From: Acidobacteriota bacterium
Lineage (GTDB): Bacteria; Acidobacteriota; Terriglobia; Terriglobales; Acidobacteriaceae
Length of the DNA: 34,180 bases
Assembly (NCBI GenBank): GCA_003224855.1
Contig: QHZY01000076.1
Span: forward strand, 1 to 34,180
Reading direction: 5' to 3'
Below, piece by piece: positions 1 through 34,180 of this stretch (position 1 is its first letter; each line of letters begins with the position of its first letter). Under the pieces are notes generated by a model that saw nothing but the letters and a program-made list of their open reading frames with translations, was not told where the DNA came from and made no database searches. The position numbers and the translations under genes are program-made.

Positions 1-560
1 CCGGTTCTGAAGGTTCCGTCGCCATTGCCCAACAGAACCGCAACTTCACCCTGGGGAGTCAAAGAGCTGGAGCAGCACCCGGTTACCACCAAATCAGGTT
101 TGCCGTCCTGATTCAAGTCGGCGACCGTCAGCGCCAGCTCCGAAACAAGCCCAGTGCTGTAGCTGTGCGGTGCCTGAAAAGTCCCGTCGCCGTTGCCCAG
201 CCTGACCGTAACAGTGTCGAGAGTTTCGAGCGGAGCCAGCACCAGATCAAGCTTTCCATCTCCATTGAGATCGGCAAGCGCCCCTGCGGGAATAGCGCCG
301 GTAAGGTTTTTCCCCAGGGTAGAGATCACCTGCGGCAGAAAGATCAGTCGGCCAGTAGCGATCGGCGTGTCGCTGAGTGAGGCACTCGCGGACACCAGCG
401 CAGAGTCACCCGCGGATTTCTCTGAAGACACGGTCTTCGTAATCTGTCCCATCGACGCAATAGCAAGCGATCCGATAAGAACTGCTGTGAAAGCTGGAGA
501 AACCAGCGACAGGGTTGGGTTGATCTTTGCGCGAGGCGGACTCAAGCGGGGTTCGGTCAT
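1..560 (-). CDS. VCBS/FG-GAP repeat secreted protein, N-terminal part (runs off the window)
   Basis: Reading the minus strand from the ATG at 560-558 gives an open frame to the window edge (186 codons, no stop). The first ~40 residues carry a basic start and a hydrophobic stretch (SPAFTAVLIGSLAIASMG), a signal peptide or signal anchor. Two FG-GAP/VCBS-type units follow, recognisable by DLNGDGKLDLVLA ... LGNGDGTFQ and DLNQDGKPDLVV ... LGNGDGTFR; the DxNxDGxxD pattern is the usual Ca2+-binding loop of these beta-propeller repeats. A strong ribosome-binding site (GGAAGGAG) lies about 5 nt upstream of the start. Such proteins are exported or surface exposed, and members are common in Acidobacteriota, often with many more repeats. 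The specific ligand or function cannot be read from this fragment. Family call is confident; the full architecture is unknown because the rest lies outside the window. Confidence 0.85.
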   Translation of the reverse strand, partial: MTEPRLSPPRAKINPTLSLVSPAFTAVLIGSLAIASMGQITKTVSSEKSAGDSALVSASASLSDTPIATGRLIFLPQVISTLGKNLTGAIPAGALADLNGDGKLDLVLAPLETLDTVTVRLGNGDGTFQAPHSYSTGLVSELALTVADLNQDGKPDLVVTGCCSSSLTPQGEVAVLLGNGDGTFRT

Positions 561-889
561 GGGGCACTCCTTCCAGGACCTTCACGATATACGACTGACT
601 ACAAGGATGGATCAACGACCATGCACGGCGTGGAGAAATCCTGGTGCCGTCTTGAGGTCGGGCGGATTATACAACGAACTCGCTAACAACTATGTCTGGA
701 AAATAAATTGTCTGCGCAATCCGCCGCATCGATTGATCGGTTTTATTAAGGTTGATGGTAGAACAGGGGGCAGGAGGGTGGTGCTGCTCAACTTCCGCCT
801 TGTCGCAGCGGCTTGAGTTGCGTGCCCGCATCAACCCGGGCGTTTTGTCAGCCTTAAGTCGCGCGGTCAAAGCGAAGCAGAACGCCAGC
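561..889. other. Intergenic region upstream of the VCBS gene
   Basis: This 329-base stretch lies between the end of the 890-1441 gene and the start of the VCBS gene, both on the minus strand. Apart from the candidate -10 element at 666-671 I see no gene, no RNA and no convincing terminator. The reading frames that cross it have no family resemblance and no ribosome-binding sites. Confidence 0.5.
666..671 (-). promoter_or_regulatory. Candidate -10 box for the VCBS-repeat gene
   Basis: The minus strand reads a perfect TATAAT here, about 106 nt upstream of the VCBS start. No good -35 hexamer is seen at the right distance (only weak matches around 688-693), so support rests on the -10 alone. Confidence 0.35.
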
Positions 890-1441
890 CTACATCAGCA
901 GTTCACTGGTTCGGCGCATGATGGGATGCTGCATCTCTTGCAGATCATTCTTGACCATGTTCAAGCCGTAAACGCACTGTTCAAAATTGCTGGCAAGAAC
1001 GGCGAACAGTGGAGCAACCTTAGCGTATTCGAAGAATTCGAACTTGGAAACGATGTAGTAGCTCTCTTTTCCCGCCTTCATCCAATCCACGAAATTTTCC
1101 ACACGATTGCGGCGGAGTCGGAACGCGTTGATGCTTTCCGGGAACATACCGGTAAAAAACAGCGTGTAGTCGCCGATATGCTTGCGTACCTGGCGTTCGC
1201 GATCGAAAGAAGGCGCAGGCCCGAACACCGGATTTGATTCCACAAGCATCTCGCCCACATCCGATAGAGGGCGTCCGGCCTCGCTGCGAATCTTGAACAG
1301 CTGTTCCGCATCGCAGAATTCGGTCAGCAGTTGCGCCACATAGTTGACGACCTGGGGATCACGAATCCCGATCTCTTCCGCGTAATGCCGGCCAACCAGC
1401 TCTATGAACAGCTGCTGCAAAGGATGCGATTCTGAAAGCAT
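890..1441 (-). CDS. Conserved hypothetical protein (183 aa)
   Basis: This is an ATG-started 183-residue soluble protein with no signal peptide and no membrane segment. It is rich in charged and aromatic residues, with several amphipathic helices (for example HPLQQLFIELVGRHYAEEI and YVAQLLTEFCDAEQLFKI) and a central motif around VFGPAPSFDRERQVRKHIGDY. Base use matches its neighbours, and the frame is far more protein-like than the opposite strand, which supports a real gene. I do not recognise a characterised family. The sequence style resembles single-copy proteins conserved across Acidobacteriota genomes, which is an impression from memory rather than a search. It is divergent from the Rid-family gene, with a 223-base gap between the two starts. 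A near-palindrome (ATTGGG-CC-CCCAAT, 1440-1453) overlaps the start codon. Confidence 0.75.
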   Translation of the reverse strand: MLSESHPLQQLFIELVGRHYAEEIGIRDPQVVNYVAQLLTEFCDAEQLFKIRSEAGRPLSDVGEMLVESNPVFGPAPSFDRERQVRKHIGDYTLFFTGMFPESINAFRLRRNRVENFVDWMKAGKESYYIVSKFEFFEYAKVAPLFAVLASNFEQCVYGLNMVKNDLQEMQHPIMRRTSELLM

Positions 1442-1664
1442 TGGGCCCCCAATCCCGCGCCATGAGCGACGAACCGTTTCGCGATACTTACCGCGCTTCA
1501 GTCACCTGCACAAGTAACTTTCGTAAGTCATGCGCAAGCTCTCTCAATCTTAGAAACTGGAAACGAGAAGAAGGTTTCATGGCGCCCGGGTATGTTGGCA
1601 GACCAAGCCGGCGGCTGCTGATTTTCTGCGCGCAGCACTACAATCCTGATCAGGAGGACTGCAG

Positions 1665-2057
1665 ATGGCACGGGAGAACTACTCTAGTGGCGCGCCTTGG
1701 GAACCGGTAGTCGGGTATTCGCGCGCGGTAAAGGTTGGGAACCATATTTACGTGTCGGGATCCACCGGAATAGGGCCGGATGGCAAAGTTACGGCAGCGG
1801 GTGACGCCTACGCTCAAACCGTACAGACCATCCGGAACATTGAATCCGCGCTGATCAAAGCGGGCGCCTCATTGCGGAACGTTGTGCGCACCCGGATGTT
1901 TGTTACCGATATCTCTCGCTGGCAGGAGGTTGGCAGAGCCCATGGAGAATTTTTTTCAGACATACGTCCTGCGACCTCCATGGTGCAGGTTAGCGCGCTC
2001 ATTTCGCCCGAGATGCTGATTGAAATAGAGGCTGACGCCATCCTTGACAACTCTTAA
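1665..2057 (+). CDS. Rid (YjgF/YER057c/UK114) family protein lacking the RidA catalytic Arg
   Basis: The 130-residue length and the pattern from [12 protein letters not shown] through the C-terminal [11 protein letters not shown] are those of the trimeric Rid family. RidA itself hydrolyses reactive enamine/imine intermediates such as 2-aminoacrylate. In RidA the active-site Arg sits in the segment written PARS/PART; here the equivalent segment is RPATSM, so Thr104 occupies that place. By family knowledge this argues against canonical imine deaminase activity and for one of the other Rid subgroups, whose roles are poorly defined. Start choice is secure: AGGAGG lies 7-8 nt upstream of the ATG. 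The gene stands alone on the plus strand, divergent from the 890-1441 gene, and gives no pathway context. Confidence 0.9.
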
Positions 2058-2172
2058 GCGCCTGAACTGGCGCAACCCCAAATTACTCAGGTAAGTTTCG
2101 GCTTGGCATTTTTGCGCTTACCATACGCAGAGCATTCTTAGCTGCCCCAACCAGCATTCAGAAGGAGGAACG

Positions 2173-2961
2173 ATGGCGACCTCAACAATGACATACGGCG
2201 AGCGTCGATTTCGCGCTTCGTACTTTGAGCGCATCCTGGTGTCCTTATGCGCACTCGGCTTCGTAGTAATCATGTGGGCTGCGCAGGATAGACCAGATCC
2301 CTCAGCTCATCCGAGTTTGGTCTATATCTCGGTTGCACTGATAGGGGCCGCCGTCGCCGCCTGCATCCTGCTGGGAAAGTCGGCCCTGATCATCAACGAC
2401 TCAGGAGTGCGGCGCGAGAGTGCTTTCGGGCAGCAGGAAATGTCCTGGAGCCAGATCGCGGAAACGCGCTATCGCGTGATCCCAATCAATGCGTACGGGC
2501 ATTTTGGGTTGATAGGTGCATTGGTCGCGATGTCGAGCAAGTCACGCCGCGCATCCCTTGTTCTCGAACTGATCAGCCCCGATCGAAAGAAGCTGAAAGT
2601 CACCTCGCGAGTGCAAAACGGCGATGAAGCAATAGGCATTATCCTTGGCCGCATCCTGCCTCCCATGGTGCAGAGCGTGAAAGCGCGCCTGCAGCGCGGA
2701 GAAACCGTCCAGTTTGGAGGGCTTGGGTTAAATGCGACCACTGTGATCTGGAAGGAAAGCTCTATCCCGGTATCCGAGATCACCAAAGCCGAACTGGTGC
2801 GCACCAATCTGCAGATCAAGCGCGCTGGAAAATGGCTCAGCGCGGTCAATGTGCGCTCCGATAAAATTCCGGATGTGCTGGTCTTCTTGGAAGCGCTAGA
2901 ATCAATTGCACCTCAAGTGAAGCCGGGCGGAATTGACCCCTTGGCGCGCGTCCGGATGTAG
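2173..2961 (+). CDS. Membrane protein with PH-like C-terminal part, function unknown (262 aa)
   Basis: An ATG preceded by GAAGGAGGA gives a 262-residue protein. Two hydrophobic helices lie near the N-terminus (about residues 21-36 and 49-68). Next come a beta-rich segment with the pattern SALIINDSGVRRES...MSWSQIAETRY, a short hydrophobic stretch (about 115-123), and a second beta-rich half ending near residue 255. The ligand-sheet style 'strand, W/I-xx-I, strand' is what bacterial PH-like domains look like, so a membrane-anchored PH-like protein is a reasonable guess, not a demonstrated homology. The next gene, rimP, has its own promoter just beyond the stop codon, so this gene is probably transcribed separately. 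I see no truncation or frame damage. Confidence 0.75.
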   Translation: MATSTMTYGERRFRASYFERILVSLCALGFVVIMWAAQDRPDPSAHPSLVYISVALIGAAVAACILLGKSALIINDSGVRRESAFGQQEMSWSQIAETRYRVIPINAYGHFGLIGALVAMSSKSRRASLVLELISPDRKKLKVTSRVQNGDEAIGIILGRILPPMVQSVKARLQRGETVQFGGLGLNATTVIWKESSIPVSEITKAELVRTNLQIKRAGKWLSAVNVRSDKIPDVLVFLEALESIAPQVKPGGIDPLARVRM

Positions 2962-2971
2962 CCCCCGGTAT

Positions 2972-3000
2972 TTGTTTTTTCCCTAACCCCAGCGTATAGT
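2972..3000 (+). promoter_or_regulatory. Promoter of the rimP-nusA-infB operon
   Basis: TTGTTT (2972-2977) and TATAGT (2995-3000) are separated by exactly 17 bases, a good sigma-70-type match. It lies just after the stop of the upstream gene. Predicted transcription start is near 3007, leaving a leader of about 115 nt before rimP that contains the hairpin at 3048-3069. Confidence 0.6.
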
Positions 3001-3047
3001 TGGAAGTGGAAACTGTTGTGTAGTACCGGCATTTGGCGAAACACACC

Positions 3048-3069
3048 AGTGGGCGAAAGCCCACTTTTT
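3048..3069 (+). terminator. Intrinsic terminator-like hairpin in the rimP leader (candidate attenuator)
   Basis: A perfect 7-bp stem AGTGGGC/GCCCACT closed by a GAAA tetraloop (3048-3065) is followed at once by a run of T (3065-3069). It lies between the promoter at 2972-3000 and rimP, so it would act on transcripts that start at that promoter. It may also stop read-through from the 2173-2961 gene. An upstream pairing (TGTGT near 3016-3020 with ACACA near 3041-3045) could form part of an alternative fold. Leader attenuators before rimP-nusA have been proposed in other bacteria, which fits. Confidence 0.75.
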
Positions 3070-3120
3070 ATTGCCACTGAGGTTTCGCTCAATCAGGTCG
3101 CCGCAAGTTATTGAGGAACA

Positions 3121-3612
3121 ATGGCCTTTGATCTGGAACGGGTACGCTCGATCGTGGAGCGTGTGGCCTCCTCCAGCGGGCTTGAAGTGCTGGAAACGGA
3201 ACTGCGCGGGGGCGGGAAATCGCGCATGCTGCGCATCGTGATTGACAAGCCGGCAGGCGTCACTCACGAGGATTGCGCCAACGTGAGCCGCGAAGTGGGA
3301 ACTATCCTCGAGGTTGAGGATGCAATGCCGGGCGGATCATATTTGCTGGAAGTCTCCTCGCCCGGGTTGGACAGAAAATTGGTTAGGCCGGCGGATTACG
3401 AGCGCTTCATCGGAAGTCTGGTGAAACTTACCACCCGCGAACCGGTGAATGGGAATCAGCATTTTGAAGGCAGGTTGCAATCGTTCCAGGATGGATGGCT
3501 GACGCTTGATCTGAATCTGGGCAAAAAAAAGAAGAAGAATGCGCCCGAGCTTCCGGAGCTGAAGTTGCAGTTCGGCAACGTGGAAAAAGCCAATCTGGTG
3601 CCTGAGATTTGA
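3121..3612 (+). CDS. rimP: Ribosome maturation factor RimP
   Basis: RimP assists assembly of the 30S subunit. The 163-residue length is normal. The N-terminal half carries the conserved EVLETELRGGG and LRIVIDKPAGVTHEDCANVSRE segments, then VEDAMPGGSYLLEVSSPGLDRKL, the family signature. The C-terminal Sm-like half contains a lysine run (GKKKKKN) that replaces a more compact loop of some homologues. The ATG is preceded by GAGG at a spacing of 4-5 nt. It is the first gene of the cluster and is followed 9 nt later by nusA, as in most bacteria. Confidence 0.95.
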   Translation: MAFDLERVRSIVERVASSSGLEVLETELRGGGKSRMLRIVIDKPAGVTHEDCANVSREVGTILEVEDAMPGGSYLLEVSSPGLDRKLVRPADYERFIGSLVKLTTREPVNGNQHFEGRLQSFQDGWLTLDLNLGKKKKKNAPELPELKLQFGNVEKANLVPEI

Positions 3613-3621
3613 GATTTTTAT

Positions 3622-5145
3622 ATGGCGAGTGAGCTTTATAACATCATTGACGCGGTGAGCCGCGAAAAGGGAATCGATCCGCAGATCGTGGTCAGTGCGG
3701 TGGAAGACGCCATTGTTGTCGCCACCCGCAAATATTACAAGACGCAGGAGAACCTTCGGGCTGAGCTTGACAAGGAAACAGGGAAGATCAGTGCCTTCGC
3801 CGTTAAGTCTGTGGTCGAAAGCCCAGAGCAGGTGGAAGATCCGCAGCTGCAGGTGACGGTTGAGGACGCGCGCAAGATGGATCCCAACGTTGAGGTGGGC
3901 GGAGAGCTGCGCATTCCCAAAGTCACGGAAGGAATTCTGGGGCGGATCGCGGCCCAACTTGCCAAACAAGTGATTTTTCAAAAAGTTCGGGAAGCCGAGC
4001 GCGACACGGTTTACAACGAGTACATCGGCCGTGTGGGTGAGATCGTAAATGCCAGCGTGAAGCGCATCGAGGGTCCGGACGTGATCTTCGATATCGGCAA
4101 GGCGGAGGCCCGCATGCCGCGCAAGGAATCGTCGCGCTTGGAATCGTTCGCGATGAACGAGCGGGTACGCGTGATCATCGCCCGGGTGGAAAAGGCCGCG
4201 AAGGGACCAGCCGTAGTTGTATCCCGGGCTGCGCCAGACCTGGTCCAGCATTTGTTCCAGACTGAAGTGCCTGAAATCTATGACGGCACGGTGGTGATTC
4301 GCGCCATCGCGCGTGAGGCCGGCGAGCGCACCAAAATTGCGGTCATGTCGAAAGACAAAGATGTTGACGCGGTGGGCGCGTGCGTAGGCATGAAGGGAAT
4401 GCGGGTGCAGTCGATCATTCGCGAATTACGTGGAGAAAAGATCGACATCATCGAATATCACGAAGACGCTGTGACCTTCGCTGAAAAGGCTCTACAGCCG
4501 GCCAAGGTGAGCCGGGTCACTGTGCTCGATTCGGCCGACAAGCACCTGGAAGTAGTGGTGGATGACAGCCAGCTTTCCCTCGCCATCGGGAAAAAGGGGC
4601 AGAACGTCCGGCTGGCCGCAAAGCTGCTTGGCTGGAAGATCGACATCAAGAGTGAAGAAGAGAAGCGCCAGGAAGTCGAGCAGCAGATGTCGGCGCTGGT
4701 CGGTTCCACTGCAACGCCGCTTGAAAGTGTCACCGGGCTGGGCGAAGGCCTGATTGAGAAGCTGATCGCTGCCGGCGTTACAACTGTGGAAGCCCTGGCG
4801 GATATGACACCGGAACAACTGGAAGCGATTGAAGGAATCGGCCCGAAGACGGTGGAAAAAATCAGCCTGGCAGTCAATAATTACTTTTCAGCCCTTGAAG
4901 GCGGTGAGGCAGCGGCTGCCGCCGAGGAACCACCGGCTGAGAGCACACCTGAGGGCGGCATTTCTGCCGAGCCCGAGGCCAACGTTGCGGCCGGGCAGGG
5001 TGAAGGCGAAGTTTTAACGGTTGAAGCTGAACCAGCCGCACAAGAATCTGCTGAAGCTGTAACCAGTGAAGCGGAGACAATCGCAGAAGATGAGAGTCCG
5101 TCTGAAGCAGACACAGAGAAGACCGGTTCTGAGCAGAGTGAGTAA
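3622..5145 (+). CDS. nusA: Transcription termination/antitermination factor NusA
   Basis: NusA binds RNA polymerase and nascent RNA and modulates pausing, termination and antitermination. The 507-residue protein shows the N-terminal polymerase-binding domain (residues ~1-125, starting MASELYNIIDAVSREKGID), an S1 domain (~135-200), and two KH domains with VGACVGMKGMRVQSI (~255) and SLAIGKKGQNVRLAAKLLGW (~315-335). Helix-hairpin-helix repeats follow (LEAIEGIGPKTVEKI, ~395-410). The last ~90 residues are a Glu/Ala-rich acidic tail of low complexity, longer than in many relatives and probably disordered. It sits between rimP and infB, presumably in one operon. If the rimP leader hairpin works as a terminator, NusA could influence its own expression, which is inference. 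Confidence 0.95.
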   Translation: MASELYNIIDAVSREKGIDPQIVVSAVEDAIVVATRKYYKTQENLRAELDKETGKISAFAVKSVVESPEQVEDPQLQVTVEDARKMDPNVEVGGELRIPKVTEGILGRIAAQLAKQVIFQKVREAERDTVYNEYIGRVGEIVNASVKRIEGPDVIFDIGKAEARMPRKESSRLESFAMNERVRVIIARVEKAAKGPAVVVSRAAPDLVQHLFQTEVPEIYDGTVVIRAIAREAGERTKIAVMSKDKDVDAVGACVGMKGMRVQSIIRELRGEKIDIIEYHEDAVTFAEKALQPAKVSRVTVLDSADKHLEVVVDDSQLSLAIGKKGQNVRLAAKLLGWKIDIKSEEEKRQEVEQQMSALVGSTATPLESVTGLGEGLIEKLIAAGVTTVEALADMTPEQLEAIEGIGPKTVEKISLAVNNYFSALEGGEAAAAAEEPPAESTPEGGISAEPEANVAAGQGEGEVLTVEAEPAAQESAEAVTSEAETIAEDESPSEADTEKTGSEQSE

Positions 5146-5235
5146 GTCAGGCGATGTATAAGCTTGTAACAGCAACTGACACCGTGAGGTTGATATGAAG
5201 ACTTAGCGGGGCAGGTGGAGGCACCAGAAGCACGG

Positions 5236-7359
5236 ATGAGCAAAATTCGAATTAACGATCTCGCCAGAGAATTGGAAGTTAAAAGCAAGGCAATACTCGA
5301 TGTATTGTCCGAAGTTGGCGTTACTGAGAAGAAAACCCATTCCAGTTCCCTTGAGGATTTCGAAGCCGAAAAAGTGCGCGCGCATTTTCATGCCAGCCAG
5401 CCCGCCTCAGCTGCTGCGCAACGCCAGTCTCGCTCCGAGCCGGGAGAGATCAAGACAAAGATCGATCTCTCGCACATTTCCAAACCCGGCGATGTCCTGA
5501 AGGCGATCATCAATAAGCAGCAGCCAGCTGCACCTGCAGCTCCACCTCCTCCCACACCGCCCGTGGTGACGGCAGCACCCACGCCGAGGCCGGGATCGGT
5601 GAAGCCAGCCGCTCCGGTTACGCCATCACCGGCCGTAACTGCGAAGCCGGTTGCGCCCGCTGCTCCGACAGTCGCGCCTCCAGCAGCTCCTCGCCTGATC
5701 GTTCCCAATACCGGGCCGCGGCCCAGCTTTAGTGTGCCGCCGCCACCGGCTCCGCCAACACCGGCTGCGCCCGTACGTCCGGCAGCAACTCAGCCTGCAG
5801 CTCCGGTCGCTTCGGCTTCGCCGGTCGTTCCACCTCGACCCGCGACTCCGCAGCCGCAGATGCCGATTGCGCCGCGTCCCAATGTGCCGGCTCAACCGCA
5901 CACCCCAGCACCTCGGGTGATCGTTCCACAAACCGGCCCTCGTCCGGTATACAAGGCGCCGGTGCAACCGCAAGCCTCGTCAGGATCGGCGGCGCGCCCA
6001 ATGCCTGGCCGTCCGGTGCCAGGACAGCCAATATTTCAACGTCCGCGGCCCAGCACGCCTTCTTCACGTCCGCCTCTTCGTCCGGGAGAAAGACGCCCGA
6101 TGCATCCCACGCGGCAGACGCCCGGTGGGCCTCGACCGCTCGGTGTAGGGCCATCGCTACCTCCACCCGGTCCCACACGCCCGGGTAGCCGCCCGGGAGG
6201 GCCGTCACGTCGTCCCGGCCAACGTTACATTCCGCGCGGCATAAAAGAAGGCCCGATGAAGGGCTATGTTCCGCCGCCACGACTGACGGTCTCCAACGAG
6301 CCGTTGCCGATAACGCGGAACATCACGATTACAGAAGGCATCAGCGTTAAAGATCTGGCGGAAAAACTGGACATCCGCGCTAAGGATTTAATCGCGCGCC
6401 TGCTGGGGCGCGGCGTGTTTGCAACTATCAACCAGACGCTTGATGCTGAACTTGCCACTGACATGGCGCGATTTTTCGGCGCTGATACCAATGTCATATC
6501 CTTCGAAGAACAAGCCCAGAAGGAAATCGCCGAATCCAGTGCGGGCGAAGACGGGGCCGCGGTTGAGGGCATTGCGCGTCCTCCGGTGGTAACCATCATG
6601 GGCCACGTCGATCACGGCAAGACAACACTGCTTGACTCGATTCGCCTGACCAACGTAGCCGGGGGCGAGGCTGGAGGTATCACTCAGCATATTGGCGCCT
6701 ATAAAGTGTCGATTCAAGACAAGGAGTCGCCGGCGTTCGGCCGTAAAATTGTTTTCCTGGATACCCCCGGTCACGAAGCGTTTACCCGCATGCGTGCCCG
6801 TGGCGCCAAGGCAACGGACATTGTTGTGCTGGTGGTGGCAGCCGATGACGGAGTAATGCCGCAAACGCTTGAGGCTATCGATCACGCGCACGCCGCCGAA
6901 GTTCCGATCATTGTTGCGGTCAACAAGATCGACAAACCAGATGCGCTGCCTGATCGCGTGAAGAAGCAACTGGCGGATCGCGGACTGATGCCGGAAGACT
7001 GGGGAGGCACCACAGTTTTCGTGGACGTTTCCGCAAAGCAGAAAACCAATCTCAACCTGCTGTTGGAAATGGTCTGCCTGGTGGCAGATCTGCAGGAACT
7101 GAGGGCTACTCCCGATCGCCCCGCGACCGGCGTTGTGCTGGAAGCCAAACTCGACAGAGGACGCGGTCCGGTCGCGACCGTCCTGGTACAGAACGGAACT
7201 CTGCGGGCCGGTGACAACTTTGTTGTAGGTAACGTTTACGGCAGATCAAGAGTGCGGGAACGAAAGAGCTTAACATCATTCTCAAGGGCGACGTGCAGGG
7301 CTCAGTCGAGGTCATCAGCGATCTGTTGCCCAAGCTCTCAAACGATCGCGTCCGCCTGA
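5236..7359 (+). CDS. infB: Translation initiation factor IF-2, N-terminal part (reading frame broken at about 7242)
   Basis: IF-2 is the GTPase that places initiator tRNA on the 30S subunit. From ATG 5236 ([15 protein letters not shown]) the protein has an IF2N domain (~1-50), a long Pro/Ala/Arg-rich linker (~65-345), a second IF2N-like segment (~360-410) and the G domain with G1 [13 protein letters not shown] (~453), DTPGHEAF and VNKID. A GTG at 5215 is an alternative start. Domain II begins normally, but after NVYGR (Gly669) the text jumps to what should be the end of a later linker ([11 protein letters not shown]), which is now in another frame. The frame given here therefore runs on in nonsense to a stop at 7359. 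About 72 residues present in other IF-2 proteins are missing. See the C-terminal entry and the findings. Confidence 0.9.
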
Positions 7360-7880
7360 AACTGTTGCGTTCCGGAGTGGGTGCGATTAACGAAGGCGAC
7401 GTGCTGCTGGCTACGGCGTCGAATGCCATCATCATCGGGTTCAACGTCCGGCCTGAGCGTAAAGCCCAGGAGTTGGCGGAACAGGAAAAAGTTGATATCC
7501 GCCTGCACTCGATCATTTACGAACTGCAGGATGAGATCAAGCGTGCCATGAGCGGCCTGTTGGAGCCGACGTTTAAAGAGACCCATCAAGGCCGCGCTCA
7601 AGTGCTCGATACCTTCCGTATTCCGAAGGTTGGAACGGTTGCCGGGTGCCGCGTGCTGGACGGCATTATCAAGCGCGACTCGGAAGTTCGGCTGCTACGT
7701 GACAGCGTGGTGGTCTTCAAAGGCAAAGTTGGATCGCTGCGCCGCTTCAAGGAAGATGCCTCCGAGGTCCGCAATGGCATGGAATGCGGTATCTCCATTG
7801 CCAATTACGGTGACGTCAAAGTCGGTGACGTGATCGAAGCTTTTGTCACCGAACAGGTGGCGGCGGAAGTCATCGCGTAA
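7242..7880 (+). CDS. infB: Translation initiation factor IF-2, C-terminal part (domains III-IV)
   Basis: In the frame starting at 7242 the translation is [20 protein letters not shown] followed by the rest of IF-2 domains III and IV, ending at TAA 7880. Recognisable segments are [24 protein letters not shown], the [13 protein letters not shown] core of the fMet-tRNA-binding C2 domain and [12 protein letters not shown]. There is no initiation site of its own: the first in-frame ATG/GTG candidate (7293 region, MQGSVEV) lies inside a conserved domain and has no ribosome-binding site. This is the displaced remainder of infB, not a separate gene. The sequence is undecayed on both sides of the join, which argues for a very recent deletion or an assembly error rather than an old pseudogene. 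Confidence 0.88.
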
Positions 7881-7904
7881 TGTGTTAGAGGCTTTTCCCA
7901 ATCG

Positions 7905-8195
7905 ATGCCGGTTGCGCTGCTCACACTCGAACTCACCATCGAGCACGCGCAGTCGCTCAAAGACAAGCGCCAGGTGGTGCGCAGTCTAAAAGACCGGCTG
8001 CGCGCAAAATTCAATGTAGCGGTTGCGGAACTTGATCCGAGCAATCTGTGGAACCGCGCGACCATCGGGGTTGCCAGCGTCTCTGATTCGCGTGATTACC
8101 TGGATGGCCTGATGAAAAACGTTGAACGGCATGCTGCACGCGTCGCCAACAACGCCGGCGCTGATCTCACCGACAGCTTTTTCGAACTGATTTAA
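7905..8195 (+). CDS. YlxP-like DUF503 family protein
   Basis: This 96-residue protein starts MPVALLTLELTIEHAQSLKD and continues with KRQVVRSLKDRLRAKFNVAVAE, the hallmark of DUF503 (YlxP) proteins. The fold is small alpha/beta, and the position between infB and rbfA is typical of many bacteria. The biochemical role is not established; the context implies a part in ribosome maturation or translation. The start lies 24 nt after infB, with only a weak purine-rich site upstream, and the length is that of the family. Confidence 0.85.
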   Translation: MPVALLTLELTIEHAQSLKDKRQVVRSLKDRLRAKFNVAVAELDPSNLWNRATIGVASVSDSRDYLDGLMKNVERHAARVANNAGADLTDSFFELI

Positions 8196-8295
8196 ACAAG
8201 TTTATATCTACAGGCAATTGAGCAACTTGGCCGCGTTGATGGAGTTTCCTGCCTTCGTTGTGGCCGCTCCACGAGATCGAAGCGGCTGATTCTGG

Positions 8296-8301
8296 TATGC
8301 T
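8296..8301 (+). promoter_or_regulatory. Possible extended -10 promoter before rbfA
   Basis: TGGTATGCT (8293-8301) has the TGn extension plus a -10-like hexamer, in the 133-base gap before rbfA. No -35 is evident. It would allow rbfA-nrnA to be expressed separately from infB. Confidence 0.3.
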
Positions 8302-8328
8302 CATCGGTTTTCGGGCCCGAGGTGTGCG

Positions 8329-8694
8329 ATGGAACGACGAGGACAGAAGTATCATCGGGAGCGCCTGGGTGAAGCGTTGCGCGAGGAAATTGAGACCCTG
8401 GTAGAAGGCGAACTGTCTGATCCGCGGATCGGGCTGGTTCACGTCACCGCGGTTGAGCTGGCGCCGGACGGACGCTCCGCACGGGTGGCGGTGGCGGTGG
8501 ATGGCGACGATCGCGAAGCAGAGCGCTCAATCAAGGGCTTGACTGCAGCGGTTGGTTATCTGCGCCGGGAGGTAGCCGAGAGGTTGCAGTTGCGTCGCGC
8601 GCCGGAACTTTTTTTCTGGCTCGACCGGGCGGAGGAAACCCAGGCCCGGGTCGAAGAACTGTTGAAACGAAGCAGCCGAAAAAAGAAACATTAG
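8329..8694 (+). CDS. rbfA: 30S ribosome-binding factor RbfA
   Basis: RbfA is a KH-like protein needed for late 16S rRNA processing and for growth in the cold. The 121-residue length and the segments RLGEALREEIETLVEGELSD, PRIGLVHVTAVELAPDGRSA and LRREVAERLQLRRAPELFFW match the family, with the Lys/Arg-rich C-terminal tail usual for RNA binders. GAGG lies about 7 nt before the ATG. It belongs to the rimP-nusA-infB-ylxP cluster and is followed 17 nt later by nrnA. Confidence 0.95.
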   Translation: MERRGQKYHRERLGEALREEIETLVEGELSDPRIGLVHVTAVELAPDGRSARVAVAVDGDDREAERSIKGLTAAVGYLRREVAERLQLRRAPELFFWLDRAEETQARVEELLKRSSRKKKH

Positions 8695-8711
8695 CCGAAG
8701 GACGATCATTC

Positions 8712-9656
8712 ATGTTGGACGAAGTTCTCCGCCAGATCGAACAGCGTGACCGCTTCGTGCTGACTTCGCACGCTCGTCCCGATGGCGACGCGGTAGGATC
8801 GGCGCTCGCCTGTGGAGAGATTCTGCGGCAGATGAACAAGCAGGTGGAGGTGGTGCTGCGGGATGGGGTACCCCGCATTTACCAGGCCCTTCCTTTTTCT
8901 GAAAACGTTGTTCACGCCGATCGGATCGACGGTCAATATGACGCTGCCATCATTCTGGAGTGCGACAGCATTCAACGCACCCGACTTACGGGCCTGGAAA
9001 ACCACTTTCTCATCAGTATCGATCATCATCTGAGCGGACGTCCTTTTGCGCATGTCAACTGGATCGATCCGCGCGCGGTAGCGACCGCGGAGATGATTTA
9101 CCGCCTGGCGCGAAAAGCGGGAGTGGAGATTTCAGCCGAAATCGCGACCTGCCTTTATACTGCGGTGCTGACCGACACCGGCTCTTTCATGTACGCGGGG
9201 ACCAACGAACATACCTTCGCGCTGGCCCGGGAACTTGTGCTGGCCGGGGCTGATCCCGCACGCTGCGCGCGCAGCATCTATTTTGGACACTCGACCGCGA
9301 AATTGCGGCTGCTCGGTGCCGCTCTCTCAGACCTTCATCGCGAGGGAGGCATTGCATGGATCGCGGTGACTCAGGCGGAGATGGAGACCTGCAAGGCCAA
9401 AGAGGAAGACTGCGAGGGACTGGTCAACTACGCTCTTTCGATTCATGACGTGGAGGTCGCGATTTTTCTTCGCGAAATGCCCGACCAGCGTTTTCGCGTC
9501 AGCCTGCGCAGCAAAGGCGAGGTGAACGTCGCCGAGATCGCGGAGCAACTTGGCGGTGGTGGACATCAATGTGCCAGCGGTTGTTCGATTCCTGGTCCGC
9601 TCGCCAACGCCGCCGAGTTGATTCTTTCGAAATTGCGTCCGGTATCGAAATCCTGA
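8712..9656 (+). CDS. nrnA: Bifunctional oligoribonuclease / pAp-phosphatase, DHH family (NrnA-like)
   Basis: DHH-family enzymes of this type degrade short RNA oligonucleotides and can dephosphorylate pAp, using two metal ions. Metal-binding motifs are visible in order: SHARPDGDAVGS (residues ~17-28), ILECDS (~77), DHH in ISIDHHLSG (~99-101) and DTGSFMY (~156). The DHHA1 substrate-binding domain ends in GGGGHQCASGC (~285), the normal signature. The 314-residue length is usual. Its place after rbfA is common in many bacteria, and the gene appears intact. Confidence 0.92.
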   Translation: MLDEVLRQIEQRDRFVLTSHARPDGDAVGSALACGEILRQMNKQVEVVLRDGVPRIYQALPFSENVVHADRIDGQYDAAIILECDSIQRTRLTGLENHFLISIDHHLSGRPFAHVNWIDPRAVATAEMIYRLARKAGVEISAEIATCLYTAVLTDTGSFMYAGTNEHTFALARELVLAGADPARCARSIYFGHSTAKLRLLGAALSDLHREGGIAWIAVTQAEMETCKAKEEDCEGLVNYALSIHDVEVAIFLREMPDQRFRVSLRSKGEVNVAEIAEQLGGGGHQCASGCSIPGPLANAAELILSKLRPVSKS

Positions 9657-9671
9657 CTTGGCTCCACAAAT

Positions 9672-9923
9672 ATGGAAATCACTCTTGCTCATCAAATCTG
9701 GTCGTTCGTCGGGGCGCTGCTGATTCTTGTTGCATACGTCGGACATCAGCTGAAATTCATGAACGCCCGGATGCCCGCATACAACATCCTGAACGCTGCG
9801 GGGTCGGCGGTGCTTGCCTACGTTGCGTTTCGCCCATTTCAGATCGGCTTTGTGGTGCTCGAAGTAGTGTGGGCGCTGATAAGTATCTATGCCCTGGTTA
9901 GGCCGGCTGCAAACGCGGAATGA
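9672..9923 (+). CDS. Small membrane protein, CBU_0592-like
   Basis: This 83-residue protein has three predicted membrane helices (about residues 7-24, 39-52 and 55-76) separated by short loops. The first loop contains HQLKFMNARMPAYNILNAAGS. The pattern resembles the small CBU_0592-type family, in which an early helix is followed by a 'YN-L-N--G' turn. No catalytic residue is evident and the function is unknown. It starts 15 nt after nrnA and ends 24 nt before the glycosyltransferase, so all three may be co-transcribed. Confidence 0.7.
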   Translation: MEITLAHQIWSFVGALLILVAYVGHQLKFMNARMPAYNILNAAGSAVLAYVAFRPFQIGFVVLEVVWALISIYALVRPAANAE

Positions 9924-9947
9924 GTTCTTGTTAGATATCGCTGATGC

Positions 9948-11501
9948 ATGGCTGATCGCTCCAGATCGCTGGTTGATTACCTTCTGCTCGCCGGGTTTTG
10001 CGGGTTCCTGTTCTTCTTCGGACTAAATTATTTTGGGCTAGTCGGGGCCGATGAACCCCGCTATGCACAGATCGCGCGCGAGATGCTGGTTCGGCATGAC
10101 TGGATCACTCCCACGCTCGGCGGCAAGCCCTGGCTGGAGAAGCCGGTGCTTTACTACTGGCAGGCGATGGTTGCCTATCGGGTCTTTGGAGTAAGCGATT
10201 GGGCAGCGCGATTGCCATCCGCGTTTGACGCCAGCCTGATGATAGTGACCGTCTACTTGTTCCTGCGAAAGTTTCGGCCGACGTTGGAATTGGATGGCGC
10301 CTTGATTACCGCATCCAGCGCCGGCGTGATTGGCTTTGCAAGGGCAGCCTCAACCGACATGCCGATCGCGTCGATGTTCACGATTGCTATGCTGTGCTGG
10401 TGGGCCTGGAATGAAAGCGCGCGAAAGCTGTACTTGGGCATGTTCTTCTTTTTCATTGCACTGGCAACACTGGCGAAGGGCCCGGTTGCGGTTGCGCTTG
10501 CAGTAATCATTCTGACTTGCCATGCGCTTGCGGTCAGAGATTACTCGCTGATTCGCAGAACACTGTGGGTCCCGGGAGTAATGCTGTACTGCGCGATAGC
10601 CTTGCCCTGGTTCGTTCTCGTGCAAATCAGGAATCCCGAATTCTTTCAGATTTTTATTCTCGAACACAATCTGGCTCGCTTCGGCACAAATCTCTATCAC
10701 CACATGCAGCCGTTCTGGTACTACATCCCGGTAATGTTGCTGGCGTTATTGCCGTGGACAGTGCTGGTGATATGGGCAATTTCGAAATACTCCCGTAGCT
10801 GGCAAAGAACACCGGAACTGAGTTTGTTTTTGCTTATCTGGTTTTTAGCCCCGATGGTTCTGTTTTCGATTTCACGTTCCAAGCTGCCAGGATACATTTT
10901 GCCCGCGCTTCCTGCGGGGACGCTGTTTCTGATAGAGCAGATGACTCGCGCCAAAGAAGGTTTTCGCCATTGGGTGCTCGCTGTGCACTCCGCATTTGCT
11001 GCGCTGCTGCTTGCACCGGCAATGCTGTTGCCTTATTTACTCCTCACGCATCATTTTCCGGGTTCAGCAATACTGGCCGCCGCGATCAGCGCAGTTCTCG
11101 CGATTGCAATCTTTGTCACCGTGAAGAACAGGCCGGGATTGTCCATTGTGCGTTTTGTAACGCTGATTCCGGTTGTGCTTTCGGTGGCAGCTATTTTGAA
11201 ACTAGGCGCGCCGGCGCTGGATGAGACACTCTCTGCTCGTCCGGTTGCGGCCATGATTTCACGACTGCAGGCCGATGCGCTGCCCATTGTGGTCAGCGGA
11301 GTTTCGCGTGAAACGGAGTATGGGCTGCACTTTTATCGCAACACGCAGGTCTACCGGTATGAACGCGGGGAGCAGCCTTCGGGAGAGCATATGCTGATCG
11401 CGCCGTCAGGCGTTCAGCCCCAAAGTGGCGGCCGCCGCATTTTGCATCTGGCGAGTCTTCCTGCTCACAGCATTGACTATTACTGGGTGGCGGGAAAGTA
11501 A
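9948..11501 (+). CDS. GT-C glycosyltransferase, GT39/ArnT-like membrane protein
   Basis: This 517-residue multi-pass protein has about 11-12 hydrophobic helices. The first large periplasmic loop has GADEPRYAQIAREMLVRHDW and GGKPWLEKPVLYYWQ. The acidic ADEPRY motif is where ArnT/PMT-type enzymes hold the catalytic Asp and metal, and the KPWLEKP segment is typical of the ArnT-like branch. Such enzymes move a sugar from a polyprenyl-phosphate carrier to lipid A, protein or another cell-envelope acceptor on the outer face of the inner membrane. The acceptor cannot be told from sequence. The start is the ATG 24 nt after the upstream gene. No truncation is seen. Confidence 0.85.
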   Translation: MADRSRSLVDYLLLAGFCGFLFFFGLNYFGLVGADEPRYAQIAREMLVRHDWITPTLGGKPWLEKPVLYYWQAMVAYRVFGVSDWAARLPSAFDASLMIVTVYLFLRKFRPTLELDGALITASSAGVIGFARAASTDMPIASMFTIAMLCWWAWNESARKLYLGMFFFFIALATLAKGPVAVALAVIILTCHALAVRDYSLIRRTLWVPGVMLYCAIALPWFVLVQIRNPEFFQIFILEHNLARFGTNLYHHMQPFWYYIPVMLLALLPWTVLVIWAISKYSRSWQRTPELSLFLLIWFLAPMVLFSISRSKLPGYILPALPAGTLFLIEQMTRAKEGFRHWVLAVHSAFAALLLAPAMLLPYLLLTHHFPGSAILAAAISAVLAIAIFVTVKNRPGLSIVRFVTLIPVVLSVAAILKLGAPALDETLSARPVAAMISRLQADALPIVVSGVSRETEYGLHFYRNTQVYRYERGEQPSGEHMLIAPSGVQPQSGGRRILHLASLPAHSIDYYWVAGK

Positions 11502-11521
11502 TTGATTTCCCGAAATCACGA

Positions 11522-11548
11522 GTGCGGGGACAGGTATGTCCGCCCCAC
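11522..11548. repeat. Imperfect hairpin between convergent genes
   Basis: The inner stem GGACA/TGTCC closes a GGTA loop and extends outward through GG/CC and GTG/CAC, with one bulge and one mismatch. It lies between the ends of the GT39 gene and the convergent 11564-12157 gene. There is no T-run on either strand, so a Rho-independent terminator is not proven; it may be a dispersed intergenic hairpin. Confidence 0.4.
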
Positions 11549-11563
11549 ACAGCGGGGCCGAAT

Positions 11564-12157
11564 TCAGTGGACTTTCTGCAGTCTCGAGATCAGCTTCTGG
11601 GCGAAATTTTCGTCTGATTCCGACCACAACAGGCGTGTACCGATCCCGGCATTCTTTTCGACCTTACTCGTAAACTCCACCAGCATCTGTACGTTTGCGC
11701 GGACGCGTTGCTCAGTTTCGATGGTCAACTGCAAAGCCTCCTGAAGGAAAGGCGAGTCCAGTCCGAAATCAACCTGGATATTTCCTTCCTGTTCGGTCGC
11801 GCCTTCATCAAACTCTGAACCGTGTACCAGGAATTGCACAGCCGACGGTTGCAGGAGCCATTTCCCGCTGGCGTGATCGAATTTCCAGAGGTCCCAGAAC
11901 GCTTCGAATGCGTATGCGTAATCGTCGTGCAGCAGATCAGCCGCGATCAGCACAGCTTCTTCGGGGCGAATACCAGGATTGAAGCGTTGCTCCAGAATAG
12001 TCGGCTCAATCCAGTTGACGGGGTGAACTGCAACTTCAGAAATCCCGGGCGCGTTGGCCGAGAAAGGGAATTGCCGCATCACCGCGAGCGCATGGGGAAG
12101 CATGTCGTCAATTTCGAAGTCACGAAACCAGAGGCTGAGATAAAGAGAATCGGCCAT
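11564..12157 (-). CDS. Conserved hypothetical protein (197 aa)
   Basis: This soluble 197-residue protein starts at an ATG (MADSLYLSLWFRDFEIDDML) and has no signal peptide or membrane helix. It is acidic and rich in aromatic residues. It alternates short strands with helices: VAVHPVNWIEP, a helical FEAFWDLWKFD, then QPSAVQFLVHGSEFDEGATEQEGNIQVDFGLDSPF in two runs, and a helical C-terminus ending in ISRLQKVH. Codon use and frame purity are like those of the neighbours. I do not recognise the family. It is convergent with the glycosyltransferase and divergent from tRNA-Glu, so context gives no functional hint. Confidence 0.72.
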   Translation of the reverse strand: MADSLYLSLWFRDFEIDDMLPHALAVMRQFPFSANAPGISEVAVHPVNWIEPTILEQRFNPGIRPEEAVLIAADLLHDDYAYAFEAFWDLWKFDHASGKWLLQPSAVQFLVHGSEFDEGATEQEGNIQVDFGLDSPFLQEALQLTIETEQRVRANVQMLVEFTSKVEKNAGIGTRLLWSESDENFAQKLISRLQKVH

Positions 12158-12226
12158 GCCTGTTTAGACGACCAAACACCGACAAAAGACGCAGTCGTTG
12201 GCGAACCTTCTCAGCGGCACGTACCT

Positions 12227-12255
12227 TTGACACTCGAAAAACGCGCTGTTACCAT
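12227..12255 (+). promoter_or_regulatory. Promoter of tRNA-Glu
   Basis: A consensus TTGACA (12227-12232) is separated by 17 bases from TACCAT (12250-12255). Predicted initiation is about 12262, some 27 nt before the tRNA 5' end, as expected for a stable-RNA promoter. Confidence 0.7.
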
Positions 12256-12288
12256 CGAGCTCAGGCTATCTCTGCGCCATTCTCTTTG

Positions 12289-12366
12289 GTCCCCGTCGTC
12301 TAGCCTGGCCTAGGACATCGCCCTTTCACGGCGGTAACACGGGTTCAAATCCCGTCGGGGACGCCA
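12289..12366 (+). tRNA. tRNA-Glu (anticodon UUC), CCA encoded
   Basis: The acceptor stem GTCCCCG (12289-12295) pairs fully with CGGGGAC (12356-12362). The anticodon stem-loop CGCC-CTTTCAC-GGCG holds UUC, flanked by C32-U33 and A37. The T arm ACGGG-TTCAAAT-CCCGT is perfect (12339-12355). The discriminator G is followed by an encoded CCA (12364-12366). The D arm is GTCTAGCCTGGCCTAGGAC, as usual for tRNA-Glu. It is a single gene with its own promoter. Confidence 0.97.
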
Positions 12367-12534
12367 AATCTTTCAGCAGCTTACTGTCATTTGCCAATTT
12401 CGGGGTGGGAAGACTCTGCGGACACAAGTGTTCCACAAGGCTTTGCCTTGGTTACGGCCTGAGCTGACAAAAAGGGTTTAGTAATCTCGCCCTGAGGGTA
12501 ATTGCCCAGCAAAGGCCGAATATGAAGTCGTGCC

Positions 12535-13383
12535 TCAGGAGCTGGAAGCAGCCTGGCCTCGGACTTTGGAGTTGCCAGCGGGCTGTTCGCCAGAGGCAGA
12601 TGCTTGGGATTTTGCGAAGATATTGTAGAGGTGCTGAGCGAGTGCCTCAATGGTGTCGGGTTTCAGCAATAGGTCTGGCAAGCCGAGACTGCGGACTTTT
12701 TCGTTGTCGGCAGGATGGATGTATCCGGAGGCAATCAGGATGGGCATGCCAGGCCGGATTTGCAGAACCTCCCGCGCCAGATCGATACCTGACATCTGGG
12801 GCATGGAGAGATCGCTCACCACTACGTCAAAGTCATTCGGCGCCGACCTGAAACTCTCGAGGGCTGCCTTTGGCTGAGTGCAACCCGTCACTTTGTACCC
12901 GACTTTTGTTAACATGCGCGTCATCAGGAATACCAGCGGCTCCTCGTCATCAACGTAGAGAACCCTTTCCCCGTGACCCTGAAGTTGGCTTGAGCTCGGC
13001 TGCGGCGTGGTTTCCTGTCGAGCGCCTTGCGCCGCGGGCAGGTACAAGTGAAAGACGGCGCTGATGCGCCGTGCGTCCTTGCGAATCCGCCCGAGTACTC
13101 CCTCCCACTTACCGTCGCGGAGAGCGGCCTCCATGACGGCGCGCGGCTTTCCCGCTGCGACGTCCTCCGGGATATGCAAAATCTCGGAATTGAGTTTCCC
13201 GACAACCTCCTCCGCATCGTAGCCATACATGCGGCGGGCGCCTTCGTTCCATAACAGAATCTTCCCATCCAGATCCTTGCCGATGACCGAGTATTCGGTA
13301 GAGGATTCGAGAATATTGCTTACGAATTCAACCGCTTGCTGCGTGCTGGCAAGGATAGAACTGTCGAAGAGTCCCGGTTTCAT
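12535..13383 (-). CDS. PAS domain - receiver domain protein; remnant of a hybrid histidine kinase without its kinase core
   Basis: From ATG 13383 there is a PAS domain (residues ~20-108, with YSVIGKDLDGKILLWNEGARRMYGY). A receiver domain follows (~139-258), with the acidic pair in LYVDDE (Asp145/146), the phosphoacceptor Asp191 in VVSDLSMPQMSG and the conserved Lys241 in LLLKPD. Between them, the text FHLYLPAAQG (111-120) is the characteristic last strand of a HATPase_c domain (family pattern G-TFxLYLP). PAS, HATPase end and receiver in that order is the layout of a hybrid sensor kinase from which HisKA and nearly all of HATPase_c (roughly 280 residues by family standard) are absent. The join at residue ~109 (about 13058) is in frame. 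As it stands the protein cannot autophosphorylate. It may be a true degenerate regulator or a collapsed assembly; see findings. Confidence 0.82.
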   Translation of the reverse strand: MKPGLFDSSILASTQQAVEFVSNILESSTEYSVIGKDLDGKILLWNEGARRMYGYDAEEVVGKLNSEILHIPEDVAAGKPRAVMEAALRDGKWEGVLGRIRKDARRISAVFHLYLPAAQGARQETTPQPSSSQLQGHGERVLYVDDEEPLVFLMTRMLTKVGYKVTGCTQPKAALESFRSAPNDFDVVVSDLSMPQMSGIDLAREVLQIRPGMPILIASGYIHPADNEKVRSLGLPDLLLKPDTIEALAQHLYNIFAKSQASASGEQPAGNSKVRGQAASSS

Positions 13384-13906
13384 TGCGGCCTCGTGTCAGA
13401 CAGTAGCCCGTCAATGGGGTAACAAAAGCAGTCAGCCGTCATCCCACACCCCCACTGCCATCGTCCGCGCAAAAAATATCACTGTCACGGGCGCACTGGG
13501 AGGATCGCTAAACGAAAGGACGAACTATCTCCTGTTTCTGCAACCCATTCCGATTCGGGAGGGGAGACGTTAAATCAGCCTGAGAAATTGTCGCCAATGA
13601 CTGCCGGCCAGATGGGTTGGTGACGGATATCCAATCACCGGTGGCCGCGCGTGGCTGTGCACCCGGCACCGCGTCTGTCAGGGTTGCGATAGCGCGGCCT
13701 TCATCCGTACTCGGGCATGGTCCGTTGTTTAGCACTTCTACCTTAGGCGGGACACGGTGACTGGCTACGTCCTGCGCTGCAGTAGAGTTTGGAGCCCGGG
13801 GCGCGGGCGCCGGTGGGTTGCAGAGAAAGTCCGCGGAGCGATTCGTGACGAAGCTGCGTGATTCCTGGTGATTCTGAACTGAGGCGCGCACGAGCGCGCC
13901 TTTTTC
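13384..13906. other. Intergenic region with an orphan plus-strand terminator
   Basis: The PAS/receiver gene starts leftward at 13383 and the repeat-protein frame opens rightward at 13907. Between them I see no frame with family resemblance. A minus-strand frame (13508-13891) would have to start with GTG inside the terminator stem and is compositionally odd. The terminator at 13883-13905 points rightward but has no recognised gene before it, so an unrecognised short transcript or a lost gene is possible. Confidence 0.5.
13883..13905 (+). terminator. Rho-independent terminator (orphan)
   Basis: The perfect 7-bp stem GGCGCGC/GCGCGCC closes a 4-nt loop (ACGA) and is followed by TTTTT. Only the plus strand has the U-tract, so the transcript it ends must come from 13384-13882, where no gene is recognised. 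Confidence 0.85.
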
Positions 13907-14623
13907 ATGAGCTGTGCTACATTAAGCCTAGCCGTGCCGGACAGTCCTGAGATCAACCTGCTTTTGCCAGAGGGCACTACTCGTCCTCTCTGGAAGAGGC
14001 TGGCGTTTAATCTTAAAGAGTCGCTGTTTCCGGAAAAACTCCCGCCCCTTCAAATCACCTCTCGCCCGGTTGCGGTAGGAATGCTGCTTGGGGATTACGT
14101 GAGCCTGCCCTGGTACCGCACCGTATTCACCAACCTGGGCAACGTGATCAATCCGGAGAACCTGCCGGCTTTGGAGTTGCAGTCTCGCCCGGTGGATGTC
14201 GGCGAACTGATTGGTGATCAACTGAGCCACGGATGGTGGAGTTCTCTGCTTCGCAACCTCGCCGACCGCGTATCACCCGAGCGCATGCCCGCTCTAGAAG
14301 TCAGCGCTGCTCCAGCCGATGCTGCGCTTTATTCCGCAGATATGCAGATCATGCGCTGGTCGTCGTTGATTGCCTTGCCCAAATCGGCTGCGGCGCGCCC
14401 AGCCGTAATTCTGCCGGTGCGGCATTCGCCTGCGGTTCGGGTTGCGCCCCAGTTTGCCATGGGCGGAAACACGGAGTTCGGTTCGACCAGCACTCCGGCC
14501 TCCCAGGAGCATGGGAAATTGAAAACCAAAATTTCTCGCTCACGGGTGCGTGAAACTGTTTTCATCGCAGTGGCAGTGGTCGAGGGTATTTATCTTGTCG
14601 GCTCGATGTTCGGGCTGCTTTAA
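13907..14623 (+). CDS. Three-repeat protein with C-terminal membrane anchor, function unknown
   Basis: The protein has 238 residues (229 if it starts at the in-frame GTG 13934, which is plausible because the ATG at 13907 abuts a terminator T-tract and has no ribosome-binding site). Three tandem units of about 40 residues are visible: ~27-66, ~68-107 and ~109-148. Each has an aromatic W/Y cluster, a xxNLxxxxxPExLPxL core and, in the first two, SRPVxVGxLxGD. The third unit is degenerate after the core (VSAAPADAA). A Pro/Ala-rich linker follows (~150-210), then a basic stretch and one hydrophobic helice at the very C-terminus (VFIAVAVVEGIYLVGSMFGLL, ~218-238). The unit resembles the short 'xLPPLxLTSKPVPV' segment I associate with the N-termini of acidobacterial TonB-type proteins; this is recollection, not a search. 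lpxD follows 47 nt downstream. Confidence 0.7.
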   Translation: MSCATLSLAVPDSPEINLLLPEGTTRPLWKRLAFNLKESLFPEKLPPLQITSRPVAVGMLLGDYVSLPWYRTVFTNLGNVINPENLPALELQSRPVDVGELIGDQLSHGWWSSLLRNLADRVSPERMPALEVSAAPADAALYSADMQIMRWSSLIALPKSAAARPAVILPVRHSPAVRVAPQFAMGGNTEFGSTSTPASQEHGKLKTKISRSRVRETVFIAVAVVEGIYLVGSMFGLL

Positions 14624-14670
14624 ATCTGCTATTTCTCTGGCTCTCTTTTACAATCTGACCGCACAACGCT

Positions 14671-15678
14671 ATGAAGCTCTCTGAGGTTGCAGCCGCGCTC
14701 GGCTTGCGGCTTGAATCCGGCTCGCCTGATCCCGCGATAACCGGCGTGGCCGGGATCGAAAGCGCCGGGCCGGGCCAGCTCACGTTTGTGGCTAATCCTA
14801 AGTATGCCGCGGCTGCGCGAAAGACCAGCGCGGCGGCGGTGATTGTTGCGAGTGACTTTCCTCCGATTTCAACACCGGTGATGCGCTCGCAAAATCCTTA
14901 TCTATCATTCGCCCGCGCCATTGAGCTCTTTTACAAGTCGCCGGTGTATTCGCCGGAAGTCCATGCCACAGCCGTGATCCATCCCTCGGCAAAAATCGGA
15001 CGCAAACCGCACATCGGGCCCTACGTTGTCATCGGGCAGGATGTCGAAATTGGTGACCATGCTGTGTTACTGGCCCACGTTGTGATCTACCGTGGCGCGC
15101 GCATCGGACATGGTTTTTTCGCTCACGCGCACTCGGTCGTGCGCGAAGATTGCCGGATTGGAAACGCCGTTATCCTTCAGAACGGAGTAGTGGTCGGTGG
15201 CGACGGCTTCGGTTTTGCCAAGAACGAATCTGGTGAGTGGCACAAAATCGTGCAGTCCGGCGCCGCCATTATTGAAGACAACGTTGAAATTCAGGCTAAT
15301 GCATGCATCGATCGGGCCAGCGTGGGCGAAACCCGCATTGGGCGAGGCTCGAAGATCGACAACCTGGTGCAGGTTGGACATGGATCAAGAGTCGGAGAGC
15401 ACACCCTTCTATGCGCGCAAGCGGGTCTCGCCGGATCGACTGATGTGGGAAACAACGTGATTCTCGCCGGGCAAGTCGGCGTGGCCGGACATTGCAAGAT
15501 CGGCGACGGCGTCATTGCTACCGCGCAAAGCGGAATTCCGAATGATGTTCCCGCGGGCGCGGTGGTCAGCGGTTATCCGGCGATCGATAACAAATTGTGG
15601 CTGCGCTGCTCAGCAATCTTCAACAAATTGCCCGACCTGGCAAAAGCACTGCGGATTCGAACCCGCCGTGAAAGCTGA
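14671..15678 (+). CDS. lpxD: UDP-3-O-(3-hydroxyacyl)glucosamine N-acyltransferase LpxD
   Basis: LpxD adds the second (N-linked) hydroxyacyl chain from acyl-ACP in lipid A synthesis, acting in the cytosol as a trimer. The 335-residue protein has the N-terminal uridine-binding domain (~1-95) and a long left-handed beta-helix of hexapeptide repeats (~100-300, e.g. IGRKPHIGPYVVIGQDVEIG). It ends with a short helical extension (LWLRCSAIFNKLPDLAKAL). The catalytic His is His237 in VQVGHG, at the same place as E. coli His239; VGGDGFGFA is also typical. It is read on its own: no lpxA, lpxB or fabZ neighbour is present. A weak -10-like TACAAT (14649-14654) lies just upstream. Confidence 0.95.
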   Translation: MKLSEVAAALGLRLESGSPDPAITGVAGIESAGPGQLTFVANPKYAAAARKTSAAAVIVASDFPPISTPVMRSQNPYLSFARAIELFYKSPVYSPEVHATAVIHPSAKIGRKPHIGPYVVIGQDVEIGDHAVLLAHVVIYRGARIGHGFFAHAHSVVREDCRIGNAVILQNGVVVGGDGFGFAKNESGEWHKIVQSGAAIIEDNVEIQANACIDRASVGETRIGRGSKIDNLVQVGHGSRVGEHTLLCAQAGLAGSTDVGNNVILAGQVGVAGHCKIGDGVIATAQSGIPNDVPAGAVVSGYPAIDNKLWLRCSAIFNKLPDLAKALRIRTRRES

Positions 15679-15799
15679 TCACGCTTACAATTTTCAAAAT
15701 CTCGACACTGGTAAAGCGAGAAAGGGAATTCGATATTTATAATCGGCAAAAACCGTACTTACAGTGACAAGAAGCATGCTAACAAAATCAGGCGGCACT

Positions 15800-16516
15800 T
15801 CACGCGCTCGCCTGCTGGTACTTCGGCTCGAGGCCACTGTCGATCACTCGTCTCACTCGCTCCATCAGGCAATCGCGATTGCCAAATTCGGCCGGCCATA
15901 TGGGATCATGAAAAATTACCTTGACCACTCCTTGCCGGATGGCAAATCGTCCTTTCGGCATCACGTAGTGCGTGCCTGCGATGGTCATCGGGACTACCGG
16001 AACTCCTGTTTCCACGGCCAGATAGAATGGCCCCTTTTTGAACGGCAGCAGCTTGCCGTTGAACGAGCGATGGCCTTCCACATAAATCAGCATGTTGATC
16101 TTTTTCCCGATGACTTCGGCGGCTGCGCGCACTGCTGCGATGCCGGCCTCGCGATTTCCACGATCCACCGGGACCAGCGACCCGATGCGCATAGTCTGGC
16201 CAAGCAGAGGAACCTTGAACAGTTCTTTCTTCACCATCACGGAGGTACGGCGCGGAATCAGTGGAAGCATAATCGGCGGATCGAGATTCGAAACATGGTT
16301 TGACATAAAGATATAAGCGCGGTCTGGGTCGAGCTTTTCCAGGCCTTCCACCTGCACCTTCACTCCGGTCAGGCGCACCCCGGCAAACGCGCCCCACATT
16401 GAAATGCGATAAAGAAAGTTGATGTTGCCGGTGAGAAATGTCCAGGGAAAACCAAGCAGAGCAGCAACCGGCAGCAGAAGCGCCCAGAAGCCCAGCATGA
16501 CGAGGGTGCGGATCAC
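15800..16516 (-). CDS. plsC: 1-acyl-sn-glycerol-3-phosphate acyltransferase (PlsC family)
   Basis: PlsC transfers a second acyl chain to lysophosphatidic acid at the inner membrane. The HX4D motif is NHVSNLD (His74...Asp79). The later blocks are PVDRGNREAG, the EGHRSFNGKLLPFKKGPF segment (family EGTRS, with His instead of Thr here) and VPVVPMTIAGT. An N-terminal membrane helix (~7-25) fits. I chose GTG 16516 as start because GGAGGG lies 9 nt upstream and because it overlaps the TGA of the upstream M61 gene by 4 nt (GTGA), a common coupled arrangement. A TTG at 16543 would add 9 residues without a ribosome-binding site. It is the last gene of the minus-strand cluster. Confidence 0.9.
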   Translation of the reverse strand: MIRTLVMLGFWALLLPVAALLGFPWTFLTGNINFLYRISMWGAFAGVRLTGVKVQVEGLEKLDPDRAYIFMSNHVSNLDPPIMLPLIPRRTSVMVKKELFKVPLLGQTMRIGSLVPVDRGNREAGIAAVRAAAEVIGKKINMLIYVEGHRSFNGKLLPFKKGPFYLAVETGVPVVPMTIAGTHYVMPKGRFAIRQGVVKVIFHDPIWPAEFGNRDCLMERVRRVIDSGLEPKYQQASA

Positions 16517-18348
16517 CTGGCTGGTCCCTCCAATCCGAGCCAAGCGCGACGGCGCTGTTCCTGCTCCGGGGTTGCGTTTTCAAATTGCTTGATTTCAACC
16601 TGCAGCACTTGCCGGGTTCCGGCTGTGAACTTTACTTCACGTGTACCGCTGGCATTCTTGACCTGCAAACGCACCTCGTTGCCGGCAGCAACCGTCGCCA
16701 GCCTGGAATCGAAATCTGCGCCAGCCGGTTCGCCATTGATGCTGAGAATGGAGTCGCCTTCCTGCAGGCCCGCTGTTTCTGCGGCTGATCCCGGTTGCAC
16801 ACTGATCACCACCGCCGGCATGTCGAACATCCGGCTCGCTTCAAATCCCGGATCGCTGGTGTCGGTCATGGTGCGCGTGATCTGCAACCCGACGCCGCGA
16901 AGCAGATCGTTCCAGGGAATGGTTTCGGTACCGGCGACGTATCGCTCGAAAAAGCTCTGCAGGTTCAAATTGCTCACCGTCTCGGCGGCCTGGCGCACGC
17001 CTTCTGAATCAACAAAGAGTTTGGCCTTCTGCGCATAATTTCGATTGAGCCAGAGAAACACATCCTGCAACGATGCCTTTTGATGGCTCGCGTCGCGCAG
17101 GCCGAGGTCGAGAGCGTACCCCAGCAACTCACCCTCGCTGTAGTACGAAATGCTGCGGTCCGGCCGCCAGTAGGACGGATACTTTTCGAGCCACGCGCAG
17201 AGGCTTGACTCCTCGGCAGACTGGGTAAGATGAGCGGGCCGCCGCTCGATCTCTTCGATTCGATCGCCCAGATGATCCAGAAATGCCCGCTCGCTGAGCA
17301 TGCCGGTTTTCAAGAGCGTGTACTCCTGTACGGCATTGGTTACGCCTTCGCTGAACCATAACGCGTCGCTGTAATTTTCCTGCGTGTAATCGATTGGTTC
17401 GAGCGATTGCGGGCGAATGCGCTTCACGTTCCACAGATGAAAGAACTCGTGGGCGGTAACTTCCGGCAGCGAATCGGGATTCGCTGCCAGAGTCCGGGCG
17501 TTTATGTCGATGGCGGTTGAATAAGCGTGCTCCATTCCGCCTCCGCCGCCATCGGCGGGGAAGTGGTAAATGAATAAATAAGTGCTGAAAGGCTGATCCT
17601 GCATCCAGCTGGTTTCCGCCTGCACGATATCCCGAACCGTGCGGGCCAGCTTGGGCATGTCATAGTCTGACGTTTTCGCATCCACCACTATCCGGTAGCG
17701 GGCGCCGTTGCGATCAAAATCTGATTCAGCAAAGTCCCCGATCTCAACCGGTGAATCAACTAGCCGATCATAGTTGGGGGCGCTAAAGCCGGAGCTCTCG
17801 TCGGCCGCGAGAGCGGTTGCAATTTTCCAGTTTGCCGGCAGCTGGTCGAACGTGATTCGAATGGCCGCGGAGCGCATGTCGACCGGATACATCAGTATTT
17901 CCGCCAGGTTGAAAAAGGCGTGGTGAGTGCTCAGCTCCGCCCCATAGGGTCCGGGAAGTTTGGCGAGTATCTGGTATTCGACCACCGCTCCCTTCGCGCT
18001 TCCATCCAACCGCCAGCGGCTCTTGTTTACGGTGTGAATGGCGAGCTCGCTTCCGGACTGGCTATGCGCTTTAACCTCTGTGACGTATTGGGAAAAATCG
18101 CGAACCTGGTAGAGCGCGTTCCACACCGGCAGTTGCAAATCGCGGGTCGGCGCTCCGGCAGGAAGCACGATGCGGACTTTCACCAGGTGTGCTGAGGGAG
18201 TGATGAGAGAGACCGAGTAGTGGATAGCAGGCTGAGGCTGACCGGTCGCGAGCGGCCGGGCTTCGTGCAGCGCTGCTTCCTGCAGAGCAAGCGCGCTGAC
18301 AGCAGTGAGCGACAGTACGAACAGCAACCGGGCGAACGCTCGTCGCAT
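16513..18348 (-). CDS. M61-family (glycyl aminopeptidase-like) metallopeptidase with PDZ domain
   Basis: This 611-residue protein begins with a clear Sec signal peptide (MRRAFARLLFVLSLTAVSALA). Beta-rich N-terminal sequence precedes a zinc peptidase core with VTAHEFFHLWNVKRIRP (HEFFH at ~299-303) and, further on, ALWFSEGVTNAVQEY (the downstream Glu ligand region). A C-terminal PDZ domain (~515-580, VVISVQPGSAAETAGLQEGDSILSINGEP) follows. This order is that of M61 peptidases, which are exported in diderm bacteria and cleave N-terminal Gly/Ala residues. Substrates are unknown here. The ATG lies right at the mpl join point, and upstream spacing is disturbed by the mpl deletion; a weak GAGGA lies 11-12 nt before the ATG. 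Its stop overlaps the plsC start. Confidence 0.92.
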   Translation of the reverse strand: MRRAFARLLFVLSLTAVSALALQEAALHEARPLATGQPQPAIHYSVSLITPSAHLVKVRIVLPAGAPTRDLQLPVWNALYQVRDFSQYVTEVKAHSQSGSELAIHTVNKSRWRLDGSAKGAVVEYQILAKLPGPYGAELSTHHAFFNLAEILMYPVDMRSAAIRITFDQLPANWKIATALAADESSGFSAPNYDRLVDSPVEIGDFAESDFDRNGARYRIVVDAKTSDYDMPKLARTVRDIVQAETSWMQDQPFSTYLFIYHFPADGGGGGMEHAYSTAIDINARTLAANPDSLPEVTAHEFFHLWNVKRIRPQSLEPIDYTQENYSDALWFSEGVTNAVQEYTLLKTGMLSERAFLDHLGDRIEEIERRPAHLTQSAEESSLCAWLEKYPSYWRPDRSISYYSEGELLGYALDLGLRDASHQKASLQDVFLWLNRNYAQKAKLFVDSEGVRQAAETVSNLNLQSFFERYVAGTETIPWNDLLRGVGLQITRTMTDTSDPGFEASRMFDMPAVVISVQPGSAAETAGLQEGDSILSINGEPAGADFDSRLATVAAGNEVRLQVKNASGTREVKFTAGTRQVLQVEIKQFENATPEQEQRRRAWLGLEGPAR

Positions 18349-19624
18349 GTGGCGAGTTTATCCTCGCGCCTTTGCCTATGTCAGCCGCCAGGGCGGCGAT
18401 GTTCAAACGCTCGGCTTCAGGAATTGAGTCCGACTTAAAAACGTTGGCGATGACAACTTCGTCGGCCAGCGCCAGGCTCTTTGCCAGCTGCGCTTGCAGG
18501 ATGTTTCGTCGCAAGGTGTTCGAGCGCGGCTCGAGGATTGCCCAAACCCGCCCCTTTGGATAGCGCGAGCGCAGCGCAGTCAGGGTGCCGGCAATGGCCG
18601 TGGGATGGTGGGCGAAATCGTCAATGATGGTGATGCCGCTGACCTCGGCTCGGACCTCCAGTCGGCGCTTCACGCTCTTGAACGTCTTCAGGGCAATTGC
18701 AATTGTTTCCTTGCTGATGCCAAAGCCGGCGGCCATGGCGGTTGCTGCAATCGCGTTCCATACGTTGTACTCGCCACCCAGCGCAAACTCGAACTCACCC
18801 CAGGGCTGGCCATGATGCAGCAGCCTCCACGAAGTGTTCTTGGGCGTGAGATTTAAATCGGCCATCTGCCATGCGGAGCGCGTTTCCGAGCCATATCGCT
18901 CGACCGGGCAATATGCGCGGGCCAGGCATGCTTCGAGGCTGTGCCCGGTGTCAAAAGCAACGATGCGTCCTCGCCGCGGTACCACATTGACCAGGCGCTT
19001 GAATGCGGTCTCAACTGCGTCCAGATCTTTGTAGATGTCGGCATGATCGAACTCGACCGAAGTTAAAATTAGGGCATCGGGAAAATAGTGCAGGAACTTG
19101 GGGCCTTTATCGAAAAACGCGGTGTCGTATTCGTCGCCTTCAATGATGAAGTGCTTGCCGGCGCCCAGTCGAAAGCTGCTGCCGAAATTCTCGGCGATTC
19201 CACCGATCAGAAATGACGGCGCACGACCCGCGCTTTCGAAAATCCACGACAGCATGGAAGTGGTAGTTGTCTTGCCGTGGGTTCCGGCTATGACGATAAC
19301 TTCCTTGCCCACAAGGAACTCGTCGTGCAGGATCTGCGGCATCGAGCAGAAGGGAATGCGCTGGTCGAGCACATGCTCAAGTTCGACATTGCCGCGAGAA
19401 ATGGCGTTGCCCACCACTACAAGGTCCGGCCGGGGAGTGAGGTTTTCTGTGGCAAAGGGCTGGGCCACTTCGATTCCCATCGAGGCAAGAAAATCTGACA
19501 TCGGAGGATACGCCGCGGCATCCGACCCGGTTACGTGAAATCCGCGCTCATTGAGCATGCCGGCCAGTGAGGCCATGGCGGTGCCACAGACGCCGATCAG
19601 GTGTATGTGCTTGCGCTTGGTCAT
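18071..19624 (-). CDS. mpl: UDP-N-acetylmuramate:L-alanyl-gamma-D-glutamyl-meso-DAP ligase (Mpl); C-terminus lost at about 18345
   Basis: Mpl reattaches recycled murein tripeptide to UDP-MurNAc, a cytosolic Mur-ligase reaction using ATP. It starts MTKRKHIHLIGVCGTAMASL at ATG 19624, sharing ATGA with the ldcA stop. The P-loop is AGTHGKTTTTSML (~113). HFIIEGDEYDTAFFDKGPKF, EFDHADIY and the C-terminal domain marker IDDFAHHPTAI are Mpl rather than MurC in style. Homology ends near residue 426 at ALAADIGKGAR. The usual last 35-40 residues (with an MSNGGFGGIHxKLL-type end) and the intergenic spacer are absent. The frame then reads 278 nt into the M61 gene out of frame and stops at 18071. A longer frame to 19876 would overlap ldcA and is not the start. 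Confidence 0.88.
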   Translation of the reverse strand: MTKRKHIHLIGVCGTAMASLAGMLNERGFHVTGSDAAAYPPMSDFLASMGIEVAQPFATENLTPRPDLVVVGNAISRGNVELEHVLDQRIPFCSMPQILHDEFLVGKEVIVIAGTHGKTTTTSMLSWIFESAGRAPSFLIGGIAENFGSSFRLGAGKHFIIEGDEYDTAFFDKGPKFLHYFPDALILTSVEFDHADIYKDLDAVETAFKRLVNVVPRRGRIVAFDTGHSLEACLARAYCPVERYGSETRSAWQMADLNLTPKNTSWRLLHHGQPWGEFEFALGGEYNVWNAIAATAMAAGFGISKETIAIALKTFKSVKRRLEVRAEVSGITIIDDFAHHPTAIAGTLTALRSRYPKGRVWAILEPRSNTLRRNILQAQLAKSLALADEVVIANVFKSDSIPEAERLNIAALAADIGKGARINSPHATSVRPVAVRTVAHCCQRACSAGSSAARSPAARDRSASACYPLLGLSHHSLSTPGESPHRASCRSADPRFATAGVERALPGSRFFPIRHRG

Positions 19625-20193
19625 ACCTGAAATGATTGCTCTCCTTTTTTGGCGCTTGCGGCAGCAGCGACGCTGCGCGTTGCCGGTTCCAGAATTTTCA
19701 GGCTCACCTCGGATCCCCGCACCTGTAGTTCGGCCTTGACTCCCATCGGCAAGGTGATGTTTTGCCGTGCTACGTGTCCTGATCGCAACCCGTAGGCTAC
19801 CGGCACGCCGATATCGCCCACAATCCGCATTACGACTTCCCGCAGGCTGTAGCCCTGGTCTTGCATCTGGAAGCAATCCAGCATCTCGCCGAAGATTATC
19901 CCGCGCACCGAGTCAAGCTTGCCGGCCAGCTTCAGCTGCATAAGCATGCGATCAATCCGGTAAGGCTTTTCGCCCAGGTCCTCCAGGAACAGGATCCTGT
20001 CATCAGTACGGAGTTCATAGGGCGTGCCGAGCGAGGCGGCCAAGATGGAGAGACATCCGCCGTAGAGAGCGCCTTGCGCTGAGCCGTCGTTGAGTCCGAT
20101 CACTTCTGCGTTCAGCGGAACCTGCCATTGCTCCTGTCCCGAAACCGCTGCCTCCCATGAGCTGGTCTCCACGCCATCTTCGTCGGCGAAATC
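19621..20193 (-). pseudogene. ldcA: LD-carboxypeptidase LdcA (S66), C-terminal part
   Basis: This is the second part of a split LdcA reading frame. LdcA removes the terminal D-Ala from recycled murein tetrapeptides in the cytosol. From DFADEDGVETSSWEAAVSG it continues through GALYGGCLSILAASLGTPYE, LFLEDLGEKPYRIDRML (which carries the family's catalytic Glu) and VPVAYGLRSGH (the catalytic His), so two of the three S66 catalytic residues remain. No start codon with a ribosome-binding site exists for this part. It ends with TGA overlapping the mpl ATG (ATGA), which is how the intact gene would be coupled to mpl. About 65 codons, including the Ser nucleophile region (usually GYSD), are missing between this part and the next entry. 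Confidence 0.85.
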
Positions 20194-20420
20194 TACATCT
20201 GCTCAAGTTCCTGCAACCGGCGCTTTGCCGTGCCTGCGAAATACAAATCTTGTTCTAGGATCGATTCCAGGTAGAACGGTTTATAACCCATCCGTCGCAG
20301 CGCAGCACAGCCCAGTTCCAGCGCTTCGCGTTTCATATTGCTGGCGGGCGCGACAATACCGACCGTGTCTCCGGGCTGCAGAGCCGGCGCCAGCAAGCGC
20401 TCACTATGGGCCGAGTTCAT
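20193..20420 (-). pseudogene. ldcA: LD-carboxypeptidase LdcA, N-terminal part, stops at the join
   Basis: ATG 20420 opens 75 codons with the S66 N-terminal pattern (LQPGDTVGIVAPAS, then a helix and DLYFAGTAKRRLQELEQM). TAG at 20195-20193 ends it exactly where homology switches to the C-terminal part in another frame. In homologues this helix is followed by the ARGGYG and GYSD blocks; neither exists anywhere in the window. The gene lies 56 nt after dapF and together with dapF and mpl forms a cell-wall group. Confidence 0.85.
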
Positions 20421-20476
20421 CTCAGCAAGATGTTAACAGCGGCAGCCCTGGTGGTCTGGTATCGAAGGTGTGACTA

Positions 20477-21268
20477 CTAAGTGTCACCTAAGAAAAATTC
20501 CCCTTTGCAGACCACCTCCGCCCAGCCCCGAAGGTAGATCTGGTCATCCCAGCGGACGCTCTGAGCTCCGCCCGGAGCGCTCACCTCGACCGGCGACTGT
20601 ACTCGTCCCGCCGCCATGGCGGCTGCCGCCGCTGCACACGATCCGGTGCCGGAAGACTGTGTTTCGCCGGCTCCACGCTCATAGAATCGCACGTCGAGTG
20701 CTCTCTGCCGAACGCACACAAACTCGACGTTGACACCGTTCTCGAACTCCGGCCGGCGCCCAATCTCTTCGCCCAACTGGCGCCAGTTTGCAGGAAAGTC
20801 GTCGACAAAAATCACAAAGTGAGGATTACCCATCGAAACGCGGGCTCCGCTGACAGTCCCAGTGCTCAGCGTAAGCGTCAATTCGCCCTCGGTTTTCGGT
20901 TCTCCCATGGCAGCTTCGAATTCGAAGCCTAACTCGCGGCGGCTGGTCAGGATGCAGGTCTTAAGCCCTGCGCCGGTCTTGATGATCACGCGTTCGCGCG
21001 GCTCTTCAGAGCAAAGCGCCGCCGCGACGCAGCGGGTGCCGTTTCCTGAAATCTCCGCTGCCGATCCGTCTGCATTCAGCAGGCGTGCTTCGATATCAGC
21101 ATCGCTCGCCGGAAACAACCACTCCACCCCGTCAGCTCCGATTCCGTTGTGGCGATCACACATTTTCCGCGTGAGCTCGGCCAGGTTGCCCGCGCGGCCT
21201 CCGTCAACAATCAGAAAGTCGTTTCCGCATGCGCTGAACTTGGCGAACGGGATCATCATTGGGCTCAT
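20477..21268 (-). CDS. dapF: Diaminopimelate epimerase DapF
   Basis: DapF interconverts LL- and meso-diaminopimelate, for lysine and for peptidoglycan. The two catalytic cysteines are visible: Cys80 in ISGNGTRC and Cys211 in SSGTGSCA. The substrate-binding blocks ACGNDFLIVDGG, MGNPHFVIFVDD and ERGAGETQSSGTG are all normal. The 263-residue length is slightly short of many homologues but has no visible gap. AAGG lies about 8 nt before ATG 21268; further ATGs at codons 4-5 are possible. It stands directly upstream of ldcA and mpl in the same direction, consistent with a DAP/murein peptide role. Confidence 0.95.
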   Translation of the reverse strand: MSPMMIPFAKFSACGNDFLIVDGGRAGNLAELTRKMCDRHNGIGADGVEWLFPASDADIEARLLNADGSAAEISGNGTRCVAAALCSEEPRERVIIKTGAGLKTCILTSRRELGFEFEAAMGEPKTEGELTLTLSTGTVSGARVSMGNPHFVIFVDDFPANWRQLGEEIGRRPEFENGVNVEFVCVRQRALDVRFYERGAGETQSSGTGSCAAAAAAMAAGRVQSPVEVSAPGGAQSVRWDDQIYLRGWAEVVCKGEFFLGDT

Positions 21269-21273
21269 TCTGC

Positions 21274-22875
21274 TTACCTTCTGGCGCGATAGATCACAGC
21301 TTCCGGCTGCCCGGAGACGTGCAGCACCGCCAGAGCTGTCAAATTGGTTTTGTCTGCCTGCTGCGCGACCGGATCTCCCTCAAAGGCAATAACAAAATCC
21401 GCGAAGCGGCGCGGGTTGGCAAGCGCCTGCTCCCACAGGCCATCGGGATCGGTAGGGCGTTTCCACACCCGATGATTGCCCTCATTTATAACGCGGCGAA
21501 GCGGGATGCCTGCCTGCTGCAAAGCGCCGACGTGATCGCCCACATACATCAGCAGGGTCGAACCTGCAGGCAGGGCCGAAAGATATTGTGCCACTTCTTT
21601 TTCGAGCGCAATGCGAGTCTGGCCGTTAACCCGGGCCTCAGTCAGGGTTATGGGATCCCGCCAGGTTGAGGCATAGCTCAAGACAAGCAGCGCGAGCGCA
21701 GCCACCGCCATAGCCCGGCGCAGTCTAAGCCCGCCGGTCGCGTCGAACAGGGCATTGACGGCCAGCACTGCACAAACACAAAAAGCGGGCAGCATCTCAA
21801 TTCCGTAGCGTGTGTTGTAGCGGCTATGCGGCCACCAGTCGGGAACATAGATGGGCACGCCGCCGTAAGCCACCGACCACGCATAGAACAGCAACGGCAG
21901 CCAGAGCAGCACAACCAGCGGCTGCGTCCGCGATTGAGATTTCGCAAGTGCCGGAAGTTTTCTGTGCAGGTAGGGCAGGGAACTGAGAGCTCCGATCAGG
22001 GCGACGCCTGGCCAGAGCGCTTGCAGAGCATTCGTTCCGGCGACATTGAGCTGGGCGGATTTCAGAAAGTAAGCGCCCGCGATCAGTATGTTTCCGGTAC
22101 CAGGGTGGCGGGCGTTTCCGGCCGCAATCGACCGCCGCTCGATCGCCTTGGCAGAGTAAGGCCCGTCTGCAAACTCCAGCGGATTGCGGTAAACCGCTGC
22201 ATTGTAGGCGAGCCACAAAACAGGGCCGCTCATCGCCAGCAGCACCAGGCGGATCACGATGCGCTTCCCCGGGCGCAGTACGACAGCCGCAATCAACAAT
22301 CCTGCAGCCAGAAACCATCCGTCATAACGAGCCAGCGATGAGCCCATTACGCACCAGCCGCATTTCATCAGCCAGTCGTTGTTCTTACTTCGGACGAACT
22401 CGCTAAAAAAAACCAGGCTCCAGATGAACAGTGCCAGATAAAGGACTTCCGTCATTGCTATCGATTGCAGGTAGAGCAGGTTCGGGTTGGCGGCGAAGAT
22501 TGCGGCAGCGATCCACGCTAAGGCAGGTTTGTCTGCCTTCAGGCATCGAACCAGCCGAAAGATGCCGACGGTAGCGAGTACGAAGGCGATCATGGACGGG
22601 ATCGATCCTGCTACGCCGCTGCGCCATAACCAGTCAGAAATGACGAAGGGCAGAATAAAAAGATGCTGTAAGGGCAACCAGACCGTTCCCAACTGCAGAA
22701 GGCCGGGAGTCTGCGAGTCGAAAACCCGCCGCGCAATGTTGATATGAGCGACCGCATCGCCGTAGAGCAGCACCTCACCGGCCCGGAAATAGTAAGCAAA
22801 CGTCAGGAAGGAAATGCAGGCAGCAAGCCATGCCAGCAGCGCTGTCTCGCGGTTCCAGCGCGGCTTGGCTGGCAT
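21274..22875 (-). CDS. Multi-pass GT-C fold glycosyltransferase-like membrane protein
   Basis: About 533 residues from ATG 22875 (a TTG at 22881 would add two codons and overlap the PfkB stop). Roughly ten membrane helices are seen, with the first periplasmic loop carrying the acidic GDAVAHINIARRVFD motif and then LGTVWLPLQHLF. That layout is common to GT-C transferases such as the ArnT/PMT and related polyprenyl-phosphate-dependent families. The C-terminal ~120 residues are a soluble domain (from ARVNGQTRIALEKEVAQYLS). Substrate and acceptor are unknown. It lies between the PfkB gene and dapF with very short gaps (2 and 5 bases), so it is very probably co-transcribed with them. Confidence 0.82.
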   Translation of the reverse strand: MPAKPRWNRETALLAWLAACISFLTFAYYFRAGEVLLYGDAVAHINIARRVFDSQTPGLLQLGTVWLPLQHLFILPFVISDWLWRSGVAGSIPSMIAFVLATVGIFRLVRCLKADKPALAWIAAAIFAANPNLLYLQSIAMTEVLYLALFIWSLVFFSEFVRSKNNDWLMKCGWCVMGSSLARYDGWFLAAGLLIAAVVLRPGKRIVIRLVLLAMSGPVLWLAYNAAVYRNPLEFADGPYSAKAIERRSIAAGNARHPGTGNILIAGAYFLKSAQLNVAGTNALQALWPGVALIGALSSLPYLHRKLPALAKSQSRTQPLVVLLWLPLLFYAWSVAYGGVPIYVPDWWPHSRYNTRYGIEMLPAFCVCAVLAVNALFDATGGLRLRRAMAVAALALLVLSYASTWRDPITLTEARVNGQTRIALEKEVAQYLSALPAGSTLLMYVGDHVGALQQAGIPLRRVINEGNHRVWKRPTDPDGLWEQALANPRRFADFVIAFEGDPVAQQADKTNLTALAVLHVSGQPEAVIYRARR

Positions 22876-22877
22876 CT

Positions 22878-23609
22878 TCAATCCAGGTGGGTCAGCTCAC
22901 GAAATAGTTGAAATCGCGCGTCAATTTGTTCGCGAGTAAGATTCTGCAGGCGCGTAGTGCCGAACTCCTCCACCGCGAACGATCCCATCACGCTGCCGTA
23001 AAACAATGCGCGCTTCAGCACTTCGCGGTTCAACTCCGCTTTGCGCGCGGCGCGCAGCAGGTTGGGTTCATTGTGGGCCAGCATTTTGACTTCGGTGTCA
23101 TTGATCAGCAGCACGTCGACAACTTTCAGCGTACGCTCGAGTTCTGCGCGGGTGCGCTGAATCCAATAGTTCATGGTGTCGCCGCCGGTCAGGCGCACTC
23201 CGTTCATTTCGCGCCGTACCAGTGCCTGGAGATCTGGATGGATGTTAGCCAAAAATAAAAACTGGGAATCGCGATATTCGGCGGGAATGTGAGGTTCGAA
23301 TTTCTCGAACACGTTCAACTCGGTGAAATCGGTTTTGGCCTCGTTCAGGTTGTCAGTGTAATGGCCTCCCCAGCGGAAGGTCTTGCCCTGAACGCGTTCG
23401 ATCCCTCGAGTGTCAATGTCGCGTTTTTTGAAAGCCTCGAAGTGCTGGGCGGTGAAGTCATCCCCGACCACGCCCACTACCCGAACCTGAGTGAAGTAGC
23501 TGGCCGCGAGCGCGAAAAAAGTGGCCGCGCCGCCTAATAGGTTTTCAGCTTTGCCGGAGGGCGAAGCGACATTGTCGAATGCCACCGAACCAACTACCAC
23601 GATGCTCAT
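22878..23609 (-). CDS. PfkB-family carbohydrate/nucleoside kinase, lacking the catalytic GAGD segment
   Basis: PfkB-family kinases phosphorylate sugars or nucleosides with ATP. This 243-residue protein has the N-terminal GSVAFDNV and [15 protein letters not shown] blocks and VGVVGDDF, then [10 protein letters not shown] (~165-174). After [10 protein letters not shown] (residue 190) it continues directly with [27 protein letters not shown], which in relatives follows the DPTGAGDSFAGG block. That block holds the catalytic Asp and the anion hole, and about 60 residues around it are absent. The join (about 23040) is in frame. As it stands the enzyme should be inactive. ATG 23609 overlaps the mtnP stop (ATGA). 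Neighbour mtnP suggests an adenosine- or ribose-type substrate. Confidence 0.82.
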
Positions 23610-24466
23610 AGATATTTGCCCACGATCAGTGCCAATTTCTTTCTGGTGGCAGCGGGAATCATTTTGCGATCGGTGACGATTGCATTCTTAAGCGCGGAAC
23701 CGCATTTGCATCCCCGTTCTTTAGGCATGGCAACAACCGTCTCCCGCACCACGCGGCACGCGTTTTCGGCATTCTTCAGCAGCACAGCGATGATTTGGTC
23801 GACCGTGACCGAGTCGTGATGAGGATGCCAGCAGTCGTAGTCGGTAACCATGGCCATGGTGGCATAGCAGAGCTCAGCTTCGCGCGCCAGCTTGGCTTCC
23901 TGCAGGTTGGTCATGCCGATGACGTCCATGCCCAGGCCGCGATATACATTTGATTCCGCGCGGGTCGAAAACTGCGGACCCTCCATGCACAGATAAGTCC
24001 CACCACGCTTACAGATTACGCGCGCTCGCTCTCCGGCCTCAGCCACCACGTCGGCAACTTCCGGGCAAACCGGATCGGCAAAAGCGACATGCGCGACAAT
24101 GCCATTGCCGAAGTAGGTGTCCACGCGGTGGCGGGTGCGGTCGAAAAACTGGTCGGGAATCACGAATTCCAGCGGCCGGTGCTCTTCTTTAAGCGAGCCC
24201 ACCGCCGATATGGAGATGATCCGCTCCACCCCCAGCTGCTTGAAGCCGTGAATATTTGCCCGAAAATTCAGCTCGGAAGGAAGAATGCGATGTCCCCGGC
24301 CGTGTCTTGCCAGGAAAGCGACTTTACGCCCCTCAAGAGTTCCCAGAACGTAGGCATCGGAAGGCGGGCCGAACGGGGTTCTTAATTTAAGTTCTTTGAT
24401 CTGTTTCAGCCCGGGCATGGCATACAGGCCGCTACCCCCGATAATGCCTATCCCCGCCCTCTGCAA
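23606..24466 (-). CDS. mtnP: S-methyl-5'-thioadenosine phosphorylase (MTAP/PNP family)
   Basis: MTAP splits methylthioadenosine with phosphate into adenine and methylthioribose-1-phosphate, the first step of methionine salvage. The 286-residue protein shows [13 protein letters not shown], the phosphate-binding region with [38 protein letters not shown], the [10 protein letters not shown] block, the substrate-purine region [14 protein letters not shown] and VTDYDCWH. It is complete. The start is TTG 24466, with AGGAGG only 4 nt upstream, so the spacing is short. It is first in the minus-strand cluster, behind the candidate -10 at 24491-24496. Confidence 0.93.
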
Positions 24467-24490
24467 TCAGCCTCCTGAAACAAACACACG

Positions 24491-24496
24491 ATTATA
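24491..24496 (-). promoter_or_regulatory. Candidate -10 box for the mtnP cluster
   Basis: The minus strand has TATAAT 25 nt before the TTG of mtnP, and it is the only such element between the two divergent gene blocks. No convincing -35 is seen at 16-18 nt. Confidence 0.4.
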
Positions 24497-24588
24497 CAGA
24501 TCGCAACCAGGTAAGGTCGCAGGCTGCTCTAATGCTGATTACAGCTAAACACCCAGCAATAAACGTGTTGTCACCGAATTCAGGACAG

Positions 24589-24864
24589 TCATTCCCCGAA
24601 CAGTTGCACCTGGCGAGTATCGGTGGGAAGGCCGTGGCGCTTTCGGCGACTGGCGCCGATGACAGCCAGAACGGTCAAAGATTCGAGAGCGGCGCGCGGC
24701 ACAAAGATGCGCTGCACGTTGGCCCGGAGATCGGGCGGATTGACCAGGAAGCCCTCTGCCGTAGTCAGGCTCAGGTCGTTGGGCATCATGCCTTCCAGGA
24801 CCTCGCTGTCTTTAAACTTGAGGTCGTTCTTGCGGACTACGACTTTCTTGTGGGTTGAAGGCAT
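24589..24864 (-). CDS. Small conserved hypothetical protein (91 aa)
   Basis: ATG 24864 opens a 91-residue soluble protein starting MPSTHKKVVVRKNDLKFKDS. It has alternating strands (KVVVRKNDLKF, DLSLTTAEGFLVNP, NVQRIFVPRAALESLTVLAVIG) and ends in a basic tail (ASRRKRHG), a pattern compatible with a small beta-barrel regulatory or RNA-binding fold. I do not recognise the family, and no motif gives a function. It sits alone between mtnP (same strand, downstream) and the divergent cca gene. Confidence 0.65.
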   Translation of the reverse strand: MPSTHKKVVVRKNDLKFKDSEVLEGMMPNDLSLTTAEGFLVNPPDLRANVQRIFVPRAALESLTVLAVIGASRRKRHGLPTDTRQVQLFGE

Positions 24865-25127
24865 ACGGGTTATCCGGGCGCAAAAGGCCGCGAGGCGATT
24901 TTCGCATTATTGTTGCCCGAAACGGTGCGCGATGTAGGTTCGTTGTAGCCAAACGGTTAACCTTGTGTTATTTTCTTGTGCTTGTTGGATCCCATCTTTG
25001 CCACTGTAAGTCTATTGGAGAGAGCCACTTACAAAACGGTGTGCGGGGCCAGCGATACCCTTAATCCAGCTCTGATGAAAAATTGTCGTGTATGCGGCGC
25101 AGTTTTGCTGCGCCGGTACAAGTAAGA

Positions 25128-26663
25128 ATGGCAGATTACATCTACACAATGGAAATCCGGCTGACGCCGGATCAGCAGCGCGGTGTGACGCTGGTGCAAG
25201 ATGTGGCTCGCAATGCGGGGATGAATATCTACCTGACCGGCGGCGCGGTCAGGGACATCATCAGCGGATTTCCGATTCGCGATCTCGACTTCACGGTGCA
25301 AGGTAATCCCATCAAACTCCAGAAAGAACTGGAGAAGGCGGGAGCCAGGGTTTCTGCCGCGGACGAAGATACGAAAACGCTGCATCTTCTGCTGCCTGGC
25401 AACGTGCGTGCCGAGCTCAGCATGGCGCGCACCGAGCGCTACGAAAAAACCGGCAAGCCGCCGGTAGTCACTCCTGCGACGATCCTGGATGATTTGCGAC
25501 GGCGGGACTTCACCGTTAATGCCATGGCGCTTTCCTTGAACCCGGGTTCACGGGGGCTGCTGATGGATCCATTCAACGGAGCGGCGGACATTGAAGCCAA
25601 GCTGGTTCGCGTGCTGCATAACTACGCTTTCGTCGAAGATCCATCGCGGCTGATTCGTGCGACCCGTTTTTCGGCCCGCTTCCACTGGCCGCTTGAAGAA
25701 CGTACCCAGGCGCGATACGAGTCGGCGAAAGAGAACAACTACATCGAACACATCAGCGATGAGGGAATCGGGCGGGAGATCGAGCAACTGGCGTACGAAG
25801 ATGATCCGTTGAATGTGGTGCGCACGCTGGAGAAAGAAGAATGGTTGAAGGCCCTCCACCCACACTGGGGAACCGCTAAGGTAGACGCGAATGGCCTGGC
25901 ACAGCTGATGAAAACGCGGCAGCAGATGAACGAGATGGGGTACGCTCCCGATCCCGCGCCGGCCGTGATGCACTTTCTGACGGCCCGCCTCAGCGACAAA
26001 GACATTGCAGACATGCAGAAGTTGATCCCGCGTCGAGATCTGGTGGAGGGGTGGCGGAACCTGGAAGACCACGCCAAAGAGTTGGCGAAGCGCCTCACGG
26101 GGAAAGAGGCAGCCACGCCCTCGCGAACCTGGAAGCTGCTGAGCGACGCCCGCCCAGAGATGGTGTTGTTCCTGACTGTCACATCGAAGCAGCAAGCGGT
26201 CGCCCAAAAGCTCAAAAACTACTTCACCAAATGGCGGCAGGTGAAGCAGAGATTGCCTTTGCCGGAGATGATAGAGCTGAGGATTACGCCACAGCTTCCG
26301 GAGTACTCGAAGGTCGCGGATGACGTGTTCATGCTGCTGCTCGACGGCAAACTGCGATCGCGCACGCAGATTTTGAAATACCTGAAGCCATTTTCACCTC
26401 CGCCTCCGCCTCCACCACCTCCGGTACGGCGCGGACGCGCAGCCAAAGCAATGGTAGCGCCGGCTGGCACGCCGCCAGCGGCGCAGCCGGTTCCTACCAA
26501 GGCTAAGGGAAAGCAGCCGCCTGAACCCGTCAAGCCTGAACCGATCAAGCCACCGCCAGGCAAGCCGGAGTCTGCAAAGCCGGGGTCAACCGCGAAAGTT
26601 GCGCATACGTCCACTGCACAAAAGGCTGCCGGCAGACCGAAGAAGGCGAAATCCCGGAAGTAG
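25128..26663 (+). CDS. cca: CCA tRNA nucleotidyltransferase-type polymerase (Pro/Lys-rich tail)
   Basis: Enzymes of this class add or repair the 3' CCA of tRNAs, or add poly(A). The nucleotidyltransferase head shows YLTGGAVRDIISGFPIRDLDFTVQG, with the metal-binding DLD pair, then RRRDFTVNAMALSL and LIRATRFSARF. A helical body follows to ~420. The last ~100 residues are low complexity: a run of nine prolines (about residue 423) and then Pro/Lys/Ala-rich sequence ending in AAGRPKKAKSRK, probably a disordered, RNA-binding tail. I chose ATG 25128 (MADYIYTMEIRL) over the TTG at 25083. The start has only a weak ribosome-binding site. tRNA-Glu in this window already encodes CCA, so the enzyme would have a repair role for that tRNA. 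Confidence 0.85.
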   Translation: MADYIYTMEIRLTPDQQRGVTLVQDVARNAGMNIYLTGGAVRDIISGFPIRDLDFTVQGNPIKLQKELEKAGARVSAADEDTKTLHLLLPGNVRAELSMARTERYEKTGKPPVVTPATILDDLRRRDFTVNAMALSLNPGSRGLLMDPFNGAADIEAKLVRVLHNYAFVEDPSRLIRATRFSARFHWPLEERTQARYESAKENNYIEHISDEGIGREIEQLAYEDDPLNVVRTLEKEEWLKALHPHWGTAKVDANGLAQLMKTRQQMNEMGYAPDPAPAVMHFLTARLSDKDIADMQKLIPRRDLVEGWRNLEDHAKELAKRLTGKEAATPSRTWKLLSDARPEMVLFLTVTSKQQAVAQKLKNYFTKWRQVKQRLPLPEMIELRITPQLPEYSKVADDVFMLLLDGKLRSRTQILKYLKPFSPPPPPPPPPVRRGRAAKAMVAPAGTPPAAQPVPTKAKGKQPPEPVKPEPIKPPPGKPESAKPGSTAKVAHTSTAQKAAGRPKKAKSRK

Positions 26664-26714
26664 ATTCCGGCTGCGAATTGCCGGCGTAGTATTCAGCTCC
26701 AAATCAACTGAACT

Positions 26715-27731
26715 ATGAGGTTTCTGATCTTGAAAAAATTGGCCAGAATCTTATTCTATTGCGGCATCATTCTGCTGATCTCGCTGGCGATCGGAATCAC
26801 TTTCACCATCGGCTGGCGACCGTTTGTCGGACCCAAAAAGCGCCCATTAACAGATCGACACTTCGAGCCGACTGCGGAGCGCTTACAACGCGGGCGGGTG
26901 GTCGCGTTCCTCACCGGATGCCACACCTGTCATACATCCCACGACTGGTTGCAACATGGAGCTCCGTTCATTGCCGGAACAGAATTGGCCGGACTGGAAC
27001 TCCCGATACCGCTGCCCGGCCGCATCGTAAGTTCAAACATTACACCGGATCCTGCAACAGGCGCAGGTGGATGGACGGATGACCAGTTCGCGCGAGCAAT
27101 CCGCGAGGGGATCGGACACGATGGCAGAACATTATTTCCCATGATGCCGTATGACGAGTTCCGCAACATGTCGGATGAAGACCTTGCTGCGCTGGTGGTG
27201 TATCTGCGGAGCGTCAAGCCGGTGCGCAATCCTCTGCCGCAGACCCGGGTGGATTTCCCGGTGAAATATCTGATACGGAACGCGCCCGAACCCATCTACG
27301 GGCCTGTACCGGGACCACCGCCCCAGAACCAGATTGCGCGGGGGAAGTACCTGGTACGTCTGGGTTGCGGGTGCCACACGCCGTCCGACAAGGGCCAGCC
27401 AATACCGGGCACGATGCTGGCGGGTGGCGCCGTCCTAAAAGGGCCATGGGGCTTGGCCACCAGCGCCAACCTGACCCCCGACGCTTCTGGGATCAGTTAT
27501 TACACGGAAGCGACTTTCATCACGGCCGTGCGCACCGGATACGTGGGAGCGCGGAAGCTGAATTCCATCATGCCGTTTGGGGAATTCAAGGAGTTGCCGG
27601 ATGAAGAATTGAAAGCCATGTATGCCTACCTGCGGACAATCCCGCCAGTCCGGCATCACGTGGATAACAGCCAGCCACCGACCTATTGCAAGATCTGCAG
27701 GCAGAATCACGGGGGCGGCGACCAGAATTGA
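26715..27731 (+). CDS. Membrane-anchored dihaem cytochrome c
   Basis: This 338-residue protein has an N-terminal membrane helix (~10-32) followed by a periplasmic part with two class-I-type cytochrome c domains. The first haem site is CHTCH (residues 69-73), with an axial Met candidate in LFPMMPYDEF. The second site reads CGCH (218-221), with SIMPFGEF as the likely Met segment; only one residue separates the two cysteines, which is not canonical CxxCH. Both domains end in the usual YLRSVKPVRN / YLRTIPPVRH helix. Such proteins act as periplasmic electron carriers or dehydrogenase subunits. No partner gene is adjacent. It is 51 nt after cca and probably independent. Confidence 0.85.
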   Translation: MRFLILKKLARILFYCGIILLISLAIGITFTIGWRPFVGPKKRPLTDRHFEPTAERLQRGRVVAFLTGCHTCHTSHDWLQHGAPFIAGTELAGLELPIPLPGRIVSSNITPDPATGAGGWTDDQFARAIREGIGHDGRTLFPMMPYDEFRNMSDEDLAALVVYLRSVKPVRNPLPQTRVDFPVKYLIRNAPEPIYGPVPGPPPQNQIARGKYLVRLGCGCHTPSDKGQPIPGTMLAGGAVLKGPWGLATSANLTPDASGISYYTEATFITAVRTGYVGARKLNSIMPFGEFKELPDEELKAMYAYLRTIPPVRHHVDNSQPPTYCKICRQNHGGGDQN

Positions 27732-27763
27732 TCGTGTGCTGAGAATCGGCTCTGAAGCAGAGA

Positions 27764-27769
27764 TATAAT
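27764..27769 (+). promoter_or_regulatory. -10 box of the 27776 gene (leaderless type)
   Basis: TATAAT ends 6 nt before ATG 27776, so transcription would begin at or next to the start codon. There is no ribosome-binding site before this ATG. No good -35 is visible. Confidence 0.5.
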
Positions 27770-27775
27770 CGTGGC

Positions 27776-28435
27776 ATGCGTGGCGTGGCCGCCATTGCGT
27801 TGTGTCTTCTGCTGACGCCCAGTCTGTCGGCACAGATGCGCGGTGGTATGCATGGCGGAGCTTTCACGGCCAGGGGATCTGGTGGAACTGGATTCTCCAG
27901 GCGCGGATCATTCGTCCAAGGACCGCGAAATGGATTTGTATTCCAGTCGGGATTCCGGGGACGGTTTTTCGGTCCGCGATTTCGTCATCGCTTCTTTTAC
28001 TCGTCACTGCCGTGGGGTTATGGATACCCGGCTTACTACGGATACTACGACCGGGATTACAGCAACCAGTCTGATCCGTACGCTGCGTCGGCGTATGCCA
28101 TGGCGAACTCGTTCGACGAGCGAGACCGAGAACTACAGCAGCAGTTGGACGATTTGCGGGAAGATGTAGCGCGGCTGACCGGGGCAATCAAATCCGAATA
28201 CCCGACCACCGCTGCACCGCCGCGACCGCCTGCTCCGCGGGAACCAGCCACTCCTACTGTGTTGATGTTTCGCGACGGCACCAAACAGGAAGTGGAGAAC
28301 TATGCGATCGTGGGCCAGACGCTATGGCTGTTCAGCGAGCAGCGGGCACGCAAGATCCCGCTATCGGCAATCGATCTGGAAGCTACCGCCAGAGCGAATG
28401 ATGAACGCGGGCTGAGTTTCCCGGCGCCGCGCTGA
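27776..28435 (+). CDS. Secreted hypothetical protein, Gly/Arg/Tyr-rich (219 aa)
   Basis: The protein has a signal peptide (MRGVAAIALCLLLTPSLSAQ). A Gly/Arg/Phe/Tyr-rich region (~20-95) contains GRFFGPRFRHRFFYSSLPWGYGYPAYYGYY. A short coiled-coil-like helix follows (FDERDRELQQQLDDLREDVARL, ~113-134), then a Pro-rich linker. The C-terminal domain (~162-205) is TVLMFRDGTKQEVENYAIVGQTLW and RKIPLSAIDLEATARANDERG. That last domain is a recurrent small beta domain in acidobacterial secreted proteins as I recall; no function is established. Export to the envelope is well supported, the role unknown. The compact start has no ribosome-binding site and is read from a promoter right at the ATG. Confidence 0.75.
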   Translation: MRGVAAIALCLLLTPSLSAQMRGGMHGGAFTARGSGGTGFSRRGSFVQGPRNGFVFQSGFRGRFFGPRFRHRFFYSSLPWGYGYPAYYGYYDRDYSNQSDPYAASAYAMANSFDERDRELQQQLDDLREDVARLTGAIKSEYPTTAAPPRPPAPREPATPTVLMFRDGTKQEVENYAIVGQTLWLFSEQRARKIPLSAIDLEATARANDERGLSFPAPR

Positions 28436-28482
28436 TTCCCAAAGCCGGCCTGCACTGTGGATATCCTCTGCATAGCTGGAGT

Positions 28483-28510
28483 TTGGCAGGCGTACTCCGG
28501 CTTATATAAT
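28483..28510 (+). promoter_or_regulatory. Promoter of dnaE (leaderless type)
   Basis: TTGGCA (28483-28488), 16 bases, then TATAAT (28505-28510). The ATG of dnaE at 28518 lies 7 nt downstream of the -10, about where transcription would start, and no Shine-Dalgarno sequence is present. Confidence 0.65.
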
Positions 28511-28517
28511 TTCTTTA

Positions 28518-31500
28518 ATGCCCACCTCTCAATTCGTCCATCTGCACCTGCATACCGACTATTCCATGCTGGATGGAGCCTGTGATGTAGAGAAGCTCGT
28601 CGAGCGGGTAAAGAGCCTGGGAATGCCGGCCGTGGCGATGACCGACCACGGGAATATCTTTGGAACGGTGCATTTTGTAAATGCGGCGAAACAGGCCGGC
28701 ATCAAGCCGATTGTCGGCTGTGAACTTTACGTCTGCAAAAAGGAAGACCACAACATCGAGCGCACCCCTCCGGAGGGAGACACTTATAACCATCTGCTGG
28801 TGCTTGCGGAAAACGAAGAGGGGTACCGCAACTTAACCAAGATCACATCGGAAGCCTCGCTGCGCGGCTTTTATTACAAGCCCCGTGTCAGCAAAAAGTT
28901 TCTGGCGGAACACTCGAAGGGCCTGATCGCGCTTTCAGGATGCCTGAAAGGCGAGGTGGCGGAACGGTTGATGGAGGACAAGTACGACGCTGCGCGCAAG
29001 GCTGCCGCCACCTACGCAGACATATTCGGCAAAGAGAATTTCTTCCTTGAGATACAGGACCAGGGCCTGGAGATGGAACACCGGATACATCCCCATCTTT
29101 TCCGTTTGGAAAAAGATCTCGGACTTCCGTTGGTGGCCACCAACGACAGCCACTACCTGTGCGAAGACGATGCCCATGCACAGGACGTGATGGTGTGCAT
29201 TCAGACCGCCAAGTCGATCCAGGATGCGAATCGCATGAAGTTTCAGGGATCGGATTTTTATGTAAAAAGCTACGACGAGATGTACCGGGTCTTCAAGGAC
29301 TCGCCGGACGTGCTGACCCGGACACTGGCGATTGCGGAACGCTGCAGCATGCGGCTGGAAAAGGTGAGCAATCCGTTCCCGCACTTCGATGTGCCGGCAG
29401 GATACACGCTGGACAGTTATTTCGAGCACGTAACGCGCGAAGGCTTTGCGAAGCGGCTCGAGACTTTGCGAGCGCTGCAAGGGCAGGGAGGCCTGCGCCA
29501 CAACCTGTCGGAATACGAGCAGCGTCTGGCGCGCGAGTTGGCGATTATTCAACAGATGAAGTTTTCAGGATATTTCCTGATTGTGTGGGACTTCATCCGC
29601 TATGCGAAGGGTCGCAATATTCCGGTGGGACCGGGTCGAGGATCGGCCGCGGGCTCGCTGGTTTCCTATGCGCTTGGAATCACCGATCTTGATCCGCTGC
29701 AGCATGAACTGCTGTTCGAACGTTTTCTGAACCCGGAACGCATATCCATGCCGGATATCGATATCGATTTCTGCATGAACCGGCGCGGGGAAGTGATTGA
29801 TTACGTCACCCAGAAGTACGGGCGGGAGAACGTGGCGCAGATCATTACTTTCGGAACCATGGCGGCGAAAGCGGCGATCAAAGATGTAGGGCGCGCGATG
29901 GATATCCCGTACAGCGAAGTGGACCGGATCGCCAAGATGGTGCCGACCACCTTGAATATCAAGCTCGACCAGGCGATTAAGGATTCACCTGCTTTGCAGC
30001 AGGCCTATGAGAGTGACGCGCAGATCAGGCAGCTGCTGGATACAGCGCGCAAGCTGGAAGGCCTGGTGCGGAACGCAGGAGTCCATGCGGCAGGGGTAGT
30101 GATCTCGCCCCGCCCGCTGACCGAGCTGGTCCCGCTGCATAAGACCAAGAACGACGAAATCGTTACCGCCTTTGACATGGTGGCGATCGAGAAGCTGGGC
30201 CTGCTCAAGATGGATTTCCTGGGCCTGACCACGCTGACCATTCTTGATGACACGCTGAAGCTGATCGAACAGAAACAGAAAGAAGAAGCAAACGGGGCCG
30301 CGGCGGTGACGCTTGAGAATATTCCGCTGCAGGACCAGCAAACCTACGAGAAGGTTTTCCACACTGGATTGACGTCGGGTGTGTTCCAGTTTGAATCGCA
30401 CGGTATGCGCGATGTTTTGCGCCGCTACCGCCCGACCACTATTGAAGACCTCACCGCACTGAATGCACTCTACCGTCCAGGGCCGATCCAGGGCGGCATG
30501 ATCGATGATTTCATTGATCGCAAGCATGGGCGCAAGCGCATTGAATATGAATTGCCGGAACTGAAGGAGATTCTGGAAGAGACGCTGGGCGTGATCGTGT
30601 ATCAGGAACAGGTGATGCAGATCGCGAACAAGCTCGCCGGATATTCGCTGGGCGAAGCCGATCTGTTGCGGCGCGCCATGGGCAAAAAGAAGGCGGAAGA
30701 GATGGCGCAGCAGCGGGAGCGCTTCGTGCGCGGCGCGACCGAGCGCGGGTTTCCAGCGAAGAAGGTCGAAAAATTATTCGATCTCATGGAACAGTTCGCG
30801 GGATATGGGTTTAATAAATCGCATTCCGCGGCCTACGCGCTGCTGGCTTATCACACTGCCTACCTCAAGACGCATTTTCCGGTGGAGTTCATGGCGGCGC
30901 TGCTGACCTCGGTGACCGGAAGCACAGATGACGTGGTGAAGTACATCAACGAGTGCCGGGAGATGGGGATCGCGGTGGAACCGCCTGACATCAATGTGTC
31001 AGACGCGAACTTCACTCCTCACGGCGCAGCCATACGGTTCGGACTCGCGGCAGTGAAGAACGTTGGCGGGAACGCGATTGAGTCGATCGTGGCTGCGCGC
31101 AATACTCCGGAGCAATTTCGTTCGATCTACGAATTCTGCGAGAAGGTGGATTTGCGCCTGCTGAACAAGCGCGTGCTGGAATCTCTTATCAAGAGCGGCG
31201 CCATGGACGCATTGGGGCGACGTGCACAGCTGATGGCGGTGCTCGACAAAGCCATCGATCGAGCGCAAAAGGCGCAGCGCGATGCCGAGTCTGGTCAGCA
31301 TGGATTGTTCGGTGTGTTCCAGGACGAAGAGGCCGCTCAGGCTGGCGATGCGCTGCCGGAGACGCCGGACTGGGACGAGCACCAGCGGTTGAGCTTTGAG
31401 AAAGAGATCCTGGGCTTCTTCATCACCGGCCATCCACTGGAGCGTTATCGCAGCAAGCTGGAAGACTTGCGCGCCCTGACTACGGCTGAGATATGCGACA

Positions 31501-31733
31501 TGAAGTCTTCGACCGGGAAGGATGAGAACATTACTACCGCGGGAATAATCACCAATGTGCGGGTGCTCAAATCCAAGCGCGGAGATTTCTACGCGCAAAG
31601 CGCCCTCGAGGATATGACGGGTTCGGTGGAGATGATTGCCTTTCCGGAAGCTTACATGCGCTTTTTCGCGAGCGCCAGGGCCAGGCCAAAGTGCTGTTTG
31701 ACGTGGAACGCGCCGGCGATTTCATGGTGGTGA
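28518..31733 (+). CDS. dnaE: DNA polymerase III alpha subunit DnaE, main part; frame breaks at about 31655
   Basis: DnaE is the replicative polymerase subunit. From ATG 28518 the PHP domain (FVHLHLHTDYSMLDG, then TDHGNIFG) leads into the polymerase core. The catalytic Asp pair is in MPDIDIDFCMNRRG (~411-415), and GVHAAGVVISPRPL, FQFESHGM, FAGYGFNKSHSAAYAL and the OB-fold segment (TTAGIITNVRVLKSKRGDFYA, EDMTGSVEMIAFPEAY) are all present. After Tyr1046 of FPEAY the text passes directly to HALFRERQGQAKVLFD, which belongs about 75 codons later in homologues and is in another frame. The frame given therefore ends in nonsense at 31733. The C-terminal remainder is the next entry. The sequence before the break is otherwise of normal length and complete. 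Confidence 0.93.
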   Translation: MPTSQFVHLHLHTDYSMLDGACDVEKLVERVKSLGMPAVAMTDHGNIFGTVHFVNAAKQAGIKPIVGCELYVCKKEDHNIERTPPEGDTYNHLLVLAENEEGYRNLTKITSEASLRGFYYKPRVSKKFLAEHSKGLIALSGCLKGEVAERLMEDKYDAARKAAATYADIFGKENFFLEIQDQGLEMEHRIHPHLFRLEKDLGLPLVATNDSHYLCEDDAHAQDVMVCIQTAKSIQDANRMKFQGSDFYVKSYDEMYRVFKDSPDVLTRTLAIAERCSMRLEKVSNPFPHFDVPAGYTLDSYFEHVTREGFAKRLETLRALQGQGGLRHNLSEYEQRLARELAIIQQMKFSGYFLIVWDFIRYAKGRNIPVGPGRGSAAGSLVSYALGITDLDPLQHELLFERFLNPERISMPDIDIDFCMNRRGEVIDYVTQKYGRENVAQIITFGTMAAKAAIKDVGRAMDIPYSEVDRIAKMVPTTLNIKLDQAIKDSPALQQAYESDAQIRQLLDTARKLEGLVRNAGVHAAGVVISPRPLTELVPLHKTKNDEIVTAFDMVAIEKLGLLKMDFLGLTTLTILDDTLKLIEQKQKEEANGAAAVTLENIPLQDQQTYEKVFHTGLTSGVFQFESHGMRDVLRRYRPTTIEDLTALNALYRPGPIQGGMIDDFIDRKHGRKRIEYELPELKEILEETLGVIVYQEQVMQIANKLAGYSLGEADLLRRAMGKKKAEEMAQQRERFVRGATERGFPAKKVEKLFDLMEQFAGYGFNKSHSAAYALLAYHTAYLKTHFPVEFMAALLTSVTGSTDDVVKYINECREMGIAVEPPDINVSDANFTPHGAAIRFGLAAVKNVGGNAIESIVAARNTPEQFRSIYEFCEKVDLRLLNKRVLESLIKSGAMDALGRRAQLMAVLDKAIDRAQKAQRDAESGQHGLFGVFQDEEAAQAGDALPETPDWDEHQRLSFEKEILGFFITGHPLERYRSKLEDLRALTTAEICDMKSSTGKDENITTAGIITNVRVLKSKRGDFYAQSALEDMTGSVEMIAFPEAYMRFFASARARPKCCLTWNAPAISWW

Positions 31734-31828
31734 TGGAAGCGGAAGGCTATAATGTGTTGCCGGACCGCACCTTTATCGCGCGCGTGGAAGAGTTGTGCGG
31801 GCGGGGCGCGGTGCGCGTGATCGATTGA
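31655..31828 (+). pseudogene. dnaE: DnaE C-terminal remainder in a shifted frame
   Basis: From 31655 the frame HALFRERQGQAKVLFDVERA continues with DFMVVMEAEGYNVLPD and RTFIARVEELCGRGAVRVID to TGA 31828, the typical end of this type of DnaE (57 residues). There is no start codon or ribosome-binding site, so it is the displaced C-terminus of dnaE rather than a gene. The segment that should link it to residue 1046 (end of the OB domain and a linker, about 75 codons) is not in the window. Confidence 0.85.
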
Positions 31829-31933
31829 AATCTGCGGCGGATGAGAGTTCCTAACAGCGCGAATTCACAGGCCCCGGTACCGGGTGTGGCGAATGCCGCG
31901 CTGGTTGTAACCGGGGCGGAATTCCTTCTCTCC

Positions 31934-32938
31934 ATGGTAGAAGCGCGCCTGGTTTCCGAAAACGGCTCCGGTCCCGGAGTGAATGGAAAACGGAAGGCGC
32001 GCCAGGAACTGCAGGCCATCGAGCAGCAGATCGCGAAGTTGGGAGCGATGGCCAGCCAGGACGAGGGAACTTGTCGGGAGATAAAAGAGCTGAACCAGCG
32101 AATCGAGGGCTTGCGTAAACAAATGAGTTCAAATCTGACTGCCTGGGAAAAGACTGAACTCGCTCGTCACCCGCAGCGGCCCTACTGCCTCGATTACATT
32201 GAACGGATTTTCACCGACTGGAGCGAACTCCACGGAGACCGAGGCTTCGCAGACGATCCGGCCATGCTTTGCGGTATCGCGCGCTTTCATGGCGAAGAGG
32301 TGATGATCGTCGGACACCAGAAAGCCCGTGACACCAAGCAGAAGGTCTACCGCAATTTCGGGATGCCTAATCCGGAGGGTTACCGAAAAGCCCTGCGGGC
32401 CATGAAAATGGCGGAAAAGTTCACCCGGCCGGTGTTCACGTTTGTGGATACGCCGGGTGCTTATCCTGGACTGGGGGCGGAGGAGCGCGGACAAGCGGAA
32501 GCGATCGCCCGCAACTTAAGGGAAATGGCCAGACTGCACGTTCCAATAATCACCACCATCACCGGGGAAGGTGGTAGCGGCGGAGCGCTGGCCATTGCGG
32601 TAGCGGACCGGGTGCTGATGATGGAGAACTCGGTATATTCGGTGATTTCGCCCGAAGGCTGTGCGTCGATCATGTGGCGGGACGCAGCCAAAAAGGAATT
32701 GGCCGCGCAAGCGCTGCGCATCACAGCCAAAGACCTGACGGAACTGGGGTGCGTGGATGGTACCGTGCCGGAACCCGAGGGCGGCGCGCACCTCGACCAC
32801 GAAGCCGCTGCGGCCCTGCTGGATGCCGAACTCCAGAAGCATCTCACTGAGTTGAAGCAGGTCCCGGTAAAAGAACTGGTCGACTCGCGCTATCGCAAAT
32901 TTCGCAACATGGCGCAATTCTTTCAGCTTGAAAACTGA
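31934..32938 (+). CDS. accA: Acetyl-CoA carboxylase carboxyltransferase alpha subunit AccA
   Basis: AccA with AccD transfers carboxyl from biotin to acetyl-CoA, making malonyl-CoA. Marker blocks are AWEKTELARHPQRPYCLDYI, WSELHGDRGFADDPAM, GHQKARDT, FGMPNPEGYRKALRAM, FVDTPGAYPGLGAEERGQAEAIA, GEGGSGGALAI, SVISPEGCASI and EPEGGAH. The start used here is ATG 31934 (334 residues), giving the family's usual coiled N-terminal segment. An upstream in-frame ATG at 31841 would add 31 residues (MRVPNSANSQAP...) of no known similarity. Neither has a good ribosome-binding site, so the start is uncertain. It follows dnaE by about 100 nt, a recurrent dnaE-accA neighbourhood in bacteria. Confidence 0.93.
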   Translation: MVEARLVSENGSGPGVNGKRKARQELQAIEQQIAKLGAMASQDEGTCREIKELNQRIEGLRKQMSSNLTAWEKTELARHPQRPYCLDYIERIFTDWSELHGDRGFADDPAMLCGIARFHGEEVMIVGHQKARDTKQKVYRNFGMPNPEGYRKALRAMKMAEKFTRPVFTFVDTPGAYPGLGAEERGQAEAIARNLREMARLHVPIITTITGEGGSGGALAIAVADRVLMMENSVYSVISPEGCASIMWRDAAKKELAAQALRITAKDLTELGCVDGTVPEPEGGAHLDHEAAAALLDAELQKHLTELKQVPVKELVDSRYRKFRNMAQFFQLEN

Positions 32939-33038
32939 TTGCCTGTACAGACTGGAAGCGCTTCGTGAGTAGTTTCCACACTGGTACTCTCCTCGAAAAG
33001 CTACGTCCTAACGCCTGTTTCCCAGGTGCGCGCTGACT

Positions 33039-33044
33039 TATAAT
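33039..33044 (+). promoter_or_regulatory. -10 box before the oxidoreductase alpha gene
   Basis: A perfect TATAAT lies 38 nt before the ATG, in the 144-base gap after accA. The -35 region at 33016-33021 (TGTTTC) is poor. Confidence 0.45.
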
Positions 33045-33082
33045 TGACTGAAACCTTGTCCAAAAAAGAAGGGACCCCAGGA

Positions 33083-34180
33083 ATGGCTACCACCGATGTA
33101 GCGTTCCGCCAGTCATCCGACCAGGCGGAACCAAAACGCGTCGTCAACAACATGAGCATTCAAGTGGCGACGGTAAATGGCTCAGGCTCACAAAGTTCTA
33201 ATACGGTTCTGCTGCGCGGCATTTTTCAGATGGGAGTACCGGTTTCCGGCAAGAATCTTTTTCCATCCAACATCGCCGGACTACCGACCTGGTACACGAT
33301 CCGGGCTAACAAAGACGGGTACATCGCGCGCAAGAAGGAAATCGATTTCCTGGTCGCAATGAACCCGGAAACGGCGCAGGAAGACGTGAAGTCGCTGGCG
33401 CCGGGAGCGGCGGTGCTGTATGACGAGCCGCTGAATCTGAGCTCGCTGCGTTCTGACCTGGTTTTCTACTCGGTACCGTATGACAAGCTGGTTGCGCCGG
33501 TTTGTCCTGAGGCGAAGCTGCGCAAGCTGGTGCGCAACATGGTTTATGTCGGGGTGCTGGCCCGGCTGCTCGAGATCGACATGGCGGAGATCGAAAAAGC
33601 GATCGGAAAGCAGTTCGCGAAAAAGGCCAAGGCGGCGAACCTGAACCTGGCAGCGGTGAAAGCTGGATATGAATACGCGGGTGCGAATCTGCAGAAGCGC
33701 GATCCGTACTTCATCCAGCGCATGGATAAGACAACGGGAAAGATCATCATCGACGGGAACTCGGCGGCGGCCTTAGGTTGCATGTTCGCCGGCGTTACGT
33801 TCGTGAGCTGGTATCCGATTACGCCCTCCTCTTCGCTGCCGGAAGCGATGATTGAGTATATGAAGCGTTTCCGGATAGGCGAAGACGGAAAAGCGACCTT
33901 CGCGATCGTGCAGGCGGAAGACGAACTGGCTGCCATTGGCATGGTGATAGGGGCTGGCTGGGCAGGCGCGCGGGCTATGACTTCCACCGCCGGGCCGGGA
34001 GTTTCCCTGATGGCGGAGTTCGCCGGGTTGGCTTACTACGCGGAAGTGCCGGGAGTGATCTGGGACATACAGCGGGTTGGCCCCTCGACCGGCCTGCCGA
34101 CGCGCACCTCACAAGGCGACATACTTTCGACCGCAGTGCTGTCGCATGGGGATACCAAGCACATTATGTTGTTTCCGGCG
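33083..34180 (+). CDS. korA: 2-oxoacid:acceptor oxidoreductase alpha subunit with fused gamma domain (partial, runs off the window)
   Basis: 2-oxoglutarate/pyruvate:ferredoxin-type oxidoreductases oxidatively decarboxylate 2-oxoacids to acyl-CoA and reduce ferredoxin. From ATG 33083, after a short variable head, a gamma-type domain is read (~30-205: LLRGIFQMGVPVSGKNLFPSNIAGLPTWYTIR). The pyrimidine-binding alpha domain then starts with DGNSAAALGCMFAGVTFVSWYPITPSSSLPEAM and goes on with VQAEDELAAIGMVIGAGWAGARAMTSTAGPG and EFAGLAYYAEVPGVI. The order gamma-alpha is the common fused form. A beta subunit gene is expected just beyond the edge but cannot be seen. GAAGGGA lies 8 nt before the ATG. 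Sequence is intact to the end of the window. 2-oxoglutarate versus pyruvate specificity is not certain. Confidence 0.9.
   Translation, partial: MATTDVAFRQSSDQAEPKRVVNNMSIQVATVNGSGSQSSNTVLLRGIFQMGVPVSGKNLFPSNIAGLPTWYTIRANKDGYIARKKEIDFLVAMNPETAQEDVKSLAPGAAVLYDEPLNLSSLRSDLVFYSVPYDKLVAPVCPEAKLRKLVRNMVYVGVLARLLEIDMAEIEKAIGKQFAKKAKAANLNLAAVKAGYEYAGANLQKRDPYFIQRMDKTTGKIIIDGNSAAALGCMFAGVTFVSWYPITPSSSLPEAMIEYMKRFRIGEDGKATFAIVQAEDELAAIGMVIGAGWAGARAMTSTAGPGVSLMAEFAGLAYYAEVPGVIWDIQRVGPSTGLPTRTSQGDILSTAVLSHGDTKHIMLFPA

Follow-up and report, generated by a model that had tools for sequence, protein, structure and literature searches.

A headless TonB-derived protein of Acidobacteriaceae carries three copies of a unit found on orphan TonBs

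Introduction

TonB domains, as described in PMC12204202, consist of a membrane helix, a periplasm-spanning linker and a C-terminal domain, and TonB binds its motor via a Ser-His-Leu-Ser (SHLS) motif in the membrane helix. The same source (PMC12204202) describes vWA-family TonB-like force transducers, which have the TonB architecture with TonB_C replaced by another C-terminal domain. No description of a cytoplasmic TonB repeat or of an armless TonB in acidobacteria was found among titles and abstract beginnings of the open-licence literature searched.

The window analysed here is a stretch of 34,180 nucleotides from an Acidobacteriota bacterium of the family Acidobacteriaceae (GenBank assembly GCA_003224855.1, contig QHZY01000076.1). 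A sequence-only reading of it had drawn attention to a tandem repeat in an anchored protein, referred to below as the window protein, which is compared here with its headless homologues and with the TonB proteins that carry the same unit.

Results

Gene and protein layout

The gene and its parts are listed in Table 1. Translated from the called ATG, the open reading frame encodes 238 residues, specified by nucleotides 13907-14620. The protein gave zero matches in Pfam, NCBIfam, solved structures (PDB) and plasmids. Its AlphaFold model is weak (mean pLDDT 58, pTM 0.22), with short helices at residues 28-40, 99-107 and 110-122, a long helix at residues 199-234 and low confidence elsewhere. A Pro-rich linker and a single terminal helix follow the repeat units, as had been claimed from the sequence.

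At 13883-13905, directly before the called ATG, a perfect G+C hairpin of 7 bp with five T after it was seen by eye; a separate scan did not list it. The hairpin and T-run suggest an upstream terminator, with the GTG at 13934 as the real start, which fits the N-termini of the homologues and avoids the hairpin and T-run.

Table 1. Features of the headless TonB-like gene in the window
Feature	Coordinates	Strand	Remarks
Headless TonB-like gene	13907..14623	+	Homologues L003-L023; alternative start at in-frame GTG 13934
Unit 1 (residues 27-66, 40 aa)	13985..14104	+	First of the three tandem units
Unit 2 (residues 67-108, 42 aa)	14105..14230	+	Most conserved unit; orthologue mean identity 80%
Unit 3 (residues 109-149, 41 aa)	14231..14353	+	Profile match 14231-14350; diverges after the core family-wide
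Shortened unit 4, RWSSLIALPK (residues 150-159)	14354..14383	+	W-S-x-L..PK in 34/34 distinct headless frames
Pro-rich, fast-evolving linker (residues 160-203)	14384..14515	+	dN/dS 0.19-1.57 where defined; AlphaFold confidence low
Basic pre-membrane stretch (residues 204-216)	14516..14554	+	Positive-inside signal; charge at least +2 in 34/34
C-terminal membrane helix (residues 217-238)	14555..14620	+	Glu226 present, SxxxH absent

The repeat units

The proposed tandem repeat is real: the best ungapped internal pair of 40-mers scored 103 with BLOSUM62, a value reached by none of 2000 whole-protein shuffles of the window protein (maximum 50, mean 16.7). Over 40 positions, units 1 and 2 are identical at 18, units 1 and 3 at 10 and units 2 and 3 at 12. 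All three lie N-terminal of the helix and are of the unit type carried by TonBs of this class (W-x-SL-x2-NL-x-D-x3-PExLPPLxLTSxPV), and with the shortened fourth unit they bear out the view that the element has been multiplied in this protein. The NLx5PExLPxL core, ascribed earlier to all three, is present in units 1 and 2 and altered in unit 3 (NLADRVSPERMPAL, with M for L), while SRPVxVGxLxGD occurs twice, as stated. Of 13 homologues measured, 12 had a unit spacing of 40/42/41 and one (L012) had 40/42/43.

The suggestion that the third unit had decayed after its core was not upheld. The PVxVGxLxGD tail is missing from unit 3 in all 34 distinct orthologues, while 66 of the 68 first and second units of headless frames show a loose form of it, so that the missing tail is a trait of the family. 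Pairwise dN/dS in nine pairs, where defined (NG86 dS being saturated in many pairs), was 0.00-0.21 for the units, unit 3 included, and 0.19-1.57 for the linker. Given purifying selection on all units, unit 3 is divergent but constrained rather than decayed.

The unit in TonB proteins

A search of the window protein's own genome with the bare protein, made before any profile existed, returned one other match, a TonB on contig C72 (53% identity to window-protein residues 12-64, E 2.6e-10), which carries one unit just ahead of its membrane helix and a TonB_C domain (E 1.7e-20). A unit profile (A1) was then assembled from 24 hand-picked rows, comprising all three units of L001, L003, L005, L006 and L010, units 1 and 3 of L011, L013, L015 and L022, and the own-genome TonB unit; other units were omitted, and the E-values of member rows are partly fixed by construction. 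When A1 was run against 396 Acidobacteriota genomes (completeness at least 80%, 18 first-look candidates scored per genome), 48 matched at E 0.001 or better, 47 of them in the class of the window's genome; the 48th, outside that class, contributed a 43-aa frame only. The range proposed earlier, Acidobacteriota, is thus narrowed, within this phylum sample, to one class. Beyond Acidobacteriota, coverage was that of a close-relative scan over GTDB species and plasmids.

TonB_C (PF03544) was detected at E 0.01 or better in 48 of 48 distinct non-headless unit-bearing frames scanned, a set that leaves out matches without a locus and L091-L111. The profile search therefore found homologues beyond the window protein, and the proposed tie to the N-termini of acidobacterial TonBs was borne out; as to the fusion partners proposed, TonB_C was universal among these 48, and a fusion to a kinase or another domain was found in none. 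Single copies are present as proposed, and TonBs with two to four copies occur as well: of 67 distinct non-headless frames scored at a cut-off of 14 bits, 38 carried one unit, 19 two, nine three and one four (lower bounds, one frame, the second of L098, being cut by the locus end). A median of 10 residues separates the last unit from the helix window in TonBs. Among 31 genomes searched, all seven with a headless or fused protein contain in addition a unit-bearing frame of 342-362 aa.

Several TonB frames depart from the common form. The single four-unit frame (L040:925-2760, +; 612 aa) has similar spacers in its last three units, a sign that its array may have been amplified separately and at a later time. 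Pairs of adjacent unit-bearing TonB frames were found in two genomes (L050 and L052) that belong to a different family of the order. One unit-bearing frame (L199, E 6.9e-4) has no Pfam match and so no TonB_C; it was considered as a non-TonB fusion of the unit and rejected, being one of a second family of TonB-like proteins, divergent and about 550-625 aa long (L199:578-2428, -; L203, L210, L213, L214, L215 and L216). These proteins show a divergent unit-like segment before the helix (E 4e-7 in L213 and 3.5e-6 in L199, below significance in the rest). TonB_C is present in L213-L216; L199, L203 and L210 have no Pfam match and share a different C-terminal region (about 120 aa), to which shorter frames standing on their own are also similar. 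An 'INLLLP' start, which we took to resemble the PilN motif that binds PilM, was not kept in the other TonBs compared, and the PilN-like reading was dropped.

Which TonBs carry the unit

Twelve genomes with a headless or fused protein contained 6-31 TonB_C matches and 2-7 MotA_ExbB matches each, TonB_C being the more numerous in 12 of 12 even with MotA- and TolQ-type proteins included in the MotA_ExbB counts. The unit was absent from all eight exbB-adjacent TonB frames checked (those of G004, G011 and G015, also adjacent, lay outside this check), adjacency being judged from TonB_C and MotA_ExbB coordinates; the check listed 38 frames, seven of them second listings. The TonB next to exbB is another paralogue, in most cases about 255 aa long, with an MFEDSLIESG-type start, and the unit-bearing TonBs are mainly orphans.

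In a survey of 18 unit-bearing TonB frames from 17 genomes (L181 and L197 gave no row), 16 had an ileS cluster, identified from one member as ileS, no more than three mechanical reading frames away, and all 16 were divergently oriented. The two exceptions were L183, whose genome has a further, ileS-linked copy, and L198, a frame from another family of the class. Thirteen of the 16 linked frames carry one unit and three carry two, so unit copy number changes at a stable locus. Among L179-L198, a further cluster of 11 loci beside ileS includes signal peptidase II (one member checked).

Membrane helix and topology

The helix was scored for the Ser-x3-His part of SHLS, and in the relaxed form [STA]xxxH this was present in the first helix half of 0/34 headless versus 57/67 other frames (SxxxH proper in 35/67 of the latter), L067 and L068 being excluded from the 57 for a spurious match at the helix end. 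Ten of the 67 non-headless unit-bearing frames thus also have no [STA]xxxH, two of them (L050, L091) with a Glu near that place, so loss of the His is in itself no mark of a non-transducer. A mid-helix Glu or Gln was present in all 34 headless frames (27 Glu), and E, Q, D, K or R occurred there in four of the 67 others.

No Pfam TonB family was detected in 25 headless proteins, one of which had an unrelated chance-level match (E 0.27). All 34 distinct headless frames carry three units and have at most three residues after the scored helix window, that is, no periplasm-spanning linker, and in each the 15 residues before the helix window have a net charge of at least +2. This basic stretch predicts a cytoplasmic N-terminus and hence cytoplasmic units, as in the TonBs. 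A single C-terminal helix, positive charge ahead of it and almost nothing after it are the sequence marks of a tail anchor, and the window protein is probably a tail-anchored inner-membrane protein with its N-terminus in the cytoplasm.

Distribution and genomic context

A genome scan for close relatives gave 35 pattern matches, of which 21 were confirmed as related loci, all in acidobacterial metagenome-assembled genomes. Among 398 genomes of the window genome's family, 59 (26 of 79 genera) matched the headless family at E 1e-40 or better, and in a class-wide sample 33 of 399 matched at E 1e-12 or better; by frame length eight of these 33 are headless, one is fused and the others measure 361-612 aa. 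Absences are weaker than presences here, as such searches score only part of the first-look candidates (seven per genome in these two samples); one genome (G013), for example, gave four matches in the 31-genome search and three in that of 396.

The family sample held 60 places in all. One contains an in-frame TGA (G860, contig C86) and another (G964) covers only model positions 52-227, while the remaining 58 are free of in-frame stops and span positions 10-222 or more. G860 has two copies of the headless gene, on contigs C86 and C61, with the TGA in the matched stretch of one; after this TGA, a 221-aa frame (L130) still carries three units and a helix. One of the 60 places, in G004, is a 544-aa frame that matches the frame of L022 and is the only long frame of this type among them. 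In the L022 frame (4920-6551, +) itself, the triple unit is joined to a long arm rich in Pro and to a domain that matches TonB_C weakly (5.3e-05, just under the Pfam cut-off). With a TonB-type domain attached and SxxxH retained, this protein is an exception to the headless state of the family.

The headless genes have no neighbour in common throughout the family. A downstream lpxD is common only to the window and L003, L004 and L005, and as an operon partner it was rejected for this confinement. In a clade of six (L011, L014 and L017-L020), a conserved frame, which in L017 encodes 308 aa with no Pfam match, ends about 19 bp before the headless gene and could be a clade-specific partner. Among 20 neighbouring frames scanned with Pfam at 12 of the 21 loci there was no ExbB; one was a TonB-dependent receptor (L012), others belonged to unrelated families (STAS, MscS-type channel, ferritin, gamma-glutamyltranspeptidase and others), and five had no match.

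Evolution of the units

Units of the headless proteins sorted by position in a tree of 192 units: first, second and third units fell into separate groups (35/35/35; support 0.30, 1.0 and 0.91, respectively), each including the matching unit of L022. This clustering by position points to one old triplication that would have been followed by divergence and specialisation by position. Mean identity among orthologues was 65% for unit 1 and 54% for unit 3, unit 2 being the most conserved (Table 1). The fused L022 was placed within the unrooted headless tree, and a single truncation and a later fusion therefore both fit.

Discussion

The window protein is TonB-derived. It is not to be called a TonB, because it fails to show three defining features, namely TonB_C, SxxxH and the periplasmic arm, and with neither an arm nor the motor-contact His it should not transduce energy. 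The reading we prefer, with a confidence somewhat short of even, is that it serves as a non-transducing, tail-anchored docking scaffold or titrator that shares the cytoplasmic partner of the orphan TonBs. Each unit, with its short W-rich helix and the extended PExLPPLxLTSxPV stretch after it, would dock onto this partner, and the triple array would gather or titrate the candidate partner at the membrane by avidity, without transducing energy; this would then determine the amount of it available to the orphan TonBs. A shared partner is suggested by the co-occurrence, in seven of seven genomes, of the headless or fused protein with a unit-bearing frame of 342-362 aa. Conservation is much stronger in unit 2 than in units 1 and 3, so the units may have different binding targets instead of a single partner bound three times.

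The units might instead be amphipathic helices lying in the plane of the inner leaflet, where they would space or orient membrane proteins without a specific protein partner. Such helices would suit the W-rich units, which are mildly amphipathic (mean z 0.8-2.0 over permuted sequences, for 57 of 87 TonB units and 33 of 34 first units), the basic pre-membrane stretch and the closeness of the units to the membrane helix in TonBs. However, the positions conserved in most unit groups are to a large part polar or in the extended part (N9, D/E12 and S26, with P16, L22 and P28), and the invariant residues of unit 2 in 25 aligned sequences (R71, T72, E84, S93, E100 and D104) exceed what lipid contact needs, which makes this arrangement improbable in our view. 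The conserved polar positions N9, D/E12 and S26 suggest a protein partner over loose membrane contact, and on alignments and the weak structural model taken together we favour the unit as a putative protein-docking element with helical and extended parts.

Activity could also reside in the membrane helix. The protein would then assist a Ton-type motor, or some other polytopic complex, as an accessory subunit, and the units would serve only to localise it. The invariable Glu or Gln, near the place of the TonB His and rarely matched by a charged or polar residue in other frames, is what speaks for this; yet the helix is otherwise variable and has no SxxxH, and ExbB was not seen among the neighbouring frames scanned, so that we regard such a role as unlikely. 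That the protein is what remains of a TonB after loss of the arm, with no present function, would account for the missing TonB_C and SxxxH, the patchy occurrence in 59 of 398 genomes, the TGA on contig C86 of G860 and the partial place in G964. It is very hard to reconcile with the low dN/dS of the units, where defined, in nine pairs, with the spacing kept in 12 of 13 homologues and with 58 further places that have no in-frame stop, the interrupted copy itself retaining three units and the helix, and we consider it highly improbable.

A broader scheme can be drawn, in which these acidobacteria sort their TonBs, which outnumber the MotA_ExbB matches in each of the 12 genomes, by a cytoplasmic docking tag and a headless TonB with the tag tripled regulates which TonB gets the shared partner or motor; this scheme we hold to be doubtful. 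The presence of a conserved cytoplasmic element, multiplied in TonBs and carried as well by an armless relative dedicated to it, points to control of the Ton system from the cytoplasmic side, and the unit offers a concrete bait for a candidate partner in bacteria whose genomes hold 6-31 TonB_C matches each.

Among known systems, the headless protein is closest to the orphan TonBs of the class (PF03544), with which it shares a cytoplasmic unit followed by a single membrane helix and, in the case of the own-genome TonB, 53% identity. It differs from them in its three and a part units, where they usually have one or two, in the C-terminal position of the helix, and in having no periplasmic linker, no TonB_C (0/25) and no [STA]xxxH (0/34). 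The exbB-adjacent TonB belongs to the same TonB family but does not carry the unit (8/8 checked). The vWA-type transducers (PMC12204202) keep a periplasmic arm and in many cases an SHLS helix, whereas the window protein has neither arm nor SxxxH.
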